Below are positions 1 through 54,292 of a stretch of 54,292 nucleotides of DNA, piece after piece (the first letter of the stretch is position 1; each line of letters begins with the position of its first letter). The DNA is from Campylobacteraceae bacterium (GTDB lineage Bacteria > Campylobacterota > Campylobacteria > Campylobacterales > Sulfurovaceae): the NCBI GenBank assembly GCA_027034975.1, contig JALVWQ010000015.1:1-54292 (forward strand), in the 5' to 3' direction. Position numbers and translations under genes: made by a program. A model generated the notes under the pieces. It made no database searches. It was not told the origin of the DNA and saw only the letters and a list, made by a program, of their open reading frames with translations.

Positions 1-966
1 ACCGATATTCAAACTAATAAAGATGGTATCGCTACAAACAAGAATGATATTAGTACTAATAAAAGTGACATTGCAACAAATAAGAATGATATTAGTACAA
101 ACAAGAATGACATTGCAACCAACAAGAACGATATTCAAACTAACGCCGATAATATAACTACGAACTCTAGCCTATCTCTTAATGGAAATACTCTTAATAT
201 TAAAGAGAAAAAAGCTAATGGGCAAGAGGCTTCTAGTTTGGATCTTGATCTCTCTGGATTAGAGACAGATTTAGGAAAACAGAACAAAAACAGTATTGCT
301 GCAAATAGCAACGGTATTGAAACTAACAGATTAAACATTGCTGCAAATACACGCGGTATTGCAAAAAATAGAGCCGCTATTGCTGTAAACTCCCACCGTA
401 TCTCTCTTGTAGAGAATAGGGTAAAATATATCAATGTAAATGATTTTAGCTCAGCCATAGGCAAAGGTGCACAGGCAAATAGTCAACTCTCTATAGCACT
501 GGGGCATCAAAGCAGAGTCGAAAGAGGTGCCCAAGGTTCAGTAGCAATTGGAAATAATGCAAGAGTCAAAAAGGGTGCATCAAATGCAGTTGCACTTGGG
601 CAAGACTCAGTTGCTGATGAAGCAAATACACTCTCCGTAGGAAACAAAAATTTAAAACGCCGGATTACAAATGTAGCCGATGGTGTAAAGCCGTACGATG
701 CAGTAAATATGCGTCAATTCAATAGACTCGATAAAAAAGTAAATGGTGTTGCAGCGATGTCTGCAGCGATGTCTGCATTAACTCCAAACTATCGATCAAA
801 TAAAAATACTCAGCTTAGCCTTGGTATAGGAACCTATAAAGGCGAAACAGCTTTCGCAGTAGGTGCATTCCACTACTTTAGTAAAGATATCTTAGTCAAT
901 GCTGCAATTTCACACTCTAAGGCCTCCGGTACAGCTGCTAGAGCTGGTATCACTTGGGGGTTCTAA
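1..966 (+). CDS. YadA-like trimeric autotransporter adhesin, C-terminal part
   Basis: The reading frame is open from the first base, so the gene begins outside the window and only about 321 C-terminal residues are seen. In order: a coiled-coil stalk of heptads of the type DIATNKN; a second degenerate heptad stretch around 277-400; a YadA-head beta-roll (SIALG, SVAIGNNA, AVALGQDS, TLSVG); a neck motif (ITNVADG then AVNMRQF); and a membrane anchor ending in Gly-Phe. Such proteins are homotrimeric outer-membrane adhesins whose last ~70 residues form a 12-stranded pore. A TTG at 238 is in frame but is not the true start. Family call is firm; the ligand is unknown. Confidence 0.93.
   Translation, partial: TDIQTNKDGIATNKNDISTNKSDIATNKNDISTNKNDIATNKNDIQTNADNITTNSSLSLNGNTLNIKEKKANGQEASSLDLDLSGLETDLGKQNKNSIAANSNGIETNRLNIAANTRGIAKNRAAIAVNSHRISLVENRVKYINVNDFSSAIGKGAQANSQLSIALGHQSRVERGAQGSVAIGNNARVKKGASNAVALGQDSVADEANTLSVGNKNLKRRITNVADGVKPYDAVNMRQFNRLDKKVNGVAAMSAAMSALTPNYRSNKNTQLSLGIGTYKGETAFAVGAFHYFSKDILVNAAISHSKASGTAARAGITWGF
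4..171 (+). repeat. 21-bp tandem repeats encoding adhesin heptads
   Basis: Eight consecutive in-frame 21-base units begin at 4, 25, 46, 67, 88, 109, 130 and 151. Each encodes one heptad of consensus (D/G)I(A/S/Q)TN(K)(N/D/S). Isoleucine and the Thr-Asn pair recur at fixed heptad positions, as expected of a trimeric coiled-coil core. Units differ by synonymous and conservative changes, so the array is old but could still change length by recombination. It probably extends left of the window. Confidence 0.85.
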
Positions 967-967
967 C

Positions 968-996
968 AAAAAAGAGCTTTACTTACCCTCTTTTTT
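968..996. terminator. Bidirectional intrinsic terminator between adhesin and dnaQ-like gene
   Basis: AAAAAAGAG at 968-976 pairs with CTCTTTTTT at 988-996 around an 11-base loop. The U-rich run serves the + strand adhesin, and the A-run reads as U-run for the minus-strand gene, whose stop codon at 979 lies inside the hairpin. Placement between convergent genes supports the call. Confidence 0.65.
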
Positions 997-1767
997 CGCC
1001 TTTCGCTCCTTTTTGGTTGATTGCGAAAAGAGTATTAAATCATCTGTTGTTCTTACATAACTAGGTAAGTATTTTAAGCTCTCTTGCATAATTTTCATAG
1101 AAGCAACCGCATCACTATAGGCTCTATGATGATTTCCAATATCGATATTGAGTGTTTCGCAAAGTCCAGCTAGTCCATATTTAGGACTCTTTATTGTTCG
1201 TTTGGCAAGTTCAATTGTACAGAGCCTTATATTCCCAATACACCCTAACCCAAAGCGTTTCAGTGATGCACTTAAAAAGGTATAGTCAAAGCCAACATTA
1301 TGTGCAACAAAAACTGCATCACCCATAAACTCTCTTAGCATCATCAACGCCTCTTTACGGCTTGGTGCTCCTATTAGATCACTCGGTTCAATACCGGTAA
1401 GATCTATAATATTTTGCGGCAAATAGGCACAAAAGACAAATGTCTCTAACCTATCGATAATCTCCCCATTTTTTACCTTTACAGCACCAATCTCTATAAC
1501 TTGTGAGGTTCCTGGTTTTGAACCATTTGTCTCTATATCGACAATTACGAATTCTTGCTCTTTGTATAAAGTTCGCATCGGTTTATAGTAGTAGCCATTG
1601 ACTGTCTCTTCAATTGGGTAACCAGACGCCTGCAGTAAAAGAGCAATCGTTGGTCCATCTTCGCTAAGGGTTGTATACTTTCTGGCCATTGCAAAGAAGC
1701 TTTGGAAATCTATAAATCCATTATTTTTGCGAAAAGTTGACGTTAGTGGTTCAAAGAGACCTTGCAT
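979..1767 (-). CDS. DnaQ-family 3'-5' exonuclease (DNA polymerase III epsilon-like)
   Basis: 262-residue DEDDh exonuclease. ExoI is at D77/E79 (VDIETNG), ExoII at HNVGFD with D161, and ExoIII at H214/D219 (HRAYSD). These acidic residues bind two metal ions for 3'-end proofreading or RNA/DNA trimming. About 70 residues precede the nuclease core, a longer N-terminus than in a bare epsilon subunit. The start overlaps the end of trpF by 17 bp, so the two are translationally coupled downstream of rpe. It may be the replicative proofreading subunit or an accessory exonuclease; sequence alone does not decide, so no symbol is given. Confidence 0.85.
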   Translation of the reverse strand: MQGLFEPLTSTFRKNNGFIDFQSFFAMARKYTTLSEDGPTIALLLQASGYPIEETVNGYYYKPMRTLYKEQEFVIVDIETNGSKPGTSQVIEIGAVKVKNGEIIDRLETFVFCAYLPQNIIDLTGIEPSDLIGAPSRKEALMMLREFMGDAVFVAHNVGFDYTFLSASLKRFGLGCIGNIRLCTIELAKRTIKSPKYGLAGLCETLNIDIGNHHRAYSDAVASMKIMQESLKYLPSYVRTTDDLILFSQSTKKERKAKKEGK

Positions 1768-2338
1768 TTTCTATAAACTCTTTCACTTTTTGATAATCTT
1801 TTTTACCCTTAGATGCCTCGACGCCACTACTTACATCTACACCATAAAAACCGTACCCTTTTAGCGAATCTAAGTTGCCAGGTGTTAATCCTCCAGCAAT
1901 AATAATTTGAGAGCAATCAACACCATCAAACCACTCTAAATTAAGTTGCTTTCCACTCCCACCATATGCTTCGCAATATGCATCTACCAAACGATAACCA
2001 CTAAAGTTAAAAATATCCTCTCTCTGCTTTGCTCGAATTACTGGAAGTGCCTTGCACTCGAGAGAATCTATAAACTCTTGGCTTACATCAAAATGGATCT
2101 GAGCCAAATCGACACCACTTAAACTAAAACCCTCTTCAATTTCGGTTTTACTCTTATTTACAAAGAGCCCAACTTTAGTAATAAATGGCGGGAGTTTTTC
2201 GATTATTTGCGCACAATCTTCATAGCTAATATAACGAGGCGATTTCGCATAAAAGACAAATCCTAAAGCATCTGCTCCTGCTTCGCATGCATACATTGCA
2301 TCATCATAATTTGTAATGCCACAAATTTTTACTCTCAA
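1751..2338 (-). CDS. trpF: Phosphoribosylanthranilate isomerase
   Basis: 195 residues, usual length for monofunctional TrpF, a TIM barrel converting N-(5'-phosphoribosyl)anthranilate to the 1-deoxyribulose compound in tryptophan synthesis. The N-terminal motif KICGITN carries the general base Cys6. D119 in LVDAY fits the general acid, and IIIAGGLTPGN and GVDVSSGVE are the C-terminal phosphate-binding loops. It sits one base downstream of rpe and overlaps the exonuclease gene, away from any other trp gene, as is common in this phylum. Confidence 0.95.
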   Translation of the reverse strand: MRVKICGITNYDDAMYACEAGADALGFVFYAKSPRYISYEDCAQIIEKLPPFITKVGLFVNKSKTEIEEGFSLSGVDLAQIHFDVSQEFIDSLECKALPVIRAKQREDIFNFSGYRLVDAYCEAYGGSGKQLNLEWFDGVDCSQIIIAGGLTPGNLDSLKGYGFYGVDVSSGVEASKGKKDYQKVKEFIENARSL

Positions 2339-2339
2339 A

Positions 2340-2984
2340 TTATACCTTTAAGCTCTTAATTGCAGCGCCAACACCATCTTTATGTTTAAAAACATAGCTT
2401 CCTGCAACAACGATATCCACTCCAACCCTTTTAAGCTCCCCTACATTAACATCACTTACACCGCCATCAACCTCAATAAGGCACTCAGGATTTTTGCGAA
2501 GTACTAAATCTTTTAAACGCGCAGCTTTTTCAACAACATTTGGGATAAACTTTTGCCCACCAAATCCTGGATTGACACTCATTAAAAGTACCATATCAAG
2601 ATACTCTAAGAGATACTCTATAGATTCAATAGGCGTATGAGGATTAAGCACAACACAGGGGCGAATACCAAACTCTTTAATCTTATTTGCAACTCTATTT
2701 GCGTGTCGTTCACTCTCGATATGAAACGAGATAAACTCTGGTTTGAGTGGTGCAAAAAGATCGATAAAGAAGTTGTTATCCTCTACCATTAAGTGAATAT
2801 CTAAAGGCTTTGTTGCCACTTTAGCAACCGACTCTACAACTACAGGGCCAATCGTTAAATTTGGTACAAAGTGGCCATCCATAACATCTACATGAACAAA
2901 ATCACACCCTGCATCACAAATTGCAGCAACATCTCTGGCTAAATTACCAAAATCTGCCGAAAGTATACTTGGGGCTACCAGCAT
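2340..2984 (-). CDS. rpe: Ribulose-phosphate 3-epimerase
   Basis: 214-residue TIM-barrel enzyme interconverting ribulose-5-phosphate and xylulose-5-phosphate. Diagnostic motifs are APSILSADF at the N-terminus, HVDVMDGHFVPN (metal ligands and catalytic Asp), the second His in DIHLMVED, SVNPGFGGQKF, and EVDGGV near the end. It is the first gene of an rpe-trpF-exonuclease operon. Its product supplies tkt, encoded nearby on the same strand. Confidence 0.97.
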   Translation of the reverse strand: MLVAPSILSADFGNLARDVAAICDAGCDFVHVDVMDGHFVPNLTIGPVVVESVAKVATKPLDIHLMVEDNNFFIDLFAPLKPEFISFHIESERHANRVANKIKEFGIRPCVVLNPHTPIESIEYLLEYLDMVLLMSVNPGFGGQKFIPNVVEKAARLKDLVLRKNPECLIEVDGGVSDVNVGELKRVGVDIVVAGSYVFKHKDGVGAAIKSLKV

Positions 2985-3029
2985 CTAAACCCTTTCTCTT
3001 TCTCTATAAGTTAGAAAAACATCTATTGG

Positions 3030-3035
3030 ATTATA
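3030..3035 (-). promoter_or_regulatory. Probable -10 box for the rpe operon
   Basis: TATAAT on the minus strand lies 46 bases upstream of the rpe ATG, in an AT-rich stretch with no convincing -35 box, as is usual for sigma-70 promoters in Campylobacterota. The rest of the 260-base divergent gap (2985-3244) shows no gene, only AT-rich sequence and a weak ribosome-binding site (AAGGG) before the + strand gene. Confidence 0.55.
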
Positions 3036-3244
3036 TCGAAACTTGACTTCTATCTTTTCAATAGTTTAAATAAAGAGGAGGGCTTTTTTACAAATTGCCA
3101 TAAAATAGCCAAAAGAGACCTTTAATAAATGCGTTATTTTTATAGTGAATATTCCCAAAATATCTTCATTTTGTCATATTTCTTAGTGAAAAATCAAAAA
3201 TCTATTATCATTACTTAAAGAATATATTTTTAAAAGGGTATAAA

Positions 3245-4177
3245 ATGCAGAGATTACTTCTATCTATCATCTCTATTCTACTTTTAACTACTACTCTATA
3301 CGCAAAACAGATAGAAGATATTGCTTTCAAAGAGTACCAAAATAAAAACTATACAAAAGCTCTTAAGCTCTATACCGAAGCTGCAACAAAAAAGAGTCTC
3401 AAGTCTCTCTTAATGTTAGGGCTCTTTTTCGAAAAAGGTCTTGGTATTCATGCGGATAAGAAAAAAGCTATCAAGATCTATCGGCTTATTTTAAAAAGAA
3501 CAAGCAATATTAAAGAGCTTCTTAAAGATGAGAAGAAGAGCGAAATAACCATTACAGCACTCCAAAGATTATCTGCACTTACTCAAAATAGAAAGTATCT
3601 TCAATTGGCTAAAAAGATTACACAACTCAAAGAGCAGATAAAAAATAAAGAGCAGCCACTTTTTAACAGAGAGACATCAATCGTTGATGATTTCTTTATA
3701 CTTTGCCCTTTTGCGGCACTTGTTGCTCCTGAAGATAGAGAGGGTATAGAGAGTTTCGATTGTGCACTTTTTGAAAACTTTCCTAAAAGAATGGTACTTT
3801 TTATGAAACTTCGAAGATTACGATTTGAGCTCCTCAATACCCAGAAGAGAAACTTTGCACTCAAACTACAAAAACTCGATAGAAAAATAGCACAACTTAT
3901 AAAACCTATGCTTCAATTTCTCCAAAAAGAGGCTATAGAGTGTTATCAAAATAGTGAAACAAATAGCGATATCAAAATATGCGACTACGACTATCTACTT
4001 AAGAGCGATCCACTCCTCTTTGATAATGCAGCCTATAAGATGGAGCAAGCACTCAATAAAAAGAGTATGAAAGAGCATAAGTTGGATATTTTTGAGAAAA
4101 ATGACCTCATTAACAACTTAATTAAAAAAATTTCTCGCAATGAGTATGGCAAACCTTGGAGGAATATGATACAATAA
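3245..4177 (+). CDS. Exported Sel1/TPR-like protein of unknown function
   Basis: 310 residues with an N-terminal signal peptide (hydrophobic LLLSIISILLLTTTLYA, cleavage likely after YAK or nearby). Residues ~25-95 contain a Sel1/TPR-like pattern: FKEYQNKNYTKALKLYTEAA then LLMLGLFFEKGLG. The remainder is helical and charged, with four cysteines (CPF, DCALF, IECYQN, KICDYD) that could form disulfides in the periplasm. I do not recognise a named family. A ribosome-binding site AAAAGGG precedes the ATG. It is followed 18 bases later by the small zinc-ribbon gene. Confidence 0.75.
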   Translation: MQRLLLSIISILLLTTTLYAKQIEDIAFKEYQNKNYTKALKLYTEAATKKSLKSLLMLGLFFEKGLGIHADKKKAIKIYRLILKRTSNIKELLKDEKKSEITITALQRLSALTQNRKYLQLAKKITQLKEQIKNKEQPLFNRETSIVDDFFILCPFAALVAPEDREGIESFDCALFENFPKRMVLFMKLRRLRFELLNTQKRNFALKLQKLDRKIAQLIKPMLQFLQKEAIECYQNSETNSDIKICDYDYLLKSDPLLFDNAAYKMEQALNKKSMKEHKLDIFEKNDLINNLIKKISRNEYGKPWRNMIQ

Positions 4178-4195
4178 AGAGAAAAAGGAGAAACA

Positions 4196-4447
4196 ATCGA
4201 TCTTTTTACAGTTTTTCTAATTATATTTATCTTAGTTGCTTCTATTATTGGGTATACATACTACCTTAGAGAGAAAAACATTGAGTATTCACAAGCAAAC
4301 AATGGTCTCTGTCCAAAGTGCAAAAATAGAAGTATTGAGCTTGTCGATGTAAGAGGAAGTGGTTGCTCTCCAAAAATTGTTACCTATCGCTGCTATCACT
4401 GCGGTTACGAAAATAGTTTTACCCAATCCTCTAGCTGTTCATTATAG
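4196..4447 (+). CDS. Small membrane zinc-ribbon protein with apparent ATC start
   Basis: An open frame runs from the stop at 4175 to TAG at 4445 and has no in-frame ATG, GTG or TTG. A strong AAGGAG (4185-4190) sits five bases before an ATC at 4196, which would give 83 residues. Residues ~3-24 form one membrane helix. The rest holds CPKC (39-42) and CYHC (66-69), a two-knuckle zinc ribbon, and a Ser/Cys-rich tail. Codon use looks coding throughout. Either AUC is used as a rare start, as AUU is in infC of other bacteria, or a sequencing error hides an ATG. Confidence 0.7.
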   Translation: MDLFTVFLIIFILVASIIGYTYYLREKNIEYSQANNGLCPKCKNRSIELVDVRGSGCSPKIVTYRCYHCGYENSFTQSSSCSL

Positions 4448-4525
4448 TGCAACTTAGATTGCATAAAAAAAATAGATATTTTGCTATGGTGTATTAAAAG
4501 GAAAGAGTCATTTTAGGAGTATCAG

Positions 4526-5122
4526 ATGGTAGAGTTAAACAAAGAGAGAATAGAGATACTTTTAAAAATTGCTAAAGAAAGCATTCAAGAGGCCGTAACA
4601 GGAGAAAAAATTATCAATAAAAATAAGCTTATCGAGAAATTTCCATGGCTTCAAGAGAAAGGAGCTGTTTTTGTGACAATTAATAAAGAGCACCATCTGC
4701 GTGGCTGTATAGGTTCTATTATTGCTCATCGAACTCTTTTAGAAGATTTAATAGAGAATGCTAAATCTGCAGCCTTAAGAGATCCTCGCTTTAAACCACT
4801 TCAAAGAGAGGAGCTTCAAGATATTGAAATTGAGATTTCAATTTTGACTCCACCAAAAGAGTTACCATACAAAGATAGTGCAGATCTAAAACAGAAGATT
4901 AAAAAAGGGAGAGATGGGGTTATTATAAGCTATAATGGTTATCAAGCCACCTATCTTCCCTCTGTTTGGGAGCAGTTGGATAGTTTTGAGCATTTCTTTA
5001 CAACTTTATGCCAAAAAGCAGGGCTTCCTAGCAACTGTTTAGATCTCCACCCAACTATCTACACTTATAGAGCAATCAAAATTAAAGAAGAGCCTCCTCA
5101 AAGGGGATATAGTGAAAAATAA
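4526..5122 (+). CDS. AMMECR1-domain protein (AmmeMemoRadiSam system protein A)
   Basis: 198 residues covering a full AMMECR1 domain. The family hallmark LRGCIGS is at 58-64, followed by AALRDPRFKPL and ISILTPP blocks. The biochemical role of bacterial AMMECR1 proteins is unsettled; they are usually encoded with a MEMO-like protein and a radical SAM enzyme. Here the MEMO partner follows with an 11-bp overlap, but no radical SAM gene is adjacent. The ATG at 4526 has an AGGAG site about six bases upstream. Confidence 0.9.
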   Translation: MVELNKERIEILLKIAKESIQEAVTGEKIINKNKLIEKFPWLQEKGAVFVTINKEHHLRGCIGSIIAHRTLLEDLIENAKSAALRDPRFKPLQREELQDIEIEISILTPPKELPYKDSADLKQKIKKGRDGVIISYNGYQATYLPSVWEQLDSFEHFFTTLCQKAGLPSNCLDLHPTIYTYRAIKIKEEPPQRGYSEK

Positions 5123-5927
5123 GAGTATTCGCAAAGCCTATAATGCTGGTCGCTACTACCCTGGTTCAAAAGAGGAGATAGAGAAGTTTTTTACACTCTT
5201 TAACCACTCTCTTGAACAAGCAGAAGATAGCAAAGAGCGACTCTCTATCAATCCACAAGCAGTTATAGCTCCACATGGAGAGTACTATCTCAGTGGATTT
5301 ACAGCAAATATTGCCCATCGACTTTTAGCAAAAAGAAGAGTAAAAAGAGTTGTTGTAATTGCTGCAGCAGAGAATATTCCTTTTAAAGGGGTAGCTACTG
5401 TCGATTTCGAATATTACGAAACCCCACTAGGAGAACTAAAAGTTGATCGAGACTATCTTGGTGTAATCGCAACACATTTTCCTATTACTCTTATAGAAAG
5501 TGGCTATAAACAGGAGTATAAAACAGAGATACAGATGCCTTTTATTGCACACTACCAGCCAGAGGTAGAAGTGATAGAGCTACTCTACAATGATTCCAGC
5601 CCAAAACTACTTGAAGAGTTACTCTATTGGCTACTCGAAGACAGTTTAACATCTATAGTTCTTAGCAGTAACCTTAGTCAAAATGTTTCTGAAAAACTTG
5701 GCAATACCCTCGACACATTTGCAATAAATGCCATTGCACACCAAAATATCTCGATGTTTCATGAGGCAGAAGCAAGTAGTAAAGAAGGTATAGAAGCTCT
5801 CTTAAAAAGTACCCATAATCTCAATTTATCAAGCCATATACTTGATTACCGAACATCAACAGATGTTACAGGCAATCCAGAAGAGTGCACCGGTTACACC
5901 AGTGCCGCTTTTTGTAAAGTAGAGTAA
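5112..5927 (+). CDS. MEMO-like protein (AmmeMemoRadiSam system protein B), altered active site
   Basis: 271 residues, GTG start inside the AMMECR1 gene after GGGG-rich ribosome-binding sequence. The MEMO fold is recognised by RYYPGSKEEI, IAPHGEYYLSG (H55 retained), YETPLGELKVD, EIQMPF and the C-terminal GYTSAAF. The family is related to LigB dioxygenases. The usual GPSHH or GPNH stretch is AAAEN here (E87 where the second His is expected), and SSD..H reads SSNLSQN. Three of the expected ligand residues are therefore changed. Membership is clear; retained catalytic or metal-binding function is doubtful. Confidence 0.88.
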   Translation: MKNKSIRKAYNAGRYYPGSKEEIEKFFTLFNHSLEQAEDSKERLSINPQAVIAPHGEYYLSGFTANIAHRLLAKRRVKRVVVIAAAENIPFKGVATVDFEYYETPLGELKVDRDYLGVIATHFPITLIESGYKQEYKTEIQMPFIAHYQPEVEVIELLYNDSSPKLLEELLYWLLEDSLTSIVLSSNLSQNVSEKLGNTLDTFAINAIAHQNISMFHEAEASSKEGIEALLKSTHNLNLSSHILDYRTSTDVTGNPEECTGYTSAAFCKVE

Positions 5928-5946
5928 TTTTACTCTCCTTGGACTA

Positions 5947-7923
5947 CTAAAGAGTACAACCATCAATTGTAACTTCTTGATTTTCAACCCCAACAAGTTG
6001 GCATACTCTTGCTTTAATATTAGCAATTGTAAATCCAAACTTCTCAAAAAGTTTATTTGCAGGAGCAGAAGCGCCAAAGCCTTCCATTCCTAAAACATCA
6101 TCAGCATATTTATAGAGCTCTAAACCTCTTGCTGCCTCTACTGCTAATACCTTTGTTTGTGGGTCTATTACGCTCTTTTTGTACTCACTTGGTTGCTCAT
6201 CAAACAGGTCAAAACAGGGCAAAGATACTACATTTGCCTTTATCCCCATCTTCTCAAGATAGCATGCAGCTTTAAGTGATGGCATCAACTCACTACCACT
6301 AGCCATAATTGTAACTGTTGCACCCTCTCTTTTCTTGACAATATAAGCACCCTTGCTTACTTCGCCAAAATCTCTTTTTGGTTTAAGGGTTTTTAACTTT
6401 TGACGGCTCAAAACAAATGCACTTGGAGCATCAAGGTTAAGTGCTGCCTTCCAAGCCTCTACATTCTCTGTTGCATCTGCAGGTCTCCATACATAAAAAT
6501 TTGGAAGTGCCCTAAATTGTCCTAAATGCTCAATTGGCTCATGGGTTGGTCCATCTTCACCAACACCAATACTATCATGTGTCCAGATAAAATAGTTCTT
6601 AATCTTTGTTAATGCTGCCACTCTCGCTGCCGGCTTAAGATAGTCGCTAAAGACAAAGAATGTTGCATTAAATGGAATAATTGTCCCATAAAGAGCCATT
6701 GCATTAGTAATTGCTGCCATAGAGTGCTCTCGTATACCAAAGTGGATATTTTTCCCTTTAGGGAAGTCACCTAAATCTTTGAGCGTTGTCTTATTTGATG
6801 GTGCTAAATCGGCACTTCCACCTAAGAAACCAGGCACAGCCTTTGCTATTGCATTTAGTATCTGCCCATTACTATCGCGTGTAGCCATCTCTTTAGAGTC
6901 ACTAAAGTTGGGCCACTCAATCTTGCTAAAGTCTGGATTCAAGAGTCTCTCAAGTGCCTCGTTCTGCTCCGAGAGAGGTGCTTGTTTTTGTAGATGAATC
7001 CATGCCTTCTCAGCCTCTTCACCTCGAGGAAGAGCCTCTCTAAATGCTGCTAAGACATCATCTGGAATATAGAACTTCTTATCTTTAGGGAAACCATACT
7101 TCGCTTTCGCCTCTTCAATGATCTTTTCACCAAGAGGAGCACCATGTGTCTCATGACTCCCCTCTAGCTCCATAGCCCCTCGACCAATAATTGTATTTGC
7201 AATAATGATTGTCGGCTTTGTAGCAGATTTTGCTTTTGTTAAAGCTTTATCTACCTCCTCATAGCAGTGTCCATTTACCTTAATAACATCCCAATCTTGA
7301 GCCTTAAACCTTGTCTCTATATCCTCTGCCCAAGCAATTGTTGTATCACCCTCGATTGTGATATGGTTGCTATCGTAAATCAATATTAGATCTTTCAGCT
7401 TCAATCTTCCAGCAAGAGAACACGCTTCATAACTTATCCCCTCTTGCAAGTCGCCATCACCACAAAAGCAGTAGACTTTATGGTCGATAATCTCACAAGT
7501 TTCGCTATTTACCTTATTGGCTGTCCACTCTTTTGCCATCGCAAAACCAACAGCATTTGCTACACCCTGCCCTAAAGGACCTGTTGTAATCTCTACACCA
7601 TCAGTATGCCCAAACTCAGGATGCCCAGGTGTTTTGGAACCTAACTGACGAAACTCTTTGAGATCCTCTAAACTTACATCGTATCCCCATAGGTGCAACA
7701 AAGAGTAGACAAGTGCAGATGCGTGCCCACCAGAAAACACCAATCTATCTCTATTAAGCCACTTTGGATTCTTAGGGTTATGCTTAAGATGTTTACTTAA
7801 AACTACTGCAATATCAGCCAAGCCCATTGGAGCCCCTGGGTGCCCACTATTAGCTTTCTGAATCATATCCGCAGCTAAAAATCTAATTGTATTTGCCATC
7901 TTCTTCTCTAGCTCATATGCCAT
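5947..7923 (-). CDS. tkt: Transketolase
   Basis: 658 residues, full length. It transfers two-carbon ketol units in the pentose phosphate pathway using thiamine diphosphate. Motifs: SGHPGAPMG at ~27-35, H68 in GGHAS, GPLGQG, the ThDP-binding GDGDLQEG at ~155-162, and HDSIGVGEDGPTHEP in the pyrimidine domain. I chose ATG at 7923 rather than the adjacent upstream TTG because AAAGG lies six bases before it. It lies downstream of ispA, a pairing known from Campylobacter. It converges on the MEMO gene across a 19-base gap. Confidence 0.97.
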   Translation of the reverse strand: MAYELEKKMANTIRFLAADMIQKANSGHPGAPMGLADIAVVLSKHLKHNPKNPKWLNRDRLVFSGGHASALVYSLLHLWGYDVSLEDLKEFRQLGSKTPGHPEFGHTDGVEITTGPLGQGVANAVGFAMAKEWTANKVNSETCEIIDHKVYCFCGDGDLQEGISYEACSLAGRLKLKDLILIYDSNHITIEGDTTIAWAEDIETRFKAQDWDVIKVNGHCYEEVDKALTKAKSATKPTIIIANTIIGRGAMELEGSHETHGAPLGEKIIEEAKAKYGFPKDKKFYIPDDVLAAFREALPRGEEAEKAWIHLQKQAPLSEQNEALERLLNPDFSKIEWPNFSDSKEMATRDSNGQILNAIAKAVPGFLGGSADLAPSNKTTLKDLGDFPKGKNIHFGIREHSMAAITNAMALYGTIIPFNATFFVFSDYLKPAARVAALTKIKNYFIWTHDSIGVGEDGPTHEPIEHLGQFRALPNFYVWRPADATENVEAWKAALNLDAPSAFVLSRQKLKTLKPKRDFGEVSKGAYIVKKREGATVTIMASGSELMPSLKAACYLEKMGIKANVVSLPCFDLFDEQPSEYKKSVIDPQTKVLAVEAARGLELYKYADDVLGMEGFGASAPANKLFEKFGFTIANIKARVCQLVGVENQEVTIDGCTL

Positions 7924-7982
7924 CAATAAACCTTTATAAAAATTTAAATCCGAACCCTACGCATAGGGCTCTCATTTAAACT

Positions 7983-8834
7983 TTACTTTTTGTGTCTATA
8001 AAGATACGCCTCTATAAGCTGCAAAAGTGCTCTTTGCAAAGGCTCTTCAAACCTTTCAAATCTACCCTTAATTTTTTGGGCTAAATTATCTGCATACTCC
8101 ATAGAGTTCTCTAACCCTATAAGGGCAATAAAGCTATTCTTATCACCATCAAAACTTGTTGGTTTTCCTGCCTCTTGAACACTTTGAGTAATATCTAATA
8201 TATCATCTTGCACCTGAAAAAGTAGCCCCAAATCTAAACCAAACTCATAAAGCTCCTCTCTAAGCTCTTTCTCTAAGCCAACGATCACTGCACCCATAAG
8301 CAAAGATGCAGCTATAAGCTTTGCAGTCTTGTTCTTGTGGAGGATCTCTACCTCTTCGAGCTTCAATGGACTATTCTCAAACTCTAAATCGATCGCTTGC
8401 CCTAGCACCATACCACTTAAACCACCATTTGATGCCAAAATATTGACTAAATCGATTCGCACATCCGCACGCAAAGGAGCTCTTGCAATCAGCTCAAAAG
8501 CGTAGGTATTAAAGCCATCACCAATAAGTGTTGCTGTAGCTTCAGTATATTTTATATGAAGTGTCTCTAAGCCTCGACGCAGCGGCGAATTATCCATACA
8601 TGGTAGGTCATCATGAATTAAAGAGTATGTATGGAAGATCTCTAATGCAGCAGCAACTGGATAGCTAGATTCAAGCAGCATTGGTTCATAAGCCTCTACA
8701 ACAGATAAAAGAAGCTGAGGACGAAAGAGCTTACCTTGTGCAGAGAGAATATGTCTAATTGCATCATTATAGTGCGGATGGAAAGTCTCGATTTTAGGTA
8801 CTACACCATTAAAGTAATTTGCAAAACTCTGCAT
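7983..8834 (-). CDS. ispA: Polyprenyl (farnesyl/geranylgeranyl) diphosphate synthase
   Basis: 283 residues of a trans-isoprenyl diphosphate synthase, which condenses IPP onto allylic diphosphates. The first Asp-rich motif DDLPCMD is at ~75-81 and the second, QVQDDILD, at ~209-216, with KLFRP and KTAKL also typical. The start is placed at ATG 8834, preceded by AGAGG at good spacing; an ATG 18 bases upstream has no such site. The two-residue insert in the first motif and overall length match bacterial IspA. Product chain length cannot be fixed from sequence alone. It supplies the same pathway as dxr at 15782. Confidence 0.93.
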   Translation of the reverse strand: MQSFANYFNGVVPKIETFHPHYNDAIRHILSAQGKLFRPQLLLSVVEAYEPMLLESSYPVAAALEIFHTYSLIHDDLPCMDNSPLRRGLETLHIKYTEATATLIGDGFNTYAFELIARAPLRADVRIDLVNILASNGGLSGMVLGQAIDLEFENSPLKLEEVEILHKNKTAKLIAASLLMGAVIVGLEKELREELYEFGLDLGLLFQVQDDILDITQSVQEAGKPTSFDGDKNSFIALIGLENSMEYADNLAQKIKGRFERFEEPLQRALLQLIEAYLYRHKK

Positions 8835-8940
8835 ATGCCCTCTTCTTTTCATTAGGGCACTTTCGCCCCATAATCTACAAATAGGATTATAGCAAAAGTA
8901 AAGTAAAACAATATCAGAAGTACCCCAATATTTAAAGAAG

Positions 8941-9456
8941 CTATTTCAATTTAGCAATCTTCGCCAACTCTTTAAGAATTTTTTTATCACTACTTTTTTC
9001 AACATCTATTATAAAGTCAGCCACTTTTTTATACTCTTTTTTTCTCTCTTTATAGAGTGCTTTTGCCTTTTTTATATCTTGAAAAAGTGGTCTCTTGGCT
9101 AGTTTCGCCTCTGCATTTGGTGAGTTTTTTAACCGATTATAGATCCAATCAAAAGGGGCATCAAGCAGTACAACTTCCCCAATTTTATTGAGATTTTTAA
9201 CCTTATAAAAACCACCACCACAGCTTACAAGCGTACCTTTTACGCACTTCTCGAGCCAATTGGCAGTCTCTTGCTCTAATGCTCTAAAGTATTGCTCTCC
9301 ATACTTTTCGAAAATTTTACTAATTTTTCTATTCTCTTTTGACTCAATCAAATCATCTGTATCTATATTATATACACCATACTCCGAAGCAAAAGCTCTC
9401 GCAATTGTCCCTTTGCCAACACCCATAAAGCCAATTAAAATAATATTATTTTTCAT
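8941..9456 (-). CDS. aroK: Shikimate kinase
   Basis: 171 residues, usual length. Walker A is GFMGVGKGT at 9-17; the second residue after Lys is Gly-Thr where most have Ser/Thr-Thr. NIDTDDLIE supplies the Mg/shikimate aspartates, FRALE the shikimate Arg/Glu, VSCGGG the Gly-rich shikimate loop, and AKRPLF the lid arginine. It phosphorylates shikimate at the 3-hydroxyl; aroC in this window acts two steps later. Confidence 0.95.
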   Translation of the reverse strand: MKNNIILIGFMGVGKGTIARAFASEYGVYNIDTDDLIESKENRKISKIFEKYGEQYFRALEQETANWLEKCVKGTLVSCGGGFYKVKNLNKIGEVVLLDAPFDWIYNRLKNSPNAEAKLAKRPLFQDIKKAKALYKERKKEYKKVADFIIDVEKSSDKKILKELAKIAKLK

Positions 9457-9612
9457 ATACTCTCACTTCTATATCCTAAATTTTGCACTAGAGTTAACAA
9501 ATATTTGCTAAAGACTACTAAGCTTGAATACAAAATCTAGGTATTATCTAGAGTATATTATACAACCAATATATAAAAAGGAATTTTATAGATACGAGAC
9601 AAAGAAGATATT

Positions 9613-9954
9613 TTAAGCGTAAATATCTTCTCTCTTAGCCTCTTGTGCTAGTAAACCATAAAAGAGTGCTCTATACTTTTTACGATTAGATGTACCTAGC
9701 TTCACACAAACTCTCTGAATCATCTCATCAAGCTTTGCATTATCATCTGTTAAGCCAAGTTTCTTTTTAAGAAAGTTGTTACGAACTCTATCGAGCTCTG
9801 ATTTATCACCACACGCTACAATCTCTGTATCTGCACGGTAAATTGCAGGTCCTAAAGACTTACAAATCTTTGCGATATACTCATCACTTAAACCTAAATT
9901 TAACTTTTTTGACTCCGCCTGATAGAGTGCAATTTTATCATCTAATTTACTCAT
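9613..9954 (-). CDS. DUF2853 family protein
   Basis: 113 residues of a small, soluble, mostly helical protein. LGPAIYRADTEIVACGDKSE, NNFLKKKLGL and SNRKKYRALFYGLLA match my memory of the DUF2853 family, whose function is unknown. AAGGAG is close before the ATG. It stands alone between aroK and queF with gaps of ~150-180 bases on both sides. Confidence 0.8.
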   Translation of the reverse strand: MSKLDDKIALYQAESKKLNLGLSDEYIAKICKSLGPAIYRADTEIVACGDKSELDRVRNNFLKKKLGLTDDNAKLDEMIQRVCVKLGTSNRKKYRALFYGLLAQEAKREDIYA

Positions 9955-10090
9955 TATATCTCCTTCTCGCTAAAGCCTTAAAAGCTTTATATAGTGTTGA
10001 TACTGAAGATTATAACATTTATAGTGTGGAAAAATCAAATTATATTTCTATTTTAAATATTTTTAGAGAGAAATTGTAGAAATATTATGA

Positions 10091-10131
10091 GAAAAAACTA
10101 TCACTTCACAAAAAGTAAGAGTTTTTCCCAC
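10091..10131 (-). terminator. Probable terminator downstream of queF
   Basis: On the minus strand GGAAAAACT pairs with AGTTTTTTC, and the intervening 20 bases contain a further short ACTT/AAGT pairing. The descending arm is U-rich. It begins a few bases after the queF stop. Confidence 0.5.
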
Positions 10132-10136
10132 AAAAT

Positions 10137-10514
10137 CTACATATTACTACTATCAATTGTAATTACAGTATGGACATTCCCTCGAGGGTTAAAATCGGCA
10201 ACAAGCTTCATCCATTTTGGCTCTAATTTTGCATAGAGTGTATCAAAAATCTCATTTGCACTATTTTCATGGCTAATATATCTATTTGCAAAACTATTGA
10301 TATAGAGCTTAAGAGCTTTTAACTCTATTACCTTCTCGTTTGGCGTATAACTTAAGTATATTTTTGCAAAGTCTGGGTATCCAGAACGAGGACACTTACA
10401 CATAAACTCCGGCAGTTCAATATCGATTACATAATCTTTCTTATGCTCATTTGGCCAGTAGTGTTCGCTCGCATTAATATCAAACTCAACAATCTCTTTT
10501 TCACCATATTTCAT
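10137..10514 (-). CDS. queF: NADPH-dependent 7-cyano-7-deazaguanine reductase (QueF)
   Basis: 125-residue single-domain (type I) QueF of the tunnelling fold, reducing preQ0 to preQ1 for tRNA queuosine. The catalytic Cys is in EFMCKCPRSGYPDFA, the QueF motif is ELKALKLYINSF, and the following RYISHE carries the Glu/His of the active site. It lies downstream of gyrB on the same strand, a pairing I recall from other Campylobacterota, but here separated by a gyrB terminator and ~250 bases. Confidence 0.95.
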   Translation of the reverse strand: MKYGEKEIVEFDINASEHYWPNEHKKDYVIDIELPEFMCKCPRSGYPDFAKIYLSYTPNEKVIELKALKLYINSFANRYISHENSANEIFDTLYAKLEPKWMKLVADFNPRGNVHTVITIDSSNM

Positions 10515-10532
10515 TAAAAACCTTTCAGGTTA

Positions 10533-10567
10533 AGCTTAGAGCTCAAAGCTTAAAGCCTAAAGCTAAT
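10533..10567. repeat. Five-unit degenerate heptanucleotide repeat (AGCTYAA)
   Basis: Five consecutive 7-base units read AGCTTAG, AGCTCAA, AGCTTAA, AGCCTAA, AGCTAAT. This lies just upstream of queF in the 257-base gap to gyrB. Related three-unit arrays occur at 10718-10738 (minus strand) and 39475-39495. Confidence 0.6.
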
Positions 10568-10682
10568 TGTGTGATACCTCTATTTAAAGATACTTTCATT
10601 GCTATTAAGTCAAGAAATTTACTCTCATAAATTGTAGTAAATTTAAAGGGCACCTCTAATAATAAGTAATACCAAAACATTC

Positions 10683-10703
10683 AAAAAAATGTGGCGAAGC
10701 CAC
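10683..10703 (-). terminator. Intrinsic terminator of gyrB
   Basis: On the minus strand GTGGC-TTC-GCCAC forms a tight five-pair stem with a three-base loop, followed at once by ATTTTTTTG. It lies ~70 bases past the gyrB stop and separates gyrB from queF transcription. Confidence 0.85.
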
Positions 10704-10717
10704 CCATATTGTTATCT

Positions 10718-10738
10718 CTAAGCTCTATGCACTGAGCT
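10718..10738. repeat. Three-unit degenerate heptanucleotide repeat
   Basis: Read on the minus strand the units are AGCTCAG, TGCATAG, AGCTTAG, in phase with each other and similar to those at 10533-10567. It lies between the gyrB stop and its terminator. Confidence 0.45.
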
Positions 10739-10771
10739 CTTCGCTTCTATTTGTGTTAAAGCACAAATAGA

Positions 10772-13093
<2,322 letters not shown>

Positions 13094-13145
13094 TCACTCC
13101 AAAAATTAATTAACTAGATTATACCTAAATGCTGCTAAAACTCTT

Positions 13146-14171
13146 CTAATCAAGCCTACTGCCAGCCTCTAACTGCCTATTTGCACCCACTTTAAGGCTC
13201 TCGATAGTATCAAATTTTCCTGCTTTTAAAGCCTCTATAGCAGCTCGCCCAATCATTGCAGCATTATCAGAGGTATATCGCAAATCAACCTCAAGCATCT
13301 CTTTGTTAAATTTGCTACAGAGCTTCTTGAAACCATCTTTAATATATCTATTGGCACTCACTCCGCCAACAATTGCAAAATGCTTTATAGACTCTTGCTT
13401 AAAGATCTTTTTGCTCTTTTGCAAAAGGTGCGAAAGTATCGCTTTCTCAAACGATGCAGCAATATCACACTTATCTTTTTGACTCATTTCACCCTTGGCT
13501 TTTAGTGCCTCTATCTGTAAACGGACAGCATTCTTTAAACCAGAGAGTGAAAAGGCGATACGGCTTGAGTTTTGCAAAGGTACAGGAAAAGCAAACCGCT
13601 CTCTATCCCCCTCTCTTGCTAGTTTTTCAATAATTGGTCCGCCAGGATAGCCAAGATCTAGCATCTTCGCAACCTTATCGTACGCTTCGCCTACACTATC
13701 ATCAAGTGTAGTTGCTAAAATACTCATATCATCATACCCTTTAACTGATAATATCTGCGTATGTCCACCAGAGAGCAGCAGCACCAAAAGCGGCAGCTGA
13801 GCCTCCTTCTCAATAAAGAGCGAGTAGATATGCCCCTTTAGGTGGTTTACCCCAATTATGGGCACATCTAAAAATGTCGCAACCGCCTTTGCCATTATCA
13901 CCCCCTCATGGAGCGACACAGAGAGCCCAGGATGGGTAGTCACCCCAACAGCCTCGACACTATCAAGATACCCCTTAAGCGACTCTAAAAGCTTAGGCAG
14001 AGCCACCGCATGCATTCTACTTGCAAGCTCCGGAACAACACCGCCATACCTACTATGTGCTATCTCTTGCGAAATCTTCTTATGTGCAACAACCTCTAAA
14101 CTCTCTATATCTGTTAGAGCAATCGAGCTATCATCACAACTACTCTCGATACTTAAAATCAATCTACTCAC
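13146..14171 (-). CDS. tsaD: tRNA N6-threonylcarbamoyladenosine synthase catalytic subunit TsaD
   Basis: 341 residues of the Kae1/TsaD family, which places the threonylcarbamoyl group on A37 of ANN-decoding tRNAs. The ASKHA fold shows SIESSCDDSS, GGVVPELASR, the metal ligands H110 and H114 in VNHLKGHIYS, LLLSGGHTQ, VGEAYDKVAKML, and a final Asp in YTSDNAAMIG. GTG start overlaps the end of the hydrolase gene by 8 bp, with AGAGAG upstream. It is the last gene of an antitoxin-toxin-hydrolase-tsaD string with no visible internal promoter gap. Confidence 0.97.
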   Translation of the reverse strand: MSRLILSIESSCDDSSIALTDIESLEVVAHKKISQEIAHSRYGGVVPELASRMHAVALPKLLESLKGYLDSVEAVGVTTHPGLSVSLHEGVIMAKAVATFLDVPIIGVNHLKGHIYSLFIEKEAQLPLLVLLLSGGHTQILSVKGYDDMSILATTLDDSVGEAYDKVAKMLDLGYPGGPIIEKLAREGDRERFAFPVPLQNSSRIAFSLSGLKNAVRLQIEALKAKGEMSQKDKCDIAASFEKAILSHLLQKSKKIFKQESIKHFAIVGGVSANRYIKDGFKKLCSKFNKEMLEVDLRYTSDNAAMIGRAAIEALKAGKFDTIESLKVGANRQLEAGSRLD

Positions 14172-14718
14172 GGCACTCTCTCTTTAAATGAAACTCTGCC
14201 TCCATCCACTCCCAAGAGCCATACCCACTCTCAGCATTAATATGGCCAGCATTGGGTAAGATCTTTAAAGCTGCACCATAACCTTTCGCCATCTCCTTCA
14301 CCTCATCTACACTACACCACTTATCATTACTTGATGCAACTATACTAACCTCTTTCGCAAAGAGCCGCTTTGGTTTTGGACATGGGAAAAAGCTTCCAAT
14401 TGTAGCCTCTTTTGTCTCTAAACTTGGAATCGCTACAAGATAGAGCTTCTCTATGATATCTTCACTCAAATCAAGCTCATTTGCATACCAAAACCAAAGT
14501 ATATTTGCCAAAGAGTGGCACACCACAATATTGGGCTTAAAATCCTCCATCAACTCTCTTAACTGCTTTAGCCAACTCTTGCGACTAGGAAAATGGGGAT
14601 TCTTCAATAGCGGAAAAGCCACCACCCCATAATTACAAGCAATTTTACTCGCAAGCTGTGCCTGCCAATGGGGATAATCACTTCCGCCCCAGCCATGGAG
14701 AATTAAGACTCTATTCAC
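14164..14718 (-). CDS. RBBP9/YdeN-family alpha/beta hydrolase
   Basis: 184 residues, small serine hydrolase. LILHGWGGSDYPHWQ is the oxyanion region, IVVCHSLANILWFW holds the Ser nucleophile (CHSLA where GxSxG or HSLG is usual), ASSNDKWCSVDEV carries the Asp, and NAGHINAESGYGSW the His. Substrate unknown. GTG start overlaps the toxin gene by 8 bp and its end overlaps tsaD by 8 bp, so translation of all is likely coupled. Confidence 0.85.
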   Translation of the reverse strand: MNRVLILHGWGGSDYPHWQAQLASKIACNYGVVAFPLLKNPHFPSRKSWLKQLRELMEDFKPNIVVCHSLANILWFWYANELDLSEDIIEKLYLVAIPSLETKEATIGSFFPCPKPKRLFAKEVSIVASSNDKWCSVDEVKEMAKGYGAALKILPNAGHINAESGYGSWEWMEAEFHLKRECRE

Positions 14719-15019
14719 CTTTTACCCTTCTATTTGCCTCTGCATAAACTTTCATATCTTCTCGCTTCCCAACTGCAATAACCTCAACTACTATCCGCTC
14801 TTCATATATCCTATAGACAATTCTAATTTTCTTCTTATCAACATAGAGCTTACGAAGCCCAGAAAGATCAAATCCTGCCCTATTTCCAAGTTGCACCCCA
14901 AGTTGTGGTGAACTCTCTAATTTTTTAAACTGTTTAAATACCAATATCTTTTGAGCCTTTGTAAGCTTTTTAAGATCATCCTCTACCTCTCTTTTAACAA
15001 CGATTTTATATCTCATCAT
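14711..15019 (-). CDS. RelE/ParE-superfamily toxin
   Basis: 102 residues with the family layout: an N-terminal strand (YKIVVKREVEDDLKKL), two helices, the core RAGFDLSGLRKLYVDKKKIRIVYRI, and a terminal strand ending AVGKREDMKVYAEANRR. The basic residues and final Tyr in VYAEA resemble RelE ribosome-dependent mRNA interferases. Starts ATGATG; the first overlaps the antitoxin end by 14 bp. Partner antitoxin lies immediately upstream, confirming a type II module. Confidence 0.88.
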   Translation of the reverse strand: MMRYKIVVKREVEDDLKKLTKAQKILVFKQFKKLESSPQLGVQLGNRAGFDLSGLRKLYVDKKKIRIVYRIYEERIVVEVIAVGKREDMKVYAEANRRVKGE

Positions 15020-15296
15020 AAGAGAGACCCTCTCTCTTTAAAAGCTCTTCAAACGGTATTGTAGGCGAATCCTCTCTACTCTCTACAAGCTTAGCAATTT
15101 CATACTGCTCAAGTAACTCTTGTGCCTCTTTCAGTCGCTCGTACTCCTCAATATTTATAAGTACTGCTTCAAGTTTATTATTTTTTGCAATCGCAATCTT
15201 CTCTTTCTCTCTATTAACAATACTTCCAATTGTACTCGAAACACTCCGAGCTAACTCTGTTGCCGATATAATCTCTTCTCTCTTGTAAGACACCAT
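15006..15296 (-). CDS. Phd/YefM-family antitoxin
   Basis: 96 residues from ATG 15296, chosen because AAGGAG lies six bases before it; the longer frame to 15353 runs through the promoter. The N-terminal half (ISATELARSVSSTIGSI, then IAIAKNNKLEAVLINIEEYERL) is the Phd/YefM DNA-binding fold. The acidic C-terminus (ESREDSPTIPFEELLKREG) would wrap the toxin. It likely represses its own promoter at the 16-base palindrome just upstream. Confidence 0.88.
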   Translation of the reverse strand: MVSYKREEIISATELARSVSSTIGSIVNREKEKIAIAKNNKLEAVLINIEEYERLKEAQELLEQYEIAKLVESREDSPTIPFEELLKREGLSYDEI

Positions 15297-15308
15297 AAGT
15301 AACTCCTT

Positions 15309-15354
15309 ACATATAATTATATGTATAATACTATATATTATTTTAAATGTCAAG
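15309..15354 (-). promoter_or_regulatory. Toxin-antitoxin promoter with 16-bp palindromic operator
   Basis: On the minus strand TTGACA (15354-15349) and TATTAT (15330-15325) are spaced 18 bases. Directly downstream, ACATATAATTATATGT (15309-15324) is a perfect 16-base palindrome covering the expected transcription start, just before the antitoxin ribosome-binding site. This is the classic place for autorepression by a Phd-type antitoxin. A consensus -35 box is unusual in this window. Confidence 0.72.
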
Positions 15355-15356
15355 AA

Positions 15357-15755
15357 TCAATAAATCGATGAATCCTGTACAAAAAAATAGACTATCAAAA
15401 GTGCTATATTTAATAAAATCAAAATTACCCAAGATAGTATTGTCAAAGCATTTTCAGCATGCTCTCCTTTTAAATTTGAAAATAACTCTTCTTCTACTCT
15501 TAAAAAAAGAGAAGGAAACAAAATTACTGCATAGCACATTATATGAATAATTGATACAACAACCACATAATTGAGTTTTCTACTACCTATAAATATATCA
15601 GGTGTATAATACATTACTATTCTGATTTCAGCTATAAAAATAAAAGTAATAAAAAAAAGCCAAAGATGCTTTTGCTCTAAATGCTCTCCGTTTCTATAAA
15701 GATTAATGAAAAAGAGAAAAGTTAATAAAATATATAATAAGATAAAAAATAACAA
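15357..15755 (-). CDS. Small four-helix membrane protein of unknown function
   Basis: 132 residues, mostly hydrophobic, with about four predicted membrane helices (residues ~1-18, 30-50, 63-85, 105-127) joined by short charged loops (LYRNGEHLEQKH, RVEEELFSNLKGEHAEN). I do not recognise a family. It is more AT-rich than neighbours and sits between the toxin-antitoxin promoter and dxr, so it may be accessory DNA. Confidence 0.6.
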   Translation of the reverse strand: MLFFILLYILLTFLFFINLYRNGEHLEQKHLWLFFITFIFIAEIRIVMYYTPDIFIGSRKLNYVVVVSIIHIMCYAVILFPSLFLRVEEELFSNLKGEHAENALTILSWVILILLNIALLIVYFFVQDSSIY

Positions 15756-15781
15756 AACTAGCCTTTCTTACTACATTCCTA

Positions 15782-16852
15782 TTACTTTACAACAAACTCC
15801 CTCACCTTAGCATCAATAGCAAAGAGTTCATCTAAACTACTAGCACTAGTACCATCAAACTTTTTATAAGCCTCCAAAATCAAATCGTTCATCTTAAAGA
15901 AGCCAAACTCTCCGCTCTCAAACCGCTTAATTGCCTCTTCGTTTGCGGCATTGAGCACCACTCCCATATCTGGATTATCTAAAAGATGCTCTTTTATCTG
16001 CCAGATTGGGTACCGCTCCTCTTTTATCTCATCAAACTCTAAACTCTGCAACTCTAGCAAGTTTAGCGGCTCTAAAATAGGCTTATCAACCTCACCTTTT
16101 ATCGCATAGGCAATTGGCAGCTGCATATTAGCCCTGCTTAAGTGGGCAACTGTAGAGCCATCTTTAAACTCCACAAGTCCATGGATCATCGAAGTTCGCT
16201 CTATATAGGCTTCGATATCTGTTGTGCCAAAGAGCCAGCGTGCCTCTAAGAGTTCAAAGAGCTTATTGACCATCGAAGCACTATCTATTGTTATCTTATT
16301 CCCCATCGACCAGTTTGGATGCTTCAGTGCATCTGCAAAGGTAGCTTCTTTAATATCCTCTATCTTCCAATCTCTAAAAGCCCCACCACTTGCAGTAATA
16401 TAGAGCCTATTGATGGGGCGTTTATTTATTAAATACCAAAGAGCAAAGTGCTCGCTATCGATTGGGGTTATTTGGCTACTATCAATAAATTTACCAGCAA
16501 CCACTAAAGACTCTTTGTTCGCTAATGCTAACCTCTTCCCAAGCTCAAGCGTTTTAAGGGTTGGTTTTAATCCAGCAAAGCCAACAAGAGCATTGACTAC
16601 AATCTTAGCTTCACACTCCTCCAAGAGCTGCAATATCCCCTCTTCGCCTACATAGACTCTCTTATGCTTTACCCTAGCAGCATCTTCTTTTTTTGCAACT
16701 GCTACAATTTTTGGCTTAAACTCCTCTATCTGCCTATTTAAGAGCTCAATAGAGTTACCTACAACGAGAGCTTCCACTTTAATATTAAATTTCTTACAAA
16801 TCTCAAGAGTATTGAGACCAATAGAGCCACTCGAGCCTAAAACAACTACCAA
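15782..16852 (-). CDS. dxr: 1-deoxy-D-xylulose-5-phosphate reductoisomerase
   Basis: 356 residues. It converts DXP to 2-C-methylerythritol 4-phosphate in the non-mevalonate isoprenoid route. N-terminal NADPH loop GSSGSIGLNTLEI at 6-18; NKESLVVAG; metal and substrate residues in PIDSEHFALWYL and TASGGAFRDW; HPNWSMGNKITIDSASMVNK; and NAANEEAI near the end. Slightly shorter than E. coli Dxr, normal for the phylum. It ends a cdsA-dxr pair (9-base gap). Confidence 0.97.
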   Translation of the reverse strand: MVVVLGSSGSIGLNTLEICKKFNIKVEALVVGNSIELLNRQIEEFKPKIVAVAKKEDAARVKHKRVYVGEEGILQLLEECEAKIVVNALVGFAGLKPTLKTLELGKRLALANKESLVVAGKFIDSSQITPIDSEHFALWYLINKRPINRLYITASGGAFRDWKIEDIKEATFADALKHPNWSMGNKITIDSASMVNKLFELLEARWLFGTTDIEAYIERTSMIHGLVEFKDGSTVAHLSRANMQLPIAYAIKGEVDKPILEPLNLLELQSLEFDEIKEERYPIWQIKEHLLDNPDMGVVLNAANEEAIKRFESGEFGFFKMNDLILEAYKKFDGTSASSLDELFAIDAKVREFVVK

Positions 16853-16861
16853 AACGCCTCC

Positions 16862-17614
16862 TTAGAGATGCAGCAGAATCGAAAGCATCACAGCAGCAAA
16901 GAGATACCCATCTACTCTATCTAAAACACCCCCATGCCCAGGTATTAAATCGCCACTATCCTTTACACCGGCTTCTCGTTTTAAATAGCTCTCAAAGAGA
17001 TCTCCAAAAACTGCCGCAGTAGAGACTAAAAGTGTTATTAAGAGTGCTGGAATAAAGAGAATCTCACTACTGCTAGCAATCGCAATAGCCCCAACAATAG
17101 TTGCTACACCAATACCGCTAAAGACCCCCTCAAGCGTCTTATTTGGCGAAGTTGGGCTAAATTCACGCTTTCCAAATGTTTTACCGCCATAGTACGCACC
17201 AATATCACTTAAAGCTACAATAACTATCAACCAAACAAGTGCTATCATCCCTATCTTTACATAGAGACTCCAGATAAAAAGAAAGCTCGCTACCGGATAG
17301 AGAATTGGTAAAAAGAGCCGCTTATCAACACTCTTATCATACGCCATCTTCGCAGCCATCACTAAAAGAAGCAGCCAAAATGCATTCACAGGATCCTCTA
17401 AAAGAAACGCTAAAATCCATACAATCGCTAAAGCAATGAGCGAACTCTCGCTCTCCTTGACACCCCACAGCTTTTGTGCCTCTAAAAAGGCAAAGTAGGC
17501 AACTCCCCCTAAAAAGAGCCAGGTGATAAACTTGACATTTATCAATCCAACCACTACCACTACCGCAAACATCACCAGTGCACTCTTAACCCTCATACTC
17601 AATTCACTACCCAT
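16862..17614 (-). CDS. cdsA: Phosphatidate cytidylyltransferase
   Basis: 250 residues, multi-pass membrane enzyme making CDP-diacylglycerol from phosphatidate and CTP. About eight hydrophobic segments precede the family signature near the C-terminus: VKDSGDLIPGHGGVLDRVDG, with the metal-binding Asp residues. SDIGAYYGGKTFGK is a second conserved block. ATG at 17614 is preferred over a GTG two codons earlier because AAGGAG abuts that GTG and is five bases from the ATG. Confidence 0.95.
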   Translation of the reverse strand: MGSELSMRVKSALVMFAVVVVVGLINVKFITWLFLGGVAYFAFLEAQKLWGVKESESSLIALAIVWILAFLLEDPVNAFWLLLLVMAAKMAYDKSVDKRLFLPILYPVASFLFIWSLYVKIGMIALVWLIVIVALSDIGAYYGGKTFGKREFSPTSPNKTLEGVFSGIGVATIVGAIAIASSSEILFIPALLITLLVSTAAVFGDLFESYLKREAGVKDSGDLIPGHGGVLDRVDGYLFAAVMLSILLHL

Positions 17615-17623
17615 CAACACTCC

Positions 17624-19849
17624 TTATAACTTTACTATTGTAGCCCCAAGGTTCCCTTTAACCCGCTCGAAACTCTTTACTTTTGGGTGCTTCTTTAAAA
17701 GTTCACTTACAACCTTTACCAAAACTCCACCACCGGTTCCATGGATAACTTCTACCTCATTAAAGCCATGCACAAGGGCATCTGAGAGGAAACTCTGCAA
17801 CTCCTCTTCGGCTTCATCAGCTCTTTTCCCTAAAAGCTTTAACACTATTTTACTCTTTTGAGGTTTATTTACCCTTACACTCACCGATGGATTCGCCACT
17901 TTTGCCTTTTTATTTTCACGAATTGGCTTGAGTTCACTTCGAGGAACTCTCAGCCGCATACCACCAACATCAACCATCGCCTCTTTGGCTTTCAGGCTTA
18001 AAACGACTGCTCGCTTCCCTCGATACTTCACGCTCTGCCCAACCTTTAAATCGATTATCTCTTTCTCTTCCCTCTCCTCTTTGCTCTGCTTCTTCAGAGC
18101 GTGAGCCTCGTTAATTAGTCGTCTCGCCTCTGGACTCTCAGCCTTTTTAAGAGCCGCTTGGAGCTTCTTGAGTGCCTCGGCATAGTTCTGCTCTAACTTA
18201 AAGAGCTTTTGCTTATGCTCTTGCACAATCCGCTCTTTTAAGTTCTCTAACTTCTGCTCCTTTTGCTTGGCTAGCTCTAGTTGCTGCTTCGCCTCTTGCA
18301 GCTTTTGACGCATGGAGATCTCTAACTGCGTAGACTTCTCAATAAGCTGCGAAATCTTCTCTTTGTCCTCACCCAGATACTCTCGTGCCTTTGCTACCAG
18401 AGACCTATCGATCCCGTAACGCTCAGCTGTCTCAAAAGCGTAACTCTTTCCGATACTTCCATGCAGATAGGTATAGGTAGGCTTTTGATGCTCTTCATCA
18501 TAGAGAGCCGCAACAAGCTCTACATCTTCATTAGTAGCCATCAACGAAGCAAGTCGTTTATGGTGCGTTGTTACTATAAACTTCAATCCCTTATTGCTAA
18601 GCTCCTCTAATAATACCCTAAAGAGAGCTGCAGCCTCATCGGCATCGGTTCCAAGCTCTATCTCATCGACGCCTACAATTGCATCTTTTAGTTTAAAGAG
18701 GCGATTAAACTCTACCATGCGTCCAGCAAATGTAGAGATATCATTCTTTACCGATTGTGGATCATCTAAGATTGTCTCTATATTTTCAAACTGCCCAACA
18801 ACACTTCTGTTAGGATTACAAGCAAAAGGGATTAGATACTTTGCCATAAATACTGCTGCTAAAATAGATTTAAGAAGCATCGTCTTCCCACCAGCATTTA
18901 CCCCAGTAACAAGCATAATACTCTTTTGAAACGCTATACTAATTGGAGTTGCATCTTTAATTGCCGGGTGCTTAAAGTCGCTCAAAATTACCTCTTTAGA
19001 AGCCTTTGGGAGTATTAGCTGCAGATCTTGACTCTTTAACATCAAAGCTCTAGCATTGTAGTGGTCTACCCTATCGAACTCTTTGTTGATATATTGCAAA
19101 AATCGCCACCACTTATGCATCGTTGCACTAAAGGCTTTCGCATACCGCTGGTAAATCTCCTCTTGTGCATCAAGCAGCTTTGTACGCCGCTCCTGCAGCT
19201 GCTCTAAAGCATTTGGAACCACATAAAAAAAGCCCATAGAGCTTCGCCCAATAACAGTAGCCTTTAAAACCTTGCTAAAACCACCCCGAACAAGCAAAGC
19301 CTCTTGCCCATAGTAGAGGTGAATCTGTGTATCGACAAGAAAATCTTTGAGCTGCGAATTTCGCATTACACTCGCTAGCTTATCTTTCTCTTCTCGCTTA
19401 AGCCGCTGCAAAGCCTGCTCTATCTCAAAAAGTTCTGGCTCTTTTGTGCTATCGATCAGTGCTTGGTCGTTAAAGTATTGGCATATCTCAAGAAGCTCCA
19501 TAGGTATTTCAATAGCATCTACAAACTCTCGCCACAAAGGGGGAAGTGTCGCAGCTTTAAGCACATTAAAAAACTCAATTAACTTCACAAAGTGGTAGAT
19601 CTGTTCAAGCTGCAAGGTCGCTTGCTTGCTTAAACGGTTTATTAGATCATCTAAATTCGGCAGTGGCGGAAGTGACGGCAACTGAGTATCATCCAACGCC
19701 TTAATAAAACGGTTATGACTCTTGCTATCACCAAGTAAAACGATACTCTTCTCCCTAGCAAAAAAACTCGCTAACCTCTTTATATGGCTCTCTAAATCAA
19801 GCTTCTGACTTAAAATTACCAACCGCTCATTTGGAAATAATTGCTTCAA
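17624..19849 (-). CDS. mutS2: MutS2 family ATPase/Smr-domain protein
   Basis: 741 residues. The order is an N-terminal helical core, a MutS-type ABC ATPase (TGVNAGGKTMLLKS Walker A at ~315-328, VGVDEIELGTDADEAAAL Walker B region, VTTHHKRLASL), a long charged coiled coil (~490-600), a KOW-like segment (LKVGQSVKYRGKRAVVLSL) and a C-terminal Smr domain ending IHGTGGGVL. MutS2 acts on recombination intermediates or on collided ribosomes. The Smr motif normally LDLR/H reads LKLLGKRADEA, so the nuclease Asp may be missing, while HGTG is kept. Confidence 0.95.
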   Translation of the reverse strand: MKQLFPNERLVILSQKLDLESHIKRLASFFAREKSIVLLGDSKSHNRFIKALDDTQLPSLPPLPNLDDLINRLSKQATLQLEQIYHFVKLIEFFNVLKAATLPPLWREFVDAIEIPMELLEICQYFNDQALIDSTKEPELFEIEQALQRLKREEKDKLASVMRNSQLKDFLVDTQIHLYYGQEALLVRGGFSKVLKATVIGRSSMGFFYVVPNALEQLQERRTKLLDAQEEIYQRYAKAFSATMHKWWRFLQYINKEFDRVDHYNARALMLKSQDLQLILPKASKEVILSDFKHPAIKDATPISIAFQKSIMLVTGVNAGGKTMLLKSILAAVFMAKYLIPFACNPNRSVVGQFENIETILDDPQSVKNDISTFAGRMVEFNRLFKLKDAIVGVDEIELGTDADEAAALFRVLLEELSNKGLKFIVTTHHKRLASLMATNEDVELVAALYDEEHQKPTYTYLHGSIGKSYAFETAERYGIDRSLVAKAREYLGEDKEKISQLIEKSTQLEISMRQKLQEAKQQLELAKQKEQKLENLKERIVQEHKQKLFKLEQNYAEALKKLQAALKKAESPEARRLINEAHALKKQSKEEREEKEIIDLKVGQSVKYRGKRAVVLSLKAKEAMVDVGGMRLRVPRSELKPIRENKKAKVANPSVSVRVNKPQKSKIVLKLLGKRADEAEEELQSFLSDALVHGFNEVEVIHGTGGGVLVKVVSELLKKHPKVKSFERVKGNLGATIVKL

Positions 19850-19913
19850 ACTCTACTTGCCCCCTAGTAATATCGATAGAATTATACCAAAATCTAAAAA
19901 ATATAGCGTTCCG

Positions 19914-19945
19914 CACTTACTCCATATCTCCCGATATGGAGTGTT
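19914..19945 (-). repeat. REP-like palindrome, copy 1
   Basis: A ten-pair perfect stem (ACTCCATATC at 19919-19928, GATATGGAGT at 19933-19942) with a four-base loop, flanked by CACTT and GTT. On the minus strand it matches the copy at 53614-53645 at 26 of 32 positions by eye and closely resembles 20553-20585. It lies in the 195-base gap between mutS2 and a lipoprotein gene and has no poly-T tail. Confidence 0.7.
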
Positions 19946-20003
19946 GTTACTGTTGGGCTTCAGATTATTTTGAATTATGTAGTTATTGATGAATTATATC
20001 TTT

Positions 20004-20032
20004 GTTTCTCATCGAGAAATGTGGAACGAGGA
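20004..20032. repeat. Degenerate second palindrome of REP-like pair, copy 1
   Basis: GTTTCTCATCGAGAAATG followed by TGGAACGAG can pair as TTTCTC/GAGAAA or as GTT...CAT/ATG...AAC. It is placed relative to copy 1 much as the clean palindrome at 20626-20649 is to copy 2, which suggests a two-palindrome unit. Confidence 0.45.
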
Positions 20033-20044
20033 GAAATAGCAAAA

Positions 20045-20398
20045 TTAATTATGACACTTACTAGGTGCGGTTTGCACTGTATCACCTTCAAATTTCCATG
20101 GTAAATCTTTGCCATCTTGAGTAAAACTTAAAACTACAGAAAGAGGTTTACCGCCTTCATACTCACCACAGATCCATGTACAAGTAGCATAACCAATACC
20201 ATTTGCTTTTTGAGCTTTACTTACAGTGGTTTGAAATGCAGTTGGACACGACGGAGCTGCACTTCCATTAAGCTTATAACCAACTTTTACAATTTTATAT
20301 GGATCTTTTTTACCTGAGGAAGAACCACCTCCGCAACCAATAAATGCTACTGAAACTGCTGCTAATACAATTGATTTATGCAATAATCTCTTAATCAT
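20045..20398 (-). CDS. Small Gly-rich lipoprotein of unknown function
   Basis: 117 residues. Signal sequence with lipobox VAFIGC, cleaved before C22, then a GGGSSSGKK linker. The mature part has three further Cys (PSCPT, ATCTWICGEYEGG) and PSKCHN at the end, which may form disulfides in the periplasm. AAGGAG precedes the ATG closely. It is flanked on both sides by REP-like palindromes. No family recognised. Confidence 0.7.
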   Translation of the reverse strand: MIKRLLHKSIVLAAVSVAFIGCGGGSSSGKKDPYKIVKVGYKLNGSAAPSCPTAFQTTVSKAQKANGIGYATCTWICGEYEGGKPLSVVLSFTQDGKDLPWKFEGDTVQTAPSKCHN

Positions 20399-20552
20399 TT
20401 ATTCTCCTTTTAAAATAAAATACATTAAAACATATTTAAAGTAAAAAAACACTGAAATTAAACACTTATAAATTACTCTACATAACATATTATTTAACTA
20501 ACTTACCATGAATATAACTTATAGGAGTTTTTAAAAAAACTAAATTTCTCTT

Positions 20553-20585
20553 ACACTCGCTCCATATTTCCCGATATGCAGTGTA
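20553..20585 (-). repeat. REP-like palindrome, copy 2
   Basis: The sequence from 20553 contains CTCCATAT and ATATGCAG arms around TTCCCG, bordered by ACACT and AGTGTA. On the minus strand it reads as a close variant of the palindrome at 19914-19945, with GCGAGTGT in place of GTAAGTG. Confidence 0.65.
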
Positions 20586-20625
20586 TGTATAGTTTATGGT
20601 AATTGTTTAGTATCGGTGGGTATAT

Positions 20626-20649
20626 GCTCCACATTGGGAGATGTGGAGC
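20626..20649. repeat. Second palindrome of REP-like pair, copy 2
   Basis: GCTCCACAT and ATGTGGAGC form a perfect nine-pair stem with loop TGGGAG, about 40 bases after palindrome copy 2 and just before the end of murC. It has no poly-T tail, so a role as a simple terminator is less likely. Confidence 0.65.
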
Positions 20650-20662
20650 AAGTGGAACTCTC

Positions 20663-21979
20663 CTACTTAAGCCCACGAATCTGATAAGTAATATCGCCAG
20701 CTCCAAAGGCAACAACTAAGCCATCTTTATATTTACGAATCACTTCTCGCTTCTCGTCAAGTAGATAGACTTTGTTATCTTTGCGTGTCACTCGCTCTGC
20801 CATGATTGGCTGATAGCGGCTAAAGGCACCTTTGAGATCTATATCTACCTTTACCTCTCCTGCAGCCCAAATTGGTAAAATTGCAAGTTCATCTACCCCC
20901 TCAAAACACTCTACAAACCCTTGTAGATTGTCGATTGTACGGCTATACTTATGAGGTTGCCAAATCGCATATATTCTCTTGATTCCTAAAAGCTTTGCAT
21001 ACTCTTTAATCGACTCTAGTGTAGCTTTAATCTCAGTTGGGTGGTGCCCATAATCATCTATCACAACCATACCATTCTTTTGGATAACATCGAATCGCTT
21101 TTTGATCCCCTTGTATTTACGGAGATTCTCTCGAATTGTCTCTATATCTAAACCAAGTGCTTGGGCTGCTAAGATCGCTAAAGAGGCATCGAGTGCGATA
21201 TGGTACCCTAATCCAAAGAGCTCAAAACTTCCAATGTCTTTAAGCTCAAAGCAGGTATATGGTTCATTATCAACTAGAGTGTACTCAATATTTTTTATAT
21301 CTTGGCTTGGGTAAAGATAGGTACTCTCTAAATCATTTTGCTTTGCTAAGAATGGATCCTCGCCATTAAGCACTCTTATCTTTGCAAGCTCTAAATAGTC
21401 ACGGTAGGCTTGGTAAAATCGACTCTCATCATACTCATAATACTCCATATGCTCAGGCTCAACATTTGTAACTATTGCTAAGTATGGGTTAGAGTTAAGA
21501 AAGCTTGCATCACTCTCGTCAGCTTCAAAGACAACCTCGTTATTTGCAAAAGTGCGCACATTTGAACCGAACTCTTTACTAATTGCTCCAATAAGTGCAT
21601 TGCTCTCTTGTAAAATAGAGGCTAATATAGCCGAAGTTGTGCTCTTTCCATGAGCTCCTGCAACACCATAAACTTTACTATCTTTTAAAATAAACTTCAA
21701 TGCCTCTTTGCGTGCTAAGAGCTTAATCCCAAGCTCTTTTGCTCGTTTATATTCAAGATTATTTGGGCGAATTACCGCAGAGTGAATAACTATATCTGCA
21801 CCCACAACAGCATCTGGATGGTGCGGAATGGTAATTTGTGCACCATAATTAATAGCCAAATCATCAGTAATCTCGCTCTTAGCAATATCACTCCCACTTA
21901 TCTTTATCCCCTGCCCTGCTAAAAACTTTGCAAGTGCTGAGAGTCCAATACCACCAATTCCAATAAAATGAATATGCAT
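20663..21979 (-). CDS. murC: UDP-N-acetylmuramate--L-alanine ligase
   Basis: 438 residues, cytoplasmic enzyme adding the first amino acid to UDP-MurNAc. N-terminal nucleotide fold HFIGIGGIGLSALAKFL, ATP loop GAHGKSTTSAIL, FEADESDASFL, VTNVEPEHMEYY, DDYGHHPTEI and IWQPHKYSRT all match MurC and distinguish it from Mpl and MurD-F. It is 27 bases downstream of an uncharacterised gene that follows dapC. Confidence 0.97.
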   Translation of the reverse strand: MHIHFIGIGGIGLSALAKFLAGQGIKISGSDIAKSEITDDLAINYGAQITIPHHPDAVVGADIVIHSAVIRPNNLEYKRAKELGIKLLARKEALKFILKDSKVYGVAGAHGKSTTSAILASILQESNALIGAISKEFGSNVRTFANNEVVFEADESDASFLNSNPYLAIVTNVEPEHMEYYEYDESRFYQAYRDYLELAKIRVLNGEDPFLAKQNDLESTYLYPSQDIKNIEYTLVDNEPYTCFELKDIGSFELFGLGYHIALDASLAILAAQALGLDIETIRENLRKYKGIKKRFDVIQKNGMVVIDDYGHHPTEIKATLESIKEYAKLLGIKRIYAIWQPHKYSRTIDNLQGFVECFEGVDELAILPIWAAGEVKVDIDLKGAFSRYQPIMAERVTRKDNKVYLLDEKREVIRKYKDGLVVAFGAGDITYQIRGLK

Positions 21980-22006
21980 ATCTATCCTTTTTGCAAAAGA
22001 GATTAC

Positions 22007-22615
22007 CTAATTACTTTGAGCCTCTTTTTGTGCTGCTTCTAATTTATCGAGCCTTGCTTGCAGTTTAGCAACCTCGTCTTTCATCATCTCTAATAAAATG
22101 TCAACAGGTTGCACAAAATCGGTAACAAACACTGCCATTGGGTCACTAAAGTCTGCATCGTCAATCTTAGTTAATTTATTAAAGAAGTCATCAAAGCTAT
22201 ACCCTTTACCAATTGCTGCGGCATGCAACATCATTGCATCTTTAACTTCTGGGTGCTCAACAAGGTAATGAAGCGCCAAAAAAAGCTCCTCAGCAGCCTT
22301 TTTATCGTTAGAGCTAAAGCGCTCAATCGCATGCTCATAAATCCCTCTTGCAGCTGCCCAATCATCTGGTTTGCTTAAATCTAATTTACCGCCCTCTGAT
22401 ATCTCTTTTGATACTCTCTCAAAAGCCTCTTGCACGATACGGTTAAAGAGTTTGTTTATCTCCTCTTCATCTTCTCTTAGAGCCAATTTTGCATCTAAAA
22501 GTTGATAAACTTTGGCTAGCGAGTCAGTATTCTTAGCCTCCTCTTCAAGCTTTTTTAAATTCTCTAAAAACTCTTTATCACTCTTTAATGCCTCTATATC
22601 TAACTCTTGCTTCAT
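22007..22615 (-). CDS. Conserved helical protein of unknown function
   Basis: 202 residues, predicted cytoplasmic and nearly all helix, acidic. Blocks include a Glu/Lys-rich N-terminus, KPDDWAAARGIYEHAIERF, LALHYLVEHPEVKDAMMLHA, a DPMAVFVTDFVQP segment and a C-terminal coiled coil (KDEVAKLQARLDKLEAAQKE). No catalytic motif seen and no family recognised. It overlaps the aminotransferase gene by 4 bp and precedes murC, so it belongs to a cell-wall operon by position only. Confidence 0.75.
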   Translation of the reverse strand: MKQELDIEALKSDKEFLENLKKLEEEAKNTDSLAKVYQLLDAKLALREDEEEINKLFNRIVQEAFERVSKEISEGGKLDLSKPDDWAAARGIYEHAIERFSSNDKKAAEELFLALHYLVEHPEVKDAMMLHAAAIGKGYSFDDFFNKLTKIDDADFSDPMAVFVTDFVQPVDILLEMMKDEVAKLQARLDKLEAAQKEAQSN

Positions 22616-23772
22616 GCTCTTTCCTTTAAAAATTTTGCGACCCTTTGTAGTGCCTCTTTGGTAACATTTGGTTCATAAACTAGCGCTAATCTCCAGTATC
22701 CTACACCTGCACCCTCTCTACCTAAGAACTCTCCAGGAAGGACTTTTACATTGTAGAGCTCATATAGTTTTTTAGCTGCATTTAGGGCATCCTTAACTTC
22801 CATCCATACGTAGAATGTACTATCTGGCATATCTATACCTAAAATGTCTCTTGCTAGCTCTAAGTTTTGTTTATAAATTACTCTAAATGGTTCTACATGC
22901 TCTTGATCTTCCCATGCAACTGCAGCTGCATATTGTAGTGGCAGTGGGGATGCACACCCAACATAGGTTCTATACTTTAAATACTCTTTTAATATTGCTT
23001 TATCTCCTGCTATAAAGCCACTTCTTAGTCCTGGAGCAGAGGAGCGTTTTGAGATAGAGTTTACCGTTACGATATTCTTAAACTCGCTATTTCCAGCTGC
23101 AATTGCTGCATTAAGAATAGAGGGAATTGGCTCATTAAAGTAGAGGTCGATATAGCACTCATCATTAAGTAACACAAAGTTATACTCTAAAGCAAGCTTA
23201 CACCACTCTTGCAACTCCTCTTGGCTCATAACACTTGCAGTTGGGTTGCTTGGTGTATTTAAAATAACCAAATCTACATCTTTTAGGGCCCCTTTGTCTA
23301 TTTGAGGTTTAAAACCATTTGCTTTATTTAACTCCAAATATACAACCTCTGCTCCACTTGCAATTGCTGCACCTTCGTAAATTTGATAAAAGGGGTTAAC
23401 ATATGCTACTTTTGGGCTCTTTTTATCACTTAAAAGAAATTGCGGAAAGTTAAAGAGTAGCTCTCTTGTTCCAAATGTTGGTATGAGCTGATCCATCTGC
23501 AACTCTAAGCCAAACCGCTGCTTCAGGTAACTTATCTGAGCCTCTTTTAAAACTACTTCGCCAGCTGTCTTTGGGTACCTATTAAAAAGATCAATATGTT
23601 CAATAAGTGCCTCTTTAATAAACTGCGGTGTCTCAAATTGTGGCTCGCCAATTGTAAGGCTAATAGGCGTATAGCTAATATTTGGCTCTACACCTTCTAA
23701 GAGCTCATTTAACTTCTCAAATGGGTACTTCTGAAACTGCACTCTTTCATCCTTTACTGCTGTACAAGCCAT
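22612..23772 (-). CDS. dapC: Aminotransferase class I, probable succinyldiaminopimelate transaminase
   Basis: 386 residues, PLP fold type I. NTPSNPTASV binds PLP/substrate carboxylate, LNDECYIDLYF holds the cofactor Asp/Tyr, and NSISKRSSAPGLRSGF carries the Schiff-base Lys (~241). GEFLGREGAGVGYWRLALV has the C-terminal carboxylate-binding Arg. In Campylobacterota such genes are usually assigned to N-succinyl-L,L-DAP transamination in lysine and peptidoglycan synthesis; this fits the neighbours dacB and murC. Substrate is inferred, not proven. Its start lies 19 bp inside dacB. Confidence 0.78.
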   Translation of the reverse strand: MACTAVKDERVQFQKYPFEKLNELLEGVEPNISYTPISLTIGEPQFETPQFIKEALIEHIDLFNRYPKTAGEVVLKEAQISYLKQRFGLELQMDQLIPTFGTRELLFNFPQFLLSDKKSPKVAYVNPFYQIYEGAAIASGAEVVYLELNKANGFKPQIDKGALKDVDLVILNTPSNPTASVMSQEELQEWCKLALEYNFVLLNDECYIDLYFNEPIPSILNAAIAAGNSEFKNIVTVNSISKRSSAPGLRSGFIAGDKAILKEYLKYRTYVGCASPLPLQYAAAVAWEDQEHVEPFRVIYKQNLELARDILGIDMPDSTFYVWMEVKDALNAAKKLYELYNVKVLPGEFLGREGAGVGYWRLALVYEPNVTKEALQRVAKFLKERA

Positions 23773-25151
23773 GTAATTATTTTATTTTGAATATCTCTTC
23801 CAAGCCATATCTTTGCACCATTATAGAAGATTGCAACATTTAAGAGCTTGCCACTCTTTGTCTTTACGAAACCAGCAATATTCTTAGCACGCTTCAGTGT
23901 TCCAGTTTTCATAAAGGCATGCTTTTTTACTACTGAGTGGGCAAACCGTTTCTTGAGTGTTCCATCTACACCGGCAATCGAGAGTGAATTCAACCATAAC
24001 TCGCCAAAATCCCTGTAAGCACTCTGATTAATTCGAATCGCAGTCATTGGCTGCATTCGTGACCGCTTTGAGAGTCCACAACCATTATCGATAAAATCTG
24101 TTGGAGCCAAAACACCTTTGCTCCCTAAAATCTCTTTAATAGCTCTTCGTGATTTCTCTAATGTTGCAGGATAGCCATATCGCTTCGCACCAAGAGCTAA
24201 AAAGAGGTGTCTTGCGTAGAGGTTATTACTCTTCTTTAAAGTCTTTGCAACAATCTTCTTAAGTGGTGCAGAGTAGTGTGTTAAGAGTAGTTTTGCATCT
24301 TTTGGCACAGTTGCTAATTTTAATGCACCACTAAATGTGACTCCTTGATCTTTTAAGAACTTCACAAAAGAGTAGTAGAAACTACTATATGGCATCGAGA
24401 GCACATTATGGAGTGTCACCCCTCGACACTTAGCTGAAATCGATCCCTCTACAACCACATCGACTCGTTGTGGAGATTTAATATACTTCAAATTCGGCCA
24501 GGCATTCTTCCCTCTACAAGCACGGTTATTTACCTTTAGCTTATTAATCAGACGGAAGCTTCGATCACCATAGAGAGGTACAACCTTTACTCCACTCTTG
24601 CTCGGTTTAATCTTTATATAGTTTAAGTGGTCATTATACATCAAAGCGTCTGGCATAGCATTATATTCACTCAAAAAGTTTTTATCAAAACCAGAGCTTA
24701 TCGTAGGGCTATTTTGAAAAAAACTTCTATCGATAACAATATTACCAATAATCTTACGAACACCCAAAGTTGCTATCTTTTTTGCAAACTGCTTTACATC
24801 CCGTGCATTAAGAGTCGGATCTCCATACCCTTTTACAATAATATCTCCATGCAGTACACCACCCTTTAAAGTACCTCGGTAGTAGAGCTGCGTAGGCCAA
24901 CGAAAGTTTGGTCCAAAATCTAAAAGCACTGCATAGGCTGTTGCAATCTTCTCGACAGATGCAGGAACACGGGGGACTAACGGATTTAATGAAGCAGTAA
25001 CTGTACCTGTAGAGAGGTCTTGAATTACAATACTTAAATTCTCTGGAGCAATCTTCTCACTCTTAATCTGCTCCATAATCGTTTGTGGGAGTGTTGCAAA
25101 GAGTGTTGCTCCACTCATTAAAAAAAAGATAAAAAGATAATATAATCTCAC
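23754..25151 (-). CDS. dacB: D-alanyl-D-alanine carboxypeptidase/endopeptidase (PBP4, S13 family)
   Basis: 465 residues with a signal peptide (YLFIFFLMSGATLFA). Periplasmic low-molecular-mass penicillin-binding protein. Active site SxxK is S65-V-E-K68, SxN is SNN in KKSNNLYARH, and KTG is in HAFMKTGTLKRAKN (~408). A large insert between SxxK and SxN is typical of class C PBP4. It trims D-Ala termini and cuts peptide cross-links. Confidence 0.95.
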   Translation of the reverse strand: MRLYYLFIFFLMSGATLFATLPQTIMEQIKSEKIAPENLSIVIQDLSTGTVTASLNPLVPRVPASVEKIATAYAVLLDFGPNFRWPTQLYYRGTLKGGVLHGDIIVKGYGDPTLNARDVKQFAKKIATLGVRKIIGNIVIDRSFFQNSPTISSGFDKNFLSEYNAMPDALMYNDHLNYIKIKPSKSGVKVVPLYGDRSFRLINKLKVNNRACRGKNAWPNLKYIKSPQRVDVVVEGSISAKCRGVTLHNVLSMPYSSFYYSFVKFLKDQGVTFSGALKLATVPKDAKLLLTHYSAPLKKIVAKTLKKSNNLYARHLFLALGAKRYGYPATLEKSRRAIKEILGSKGVLAPTDFIDNGCGLSKRSRMQPMTAIRINQSAYRDFGELWLNSLSIAGVDGTLKKRFAHSVVKKHAFMKTGTLKRAKNIAGFVKTKSGKLLNVAIFYNGAKIWLGRDIQNKIITWLVQQ

Positions 25152-25177
25152 TCTCTATACTCCACTCAGCGTAATCG

Positions 25178-26149
25178 TTATACTACGCCCTGTTCAAATT
25201 GGCTACGCATCTTCTCTTTTTCTAATTCCCGCTTTTTCTTCTCGGCAAGAGCCTTTTTATACTCTTGAACACTAAAACCAAGCCACATAAGAAGCGGTGA
25301 TGCAATAAAGATAGAAGAGTAAGTACCTACAACGACACCAACAAGGAGTGTAAAGCTAAAGCCCTTTAGAATCTCTCCACCAAAGAGGTAAAGCACTAAC
25401 ACAACAAAGAAGGTTGTGAGTGAAGTTAAAGTTGTTCGTGAAAGTGTTCTTGTAACTGACTCATCGATAATATCACTTAAAACAACCTCTTTTGCCTTCT
25501 CAATCCCCTCTCTGATTCTATCGAAAACAATAATGGTATCGTTAAGCGAATACCCTAAAATCGTTAAGATTGCCGCTAGAATATCAAGATTAAACGGTAT
25601 ACGCAAGAGCGAAATCGCCCCAAGAGCAATAGAGACATCATGAATCAAAGCAACTACCGAAGCAAGTGCAAAACGCCACTCAAACCGGAAAGAGATATAA
25701 ATTAAAATCCCTAAAATTGCATAAAGAGTGGCTTTAAGCCCCTTCTCGCGAAGCTCTGCACCAATCTTTGGACCAACCATATCAACGCGTCTAATCTCTA
25801 AGTGCCCTGTATCTTTTAAGATATCGGCTACCTCTTTCCCGATATCTTTGCTTACTGTGCTCGAAGAACTCTTAGTCCGTATTACAATCTCTTTGTCGCT
25901 TCCAAAGTTTGTCACTGAGGCATCTTTATACTTCTCTACCTTGCTTAAAGCACTGCGAATCTCTTTTAAAGGAGCCTTTTTATCATATTTTACCTGTATG
26001 AGGGTACCGCCGGCAAAATCGATACCATAGTTAAAACCCTTTGTAAAAATAATTGCCCATGAACTTAAAACTAAAATAAGCGAAAGCAGTCCAAAATATT
26101 TCGCTTTCGCCATCAATTTTATAGGCTCTTTATATCTAAAAAACTCCAT
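25178..26149 (-). CDS. secF: Protein translocase subunit SecF
   Basis: 323 residues, six membrane helices. GFNYGIDFAGGTLIQV marks the N-terminal periplasmic entry, and GYSLNDTIIVFDRIREG in TM4-5 is the proton-path RND motif. With SecD it uses the proton gradient to pull exported chains through SecYEG. The ATG overlaps the secD stop by one base. The C-terminal basic/acidic tail (AEKKKRELEKEKMRS) is cytoplasmic. Confidence 0.97.
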   Translation of the reverse strand: MEFFRYKEPIKLMAKAKYFGLLSLILVLSSWAIIFTKGFNYGIDFAGGTLIQVKYDKKAPLKEIRSALSKVEKYKDASVTNFGSDKEIVIRTKSSSSTVSKDIGKEVADILKDTGHLEIRRVDMVGPKIGAELREKGLKATLYAILGILIYISFRFEWRFALASVVALIHDVSIALGAISLLRIPFNLDILAAILTILGYSLNDTIIVFDRIREGIEKAKEVVLSDIIDESVTRTLSRTTLTSLTTFFVVLVLYLFGGEILKGFSFTLLVGVVVGTYSSIFIASPLLMWLGFSVQEYKKALAEKKKRELEKEKMRSQFEQGVV

Positions 26150-27729
26150 TATTTTACCCCTTTTATACCAAACCAGAAGCCTAGTTTATCTTTTTTAATC
26201 TTAGGGAGCAGCATCTGGTAGATTCCATGCGTTCCCAAAATCGCTGTAAGCATAGATGCTAAGATACCAATTGTCATAGTAACCGCAAAGCCTTTAATTG
26301 CTCCAGTTCCATAGAAAAAGAGAAGTGTCGAAGCAATAAGCGTTGTTACATTGGCATCCCAAATTGCTGTAAATGCATTTGAATATCCATCCTCTATTGC
26401 TTTGGCTACACTTTTGCCCTCTTTTAATAACTCTCGAATCCGCTCATTAATAATAACATTGGCATCAACCGCCATACCTACAGTCAATACAATACCTGCC
26501 ATACCCGGAAGCGTCAAAGTAGCCCCAAAAAGAGACATAATCGCAATAATTAAAAAGAGGTTTGCTACAAGAGCGATATCTGCAATAAAACCTGCCATTC
26601 CATAGTAGATAATCATAAAGAGGAATACTAAAGCAAAGCCGCTTATAAGCGCAATAGAGCTTGCAATAATACTATCTTTCCCAAGGCTTGGACCGATACT
26701 TCGCTCTTCCATTACAAATACTGGAGCAAGAAGTGCCCCTGATCGAAGGGCAATCGCAATATCGTTTGCTTCATTAATGGTAAAACCGCCGGTAATTTGC
26801 CCACGACCACCGCCGATTCTTTCGTTAATGTGCGGAGCAGAGTAGACTTTATTATCTAATACAATTGCAAGCCTTGCTCTTGTTGGTGCAGCCTTCTCTG
26901 TAAATTTCGCAAATATCTTTGCCCCTTCGCCATTAAGCTCAAAAGTAATCATCGGCTGTCCGTTTTTATCATACACCGACTTCGCATCTGTAAGCATAGA
27001 GCCATCGAGTATAGGAATTGCACGCAAAAGATACTTCTCATTTGGATTCTTTACATCTGAGAGAATTATATCTCCATACTTTTTTGCCTCTTGCGGGCTC
27101 ATAGTAGCTGCACGAGATGTTCTATCTTCATCTACTGCCATAAGTTGTAAATGCGCAGTTTTGGCAATAAGCTTTTTGATTCTATTTTTATCCTCTTCAC
27201 TTTTGATCCCCGGAATTTCAACTAATATTTTATCTTTTCCCTGTTTCGCCACTGTTGGCTCTGCTAATCCAAACTGATTCAACCTGTTTCGAATTGTCTC
27301 TACTGCTTGTGTTATCGCTTTTTGCGTCACTTTTTCTATCTCAGTATCTGGAAGTGTTATTGTAATAACATTCTTATTTGCAGTTACTTTATCGCTCTTT
27401 AAAGTATCTTGCAATATCTTTAATGCGTTTTGCACCTCATCTTCATCTAAAACTTCAAACGAGACACTCTTTTTATTAAACTGGATATTATCAATAACAA
27501 TATCTTTTTTATCCAGTTCAAATTTTGCAGTAGATGCCAAAGATTTAATATAAGACTCTATAGCCTCTTGGGTTTTGATACCAAGGAGCATATGGAGTCC
27601 GCCTTGCAGATCAAGTCCTAATGTAATCTTTTTGCCGCTGTCACTCTGCACTAAACTTGGAATTGAAAAGACAACCCCAAAAAGAAATGCTAAAGCGAAT
27701 ATGACAACTCTAAAATTTAATTTTCCCAT
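26149..27729 (-). CDS. secD: Protein translocase subunit SecD
   Basis: 526 residues. One N-terminal helix, LGLDLQGGLHMLLG, a periplasmic P1 region, and five C-terminal helices with GMAVDANVIINERIRE, the conserved Asp motif for proton transfer. It acts with SecF and YajC, whose genes lie on either side in the order yajC-secD-secF. Confidence 0.97.
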   Translation of the reverse strand: MGKLNFRVVIFALAFLFGVVFSIPSLVQSDSGKKITLGLDLQGGLHMLLGIKTQEAIESYIKSLASTAKFELDKKDIVIDNIQFNKKSVSFEVLDEDEVQNALKILQDTLKSDKVTANKNVITITLPDTEIEKVTQKAITQAVETIRNRLNQFGLAEPTVAKQGKDKILVEIPGIKSEEDKNRIKKLIAKTAHLQLMAVDEDRTSRAATMSPQEAKKYGDIILSDVKNPNEKYLLRAIPILDGSMLTDAKSVYDKNGQPMITFELNGEGAKIFAKFTEKAAPTRARLAIVLDNKVYSAPHINERIGGGRGQITGGFTINEANDIAIALRSGALLAPVFVMEERSIGPSLGKDSIIASSIALISGFALVFLFMIIYYGMAGFIADIALVANLFLIIAIMSLFGATLTLPGMAGIVLTVGMAVDANVIINERIRELLKEGKSVAKAIEDGYSNAFTAIWDANVTTLIASTLLFFYGTGAIKGFAVTMTIGILASMLTAILGTHGIYQMLLPKIKKDKLGFWFGIKGVK

Positions 27730-27741
27730 CTATCCCTGCCG

Positions 27742-28002
27742 TTAATCTATTTTTCTTGTAACAGAGTTTCTCTCGAGTTTCACTACTGTCTCATCATTTA
27801 TCTTAATTTTGATAAAATCCTCTTCAGGTTTCACTACTTCGGCTATTAAACCGCCATTAGTGATAATTTTATCACCCTTTTTGAGGGATTCTATCATAGC
27901 TTTATGCTCTTTTTGAGCCTTCTGCTGTGGTCGAATAATTAAGAAATAAAAGATTGCAAAGAGTAGAATAATTGGTAAAAACTGTGCCAGTTGATTTGAC
28001 AT
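27742..28002 (-). CDS. yajC: Preprotein translocase auxiliary subunit YajC
   Basis: 86 residues, one N-terminal membrane helix (LPIILLFAIFYFLIIRPQQK) followed by a small cytoplasmic domain with GDKIITNGGLIAEV, typical of YajC. First gene of yajC-secD-secF. Its ATG is only 14 bases from the divergent lnt ATG, with a palindromic ribosome-binding sequence between. Confidence 0.95.
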   Translation of the reverse strand: MSNQLAQFLPIILLFAIFYFLIIRPQQKAQKEHKAMIESLKKGDKIITNGGLIAEVVKPEEDFIKIKINDETVVKLERNSVTRKID

Positions 28003-28013
28003 AAAGGTCCTTT
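28003..28013. promoter_or_regulatory. Palindromic ribosome-binding site shared by divergent yajC and lnt
   Basis: AAAGGTCCTTT is a perfect palindrome filling the 14-base gap. Read rightwards AAAGG is nine bases before the lnt ATG; read leftwards AAAGG is six bases before the yajC ATG. Any promoter for either gene must therefore lie inside the coding region of the other. Confidence 0.6.
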
Positions 28014-28016
28014 AAA

Positions 28017-29321
28017 ATGAAAATTGGAAAATATTTTACCACCAACAATATAATAGGAGGCTTGTTTATTGCATTTCTTTTGAGTGCTTTCCTCTATATC
28101 GAACACTTTGAGCTCTTGGTGGGCTATAGTAAGCTAACCATAAATACTCTTTTTGCACTCTTTGGATTTTATCGTCTCCTTAAAGCAAAACCTGCAGTAT
28201 GGTTTTTTACAGGTTTTTTCCTTTCAATAAGCTGGCTCTGGTGGATGGCTGTGAGCTTTTATTACTATAACATGGTATATCTTATTCCAATCGTAGTAGT
28301 TGCTATTGGAGTTGTTTATGCTCTTCTCTTTTTAGGTTTACGACTTTTAGTAAAAAAGGTTGCTAAAGCAATTGAGTGTAAATTCTATGCCCTCTTTCCA
28401 AGTAAAACAACGCCATTTCTGAATGCTCTTGCCCTCTTAGCCATAAACCAATTTGAACCCTTTGGCTTTAACTGGCTAAAGCTACAGCTTATTTTTGTCG
28501 AGTCACTCTTAAATATTCACCTTTGGAGTTTTGCACTTATACTCTTTACGCTTGCACTCTTTATCGTCTTTAGACGCTACTGGCTCCTTTTGCTTCTTCT
28601 GTTTACTATCGATCTCAAACACCCAACAATAGTGAATGCAAAACTCCTTAGAGATATCGAATTAGTAAGCACCAATATCTCTATAAAAGAGAAGTGGAAA
28701 AGCGAGAACCAAGCACTCTATACCCAGATGGTGCTCACAAGAGTCGATAGAGCAATAACTCATCATAAAAAGCTTATCATCTTCCCTGAATCTCTTTTGC
28801 CATACTTTTTAAACGATACAAACACAACACTCCAAGAGCTTTTAGAGCGATCTAAAAAGATCACTATCGTTACTGGAGCACTCTACGATAAAGCTGTTGG
28901 AGACTACAGAAACTCTGCCTATATCTTTAGAGACGGCAACTATACAGTTGCAAATAAAGTGGTCTTAGTCCCATTTGGCGAGGCTAACCCACTACCTCAA
29001 TGGATGGGTAAAATTGTCAATAAGATATTTTTTGATGGCTCTATAGACTACAAAGGCGATAAGGAGTTTACAACAATCAAGCTTCTTAATAAAGAGTTTA
29101 AAATCGCCATCTGTTACGAGGGCACAAGTGCAAAAACATACCAAGATAACCCAAAATACCTTATAGTTATTAGCAATAATGGATGGTTTAAACCATCTAT
29201 CGAGCCAACTGAGCAAAAACTACTCTTAAAGTTCTTCTCGAAACTGCACAAAACTACTATCTACCATAGCATCAACGGAAGTCCCTCTTATGTAGTGGTG
29301 CCCCATCCTGAGGATCTCTAA
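28017..29321 (+). CDS. lnt: Apolipoprotein N-acyltransferase
   Basis: 434 residues. An N-terminal block of about six membrane helices is followed by a periplasmic nitrilase-like domain. The catalytic triad is visible: Glu in IIFPESLLPYF, Lys in VANKVVLVPFGEANPLP, Cys in FKIAICYEGTS. It adds the third acyl chain to lipoproteins; at least four lipoprotein genes lie in this window. Shorter than the ~510-residue E. coli enzyme. Facing yajC, as in other Campylobacterota. Confidence 0.92.
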   Translation: MKIGKYFTTNNIIGGLFIAFLLSAFLYIEHFELLVGYSKLTINTLFALFGFYRLLKAKPAVWFFTGFFLSISWLWWMAVSFYYYNMVYLIPIVVVAIGVVYALLFLGLRLLVKKVAKAIECKFYALFPSKTTPFLNALALLAINQFEPFGFNWLKLQLIFVESLLNIHLWSFALILFTLALFIVFRRYWLLLLLLFTIDLKHPTIVNAKLLRDIELVSTNISIKEKWKSENQALYTQMVLTRVDRAITHHKKLIIFPESLLPYFLNDTNTTLQELLERSKKITIVTGALYDKAVGDYRNSAYIFRDGNYTVANKVVLVPFGEANPLPQWMGKIVNKIFFDGSIDYKGDKEFTTIKLLNKEFKIAICYEGTSAKTYQDNPKYLIVISNNGWFKPSIEPTEQKLLLKFFSKLHKTTIYHSINGSPSYVVVPHPEDL

Positions 29322-29322
29322 G

Positions 29323-29736
29323 ATGAAAAAAAGCCCCTTACTGCAACCGCTTAAGTGGTATCAGTATATATCTAAATTCACCCCAGGTTCATGCCGCTAC
29401 TATCCAAGTTGCTCTGAGTATGCAAAGTGGCTCTTTGAAAATAGCGATCCACTCAGTAGCACACTCAAAAGTGCAAAACGAATTGCAAGCTGCAACCAAC
29501 TCTTTCCTGGGGGTATAGACTACCCAACTATCGACTACAAGATACCCAAAGTTACAGAACTCTATAATCCTATTAAAAGAGAAGCTATAGGCTTTGAGCC
29601 TCTTAAGTTTAAAGCGTTTCATAGTACACTACGAATTCACTACTGGTTTGTACCGGTCAAAAACAGATTCGCAATTGTAAAGGATTTTGATGCAACTGCA
29701 ACTTACCTCCCCGCTGGATATGCACCTGCACCTTAG
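29323..29736 (+). CDS. yidD: YidD-type membrane protein insertion efficiency factor, C-terminally extended
   Basis: 137 residues. The first ~75 are YidD: KWYQYISKFTPGSCRYYPSCSEYAKWLF with its Cys pair, then AKRIASCNQLFPGGIDYP. YidD is normally 70-85 residues; here about 55 more follow (FEPLKFKAFHSTLRIHYWFVP onwards), with no named domain. It starts one base after lnt and its last 47 bp overlap pyrC in another frame. YidD assists YidC in membrane insertion. Confidence 0.82.
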   Translation: MKKSPLLQPLKWYQYISKFTPGSCRYYPSCSEYAKWLFENSDPLSSTLKSAKRIASCNQLFPGGIDYPTIDYKIPKVTELYNPIKREAIGFEPLKFKAFHSTLRIHYWFVPVKNRFAIVKDFDATATYLPAGYAPAP

Positions 29737-30688
29737 ACAAGAGGGCATGCTACAAAATGTAGCTCCGCTTAGCAGCAAAAGCTTTAACGGTGCTCTTATT
29801 ATGCCAAATACCCTGCCGCCAATTACTACCAAAGAGATGCTCTTAGCCTACAAAAAAGAGATCCTAGAAGCAACAAAAGAGGATAACTTTACCCCCTATA
29901 TGACACTCTTTTTTAATAGCAGTTACGACTATGACTTTCTAAAGAGCCTTAAGAATGAAATAGTAGCTATCAAGCTCTACCCAGCAGGTATTACAACCAA
30001 TAGCGAAGGGGGTGTTGCAGCGTTTGATATCGAGCAACTTCGTCCGACACTTGAAGCGATGAGTAAGCTTGATATTCCTCTTTGTATCCACGGCGAAAGC
30101 AACGGTTTTGTAATGGATAGAGAGGCGGAGTTTATCCCCATCTATAAGCAGCTTGCTACTGCCTTTCCTAAGCTTAAAATTATTATGGAGCATATTACAA
30201 CAGCAGCATCTGCAAAAGCGGTGTTAGAGCACAAAAACCTCTATGCAACTATAACGCTTCATCACCTCTATATTACGCTTGATGATCTCGCTGGCGGAAT
30301 GCTCCAGCCTCACCTCTTTTGTAAACCAATTGCAAAACGACCAGAGGATAGAGAGGCACTCTTAAACTTAGCACTCAATGCCCACCCTAAAGTGATGTTT
30401 GGCTCCGACTCTGCACCACATCCAAAAAGTGCCAAAGAGGCTCCAGGATGTGCCGCCGGCGTCTTTACTGCTCCAATTGCCCTGCAAGCACTAACAGAGC
30501 TCTTTGAGAAGCACAATAAACTCGAGAACCTCCAAGCCTTTGTAAGCGATAATGCACAAAAAATCTATAAGATTTTTCCACCTAAAAAAGAGGTGGTTTT
30601 AGTTAAAAAAGAGTATACTGTTCCATCAAGTTATGGTGATGTAGTCCCATTTTTAGCAAATCAAACTTTACACTGGAGTATTCAGTAA
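29690..30688 (+). CDS. pyrC: Dihydroorotase
   Basis: 332 residues from ATG 29690 (AAAGGA just upstream; a TTG codon before it is also in frame). Type II PyrC: DMHLHLRQ with metal ligands at ~10-17, the probable carbamylated Lys in AIKLYPAG, CIHGE, IMEHITTAA, LHHLYI and the catalytic Asp in GSDSAPHP. It closes carbamoyl aspartate to dihydroorotate in pyrimidine synthesis. Overlaps yidD by 47 bp. Confidence 0.95.
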   Translation: MQLQLTSPLDMHLHLRQEGMLQNVAPLSSKSFNGALIMPNTLPPITTKEMLLAYKKEILEATKEDNFTPYMTLFFNSSYDYDFLKSLKNEIVAIKLYPAGITTNSEGGVAAFDIEQLRPTLEAMSKLDIPLCIHGESNGFVMDREAEFIPIYKQLATAFPKLKIIMEHITTAASAKAVLEHKNLYATITLHHLYITLDDLAGGMLQPHLFCKPIAKRPEDREALLNLALNAHPKVMFGSDSAPHPKSAKEAPGCAAGVFTAPIALQALTELFEKHNKLENLQAFVSDNAQKIYKIFPPKKEVVLVKKEYTVPSSYGDVVPFLANQTLHWSIQ

Positions 30689-30774
30689 TGCAAGAGTTTA
30701 TCGAAGGTGAAATTCTCTATTATGCAAAAGAGAAAGGACTCTTTATCCCACGCAAAAAGGCACAAAATGAGTAG
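30688..30774 (+). CDS. 28-codon coupled small ORF between pyrC and cysteine synthase
   Basis: The ATG shares its A with the pyrC stop (TAATG) and the TAG overlaps the next gene's ATG by eight bases. It would encode a basic 28-residue peptide beginning MQEFIEGEILYYAKEKGLF. It could be a true small protein, or a translational bridge carrying ribosomes from pyrC to the next gene. No family recognised; coding status is uncertain. Confidence 0.4.
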   Translation: MQEFIEGEILYYAKEKGLFIPRKKAQNE

Positions 30775-31669
30775 CATTCTCCAAGCAATCGGAAATACGC
30801 CACTTATTAAAATCGAAACCGTTAGCAAAGAGTTAGAATGCGATGTATGGGCTAAGTGTGAATTTATGAATCCAGGCGGTTCTGTAAAAGATAGAATAGC
30901 CCTTGCAATGGTTGAAGATGCAATAAAAAATGAGAAACTTATAAATAACCATATTGTAGAACCCACAAGCGGAAATACCGGTATAGGTCTTGCTATGGTC
31001 TGTGCCGCTAAAGGGATAAAACTTACTATTGTTATGCCAGAATCGATGAGTAAAGAGCGACGCCAAATCATACAACACTTTGGGGCTGAGCTTATACTTA
31101 CAGATGCAGCACTTGGCATGCAAGGCTCTATCGATAAAGCTAAAGAGATTGTCAAGAGTGAGGGTGCTCTTATGCTTAACCAATTTGCTAACCCTGCAAA
31201 CCCACAAGTACACTATATTACAACGGGTAGAGAGATTGCACATGCATTAGAGTCACAAGTCGATATCTTTATTGCTGGTGTTGGCACAGGCGGTACTATT
31301 AGTGGTGCTGGAATCTACCTCAAAGAGCTTGCTAATACAATAGTAATAGCCATTGAGCCACAAGAGAGTGCAGTTCTTAGCGGCAATACAAAGGGTATCC
31401 ATAAAATAGAAGGAATTGGTGCTGGTTTTATACCCGATAATCTCGATAGGGAACTTTTAGATGGTGTTGTAACCGTCTCAAGCAGTGCAGCATTTGCAAG
31501 AGCCAAACAAGTAGCAAAAGATGATGGACTCTTTGTAGGTATCTCAAGTGGTGCAAATATAGAAGGGATCTACGAACTTGCCAAAAATATGGATATCAAA
31601 GGCAAAACTATAGTAACTATCTTCCCAGATAGTGCAAGCAGATACCAAAGTACACAACTTTTTGAGTAA
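30767..31669 (+). CDS. Cysteine synthase (O-acetylserine sulfhydrylase family)
   Basis: 300 residues from ATG 30767, chosen because homologous sequence starts at SSILQAIGNTPLIKI; a longer frame to 30707 adds an unlike N-terminus. PLP Lys in GGSVKDRIAL, the substrate loop EPTSGNTGIGLA, and the PLP phosphate loop GVGTGGTISGAG are visible. It makes cysteine from O-acetylserine or O-phosphoserine and sulfide. CysK and CysM types are hard to separate here. Ends in a TAATG overlap with the next gene. Confidence 0.92.
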   Translation: MSSILQAIGNTPLIKIETVSKELECDVWAKCEFMNPGGSVKDRIALAMVEDAIKNEKLINNHIVEPTSGNTGIGLAMVCAAKGIKLTIVMPESMSKERRQIIQHFGAELILTDAALGMQGSIDKAKEIVKSEGALMLNQFANPANPQVHYITTGREIAHALESQVDIFIAGVGTGGTISGAGIYLKELANTIVIAIEPQESAVLSGNTKGIHKIEGIGAGFIPDNLDRELLDGVVTVSSSAAFARAKQVAKDDGLFVGISSGANIEGIYELAKNMDIKGKTIVTIFPDSASRYQSTQLFE

Positions 31670-32325
31670 TGGCACAGACAATAGAAAAATTACTTTTAAA
31701 GAGAACCCCTACCCTCTTTGAAATGAGTGGTGCTAAATCAGAGACTCTCTTTGAAACAATAGCACTCTTCCAAAAGAGACCACAGCATCTTGCATACCAT
31801 CAAAAAAGAGTTAATAGAACTTTTAAGGAGTACTTTAAAAGTAGTAGAAGTATCGATCTACAAAGCCTTATCAATAACTATTTACAGCAACAAAACTTAG
31901 AGTCCACTCAATACTATAGATTAAAAGTTATCTACAATAGGGAAGGAGTTATCGAGATTACCCACTACCCCTACCAATCTAAAAAAGTTGAAACACTCCT
32001 CTTAGTAGAAGTACCTAATGCCAGCTATAGTTACAAATTTACTCAACGAAAACTTTTTGATGCACTCCATAAAAATTTTGATAGCGATGAGTTTATAATT
32101 ACAAAAGATGGCTACCTTACCGACACTACAATCGCAAACATTGCACTCTATCATAAAAAAGAGAAGCAGTGGCATACCCCCAAAAAGCCGCTCTTAAAGG
32201 GTACTACACGCGAGAGGTTACTAGAGACACAAAAGATTGTTGCAAAAGATATTGACTTTAGATCTTTAGATAATTACAGTAATATTGCACTTTTAAATGC
32301 CATGATAGAGTTTAAAATACTATAG
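31669..32325 (+). CDS. Aminotransferase class IV family protein (PabC/IlvE-like)
   Basis: 218 residues, fold type IV PLP protein. LFEMSGAKSETLFETIAL is the N-terminal block. YKFTQRKLFDAL aligns with the family's Lys motif, and DEFIITKDGYLTDTTIANIAL with the DEVLL...G.VTEGSTSNIF block. Small size and substrate-neutral motifs suit a 4-amino-4-deoxychorismate lyase (PabC) for folate, but this is inferred. Start codon overlaps the cysteine synthase stop by one base. Confidence 0.78.
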   Translation: MAQTIEKLLLKRTPTLFEMSGAKSETLFETIALFQKRPQHLAYHQKRVNRTFKEYFKSSRSIDLQSLINNYLQQQNLESTQYYRLKVIYNREGVIEITHYPYQSKKVETLLLVEVPNASYSYKFTQRKLFDALHKNFDSDEFIITKDGYLTDTTIANIALYHKKEKQWHTPKKPLLKGTTRERLLETQKIVAKDIDFRSLDNYSNIALLNAMIEFKIL

Positions 32326-32335
32326 AGGATTAGAT

Positions 32336-32782
32336 ATGGATACCCTATTCGAAAGTGATGACTATAGAGAGTTGGTAGAGAAGAATAACTATAATACACT
32401 CAAGTTTCTATTAAAGATGGGGGTAGATTTTGGTATAGTCGCCTATACTGATTTTATCAACTTCAACCCTGAGATACCAAAGTCTATTATAGAGTTTGAT
32501 AGATATGCCCTCTTTATAATCGCAGGTTACTCAAAAGAGAGTGCAGTTTTAGATAAAGAGAGTTTAAGCTTTGAAGCTGGATTTGGAGAGAGTAACTACG
32601 GTTCACACCTTACCATACAATTAGAGGCTATTGCACAAATCGTAGTAGGTGAAGATATTGTCTCAATCAGCCTTTATGAACCCAAAAAAAGGATAGAAGC
32701 TAAAAATTCAATGGATCTTCTTTTAAATAACCCAGAAAATCAAACACTTATTAAAAAGCTCCAAAAAAATAAGAAAGATTAA
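32336..32782 (+). CDS. Conserved protein, possibly SspB-like
   Basis: 148 residues, soluble. The block order recalls stringent starvation protein B: an N-terminal helix, a strand with Pro (NFNPEIPKSI), FIIAGYSKESAVL, then LSFEAGFGES, and a strand-rich HLTIQLEAIAQIVVGEDIVSI, ending in a charged flexible tail. In SspB the corresponding region reads ARFGG...VP..AVLAIYA. SspB delivers ssrA-tagged proteins to ClpXP. The match is by architecture only and is a hypothesis. Confidence 0.55.
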   Translation: MDTLFESDDYRELVEKNNYNTLKFLLKMGVDFGIVAYTDFINFNPEIPKSIIEFDRYALFIIAGYSKESAVLDKESLSFEAGFGESNYGSHLTIQLEAIAQIVVGEDIVSISLYEPKKRIEAKNSMDLLLNNPENQTLIKKLQKNKKD

Positions 32783-32863
32783 CAGATGTGTAAATTATTA
32801 ATATTTTGTTTACTTTTTATTAAATATTTGTATATATAAGTTGTTTTTTTTAAGAAATCGTGC

Positions 32864-32894
32864 TATAATGCAACTGTAAACAAAAAACAAGGAG
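32864..32894 (+). promoter_or_regulatory. Porin promoter and ribosome-binding site
   Basis: TGCTATAAT, an extended -10, ends at 32869. Upstream lie T-rich tracts at roughly ten-base spacing, which often replace a -35 box in Campylobacterota. AAGGAG at 32889-32894 is seven bases before the porin ATG. Both elements are near-consensus, as expected for an abundant outer-membrane protein. Confidence 0.8.
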
Positions 32895-32901
32895 ATTTAC
32901 A

Positions 32902-34053
32902 ATGAAAAAAGTTTTATTACTTTCAGTAGTAGCTTCAGGATTTATTTTTGCAGGTGGAGATATTGCTCCAGCAGCTCCAGTTGTTCCAGCAGCAGCTCCA
33001 GCAGCTTGCGATTTCTGGGGAAGCATTGGAGCAAGATATGAATTTAAAGATAATGGTGACCTTAAATTTGGTGACAAAGAGAACAATACTTGGAAAACAA
33101 CAGTTGTTTTAGGTGTTGAGAAGAAATTAGCTTACGGTTTCGGTTTTGGTGCAGAAGTTGCTGCAACTAGCCAACTTGGTCTTAAAGATATCGCTGCACC
33201 TATGGATGAAAATGCAGAGCTTTCTGAGTTATACTTAACTTACAAAACTGGTAACACTGCATTTAAAATGGGTAGACAAGCTCTTCCAAAATCACTCTCT
33301 CCATGGGCATGGACAGATACTACTCTAAATAGAAAAGATACAACTTATGAAGGTTTAGTAGTAGTTAACACTGATATTAAAGATACTGTATTAGTAGGTG
33401 CTTGGATTGCAAGAGCTGGTACAGGTTCTAAATTTGTAAAAGTTGACGGTAAAGACAACAAAGGTCTTTTTGCTTTAGCTGTACAAAACAAATCACTTGC
33501 AAATACAACTTTAACTGCTACAGCTTATTATATTAATAAGCCAGTTAAAGGAACATCTGTATGGGCATCTGCAGAGACTAAAGCTGGATCAGTTGATCTT
33601 GGTTTACAAGTAGCTTATGCTAAATTAAAAGGTTTAGGTCTTGATAAAACTTTAGGTGTAGCTGGTTACATTGGTGGTAAACTTGCAGATGTAGATGCTA
33701 AATTAACTTTAGCTTACATTGATGATGGTGCTTCTCCACTTAACCTTGGTGGCACAAGCGGATTCTGGGGTAACTCATTTGCTGGTGCATTCGGTGGTGA
33801 TACTGTAGCTGGTAACAAGCAAAAAATTGCTAGATTAGACTTAGGTTACAAAATCGCTGGTGCTGGTAAAGTTTACTTCTCAGCTGCATATGATAAGCCA
33901 GATAGTGGTGAAAAAGCGTATGGTGCAGCTCTTGGTTATAAATTTAAAGTTTCTGGAATCAATGGTAAAGTTGAGTACAGATACATTAAAAACAAAGACT
34001 TCACTAAGAGAAAAGATCAAAGAATCAGAGTTGAAGGTGTTTATAACTTCTAA
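32902..34053 (+). CDS. Outer-membrane porin, epsilonproteobacterial type
   Basis: 383 residues. Signal peptide KKVLLLSVVASGFIFA, then an Ala/Pro-rich spacer (APAAPVVPAAAPAA), then a beta-barrel of alternating strands with aromatic girdles and Gly/Lys/Asp-rich loops (FWGSIGARYEFKDNGDLKFG, LYLTYKTGNTAFKMGRQAL). It ends in the outer-membrane signal VEGVYNF. Codon choice is more uniform (GGT, GTA, GCT, CTT) than in neighbours, consistent with high expression. Substrate specificity is not predictable. Confidence 0.88.
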   Translation: MKKVLLLSVVASGFIFAGGDIAPAAPVVPAAAPAACDFWGSIGARYEFKDNGDLKFGDKENNTWKTTVVLGVEKKLAYGFGFGAEVAATSQLGLKDIAAPMDENAELSELYLTYKTGNTAFKMGRQALPKSLSPWAWTDTTLNRKDTTYEGLVVVNTDIKDTVLVGAWIARAGTGSKFVKVDGKDNKGLFALAVQNKSLANTTLTATAYYINKPVKGTSVWASAETKAGSVDLGLQVAYAKLKGLGLDKTLGVAGYIGGKLADVDAKLTLAYIDDGASPLNLGGTSGFWGNSFAGAFGGDTVAGNKQKIARLDLGYKIAGAGKVYFSAAYDKPDSGEKAYGAALGYKFKVSGINGKVEYRYIKNKDFTKRKDQRIRVEGVYNF

Positions 34054-34077
34054 TAAAAAGAAGATTATTACTTCTCT

Positions 34078-34105
34078 CCAAGCCTTTGGCTTGGGACTCT
34101 TTTAT
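34078..34105 (+). terminator. Intrinsic terminator of the porin gene
   Basis: CCAAGCC-TTT-GGCTTGG (34078-34094) is a perfect seven-pair stem with a three-base loop, followed by GACTCTTTTATC. It lies 25 bases after the porin stop. Confidence 0.8.
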
Positions 34106-34214
34106 CTATCTACAAGCTGCTTAATTTATTCAAATACCTCTTAATCACATTCAAACTTATCTTACATTTACTCTCTAATGCTATAATAATTAAAATTTTT
34201 AAGAAAGAGTGTAT

Positions 34215-35531
34215 ATGTCAAAAACCCTCCATCTTGTGAGCTTAGGCTGTAATAAAAACTTAGTCGATAGCGAAGTAATGCTAGGAAAACTCCATGAGTA
34301 CACCCTTACAGATGATGCTAGTAGTGCTGATGTAATCATTGTTAACACTTGTGGATTTATCGAAGCCGCAAAAGTAGAATCGATCGATACAATCTTAACA
34401 CTACACGAGCAAAGAAAAGAGGATTCCTTGCTTGTCGTAAGCGGCTGTCTGAGTGAACGCTACAGAGAGGAGCTACAAAAAGAGATTCCAGAGGTCGATA
34501 TCTTTACAGGTGTTGGCGATTATGAAAGAATTGATGAGCTAATCTCTCTTAAGCAGAGCTCATTTACTCCAGAGGTCTACTTAGCAAACGAAAACTCTCC
34601 ACGCGTAATTACAGGATCAAAATACCATGCCTATATTAAGCTGAGTGAAGGATGCAACCAACAGTGCTCTTTTTGTGCCATTCCATCATTTAAAGGAAAA
34701 CTTAAATCAAGAACAATTGATTCTGTAATAAATGAAGTGCAGCAGCTTATAGAACAAGGATTTAAAGACTTTAGCTTCATCTCTCAAGATACCTCAAGTT
34801 ACGGGAGGGACTTAGGCAACCCAAAAATGTTAATTGATTTAATAAAACATATCGAGCTCTTACCTGGCATTAAAAGTGCACGAATTCTCTACCTCTATCC
34901 AAGTACAACAACAAAAGAGTTAATCGATACTATCGCTAACTCTCCTATTTTTGCAAGCTACTACGATATGCCAATCCAGCATATTAGCAATCATATGTTA
35001 AAGGTTATGAAGCGAGGTTTCAATAAAGAGAAGACTCTAGAGCTTCTAGAGTATATGCGAAGCATTGAAGGAGGTTTTGTTAGAACTGCTGTTATTGCTG
35101 GTCACCCTGGCGAGAGCCAAGAAGATTTTAATGAACTTAAAGAGTTCTTGCAAAATTTTGAATTTGATAGGATTACAGTTTTTGAATACTCTAACGAAGA
35201 GAGTACTACAGCCTACACAATGGAACAAATTCCTAAAGAGACTATTAACCAAAGAGCAAGCGAACTTGGAGCAATTGCAAAAGAGGCGATGATTCAATCA
35301 CAACAAAAGCTTATTGGCAGAGAGATCGAACTTATAATCGTTGGAGTAAGTGACGAACACGAACTCCTCCTCACTGCTAGACCAACACTTTGGGCACCAG
35401 AAATCGATGGGGAAGTATTTATAAACGACAGTAACGATTTTGCTCTCAATCATGGCGACTACTACCGTGCAAAAGTTACAGAAGTTGCAGATGTGACACC
35501 ACTTGCAACACTTATAGAGAAGATCGGTTAA
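34215..35531 (+). CDS. rimO: Ribosomal protein uS12 methylthiotransferase RimO
   Basis: 438 residues from ATG 34215 (AAGAAAGAG upstream; a GTG two codons earlier is less well placed). MTTase N-domain LHLVSLGCNKNLVDSE with Cys ligands of an auxiliary 4Fe-4S cluster, NTCGF and VSGCLSERY, then the radical SAM triad CNQQCSFC, and a C-terminal TRAM domain (IELIIVGVSDEHEL onward). It methylthiolates an Asp of ribosomal protein S12. VSLGCNKN and CAIPSFKG favour RimO over MiaB. Confidence 0.95.
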   Translation: MSKTLHLVSLGCNKNLVDSEVMLGKLHEYTLTDDASSADVIIVNTCGFIEAAKVESIDTILTLHEQRKEDSLLVVSGCLSERYREELQKEIPEVDIFTGVGDYERIDELISLKQSSFTPEVYLANENSPRVITGSKYHAYIKLSEGCNQQCSFCAIPSFKGKLKSRTIDSVINEVQQLIEQGFKDFSFISQDTSSYGRDLGNPKMLIDLIKHIELLPGIKSARILYLYPSTTTKELIDTIANSPIFASYYDMPIQHISNHMLKVMKRGFNKEKTLELLEYMRSIEGGFVRTAVIAGHPGESQEDFNELKEFLQNFEFDRITVFEYSNEESTTAYTMEQIPKETINQRASELGAIAKEAMIQSQQKLIGREIELIIVGVSDEHELLLTARPTLWAPEIDGEVFINDSNDFALNHGDYYRAKVTEVADVTPLATLIEKIG

Positions 35532-35542
35532 AGATTATATAG

Positions 35543-36550
35543 ATGATTCAAAAAGAGCTTCTTCAAGAACTCAAAGAGAGCAAAAACCTCCTTGCATTCT
35601 CTGCAGGTGTAGATTCAACTGCACTCTTTTTTCTTCTTTTAGATGCAAATATTCACTTTGATATCGCAATCGTAAACTACCACCTTCGCAAAGAGGCAAA
35701 AGAGGAAGTAGCTTATGCCAAAGATTTAGCTAGCAGATACAATAAAAAAATCTATATTGCCGATGCTCCAAAATTTACTAGCAATTTCGAAGCCAATGCA
35801 AGAGAGTTTCGCTACAACTTTTTTCGAAAAATCATCAAAGAAAATGGCTACACCACACTTCTAACTGCCCACCAGCTCAATGATAGACTCGAGTGGCTCC
35901 TTATGCGACTCAGCAAAGGAAGTGGTATAGAGGGACTTAGCGGTATGGCCTTTATAGAGCAAAGAGAGGACTTTAGACTCATTCGCCCACTGCTACACAA
36001 AACTAAAGAGGAGCTTCTTGAGTACCTTACTAAAAACAATATCTACTATTTTATCGATAGCAGCAATTTTAAACAGCACTATCTTCGAAATAGATTTCGA
36101 CCAACTGTTAATGAGCTACTAAAAGAGTCAAAAGAGGGCTACATCAAAAGTTTTGCAATTTTACAAGAGGAGAAGCGGCTCCTACAACAAAATTTTCAAC
36201 TCTGCCTTAAAGAGAAAGAGTTAAGAGTCTACACAATAAAAGAGGATAGTTATTTCCCCTATGCCCTCTCACATGGATTAAAGGAGCTAGGCTACCTCCT
36301 TAGCGGCAAAGAGCGGCAAAACTTACAAAACTCTATGGTTGTTGGCAGAAAATGGGCAGTAGAGTACCAATCCCCCTATCTCTTTATAGCTCCCTATATT
36401 CAAACTTCCATTCCTAAAAAGCAAAGAGAGCTCTTTAGAAGAGCAAAAGTTCCCCCAAAAATTCGGAGATACCTCTACCAAGAGAGTATCACACTCCCTA
36501 AGACTTATTGCGGTGAGGATCGAGCTTCAGCAGCACCAAATCGGCAATAA
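35543..36550 (+). CDS. tilS: tRNA(Ile)-lysidine synthase
   Basis: 335 residues. The PP-loop is SAGVDS at 20-25, with Ala in place of the usual second-position Gly; NYHLRKEA, NAREFRYNFF, TAHQLNDRLEWLLMRLSKGSG and RPLLHKTKEEL are TilS-specific. It converts C34 of the AUA-reading tRNA(Ile) to lysidine, an essential step. The last 53 bp overlap the convergent permease gene, so the ends of both are read from opposite strands. Confidence 0.93.
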   Translation: MIQKELLQELKESKNLLAFSAGVDSTALFFLLLDANIHFDIAIVNYHLRKEAKEEVAYAKDLASRYNKKIYIADAPKFTSNFEANAREFRYNFFRKIIKENGYTTLLTAHQLNDRLEWLLMRLSKGSGIEGLSGMAFIEQREDFRLIRPLLHKTKEELLEYLTKNNIYYFIDSSNFKQHYLRNRFRPTVNELLKESKEGYIKSFAILQEEKRLLQQNFQLCLKEKELRVYTIKEDSYFPYALSHGLKELGYLLSGKERQNLQNSMVVGRKWAVEYQSPYLFIAPYIQTSIPKKQRELFRRAKVPPKIRRYLYQESITLPKTYCGEDRASAAPNRQ

Positions 36551-37457
36551 TATTCCCCAGTAGTGTTAAAAATGCTCCAATAATTAATATACCCATAATT
36601 ACTGGATAGTCACGACTCAAAGCTGCTTGAAAAAATAAAAGCCCCATTCCATCAATAGAGAATATCTGCTCTAAGATAACACTCCCTCCTAAAAGCCCTG
36701 GAAGTGAAAGCCCAAGTATTGTTACAATAAAGGGCATTAGGTTTTTATATATGTAGTACTTACGAATTGTTTTATCATCTAAGCCTCTTGCCTTTGCATA
36801 AAAGATATAGTCGCTTTTGAGAATATCGAGTGTTAAGGAGCGAATATAGAGCATCAAGGATCCAAAAGAGGTAAAGACAATTACAAAAATTGGTAAAACT
36901 AGATGATACGCCATATCGAAATATCTTGCAATACCCTGCTTTGGATTGAGACTCTCCAATCCAGTTATTGGGAACCATCCAAGTTTAAAACCAAAAATCA
37001 TAATTAAAATAAGTGCTAGATAGAATGATGGCATCGCATAACTTAAGAGAGCAAACTGCTTTGCCGCCCTATCTGCACTGCCACCACGCATTGCACTCCA
37101 TACACCAATACGAATTGCTAAAAGAAAAACAATTGCCATTGAGATAAGGTTAATAGCAAGCGTTACCCATAGGCGACTCTTAATCTCATCTATAACGCCA
37201 TTTCCACTTGCAAAAGAGACCCCAAAATCAAGATGCATCAAAGCATTGAGCCAACTTAGATACTGCTGCCAAAGTGGTTTATCTAATCCATATACCTCTT
37301 TAAGATGAGCTATCGCCTCAGGTGTCATATTCGGATTTAAACCACCTGCACTAAAAAAGCTATTTGGAGCTGCATGGATTGCAAAAAAGGAGATAAACGA
37401 AATAAGTAGCAGCATAACCGCTACATAAAGAAGCTTTTTTAGAAGAATTTTAAACAC
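36498..37457 (-). CDS. ABC transporter permease, DppB/OppB type
   Basis: 319 residues, six membrane helices. The binding-protein-dependent transport signature with EAA loop is in YAKARGLDDKTIRKYYIYKN and LPGLLGGSVILEQIFSIDGMG. The first periplasmic stretch APNSFFSAGGLNP and LKEVYGLDKPLWQQYLSWL are typical of peptide/nickel importers. No partner permease, ATPase or binding-protein gene is adjacent. It starts 8 bp inside the end of tpiA, so it is probably translated with glycolytic genes. Confidence 0.9.
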   Translation of the reverse strand: MFKILLKKLLYVAVMLLLISFISFFAIHAAPNSFFSAGGLNPNMTPEAIAHLKEVYGLDKPLWQQYLSWLNALMHLDFGVSFASGNGVIDEIKSRLWVTLAINLISMAIVFLLAIRIGVWSAMRGGSADRAAKQFALLSYAMPSFYLALILIMIFGFKLGWFPITGLESLNPKQGIARYFDMAYHLVLPIFVIVFTSFGSLMLYIRSLTLDILKSDYIFYAKARGLDDKTIRKYYIYKNLMPFIVTILGLSLPGLLGGSVILEQIFSIDGMGLLFFQAALSRDYPVIMGILIIGAFLTLLGNIIADLVLLKLDPHRNKS

Positions 37458-38148
37458 CCAATCCTCTTTTTATTAGTGTTGCAAACCCTTTTGCATCAAG
37501 CGATGCAGATCCAACTAAAACACCATCTACACTCTTAATCTTTGCAATCTGCTCTATAGAGTCAATCTTTACACTCCCCCCATAAAGTAGCGGTAGAGCA
37601 AACTTCTCTTTTAGTCGATTATGTACCAACTCTATATCCTCTACAGTTGCACTCACTCCTGTACCAATTGCCCAAATTGGCTCATATGCAACAGTAAGCT
37701 TCTCATATTCAATATCAATTCCCTCAAACTGAGCATAGAGATACTCAAAGAGTGCCTCTTCGCCTTGCTCTCTTACCGTTAGTGGCTCACCAATGCAATA
37801 GACAATATGAAAGCCCTGCTCTTTATAGTAGGCGTACTTTTTAGCAATAAACTCTTGGCTCTCACCAAAAATCTCTCGCCTCTCACTATGTCCTATAAGA
37901 ATTGTATCGATCCCAAACTCCTCTAGCTGTGTTAAGCCAATCTCTCCTGTATAGGCACCTTTTGCCTCAAAGTAACCATTTTGGGCACCCACAACTACTT
38001 TACCTAAACTCTTTTGCAGTGCAGTAGCGGGTGGAAAGATCGTAATATCGTCACACTCAATAGAGGTAAGCTCTTCATTTAACTTCGCAATGTATTCTGT
38101 CGTGGACGCACGCGTATGGTGCATCTTAAAGTTCGCATAAAAACGCAT
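37450..38148 (-). CDS. tpiA: Triosephosphate isomerase
   Basis: 232 residues. YANFKMH (active Lys), LIGHSERR (His95 equivalent), AYEPIWAIGTG (catalytic Glu) and LLYGGSV are all present. Slightly shorter than the ~250-residue norm, as in other Campylobacterota. It begins at the base after the pgk stop. Confidence 0.97.
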   Translation of the reverse strand: MRFYANFKMHHTRASTTEYIAKLNEELTSIECDDITIFPPATALQKSLGKVVVGAQNGYFEAKGAYTGEIGLTQLEEFGIDTILIGHSERREIFGESQEFIAKKYAYYKEQGFHIVYCIGEPLTVREQGEEALFEYLYAQFEGIDIEYEKLTVAYEPIWAIGTGVSATVEDIELVHNRLKEKFALPLLYGGSVKIDSIEQIAKIKSVDGVLVGSASLDAKGFATLIKRGLGV

Positions 38149-39357
38149 CTACTCCACCTCTAACGCTTCAATACCAGGGAGTTTTTTTCCCTCTAAAAGC
38201 TTTAGACTCGCACCGCCGCCTGTACTTACAAATGTCATCTCATCAATATCGCCAGCTCTAGCAACAACATCTGCTGTATCGCCACCGCCGACGATAGAAG
38301 TTGCATGAGTCTCAGCAATATAGTGCGACATCTTCATGGAACCTTTAGAGAATTTATCCATCTCATAAACTCCCATTGGCCCATTCCAGATAATAGTTTG
38401 TGCGTCATTGAGTACCTCTCTAAAGAGTCTTGATGAGGCTGGCCCAATATCTAAGCCCATCCAACCCTTTGGAATCTCTTGTGATGGTAGATACTTCACA
38501 ATGGCACTCTCGCTAAACTCATTGGCTACCACTAAATCAACTGGCAAGTAGAGCTTTACACCCTTCTTTTTTGCCTTATCCATAACCTTTTGAGCCTCTT
38601 CTAAAAGATCATCTTCGACTAAAGAGTTTCCAATCTCATACCCCATCTGCTTAAAAAAGGTAAAGGCCATTCCCCCACCAATAATCAATTTATCAACACT
38701 ATCTAAGAGCTGATCAAGTGCCTCTAGCTTGCCAGATACTTTACTCCCACCAACAATAGCAACAAATGGACGAACAGGATCTTTAAGCATCTTACTAAAG
38801 AAATTTACCTCTTTTGCAAGTAAAAATCCAGCCGCTTTTGTCTCTTTTGTATAAAACTGTGTAATAGCATGTATTGACGCATGTTTTCTATGGCATGCTC
38901 CAAAGGCATCATTTATATAGATCTCACCAAATTGGCTCAACTCCTTCGCAAAAGTATCACTATTGATTGTCTCTCCCTCATCAAAACGGAGATTCTCTAA
39001 AAGAAGCACATCTCCAGCTTCCATCTCCCCAAAGAGCTCTTTTGCTCTCTTTGTAATAACAGATCCCTCTTTAGAGTCATCAAAATAAAACTTATTTTTT
39101 ATCTTTAAGAGTGTATCTAATCGTTTTGCAACAGCTTCTAGCGAATGTTCAGGTGTAAATTTTCCCGGCTCTGGCCGCTCAAAGTGAGACCCCAAGACAA
39201 CTTTGCATCCACTATCGATACAGTAGCGAATTGTAGGTAGCGCTTTGCGGATTCTTCTATCATCAGTAATATTTCCAAACTCATCTTTTGGTACATTAAA
39301 ATCACATCGAATAAATACTGTCTTCCCCACAATATCCAAATCTTTTATTGTTCGCAT
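38149..39357 (-). CDS. pgk: Phosphoglycerate kinase
   Basis: 402 residues. N-terminal [41 protein letters not shown], then GGSKVSGK, and the nucleotide region NGPMGVYEM with [13 protein letters not shown] and STGGGASL. It produces ATP from 1,3-bisphosphoglycerate or the reverse. It is the first gene of pgk-tpiA-permease; gapA, expected just upstream by comparison with Campylobacter, is not there. Confidence 0.98.
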
Positions 39358-39418
39358 CAGCTCTCCCGTTTTTTACCGTATATTTTACTCAAAAAGGGCT
39401 AAAATTGTGCCCAAAATG

Positions 39419-39460
39419 GTACAATAAGAGAAAAAAAGAGAATGAAACATCCTCTTTTTT
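39419..39460 (+). promoter_or_regulatory. Possible nadD promoter followed by a leader hairpin
   Basis: TGGTACAAT ending at 39424 resembles an extended -10. Directly downstream AAAAAAGAG (39432-39440) pairs with CTCTTTTTT (39452-39460), a hairpin with a U-run like a terminator but placed before nadD. It may be an attenuator, or a terminator left from a lost gene. Confidence 0.4.
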
Positions 39461-39474
39461 AGCGAAGGACTAAA

Positions 39475-39495
39475 AGCATAGAGCTAAGAGCTTTT
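39475..39495. repeat. Three-unit degenerate heptanucleotide repeat
   Basis: Units AGCATAG, AGCTAAG and AGCTTTT follow each other in phase, resembling the arrays near queF and gyrB. It lies in the 157-base gap between pgk and nadD, where gapA is found in some relatives. Confidence 0.4.
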
Positions 39496-39514
39496 AATAA
39501 GAAGGATTACAGTG

Positions 39515-40081
39515 ATGACCAATAAAAACTTTGCCCTCTTTGGCGGAAGTTTCGACCCACCACACAAAGGGCACCAGGAGATTGTACAAGCACTTTTAGA
39601 GCTTGAGGGCATCGACAAAATTCTTATCGTTCCCACTTATCAAAACCCTTTTAAAGATGGTTTTCATGCCACTCCAGAGCAACGGCTAGAGTGGTGCAAA
39701 AAACTATTTAGTGGCAAGAGTTGCGAAGTTATCGATTACGAGATAACCCAAAAGCGTCCAGTCTATACAATCGAAACCTATAATGCACTGAGCAAAATCT
39801 ACAATATCAAAACAATTGTCATCGGTGCAGATAACCTTAAGAGCATCACAAAATGGAAAGATTTTGAAAAACTCAACAGTAAAATAGAGTGGATAGTTGC
39901 CACTCGTCCAAACGAAGAGCTTGATACTGCAGCACTTCAAAACTACACTATCCTCAGACTCAATAACAATATCAGTTCTAGCGAAATCAGGGAGGGGAAA
40001 AAATTAGAGTTTGTTGACAAAGCAATTAGAAAGCAAGTCCAAAAAGTGTATAATATCACAAAAAATCAGGATAGTAAATGA
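39515..40081 (+). CDS. nadD: Nicotinate-nucleotide adenylyltransferase
   Basis: 188 residues from ATG 39515 with AAGGA upstream; a GTG just before it is in frame. The nucleotidyltransferase HxGH motif is in GGSFDPPHKGHQEIV, and ISSSEIREG is the family's second phosphate-binding motif. It makes nicotinic acid adenine dinucleotide for NAD. It overlaps rsfS by 4 bp. Confidence 0.95.
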   Translation: MTNKNFALFGGSFDPPHKGHQEIVQALLELEGIDKILIVPTYQNPFKDGFHATPEQRLEWCKKLFSGKSCEVIDYEITQKRPVYTIETYNALSKIYNIKTIVIGADNLKSITKWKDFEKLNSKIEWIVATRPNEELDTAALQNYTILRLNNNISSSEIREGKKLEFVDKAIRKQVQKVYNITKNQDSK

Positions 40082-40431
40082 ACATAGAATCAAGAGTCGA
40101 AAAGATAGTTGCAGTATTAGATAAAAACAAAGCAGAAGATATAGAAGCATTTAACCTAGAAGAGAGCGACTATGTCGCAAAAGCTGTCATTATTGCAAAC
40201 TCAAGAGGAGGCAAACATACAGCTGCCCTTTACGATCACATCCGAGTAGCTGCAAAAGAGCTAGGCGAAAAGATCCTCGCAGCAGATGAATCAGACGATT
40301 GGATTGTTGTCGATTTAGAAGATATACTTCTGCATATCATGACCCCACAATACCGTATGCGATACTCAATCGAAGAGTTCCTTCAAGAGCTCAAAGAGGG
40401 CAAATTTAAAGCAACAGAGAAGATAGGGTAA
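40078..40431 (+). CDS. rsfS: Ribosomal silencing factor RsfS
   Basis: 117 residues of the DUF143/Iojap family. LDKNKAEDIEAFNL, VIIANSRGGKHTAALYDHI and the signature WIVVDLEDILLHIMTPQYRMRY are clear. RsfS binds uL14 on the 50S subunit and blocks subunit joining when nutrients are short. ATGA overlap with nadD, a pairing conserved in many bacteria. Confidence 0.95.
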   Translation: MNIESRVEKIVAVLDKNKAEDIEAFNLEESDYVAKAVIIANSRGGKHTAALYDHIRVAAKELGEKILAADESDDWIVVDLEDILLHIMTPQYRMRYSIEEFLQELKEGKFKATEKIG

Positions 40432-40442
40432 AACCTCTATCT
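40421..40442. terminator. Bidirectional terminator between rsfS and a lipoprotein gene
   Basis: AGATAG-GGT and ACC-T-CTATCT pair around a short A-loop, with one unpaired T. It spans the stop codons of two convergent genes and is followed by ATTTAC on the + strand. Stability looks moderate. Confidence 0.45.
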
Positions 40443-40887
40443 ATTTACACTTATTCCTATTTAGATGAGCACTTTTTTTCGTATCATAAGCTATAAAGAA
40501 GAGTTCATTAGTTGCATCTGTGTTGCTTGCATCTACACAATCTAACCCCAACATCGTTACCCTTTTTTTATCTGTTACCTCATAACTGACAGTACAAGAG
40601 AGAGTATCTCCATCTTTGCGTATCTCCATATCATCACCTTCAAACTTTAAGATTGGATATACATCTTTAGTTACAGAATCGCTATATTTTACATCACTAT
40701 ATGTTTTTACAGTTAACTTCTTATTTTTAATACTGTAACTAGTATACTCAGGATCTTTACAGAGATCTTCTTCGTAGTAAGTTTTTCCCTCTACTAAAGA
40801 TTTAATATCTTTACTCTTAGGTATACTATCTGCACCTCCACATCCAACAATAAAGAGTGAAAACAGCACTAAGAAACCTCTCTTCAT
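40441..40887 (-). CDS. Lipoprotein of unknown function
   Basis: 148 residues. Signal sequence and lipobox LFIVGC, then a Gly-Gly-Ala linker. The mature domain looks strand-rich (KTYYEEDLCKD, SYSIKNKKLTVKTYSDVKY, GDTLSCTVSYEV, LGLDCVDASNTDATNEL) with four Cys. No family recognised. AGGAGG lies six bases before the ATG. Confidence 0.7.
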   Translation of the reverse strand: MKRGFLVLFSLFIVGCGGADSIPKSKDIKSLVEGKTYYEEDLCKDPEYTSYSIKNKKLTVKTYSDVKYSDSVTKDVYPILKFEGDDMEIRKDGDTLSCTVSYEVTDKKRVTMLGLDCVDASNTDATNELFFIAYDTKKSAHLNRNKCK

Positions 40888-40944
40888 ATTTAAATCCTCC
40901 TGTTTAAATAATCATATTTTCTAAGAAGTATATCACATACATAC

Positions 40945-41727
40945 TTATATTCGCAATCTATTGGGGGTATATCCACTTATTCTCTTAAAGACTCTTATCA
41001 TATGCGATTGATCACTAAACCCACACTCTATTGCTATATGTGCTAGAGGCTCATTTGTTTTTACTATCATCTGCCTTGCTCGATCTACTCGTAAACTCTG
41101 TATAAACTTATGAGGTGTTATTAAAAACTCTTTATGGAAACTTCTCGTAAAATAATAGGGAGAGAAAGCAACCTCTCTTGCAATCTCTTCTATGCTTAAA
41201 TCTGCTTTATTCCAAAAGGTAAATATATACTCTAAGGCTTGCCCTAGCTTAGCACTATCCATCGTTAAATTAGATATCAAATTAAGTGAAGAAGAACTCG
41301 CCAAGAGCGTCGCTGTAAAGTTTGTAAAGCTCTGTTCAATCTCCAAGACCTCTCTGCTTCTTAGTGCACTATAGAGGGCTAAACCACTCTCTAAAAGCAA
41401 CCTCTCTTTATTAAGAGGGAGAATATCTAGCAGAGATGGCTGTTGATTCTGCTCAATATCTCTTACACTCTCTATCAAGAGAGTCGGATTTATATCGAAG
41501 TGAAGATAGCTCCACTCCCCTTCGTATGTCTCATGCAGTTCATATGGAGCAACAACTCTCACCTCTCCAGCTTTTACAACCGCCTCTTTTGTTCCGCTTC
41601 TATACCTATACTCACCATCTGTAAAAAGACCTATACTGTAACTCTCATGAAAATGGGGCACCATTCCTGCATTTTTAAACTTACCATAAACCGCACTTAT
41701 CCCCTCTGCAATATTTAACTTCTCCAA
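40945..41727 (-). CDS. AraC-family transcriptional regulator
   Basis: 260 residues. N-terminal cupin-like sensor (VPHFHESYSIGLFTDGEYRY, KAGEVRVVAPYELHETY) and a C-terminal pair of helix-turn-helices: LSIEEIAREVAFSPYYFTRSF and PLAHIAIECGFSDQSHMIRVF ending SGYTPNRLR. It overlaps the upstream EamA exporter gene by 13 bp, so it probably controls that exporter in response to the exporter's substrate. The ligand is unknown. Confidence 0.9.
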   Translation of the reverse strand: MEKLNIAEGISAVYGKFKNAGMVPHFHESYSIGLFTDGEYRYRSGTKEAVVKAGEVRVVAPYELHETYEGEWSYLHFDINPTLLIESVRDIEQNQQPSLLDILPLNKERLLLESGLALYSALRSREVLEIEQSFTNFTATLLASSSSLNLISNLTMDSAKLGQALEYIFTFWNKADLSIEEIAREVAFSPYYFTRSFHKEFLITPHKFIQSLRVDRARQMIVKTNEPLAHIAIECGFSDQSHMIRVFKRISGYTPNRLRI

Positions 41728-42614
41728 AACAGCACCCTCTCTTTTAGCTCTATCAAATTATACCCATTTAATTGATAAATCGCCAAAATAGTAAAGACTC
41801 CGCCAATAATCGTAAATATATCTATCTTCTCATCCAAAAAGATTGTAGCAAATACAACCGCAGTAAATGGAACTAAAAAGAAGTAACCGCTCGCCTTTTT
41901 TCCACCCCAAGTAGATGTTGCTAAAAAATATATAGAGGTTCCAAATGTTGTACCATATAAAGAGAGAGCAAAGAGATTAAACCAACCAACACTATCTAGA
42001 ATACTTAAACTTGGTACTTTAAAGCCTAAAAAGAGTACCAATACACCAAGGGCTGTAAAGCTAAACATATAGAAACTAAATGCCAAGGCAGAACCATTTT
42101 TAAAATAGGAGCTTACTATAGTTATGAGAGGCCAAGTAGTTGCTGCTAGCAAAAAATACCCCACACCTCTATTGAAACCAATATCCAACTGCCAAATCTT
42201 TAAAATTAAGAGTACCCCAATAGCCCCAAAGAGTAGTGCTACAATATCACTTACCTCTAATAACTTTCTTCCCAATATTGCTATAAAGATAAATGTTATA
42301 ATAGGATTAAGGGTTGTAACCAAAACACCACCAAAACCAGCCTCGCCATAGTGTGTTCCTAAAAAGAAAAAATAGTTATATGCTATTAAACCAACAGCAC
42401 TTATAAGGGCTAAGAAGAGTCCTTTTTTGTCTATACTAAAACCAATTCGAGTAATAAACAATAGAGCTCCAAGCCCCAAAGCAGAAAAGCAAAAACGCCA
42501 GAATATAAGGGAATAGACACCAAAATAGTCCATTAAAATCTTGGCACTTACCCAAGTGCTTCCCCAAGCAACCATTGCTAGAATCATCAAAATTGTTAAA
42601 TTCCTCTTTTGCAT
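41715..42614 (-). CDS. EamA/DMT-family transporter
   Basis: 299 residues, ten membrane helices as two EamA repeats. WGSTWVSAKILMDYFGVYSLIFWRF opens repeat one, and WPLITIVSSYFKNGSALAFSFY opens repeat two. Members export amino acids or small metabolites. Followed by an AraC-type gene in the same transcript, a frequent arrangement for inducible exporters. Confidence 0.9.
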   Translation of the reverse strand: MQKRNLTILMILAMVAWGSTWVSAKILMDYFGVYSLIFWRFCFSALGLGALLFITRIGFSIDKKGLFLALISAVGLIAYNYFFFLGTHYGEAGFGGVLVTTLNPIITFIFIAILGRKLLEVSDIVALLFGAIGVLLILKIWQLDIGFNRGVGYFLLAATTWPLITIVSSYFKNGSALAFSFYMFSFTALGVLVLFLGFKVPSLSILDSVGWFNLFALSLYGTTFGTSIYFLATSTWGGKKASGYFFLVPFTAVVFATIFLDEKIDIFTIIGGVFTILAIYQLNGYNLIELKERVLFWRS

Positions 42615-42678
42615 ACTCTCTCCATTTTTTAAAGAGAGTTTATACTATTTAAAAAAATTTGTATAGAATATTTTTGCC

Positions 42679-43392
42679 CTAAGCGAGATTTGTAAGTAGC
42701 GTAGAGAGCAGACCAATAACTCCACCAAAAACTCCACCCCAAACAACAAGCCACTCAAGGTGCTCTTTAATGAGTCGCTCTATTAACTCTTTTATATGCT
42801 GTGGGCCAAGGTCGTTGAGGCGATTTGTGATAATCTTCTCTATCCGTTCGGTTAAATCGCTACTTAAAGAGGAGTGAACAAGTGTTCTATTAAGCTCCTC
42901 TTTAAAAGTCTCTGACGAAACAATACTTACTAGCGACTCTTGAAGCTTTGTTGTAAACTTCTCTCGAAGCATCTCTAAAGACTCTTCGCCACCAAACATC
43001 GAAATAACTTGCCCAAATTTCGACTCCATTACACTCTCTTTTAGGGCGTTAAAGGCTGGGTCAAAGTTTGCTCTCTCGATTAAAGGAGCTAGCTCTATTT
43101 TGCTCTCCTCTTCTTGAAAAAACTGATCTAACCGCTCTTTGGTAAAGAACTGCTCCATAATCATATTTTTAATTGCTACTTTAAATCGCTCAAAGTTTAG
43201 CTCGATCACTCCTGAGCCATAAAGAAGCGGCACCCTATGAAAGAGCATATAGATTGCTAACTGATTTGTAATCGCACCAGAGAGTGCAAAGAGGCCACCA
43301 TAATAGAGATAGGGAGCAAGAGGATCTTGTAGAAAAAAAGATGCCCCAAAGGCTAGAAGTGCTAGGAGGTTAATAACAAACGATTTACTCAC
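42679..43392 (-). CDS. DUF445 family membrane protein
   Basis: 237 residues. Two N-terminal helices around the family motif GAITNQLAIYMLFHRVP, a long helical soluble region, and a C-terminal helix (WGGVFGGVIGLLSTLLTNL). DUF445 proteins are membrane anchored with unknown function. Its start overlaps aroC by 4 bp, making it the last gene of the lapB-like/rnhA/rnc/aroC operon. Confidence 0.85.
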   Translation of the reverse strand: MSKSFVINLLALLAFGASFFLQDPLAPYLYYGGLFALSGAITNQLAIYMLFHRVPLLYGSGVIELNFERFKVAIKNMIMEQFFTKERLDQFFQEEESKIELAPLIERANFDPAFNALKESVMESKFGQVISMFGGEESLEMLREKFTTKLQESLVSIVSSETFKEELNRTLVHSSLSSDLTERIEKIITNRLNDLGPQHIKELIERLIKEHLEWLVVWGGVFGGVIGLLSTLLTNLA

Positions 43393-44465
43393 GCCCCATA
43401 CACCTTTTTAAGATACTCCATCTTAGCACCCATATTTAGCAGTGCCATATCTGCAAGCACTAGTGCCATCATCGCTTCGCACACCACTACCCCTCGTATT
43501 GCCACACATGGATCGTGCCGCCCTTGGAGCTTATACTTAATCTCTTCGCCACTTGTATTAAGGGTAGTTTGCTCTTTAAAGATAGATGGAGTCGGCTTAA
43601 ACCACACCTTTACTACAACACTATCGCCATTGCTAATACCCCCTAAAACACCGCCGCTATGGTTGCTTGCAAAGCCCTCTTTGGTAATGGCATCGTTATT
43701 CTCGCTCCCTTTTAGGCGGCACGCCTCTATGCCATCGCCAATCTCTACTGCTTTTGCAGCATTAATACTCATCATCGCATTTGCTAATTGGGCATCAAGC
43801 TTATGGTAGAGCGGCTCGCCTAAGCCAATTGGCACCCCTGTAGCTCGAACAAGCACGGCTCCTCCTACTGAGTCGTGGCTCATCTTTGCCTTTGTTACCG
43901 CCTCAATCTGCTCTTCCTCTTTAGATGGGTCGAGGGCTTTAAGCTTACTTTTTAGGGCAAAATCAAAATCAAACTGCTCCGCTTCTATGCCAGCAACCTC
44001 AGCAAGTCCGGCCTCGACCTTTACTCCAAGCTCTCTTAAGAGCAGCTTTGCAACCGCCCCTGCAGCAACTCTTGCTGCTGTCTCTCGTGCACTGCTGCGT
44101 CCGCCACCTCGATAGTCGCGAATGCCATACTTATGCCAGTAGGTAAAGTCTGCATGTCCTGGACGAAAGAGATCTTTTACATTATTGTAGTCACGGCTCT
44201 TTTGATCTTGATTAAAGATAACCATAGCAATTGGTGTTCCTGTACTCTTGCCCTCAAAGACTCCAGAGAGAATCTCTACCTTATCGCCCTCTTTACGGGC
44301 AGTTGTCAAATCACTCTGTCCTGGTTTTCTGCGGTCAAGCTCGCTTTGGATAAAGGCTTCATCTATTGCTAAACCTGCAGGCACACCATCTACAATGCAC
44401 CCTATCGCTTTGCCGTGCGACTCGCCAAATGTAGTGAGGCGAAACTTGAGCCCAAAACTATTCAT
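43389..44465 (-). CDS. aroC: Chorismate synthase
   Basis: 358 residues. [73 protein letters not shown] and GRHDPCV are the family signatures for EPSP binding and the reduced FMN site. It makes chorismate. Overlaps rnc by 4 bp (ATGA). Confidence 0.98.
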
Positions 44466-45139
44466 TTTCGCTCCTTTAATTTACGCAGAGCGATCTGGGC
44501 AGCATCTTGCTGGGCAGCCTTTTTACTCTTGCCCTTCGCAACGGCTATCTCTTTATCATCAAGTGTTACAGCAACCTCAAATGTCTTATCGTGGTCTGGT
44601 CCGCTTGTACTCACTAAAACATATGTTGGCGTTACCCCATACTCTGCTTGTGTCAGCTCTTGCAGTGCTGTCTTATAATCTTTACAGAGTGTATCAAGAT
44701 CAATTTTTGGATAACTCGCCTCTAAAAGACGGATACTCACCTCTCTTGCCTTCTCTAAACCAGCTTCAAGATAGATTGCTCCTGTAAGGGCTTCAAAAGC
44801 ATTTGAGAGCAAGGAGCTCTTGCTTCTTCCTTTATTATTCTCCTCTGCAGCAGATAAAAAGAGATGGTCGCCAAGATTGATCTCTTTTGCAAGCCTCGCA
44901 AAGCCCCCCTCATTTACAAGCGAAGCTCGAATCTTCGAGAGTGTTCCCTCATCACTCTTAGGAAAGAGCTTATAGAGGTACTCTCCAACAATCAAATCAA
45001 GCACCGCATCGCCTAAAAACTCAAGCCGCTCATTATTGTAAGGCTTTTTAAAACTCTTATGGGTTAAAGCCTCAATAATCAACTGCTTATCCTCAAAGGT
45101 ATACCCTATTCTTGCCTCTAATTCAGCCAAATCTCTCAT
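44462..45139 (-). CDS. rnc: Ribonuclease III
   Basis: 225 residues. N-terminal RNase III domain with [21 protein letters not shown] (metal-binding Glu/Asp) and a second acidic site in [19 protein letters not shown]-terminal dsRNA-binding domain from ~155 ([20 protein letters not shown] ... [16 protein letters not shown]). It processes rRNA and cuts double-stranded RNA. Overlaps rnhA by 17 bp. Confidence 0.97.
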
Positions 45140-45584
45140 TTTCTAACTCCTTTTTTATTTGCTTTGCCGCCTCTGTCGCAAGGGTATCACACCGCTCATT
45201 CTCTATATGCCCATTGTGTCCTCTTATCCAAGTAGCCTGTATATCATGCCCCTTTGCAGCCTCTAAATACTCTTGCCACAAATCGACATTCTTTACCTTC
45301 TTAAAATCTTTTGCGATCCACCCTTTGAGCCAACTATTAATCGCATTTGCCACATAGCTGCTATCGGTTACAACCTCAACACGGCAGGGCTCCTTAAGGC
45401 GTTTAAGCCCCTCAATTACGGCAGTAAGCTCCATTCTATTATTGGTTGTTTCGCTTTCAGCACCGCTAATCTCTTTTTTATGCCCATTATACTCTAGTAT
45501 CGCACCCCATCCACCAGGACCCGGGTTGCCTAAACTAGAGCCGTCACTGTAGAGAGTAACCGCTTTCTTTTCTTGACTCTTCAA
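45123..45584 (-). CDS. rnhA: Ribonuclease HI
   Basis: 153 residues from TTG 45584, chosen because GAGG is six bases before it and the length then matches E. coli RnhA (155). A longer frame to 45704 would run through the TPR gene. The DEDD residues are in [28 protein letters not shown] and [15 protein letters not shown]. It removes RNA from RNA-DNA hybrids. The start lies 41 bp inside the upstream TPR gene. Confidence 0.95.
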
Positions 45585-46569
45585 TCGATACCTCAATTTT
45601 ATAATTATAGACTCTATGGCAATTTGGACAACGCGAAAATGGGAGCGGATAACTATGTCTACAATTCTGGCAAATATAGATAAAAGCCAAATCTGCACTC
45701 TCATCGCCAGCTGCTTTTGCAGATGCTAAAAGATCAATAGCAAAAATACCGCTCTTTCCATCGGCACGCCCATCGATTACCCCCTTTACATAGTAGAGCT
45801 GCTGCAAGGGAATATGCTTGCTAATTATATCTAAATCGACCATATTTATTTTTAATTTCCATAAGATGTCGACTATTTTTTGGAACTCACTCTCACTATA
45901 ATACCCCCATGCTCTTTGTGGATCTAGTAAAAAGAGCTCTCGTAGTGCCAAAATATGTTCCTGTTCGCTATATATTTTAGCAATCTCCTCAAACTGCTTC
46001 TCTTTAGGTATCTTTGAGTGTTTAATCTCTAAAATATCCAAAGCAATCTGCTCTTTTTGCACATCCTCACCTTGGGCATCAAGCACCTCCAAAACCTCTC
46101 TTGCTTTATCAAACTCATTGAGTTTCTCATAAAGCAATTCAAGTTCATAAAGTGCCTCTTTATTTCGTGGAAAGTTCCGCAAAATCTGCCGATATATCTT
46201 AATAGATCGCTTTAAAAAGCCCGCTTTATGGTAAGCAGAAGCCAAATGCAGCAAAATAGAGTTATCATTAGTATGGTGGATAAGATAGACAAAAAGATCA
46301 ATCGCTTTAGCATACTCTCCACTCTTCTCATATGCTAAAGCAAGTAAAAAGAGAGGCTTTGTCATCCCCTTCTCAAAAGGCATACTTTTAGTATCTAAAA
46401 GACACTCATTACTATCAAAACTCTTCAAAAATCGCTGCAGCTCTTTGCTCTTTTGCTCCTGTTTCCAGAGACTATAAGCATACGATATTACCGAAATTGC
46501 AAAGATAGTCCCAAGTAGCAATAAAATACTAACAATAGGATCATTATAACTTGGGAAAAGAGCCTCCAC
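45544..46569 (-). CDS. LapB-like TPR protein with C-terminal zinc ribbon
   Basis: 341 residues. One N-terminal membrane helix (ILLLLGTIFAISVISYAYSLW), several TPR units (FLLALAYEKSGEYAKAIDLF, LLHLASAYHKAGFLKRSIKIY, NKEALYELELLYEKLNEFDKA), and near the end CQNC...CPNC, a rubredoxin-type metal site. This is the architecture of LapB/YciM, which in E. coli recruits FtsH to degrade LpxC. Whether it regulates LPS here is not known. Confidence 0.8.
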   Translation of the reverse strand: MEALFPSYNDPIVSILLLLGTIFAISVISYAYSLWKQEQKSKELQRFLKSFDSNECLLDTKSMPFEKGMTKPLFLLALAYEKSGEYAKAIDLFVYLIHHTNDNSILLHLASAYHKAGFLKRSIKIYRQILRNFPRNKEALYELELLYEKLNEFDKAREVLEVLDAQGEDVQKEQIALDILEIKHSKIPKEKQFEEIAKIYSEQEHILALRELFLLDPQRAWGYYSESEFQKIVDILWKLKINMVDLDIISKHIPLQQLYYVKGVIDGRADGKSGIFAIDLLASAKAAGDESADLAFIYICQNCRHSYPLPFSRCPNCHRVYNYKIEVSIEESRKESGYSLQ

Positions 46570-46631
46570 AGCAACTCCAAATAGTTAATTTTGCAGCCAA
46601 TTATAGCATAATAGAGTAAGAAAAATTGCAG

Positions 46632-46672
46632 TTACTGCTGCTTTTGCCTTTTAAAACCTATAGCAGCAGTAA
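46632..46672 (-). terminator. Long-loop terminator after the DUF937 gene
   Basis: TTACTGCTGC (46632-46641) and GCAGCAGTAA (46663-46672) form a ten-pair perfect stem with a 21-base loop. On the minus strand it follows the DUF937 gene and is trailed by CTGCAATTTTTC. It would separate that gene from the TPR operon. Confidence 0.6.
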
Positions 46673-46682
46673 AAAAGAGAGA

Positions 46683-47135
46683 TTAGCTTCTAAAGAATTT
46701 ACCAGCTAAATCCATTAAGCCATCAACACCACCGACCTTCTCTAGGAGTGAGCTTGCTAAAGACTCATCTTCATTAGTTGCTTGGTCTACTAAATTTGGC
46801 AGCGTCTCAGCCAAAGATTTTTTTGCAGTCTCAACATCAACACCTAAATTTTGTGCAAACTCTTCAATCTTATCTTCGCCTAATAGCTCAGCAGTAGCAT
46901 CTGGATCAATTGGTTTATTCTCTCCACTTCCTATCCAACTTGCAACTGTCTCACCAAGATCTCCATTTGTAAGATTACTCACAATTGAACTTAAATCTAA
47001 ACCCTCTCCATCATTTGAACCAAGTAGTGAACCTAATGCATTCGAAATAAGATCGCTACTTAAACTTGTTGTACTCTCTTGTGAATCATTCTGAATCATA
47101 CTTGCACCCATTTTGATTAAATCACCAAAATCCAT
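46683..47135 (-). CDS. DUF937/YidB-like protein
   Basis: 150 residues from ATG 47135, where AAGGAG is seven bases upstream; a longer frame to 47204 covers the promoter. Acidic, Gly/Ser/Leu-rich, with LISNALGSLLGSNDGEGLDL, SIVSNLTNGDLGETVASWIGSGENKPI and a LGEDKIEEFAQNLGVDVETAKKSL helix-turn segment, matching the DUF937/YidB pattern. Function unknown. The ending LMDLAGKFFRS is amphipathic. Confidence 0.75.
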   Translation of the reverse strand: MDFGDLIKMGASMIQNDSQESTTSLSSDLISNALGSLLGSNDGEGLDLSSIVSNLTNGDLGETVASWIGSGENKPIDPDATAELLGEDKIEEFAQNLGVDVETAKKSLAETLPNLVDQATNEDESLASSLLEKVGGVDGLMDLAGKFFRS

Positions 47136-47165
47136 TCTGCACTCCTTAAAAATTTTGAATACCCA

Positions 47166-47171
47166 ATTATA
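47166..47171 (-). promoter_or_regulatory. Extended -10 promoter of the DUF937 gene
   Basis: Minus strand reads TTGTGCTATAATTGGG, an extended -10, about 31 bases before the ATG and well placed for a short leader carrying AAGGAG. It is divergent from the dnaG promoter 22 bases away. Confidence 0.7.
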
Positions 47172-47192
47172 GCACAAAAAGATTATTTGAGG

Positions 47193-47198
47193 TATAAT
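47193..47198 (+). promoter_or_regulatory. -10 box placing dnaG transcription start at its ATG
   Basis: TATAAT is followed by TCTCAT and then the dnaG ATG at 47205, so transcription would begin at or next to the A of the start codon. There is no ribosome-binding site between. This suggests a leaderless mRNA. Confidence 0.55.
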
Positions 47199-47204
47199 TC
47201 TCAT

Positions 47205-48863
47205 ATGATCGCGAAAGATTCTATAGAAAGATTAAAAAGTTCCATCGATATTGTTGATGTTATTGGAACCTACTTAGAGCTTAAAAAGAGTGGGGCAAAC
47301 TTTAAGGCAAACTGTCCATTTCATGGAGAAAAAACTCCAAGTTTTGTTGTAAGCCCCCAGAAGCAGATCTTCCACTGCTTTGGCTGTGGGATTGGCGGCG
47401 ATGCTATCAAGTTTGTTATGGAGTATGAGAAGTTAAACTACCCAGAGGCGATAGAGAAGCTCGCAAGCAACTACAATATTCCACTTAGCTACACAAAAGG
47501 AGCAGATAGTAGTCGTGATGATCGTCGCATCTTAGAGCTTATGCAGCACTTCTACCGCGATAATCTTGCAAAAAATAGTGCTGCACTTGAGTATTTAGAG
47601 AAAAGAGGCGTTGCAAAGCGAACAATCGAACACTTTGGTATCGGTTATGTCGGCAGCAATAGCGATGTTATAAACTACCTCAAACAAAACCAGATCCCTC
47701 TGCCAAAAGCACTCGAAGTCGGTATCTTAGCCCAAGGAGAGCGGAGTGATTACTATGCCAGATTAATCGAGAGAGTCACCTTTCCCATCTACAATACAGC
47801 CGGTGCAATTGTCGGTTTTGGTGGGCGAACACTGAGCAACCATCCAGCAAAGTATATCAATTCGCCACAGACAAAACTCTTTAATAAATCGCGACTTCTC
47901 TATGGCTACTACCTTGCAAAAAATAGCATCTATAAAGAGAAGAAAATTATCGTAACCGAGGGTTACTTAGATGTTATTATGCTCCACCAAGCAGGCTTTG
48001 AGAGTGCCGTTGCAACACTTGGAACTGCCCTTACAAGCGAGCACCTCCCACTCCTTAAAAAAGGCGAACCAAAGGTTGTGGTTGCATATGATGGCGATAG
48101 TGCCGGTATTGCAGCTGCACTCAAAGCAGCAAAAATGCTTAGCAGTAGTGGCTTCGAAGGAAGCGTTGTCCTCTTTCCGCAAGGGATGGATCCAGCCGAT
48201 ATTGTTGCAAGCGGAAAGCTCGAAAAGATCCAAGAGCTCCTAAATAGCGGCACCGATATTGCTATCTTTGTGCTCGAACAGATTAGTAAACAATACGACC
48301 TTAGCAACCCGCACCAAAAAGAGCAAGCAGTAAACGAAGCAAGACAATTCTTAAATAGCCTCAGCCCCATTGCTCAAGAGGCATACATCCTTGAGGCATC
48401 CCGCATCTTTGCCCTGCCAACTGCCTACTTTAAGGGTGGTAAAAGGGCTCAAAGTGCTCCAAAACAAACAGAAATCAACAAAGATCCTGCTTGGGAAGCA
48501 ATCTTAAAGACCCTTTTAGAGAAACCAGAACTCATCGATGAACTACTCGATATTGTCGATTTTCCAATCGCAAAGTCGTACGAGACAGCACTACGAAACC
48601 TCGCAAGTGGCAATCTTGAAGACCCAATCCTTCGAGGTATTGCCGTAGACGACAAGACACCAGTGCTTACAAAAGAGGAGTTCGAAGCTCAAATCTTGCG
48701 TGAACTCGAGATATTCTACAAAATAAAATTGCGAGAACTTATGCAAAATAGTAGTATAGATTATAAGAGAAAGAGCTATCTTATACGCAAGATAAAAACT
48801 GATATACTACCACGAATAAAACGAGGGGAGCTAGTTGCTTATGAGAGCGATTTCACTATTTAG
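47205..48863 (+). CDS. dnaG: DNA primase
   Basis: 552 residues from ATG 47205. N-terminal CHC2 zinc finger with C37, H40, C58, C61 (NCPFHGEKTPSF ... FHCFGCG). TOPRIM core: EGYLDVIMLHQAG and VVAYDGDSAGIAAALKAA; RVTFPIYN and VGFGGRTL are primase-specific. The C-terminal DnaB-binding region is short, as in other Campylobacterota. It lies beside the aroC-rnc-rnhA-TPR block, as I recall for Campylobacter. Overlaps the next gene by 23 bp. Confidence 0.97.
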   Translation: MIAKDSIERLKSSIDIVDVIGTYLELKKSGANFKANCPFHGEKTPSFVVSPQKQIFHCFGCGIGGDAIKFVMEYEKLNYPEAIEKLASNYNIPLSYTKGADSSRDDRRILELMQHFYRDNLAKNSAALEYLEKRGVAKRTIEHFGIGYVGSNSDVINYLKQNQIPLPKALEVGILAQGERSDYYARLIERVTFPIYNTAGAIVGFGGRTLSNHPAKYINSPQTKLFNKSRLLYGYYLAKNSIYKEKKIIVTEGYLDVIMLHQAGFESAVATLGTALTSEHLPLLKKGEPKVVVAYDGDSAGIAAALKAAKMLSSSGFEGSVVLFPQGMDPADIVASGKLEKIQELLNSGTDIAIFVLEQISKQYDLSNPHQKEQAVNEARQFLNSLSPIAQEAYILEASRIFALPTAYFKGGKRAQSAPKQTEINKDPAWEAILKTLLEKPELIDELLDIVDFPIAKSYETALRNLASGNLEDPILRGIAVDDKTPVLTKEEFEAQILRELEIFYKIKLRELMQNSSIDYKRKSYLIRKIKTDILPRIKRGELVAYESDFTI

Positions 48864-49827
48864 CGGTGGTCTTGATAGCATGCTTGCTATTAAGTTAATC
48901 AAAGATCAAGGTATCGATGTTACCGCACTCCATATCTTCACAGGATTTGGCGGCACAAAAGATGTAAGAGAGGAGCTCAAGAGAAGAGCTAAAATGGCAG
49001 GAGCCGATTTTCTGGCCGTCGATGTACGCGAAGAGTATATTCAAGATATTCTTTTTAGTCCAAAGTATGGATATGGAAAGAACTTTAACCCATGTATCGA
49101 CTGCCACGGCTATATGTTTAAGATTGCCAAAAAGCTGCTTGCAGATTTAGATGCCTCTTTCTTAGTAACCGGCGAAGTTTTGGGGCAACGCCCAATGAGC
49201 CAGCGAAAAGATGCCCTAGAGCAGGTACGAAAGTTAGCCCAAGATGAGGATAAATTAATCGTCCGTCCCCTTTGTGCCAAGCTCTTAGAGCCAACAACCC
49301 CAGAGCTTAAAGGGTGGATCGATCGCGAAAAACTCTTAGATATTAGCGGACGCTCTCGCGATAGACAACTCGCCCTTGCTAAAGAGTATGGCTGGGACGA
49401 CTACGAATCGCCAGGTGGCGGCTGCCTCTTAACCGAGCCGGTCTATAGCCAAAAGATACGCGAGTTTATAGAGTTCGATCAGTTTACAGTTGAGACAATC
49501 GATCTCCTTAAATTTGGGCGACACTTCCGCCTTCCAAATGGTGCAAAGCTCATCGTAGGACGCCATAAAGAGGATAACGAAGCCCTCCAAAAGCTCAACC
49601 CAAGCGACTACGAAGCCTTCCGACTCCCAGTTATTGGGCCCTACTCTCTCCTACAAAAAAAGGCGACAAAAGAGGAGAAGGAGTTAGCAGCAAAGATTGC
49701 CCTCACTTACGGCAAATCACAAAAGGGGCAAAACTACACTGTAGATGTAATGGGAGAGAGCTTTCAAGTGGAACCATTCGAGACAAAATCGGAGATGAAA
49801 AAGTACTTTTTCGACGCAAAAAAGTAG
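48841..49827 (+). CDS. PP-loop ATPase with NFACT-R-like domain, probable tRNA thiolation-type enzyme
   Basis: 328 residues from ATG 48841; GAGGGGAG lies upstream in the end of dnaG. The N-terminal PP-loop is SGGLDS (8-13) of an adenylating ATPase. C85 and C88 (NPCIDCHGYMF) and C195 (SPGGGCLLTEP) recall thiouridylases or Cys-cluster enzymes. After ~215, LLKFGRHFRLPNGAKLIVGRHKEDNEAL resembles the NFACT-R RNA-binding fold. Often labelled as a tRNA thiouridylate methyltransferase, but it lacks the MnmA layout, so substrate is unproven. Confidence 0.75.
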   Translation: MRAISLFSGGLDSMLAIKLIKDQGIDVTALHIFTGFGGTKDVREELKRRAKMAGADFLAVDVREEYIQDILFSPKYGYGKNFNPCIDCHGYMFKIAKKLLADLDASFLVTGEVLGQRPMSQRKDALEQVRKLAQDEDKLIVRPLCAKLLEPTTPELKGWIDREKLLDISGRSRDRQLALAKEYGWDDYESPGGGCLLTEPVYSQKIREFIEFDQFTVETIDLLKFGRHFRLPNGAKLIVGRHKEDNEALQKLNPSDYEAFRLPVIGPYSLLQKKATKEEKELAAKIALTYGKSQKGQNYTVDVMGESFQVEPFETKSEMKKYFFDAKK

Positions 49828-49846
49828 TTTTTTAAAGAAATCTCAG

Positions 49847-49884
49847 TATAATACGCGACATTTTCTATCTCTAATAAGAAAATG
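49847..49884 (+). promoter_or_regulatory. rpmI-rplT promoter and leader hairpin
   Basis: TATAAT at 49847-49852 is about 55 bases before the rpmI ATG. In the short leader CATTTTC (49859-49865) pairs perfectly with GAAAATG (49878-49884), ending before the ribosome-binding site AAAGGA. It may be a simple 5' stabilising stem or part of ribosomal-protein feedback. Confidence 0.6.
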
Positions 49885-49907
49885 AAATTTCTAAAGAAAG
49901 GACAGTT

Positions 49908-50099
49908 ATGCCAAAGATGAAGAGCGTAAAAGGTGCTGTTAAACGCTTTAAAGTTAAAAAGAGTGGCAAGATTAAACGCGGAACAGCGTATAGAAGTCAC
50001 ATCTTAACAAAAGTAGACGGTAAACACCACCGAAAAATGCGTGCACCAAAATATATCCATAAAGTGGATGCAGCAAACATTAAAGAGATGATTGTTTAA
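49908..50099 (+). CDS. rpmI: 50S ribosomal protein bL35
   Basis: 63 residues, highly basic. PKMKSVKGAVKRFKVKKSGK, RGTAYRSHILTK, and KHHRKMRAPKYIHKVDAANI are the full bL35 pattern. AAAGGA precedes the ATG. The gene normally upstream, infC, is not here; a PP-loop gene takes its place. Confidence 0.97.
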   Translation: MPKMKSVKGAVKRFKVKKSGKIKRGTAYRSHILTKVDGKHHRKMRAPKYIHKVDAANIKEMIV

Positions 50100-50197
50100 T
50101 TCAATTTAAACATTAACCCTCCCCATTATTGGGCAAGTTCAGCAAAAGGCTGACACCGAAATAGCAAAAATTTACGGTAAAGAAGAAAGGAAAGAGA
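50100..50197 (+). promoter_or_regulatory. Structured rpmI-rplT intergenic region
   Basis: 98 bases with three consecutive small stems: CCC/GGG (50122-50133), TCAGC/GCTGA (50139-50153), and ACCG/CGGT (50055 offset excluded; 50155-50178). Ribosomal protein L20 represses its own operon in E. coli and Bacillus by binding mRNA that mimics 23S rRNA, so a regulatory structure here is possible. No promoter is evident. AAAGGAAAGAG before rplT is the ribosome-binding site. Confidence 0.35.
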
Positions 50198-50551
50198 ATG
50201 AGAGTAAAAACTGGCGTTGTAAGACGAAGAAGACACAAAAAGATTTTAAAAGCTGCTAGAGGTTTCTACAGCGGAAGAAGAAAACATTTTAGAAAAGCAA
50301 AAGAGCAACTTGAACGCTCTATGGTATACGCTTATAGAGATAGAAAACAGAAAAAGAGAGAGTTCAGAAAACTCTGGATTATCAGAATCAATGCAGCAGC
50401 AAGATTGAATGATATGAGCTACTCTCGCTTTATGCATGGTTTAAAACTTGCTAATATCGAGTTAGATAGAAAAATCCTAGCAGATATGGCAATGAACGAA
50501 CCAGCATCATTCGCAAACCTAGTAGAGAGTGCAAAAGCAGCCTTAAAATAG
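50198..50551 (+). CDS. rplT: 50S ribosomal protein bL20
   Basis: 117 residues, basic, full length. The N-terminus [31 protein letters not shown] is the extended rRNA-binding tail, and [23 protein letters not shown] is the conserved globular core. It is needed for early 50S assembly and is a known translational repressor of its own operon in other bacteria. Confidence 0.98.
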
Positions 50552-50598
50552 ACCTCCTCCTTGTTTAAAAAAGGTCGCTACTGAAAACACCTTTACAT

Positions 50599-50621
50599 AA
50601 GAGCCCAAATCTCGGGCTCTT
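50599..50621 (+). terminator. Terminator downstream of rplT
   Basis: AAGAGCCC and GGGCTCTT form a perfect eight-pair stem with a seven-base loop, 48 bases after the rplT stop. The following AACTAACC lacks a run of T, so efficiency is uncertain; it could also serve the convergent DUF3368 gene. Confidence 0.55.
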
Positions 50622-50664
50622 AACTAACCTCAACAAAATCATTCAACTAAGAACTTTTAATAAT

Positions 50665-51120
50665 CTACACTCTCTTAAACATATCATCTATGAGTAAACA
50701 ACTAATTCTGTACCCATCTGCAATCGCACTATCCAAAAACTCTTTAGCCTCTTTTTTGGAAATAAACGATTTCTTGACATTCAAATAAACAATCCCCAAA
50801 AGTCCCGTGATTGTAAGCCCCATATTTATAGCAATCTTTCGTCCTTTTCTCTCATCAATTATAAGAGGACTCTTTAACTCTAGAGCCAAAGCAATAGCTT
50901 CACTCTCACCGACATCCAAAAGTAACTTCAGTTCATCCAATAGCTTCGATGAGCCAACCTCTTTAACCTCAATGAATGGCGGTAAATCTGCCTTGACTTT
51001 TGCATTCAACTCCTCATATACAGCTTGTGGAATTATAATTTTAGGAAAAATATTAGAGAGCAACTCAAATCTATCGAAGTTAGATAAAATAATAATCGTA
51101 GTAGAGTCACTTACTATCAT
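50665..51120 (-). CDS. DUF3368 PIN-domain toxin
   Basis: 151 residues. PIN nuclease acidic residues are D5 (IVSDSTTI), a Glu in AVYEELN, DVGESEAIALAL (E72, E74) and D89 (IIDERKGRKIA), followed by the family's GLTITGLLGIVYL. DUF3368 proteins pair with UPF0175 antitoxins; here the antitoxin gene overlaps by 4 bp. Predicted RNase toxin of a type II module. Confidence 0.85.
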   Translation of the reverse strand: MIVSDSTTIIILSNFDRFELLSNIFPKIIIPQAVYEELNAKVKADLPPFIEVKEVGSSKLLDELKLLLDVGESEAIALALELKSPLIIDERKGRKIAINMGLTITGLLGIVYLNVKKSFISKKEAKEFLDSAIADGYRISCLLIDDMFKRV

Positions 51121-51440
51121 AAAAAGCTCTCGATAAACTTCATATCATCCTCAAAGTCATAATCAATCACATCAACCCCCATAAGAGAGAGTAACCTCAT
51201 AGCTCTCTCTTTATCGATATCGAGTGCTTTGGCTACTTGACCCAAGCTTAAATACCCTTTTTTATACGCATCAATCATTAAAGAGGTCTTTAGCCCATTC
51301 GTAACAATAGTATCATCAAAAGCAAAAGCCATACCTATTGGTCTATTCCTCTTAGTGATCATCATATATTCACCCCTCTCCAACGAACGCGAGAGTGTAG
51401 CAGGATTGATTTGTAAATCTTTGATTCCTATCGTTTGCAT
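51117..51440 (-). CDS. UPF0175-family antitoxin
   Basis: 107 residues. The N-terminus (IGIKDLQINPATLSRSLERGEYMMITKRNRPIG) looks like a Phd-type DNA-binding fold, and the C-terminal half (IDAYKKGYLSLGQVAKALDIDKERAMRLLSLMGVDVIDYD) is the UPF0175 winged helix. It neutralises the DUF3368 partner and probably binds the inverted repeat just upstream of its start. Confidence 0.83.
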   Translation of the reverse strand: MQTIGIKDLQINPATLSRSLERGEYMMITKRNRPIGMAFAFDDTIVTNGLKTSLMIDAYKKGYLSLGQVAKALDIDKERAMRLLSLMGVDVIDYDFEDDMKFIESFL

Positions 51441-51452
51441 GATTTTTCCTTA

Positions 51453-51478
51453 AAAGTACTTATATATATCAGTACTTT
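51453..51478 (-). promoter_or_regulatory. Inverted-repeat operator upstream of the UPF0175/DUF3368 module
   Basis: AAAGTACT (51453-51460) and AGTACTTT (51471-51478) are perfect eight-base inverted repeats separated by ten AT bases that contain a TATATA -10-like sequence. It lies 13 bases upstream of the antitoxin start, right for autorepression. Confidence 0.6.
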
Positions 51479-51560
51479 AACACTTTATCGCTTAAATTCT
51501 ACTTGCCTACAGCTCTTGAGTGTTTGGAATGCATACCTATGTTTGTTTAGTTTAACATAT

Positions 51561-51596
51561 ACACTCCCTTCGAGGACGATACAAGCGAAGGAAACC
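51561..51596. repeat. Hairpin possibly related to the REP-like family
   Basis: ACACTCCCTTCGAGG begins like the REP-like palindromes (ACACTCC) and CCTTCG (51567-51572) pairs with CGAAGG (51586-51591) over a 13-base loop. It lies in the 219-base gap upstream of the antitoxin gene and downstream of the beta-propeller gene. Relationship is weak. Confidence 0.35.
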
Positions 51597-51659
51597 TCTA
51601 TTTTCAAAAATTATATATTTTGGCTATAATAATCCCAATGTCACAGATAAAAAGGGATT

Positions 51660-52712
51660 TCAGTACAGTACATTATTAGGTATTAAAATCCAAAGCCCAT
51701 TACTACCATCTGGCACATAGAGTAAATCATCAACTATCTTTACGCGTCCTAAATCCCAAAAGTTATTATTCGCTTTAGTTACTTGCACATTTTTCAAATC
51801 ATGAATATCATAAATAAATAAATTGCTACCATAAGATGTAACAAAAGTTTTATCATCACTAGAGAGTGCTATAAAGGTATCTGCTGTTGCTCTCTCTTTG
51901 CTGCCATAAACATACAAGCTCTTGATATTATCAATATCTGTAATATCTGCAATTTGTACTATACCATGGCTCGCTAGAAATAGTCTCTTCTCATCATGAG
52001 ATACTATTAATGATATTGAAGGGAAACCACTCTCTGAGTGTATCTTGTTAGGATGGGCAGGATTGTTTAGATCGTAAACATTAAAAACTCCACTCTCTGA
52101 GTTTGTACTACTCCCCTCAATGGTAAATAGCTCTTTTTTGCTTTTAGCTAGTGCTATCGAGCGAATATGATACTCTGAGTCACTAAACTCAAAAGCCACT
52201 TTTATATTAGACTTATTACTAATATCAAGCACTTTTACACCATCTAAATCTTGTACAACAGCTACACTCTCATCTGACGATACATAAAGTTGCCTAGCTC
52301 CCCTTGAAGCTATAGAGTCTTTGAGCGTTATATTATCTGTATCACTCACATCGTAAATAAGAAAATAGTCATAATCTACAGCATAAAGAAGTGACTTATC
52401 GCGACTCAAAGCTAAATCTAATAGATCAGAACCAGATTGGCTCAAACGATCTATGATTGTATTATTCTTATCTGTATTAATTACTTTTAGTTCCGAGTTA
52501 TCCCCTAGATATAATAACTTTTTTCGTGTATCGACCTCAATAGATCTTGCATACTCTGCTGGGATTTTATTAACAACACTTAATTGCTTAGAAACAAGCT
52601 TTGTATTACTACTCGATGAATATGAGCCACCATCCCCACTTTCACCGCCACATCCACTAAGGAGTGCAATCAATATTGAAGCCTTCAAGAGAGTTAACAA
52701 AGTTTTATGCAT
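51660..52712 (-). CDS. LVIVD-repeat beta-propeller lipoprotein
   Basis: 350 residues. Lipobox ALLSGC, then a Gly/Ser linker. The mature part has about seven repeats of the pattern VxDISNxxNIxxxxxxxSxxxRxIALxxS (for example LLYAVDYDYFLIYDVSDTDN, VVQDLDGVKVLDISNKSN, FLASHGIVQIADITDIDN), the LVIVD beta-propeller family. Such proteins are surface or periplasmic; function is unknown. It sits between two toxin-antitoxin pairs. Confidence 0.82.
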   Translation of the reverse strand: MHKTLLTLLKASILIALLSGCGGESGDGGSYSSSSNTKLVSKQLSVVNKIPAEYARSIEVDTRKKLLYLGDNSELKVINTDKNNTIIDRLSQSGSDLLDLALSRDKSLLYAVDYDYFLIYDVSDTDNITLKDSIASRGARQLYVSSDESVAVVQDLDGVKVLDISNKSNIKVAFEFSDSEYHIRSIALAKSKKELFTIEGSSTNSESGVFNVYDLNNPAHPNKIHSESGFPSISLIVSHDEKRLFLASHGIVQIADITDIDNIKSLYVYGSKERATADTFIALSSDDKTFVTSYGSNLFIYDIHDLKNVQVTKANNNFWDLGRVKIVDDLLYVPDGSNGLWILIPNNVLY

Positions 52713-52765
52713 ATCTTTTCACTTATGTTAAAATAATGTCTATAAAAATTATACATATTTACACT

Positions 52766-52803
52766 TAAAAATAATCATTAATCCCATTAAATGATTATTT
52801 TTA
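52766..52803. terminator. Strong bidirectional hairpin between vapC and the propeller gene
   Basis: A 14-pair perfect stem, TAAAAATAATCATT (52766-52779) with AATGATTATTTTTA (52790-52803), loop of ten bases. The arms end in runs of A and T, so it can act in either direction. It separates vapC transcription from the propeller lipoprotein gene, both on the minus strand. Nothing else is seen in the 191-base gap. Confidence 0.7.
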
Positions 52804-52903
52804 TCGCTACTGGTCTCCCAACAAGAATAATTAATAAAGAAAATAGGGTCTAAGTTGTAATAATTTGCTTACTGCATCAAAAACTAATAATACTTGAAGC
52901 AAT

Positions 52904-53317
52904 TTATCTTAATACATTCTCTAAAAAACCACTTTTGAGAGTTCGGTAGATGTCGAAATCGCTGTCTATGCTGGCAATTTGTTTAATATTCTCTTTGTGG
53001 GCTATATACATTAAAGTTGCATCGGCTAAATCCGTTGGTATATTGGTGTAGTTTTGCATCTGTGTTATTATATCTTCTAAATCATTTTGCTCTATATTAT
53101 AGAGTGTCACTCCACCCCTCTCTATCCATTTTAAAAAATCTATTTGTACATTTAAATTAAAATCTAGCATATGCGAGACTTCTGTAATTACTGCCCAAGA
53201 GGTAAGGAGTTTGCCTCTAAAGTGCTTTAAAAACTCTTTTGTTTTTATATGATACTTATCGCTTCTGTCAAAGAGTGCGATAAGTGGTCCGCTATCTATT
53301 AAGATTATATTTTTCAC
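52904..53317 (-). CDS. VapC-like PIN-domain toxin
   Basis: 137 residues. PIN acidic residues D8 (IILIDSGPL), E46 (ITEVSHML), D99 (DLADATLMYIA) and D118/D120 (ASIDSDFDIY) are all kept, so nuclease activity is likely. GTG start with AAAGAGAAG upstream, inside the antitoxin gene (26-bp overlap). It would cleave tRNA or other RNA when freed of its antitoxin. Confidence 0.87.
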   Translation of the reverse strand: MKNIILIDSGPLIALFDRSDKYHIKTKEFLKHFRGKLLTSWAVITEVSHMLDFNLNVQIDFLKWIERGGVTLYNIEQNDLEDIITQMQNYTNIPTDLADATLMYIAHKENIKQIASIDSDFDIYRTLKSGFLENVLR

Positions 53318-53549
53318 TTAACTTCTCTTTAAGTCTGCTTTTATAGGTAGTTGATAAATTTTGCTTATTACTGCTATATTTACCAAACAGCTCTTCGCCA
53401 AGCTGGTAAGGGGTCTCTTTTTGCTCCTCTTGCATTTTAAAAAGCAGATTAAGTGCCTCTTTAACTACATCTGTCTTGGTCTGATTACTCTTTTTTGCAT
53501 ATTTTTGCAGTTTTTTCTCTAATTCATCCGATAATCGCACAGCTAACAT
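53292..53549 (-). CDS. Ribbon-helix-helix antitoxin of vapC-like toxin
   Basis: 85 residues. The N-terminal MLAVRLSDELEKKLQKYAKKSNQTKTDVVKEAL is a CopG/Arc-type ribbon-helix-helix: one strand and two helices. The C-terminal tail (LGEELFGKYSSNKQNLSTTYKSRLKEKL) would cover the toxin. Upstream lie an AGGAGG site and AT-rich sequence with a repeated TTGTATAAC-like -10. Confidence 0.83.
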   Translation of the reverse strand: MLAVRLSDELEKKLQKYAKKSNQTKTDVVKEALNLLFKMQEEQKETPYQLGEELFGKYSSNKQNLSTTYKSRLKEKLSEKYNLNR

Positions 53550-53613
53550 ATCTACCTCCTCTATCTGTATTACATATTGTATAACAAAACACTTTAAGTT
53601 TAATTAAATTCGT

Positions 53614-53645
53614 AACACTCCGCTTCAGAAGATATGGTGTAAGTG
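53614..53645 (+). repeat. REP-like palindrome, copy 3
   Basis: Begins AACACTCC and ends AGATATGGTGTAAGTG. It agrees with copy 1 (read on the opposite strand) at 26 of 32 positions by eye, with most changes in the left arm, which weakens the stem. It lies in the 121-base gap between the antitoxin gene and a lipoprotein gene. Confidence 0.55.
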
Positions 53646-53670
53646 TATAAGTTTTAGTTAAAAGAGGGTA

Positions 53671-54093
53671 CTACTTCATTCCCTCGGTTATAACCTTTTC
53701 TAAACTTTTCGCTACACTCTCTAGCTCTTTTGTGAATTTGTTGAGTACTTTTTGTGTTTTGTTGATGTCGATTGTGATTTTATCTTTCTCTTTTGTGATG
53801 CCAAGGTCATCTTTTTTTATCTTTTTTGCCTCTTGTTCGATCTTTATTGCCTCTTTTTGGAGGCTCTTTGCAATTGTTTCTAAAAACTCTTTTGTCTTTT
53901 TAGGCTCAATGATAATCTTATCGCCATCAGTTGAGATGCCGATTTTATTTAAGGCATTTTTCTCTTGGTGATCTTGCTTTGTCTCTAATTTTGGGAGTTC
54001 TTGAGTTGTAACTTCTTGCTCTTTTTGCTCCTCTTTGCATCCATTTATAAAGAATATCAACAACAGAATAACTATACTTTGTAAAAATTTCAT
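53671..54093 (-). CDS. Small charged lipoprotein of unknown function
   Basis: 140 residues. Signal sequence with lipobox FFINGC; the mature part is highly charged and helical. Two internal repeats resemble each other: IGISTDGDKIIIEPKKTKEFLETIAKSLQ and LGITKEKDKITIDINKTQKVLNKFTKEL. This suggests a duplicated short strand-helix unit. AAAGGAG lies six bases before the ATG. No family recognised. Confidence 0.7.
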   Translation of the reverse strand: MKFLQSIVILLLIFFINGCKEEQKEQEVTTQELPKLETKQDHQEKNALNKIGISTDGDKIIIEPKKTKEFLETIAKSLQKEAIKIEQEAKKIKKDDLGITKEKDKITIDINKTQKVLNKFTKELESVAKSLEKVITEGMK

Positions 54094-54112
54094 GGTCTAC
54101 TCCTTTAGCCCT

Positions 54113-54118
54113 ATTATA
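54113..54118 (-). promoter_or_regulatory. Extended -10 promoter of the terminal lipoprotein gene
   Basis: Minus strand TTGTGCTATAATAGGG is an extended -10 some 20 bases before the ATG, leaving room for a short leader with AAAGGAG. Confidence 0.7.
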
Positions 54119-54130
54119 GCACAATTTCTA

Positions 54131-54292
54131 CTATTCTCGAATCTCCACGCCCTCTTTGAGAACTGGGATTGTTTTATATTTATCGTACTCCACGCTAGAG
54201 CCCTCTTGGATCTTTACAAATTTTCGTTTTGTATAATCTACTTCGTAGTTGCCGGGGTTTTTGGTAGAGAAATCGACACAGAGCTTTGCGGC
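54131..54292 (-). CDS. 3' end of an unidentified gene
   Basis: The last 53 codons of a frame entering from the right edge and ending at TAG (54131-54133). Residues include AAKLCVDFSTKNPGNYEVDY and VPVLKEG-like sequence (IPVLKEGVEIRE at the end). It looks coding and strand-rich, but too little is visible to name it. Confidence 0.6.
   Translation of the reverse strand, partial: AAKLCVDFSTKNPGNYEVDYTKRKFVKIQEGSSVEYDKYKTIPVLKEGVEIRE

Follow-up and report, generated by a model that had tools for sequence, protein, structure and literature searches.

Comparison of homologous sequences indicates that a real, conserved gene encoding a membrane-anchored zinc-ribbon protein of 83 residues is most probably translated from an AUC codon at position 4196 of the 54,292-nucleotide stretch of Campylobacteraceae DNA analysed here (the window). 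Its output is probably lowered as a result, with a strong Shine-Dalgarno (SD) sequence compensating for the weak codon. Read directly from the window, the frame from 4178 to 4447 on the forward strand contains not one ATG, GTG or TTG codon. An ORF caller restricted to these three starts left the frame off its list, as a preliminary description of this DNA had foreseen for gene finders, and that description was also accurate in its letters and coordinates, namely an 83-codon frame and an AAGGAG five bases 5' of an ATC (Table 1). Translation across the start, beginning directly after the TAA of the upstream gene, reads R-E-K-G-E-T-(ATC)-D-L-F-T. The upstream gene itself matches Sel1 repeats at E 1e-4, which is under the Pfam cut-off. 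The zinc-ribbon ORF has a codon-usage score of -1.4, which is not gene-like but may be normal for so short a membrane protein.

Table 1. Positions in the window of the zinc-ribbon gene, its initiation signals and its neighbours.
Feature	Position	Strand	Basis or remark
TAA stop of upstream Sel1-like gene (gene 3245-4177)	4175-4177	+	18 nt 5' of the ATC
Shine-Dalgarno AAGGAG	4185-4190	+	5-nt spacer AAACA, then start codon
ATC start codon (fMet expected)	4196-4198	+	Comparison of homologues; next codon GAT, same in most homologues
Coding sequence, 83 codons plus TAA (4445-4447)	4196-4447	+	Predicted membrane-anchored zinc-ribbon protein, without Pfam or NCBIfam family
N-terminal helix, residues 3-35	4202-4300	+	AlphaFold2 model pLDDT 89; alignment
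Zinc ribbon, three strands	4310-4420	+	CPKC 4310-4321, C57 4364-4366, CYHC 4391-4402; alignment and AlphaFold2 model
Invariant C81, C-terminal to ribbon	4436-4438	+	
AMMECR1 (AmmeMemoRadiSam system protein A)	4526-5122	+	Downstream neighbour in the window and in G001 only

The frame is under purifying selection, with a dN/dS of 0.14 against its closest relative and of 0.01-0.08 in five other pairs. Homologues were matched in 52 of 99 relatives, and a profile found them in 131 of 175 genomes from the window's family. They come nearly all from this family (the Sulfurovum/Nitratifractor group, Campylobacterota that oxidise sulfur), the named relatives being Sulfurovum, Nitratifractor and Campylobacteraceae MAGs. 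Both the membrane helix and the two CxxC knuckles that had been described are present (C39/C42 and C66/C69), and the homologue alignment contains an invariant CPxC...CxxC pattern together with an additional GC motif and a Cys close to the C-terminal end. The hydrophobic membrane stretch of the helix spans approximately residues 3-24 and is followed by LREK, so that by the positive-inside rule the ribbon is probably cytoplasmic. The ribbon would be expected to bind zinc.

Scans of the protein against Pfam and NCBIfam gave nothing above the curated cut-offs, the best matches falling far below them. The best structural match, a weak one (E 0.03, TM 0.42), was to the zinc ribbon of NrdR, which has the same three-stranded CxxC...CxxC ribbon, and the best sequence matches were to ribbons of RNA polymerase (E 0.04); none of these is significant. 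Unlike NrdR and the RNA polymerase ribbons, the protein carries a membrane helix at its N-terminus and has two more Cys residues, a conserved one in a GC(S/G)P motif and one near the C-terminus, and it is too small to contain the ATP-cone of NrdR.

Start codons were compared in 131 distinct homologues, a set that differs in part from the 131 genomes above in that it comprises the family and a few members of the order. Fifty starts were checked by hand and the others were placed by tblastn, with one corrected. The homologous codon is ATG in 64 sequences, ATC in 48, ATA in 10, ATT in one, GTG in four and TTG in four, and nothing else occurs. Thus, 59 of the 131 homologues have an AUH start (ATC, ATA or ATT), always at the same position, and the remainder have only NUG. 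All ten homologues in the window's genus have ATC or ATA, and AUH starts are also found in much of the family. The orthologue comparison for which the preliminary description had called thus had the outcome it foresaw, giving ATC or ATA within the genus, with ATG, GTG and TTG appearing as well elsewhere; the position was constant and no other in-frame start was shared among the homologues.

The codons permitted at this position are informative. Valine is encoded there only by GTG and leucine only by TTG, whereas a few residues later GTN, CTN and TTA are common; this restriction to AUH and NUG marks the codon as a start rather than as an Ile codon read in elongation. Several homologues (L005, L008, L013, L014, L025, L117 and L129) have an in-frame stop 1-4 codons 5' of the AUH, which leaves no space for an alternative start. 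Among the AUH genes identity is 1.00 at codon 1 (by definition of the class) and 0.90 at codon 2, and it is 0.14-0.17 at the two codons directly before the start, with amino-acid conservation upstream limited to the SD codons further 5'. Initiation at the AUC at 4196 is thus strongly supported by the homologous sequences. The best tree, built from 90 columns and with stars on 15 of its 127 inner branches, requires 16 changes between AUH and NUG, of which the starred branches force only two because the tree is poorly resolved. Judged from these sequences, the near-cognate start looks genuine, and looks to have been kept, lost and regained in evolution.

AUH genes also differ from their ATG relatives in the SD. 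They hold the SD core in a fixed register, with G at -9 in all 59 and A at -11 in 58 of them, while ATG genes vary in both SD position and strength; the mean SD:anti-SD energy is -8.4 kcal/mol in AUH genes and -5.9 kcal/mol in ATG genes. Because the sequences are related, the comparison was repeated on edge-disjoint tree pairs. The starred branches alone gave too few pairs, and the whole best tree was used instead, which is weaker evidence. Here the AUH member had the stronger SD in 12 of 13 informative pairs (p = 0.003) and kept the register 10:0 (p 0.002), both p values being approximate because the tree is weakly resolved. Across these sequences, then, the comparison shows a strong SD compensating for the near-cognate start. 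The anti-SD sequence CCTCCTT is present and standard in three finished relatives; the 16S 3' end was not found in the window's own assembly. At -1 and -2 about 90% of AUH genes have pyrimidines, against about 55% of the remaining homologues; the window itself is an exception.

How might such a start work? We propose that the 30S subunit would be held at a fixed distance by the strong SD, and that initiator fMet-tRNA would pair with the AU of AUC, leaving the third base mismatched. The near-cognate codon would probably hold protein output well below the AUG level, and output may respond to the state of the initiation factors or to the supply of ribosomes from the upstream gene. Many relatives live with an ATG, so low yield from the start is not a strict requirement. 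The initiation machinery was searched for peculiarities. An odd initiator tRNA was sought in the genome, and a single ordinary one was found (CAU, C1-A72, GGG/CCC anticodon stem) among three CAU tRNAs. An AUH start was also sought for infC, the gene for IF3, in this genome and in relatives from the order; infC starts instead at TTG, which is conserved and preceded by a purine-rich SD, both here (G000:C47:83023) and in nearly all of the relatives sampled (L051-L080). Sensitivity of the AUC start to IF3, as suggested in the preliminary description, is plausible, but feedback through IF3 is not to be assumed given the UUG start of infC.

The AUC might reflect tolerated drift rather than regulation, with the gene of a protein in low demand free to move between AUG and near-cognate codons provided that its SD is strong. 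The 16 switches on the best tree, with SD strength tracking them, are what such drift would give. Against this, all homologues in the window's genus have AUH (10/10), which has been kept across much of the family as well, and ATT makes up only one of the 59 AUH starts compared with 129 of 387 internal Ile codons in the same genes, a scarcity that plain drift does not lead one to expect. Drift has a modest chance of being the explanation.

A similarly modest chance attaches to termination-reinitiation, in which the protein would come mainly from ribosomes that finish the upstream gene on the SD and restart at the nearby AUH, their local supply making the codon of little importance. A same-strand gene ends ≤60 nt upstream in 44 of the 59 AUH genes, and in 24 of them it does so at exactly 10 nt, its TAA lying within TAAGGAG and so overlapping the SD. 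This arrangement suggests that reinitiation may add to expression without being required for it. Coupling is, however, equally frequent in relatives with ATG, GTG or TTG (56/72), and it is not obligatory, as 13 of the 59 AUH genes (L005, L006, L008, L014 and others) have a divergent upstream gene. Nor is the neighbour constant: at least four unrelated types of gene (Sel1-like, YgjP-like, MORN lipoprotein and others) lie upstream of the homologues. The position between a Sel1-like gene and AMMECR1, which had been proposed as a guide to orthologues, is shared with the closest relative and is not conserved beyond it. In many Sulfurovum-type genomes the zinc-ribbon gene is instead flanked by a truncated-globin gene and by one for a YgjP-like metallopeptidase; an MsrA/MsrB-like gene, so called because of its sequence, lies further along. 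In the window, the genes for AmmeMemoRadiSam proteins A and B adjoin each other directly downstream (4526-5927).

It is very unlikely that there is no initiation at AUC and that ribosomes enter the frame by readthrough or frameshifting from the upstream gene. The upstream TAA (4175) of the window is in frame with the ATC, which would allow a readthrough fusion, but where AUH homologues have a close upstream gene its stop occurs in all three frames (31/8/5), and neither the SD nor the replacement of the AUH codon by NUG would have an explanation. With upstream genes that vary, end in all frames and are divergent in 13 cases, this is not a general mechanism. That the ATC is a misread or misassembled ATG, or belongs to a dying gene, is hardly credible even though the window's assembly has 68 contigs and is probably metagenome-derived, because purifying selection is strong and AUH codons stand at 59 distinct loci, one of which, with ATC, is in the finished, single-contig genome of Nitratifractor salsuginis (G029; chromosome of 2,101,285 bp; PMC3156401), which excludes read error for the family and bears out, at that level, the preliminary reading of the ATC as no misread ATG.

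We took a census of strong-SD AUH or CTG frames lying outside other genes in 1.767 of the 1.771 Mb of the window's genome (about 1,746 gene calls). This census misses AUH genes that have a canonical codon shortly downstream. It yielded 16 candidates, mostly poor, and the zinc-ribbon frame exceeds chance. A thiE-like gene (L256:1501; G000:C16:40585-41118), in which TMP-TENI scores just under the Pfam cut-off for the part scanned, starts at ATA; eight of the nine genus members found have ATA or ATC and the ninth has TTG, while several genomes outside the genus have ATG at or near the same position. A YgjP-like metallopeptidase gene (L356:1501; G000:C51:22073) has no canonical start near its N-terminus, and seven genus members have ATC, ATT, ATA or GTG after a conserved leader ending GGAGAAGAGTA. 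Its exact start is less certain because the codons before the AUH are also conserved. Thus, AUH starts in this genome are rare, but not unique.

Other candidates from this genome deserve mention. A lipoprotein-like ORF (G000:C47:84134-84169, reverse strand) has ATA behind a very strong SD, aagaggagggtaaat (-12.5 kcal/mol), and any later canonical start would remove its signal peptide. In a DUF898 gene (L346:1501; G000:C47:78991-79320) the first canonical start is 94 codons in; the ATC with an SD occurs in the window's genome only, and as a start it is unproven since the relatives have variable N-termini. A BFD-like candidate (C47:67133) was rejected as a broken gene, its relatives extending further upstream.

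One speculative and rather improbable extension is that in Sulfurovum/Nitratifractor-type Campylobacterota AUC and AUA would serve as a common low-gain setting in a few genes (zinc-ribbon, thiE-like and ygjP-like). These genes would be controlled as a group at the proofreading of the initiation codon, and a mechanistic cause would lie behind the preference for AUC and the avoidance of AUU.

The combination of an AUH start with a strong SD is of an established kind. In E. coli, infC and pcnB have AUU starts that are discriminated by IF3. Like the zinc-ribbon gene, they place an AUH start behind an SD and are expected to be initiated inefficiently and in an IF3-sensitive manner; in contrast to them, the zinc-ribbon product is neither a translation factor nor a poly(A) polymerase, and with infC of these bacteria starting at UUG an autoregulatory loop would not take the E. 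coli form. To our knowledge, natural AUC or AUA starts in bacteria are limited to a handful of genes. A literature search for AUH starts in Campylobacterota found none, which does not prove their absence.

A close parallel comes from Staphylococcus aureus, where cvfC1 (AUU), ccpN (AUA) and infC (AUA) have conserved non-canonical starts with unusually strong SDs, extended in cvfC1 and ccpN, and reporters gave about 10-30% of the AUG yield (PMC13009471). The zinc-ribbon gene shares with these three a conserved AUH start and an unusually strong SD, and the cvfC1 product is likewise described as small and as having a putative zinc finger. The zinc-ribbon protein differs from the S. aureus proteins in being membrane-anchored, and its start has been recognised from sequence alone. 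Its family also differs in that AUC dominates and AUU is nearly absent, and in that the start switches to AUG, GUG or UUG in relatives. The novelty lies in a protein family whose near-cognate starts are mainly AUC and avoid AUU, and in which AUH and NUG have replaced each other many times. Gene finders that accept only ATG, GTG and TTG will miss or truncate conserved genes of this kind. Almost half of the family uses AUH, and with a start that has changed repeatedly to AUG and back, and an SD that has changed in step, the family constitutes a natural experiment on how SD strength makes up for a weak start codon.
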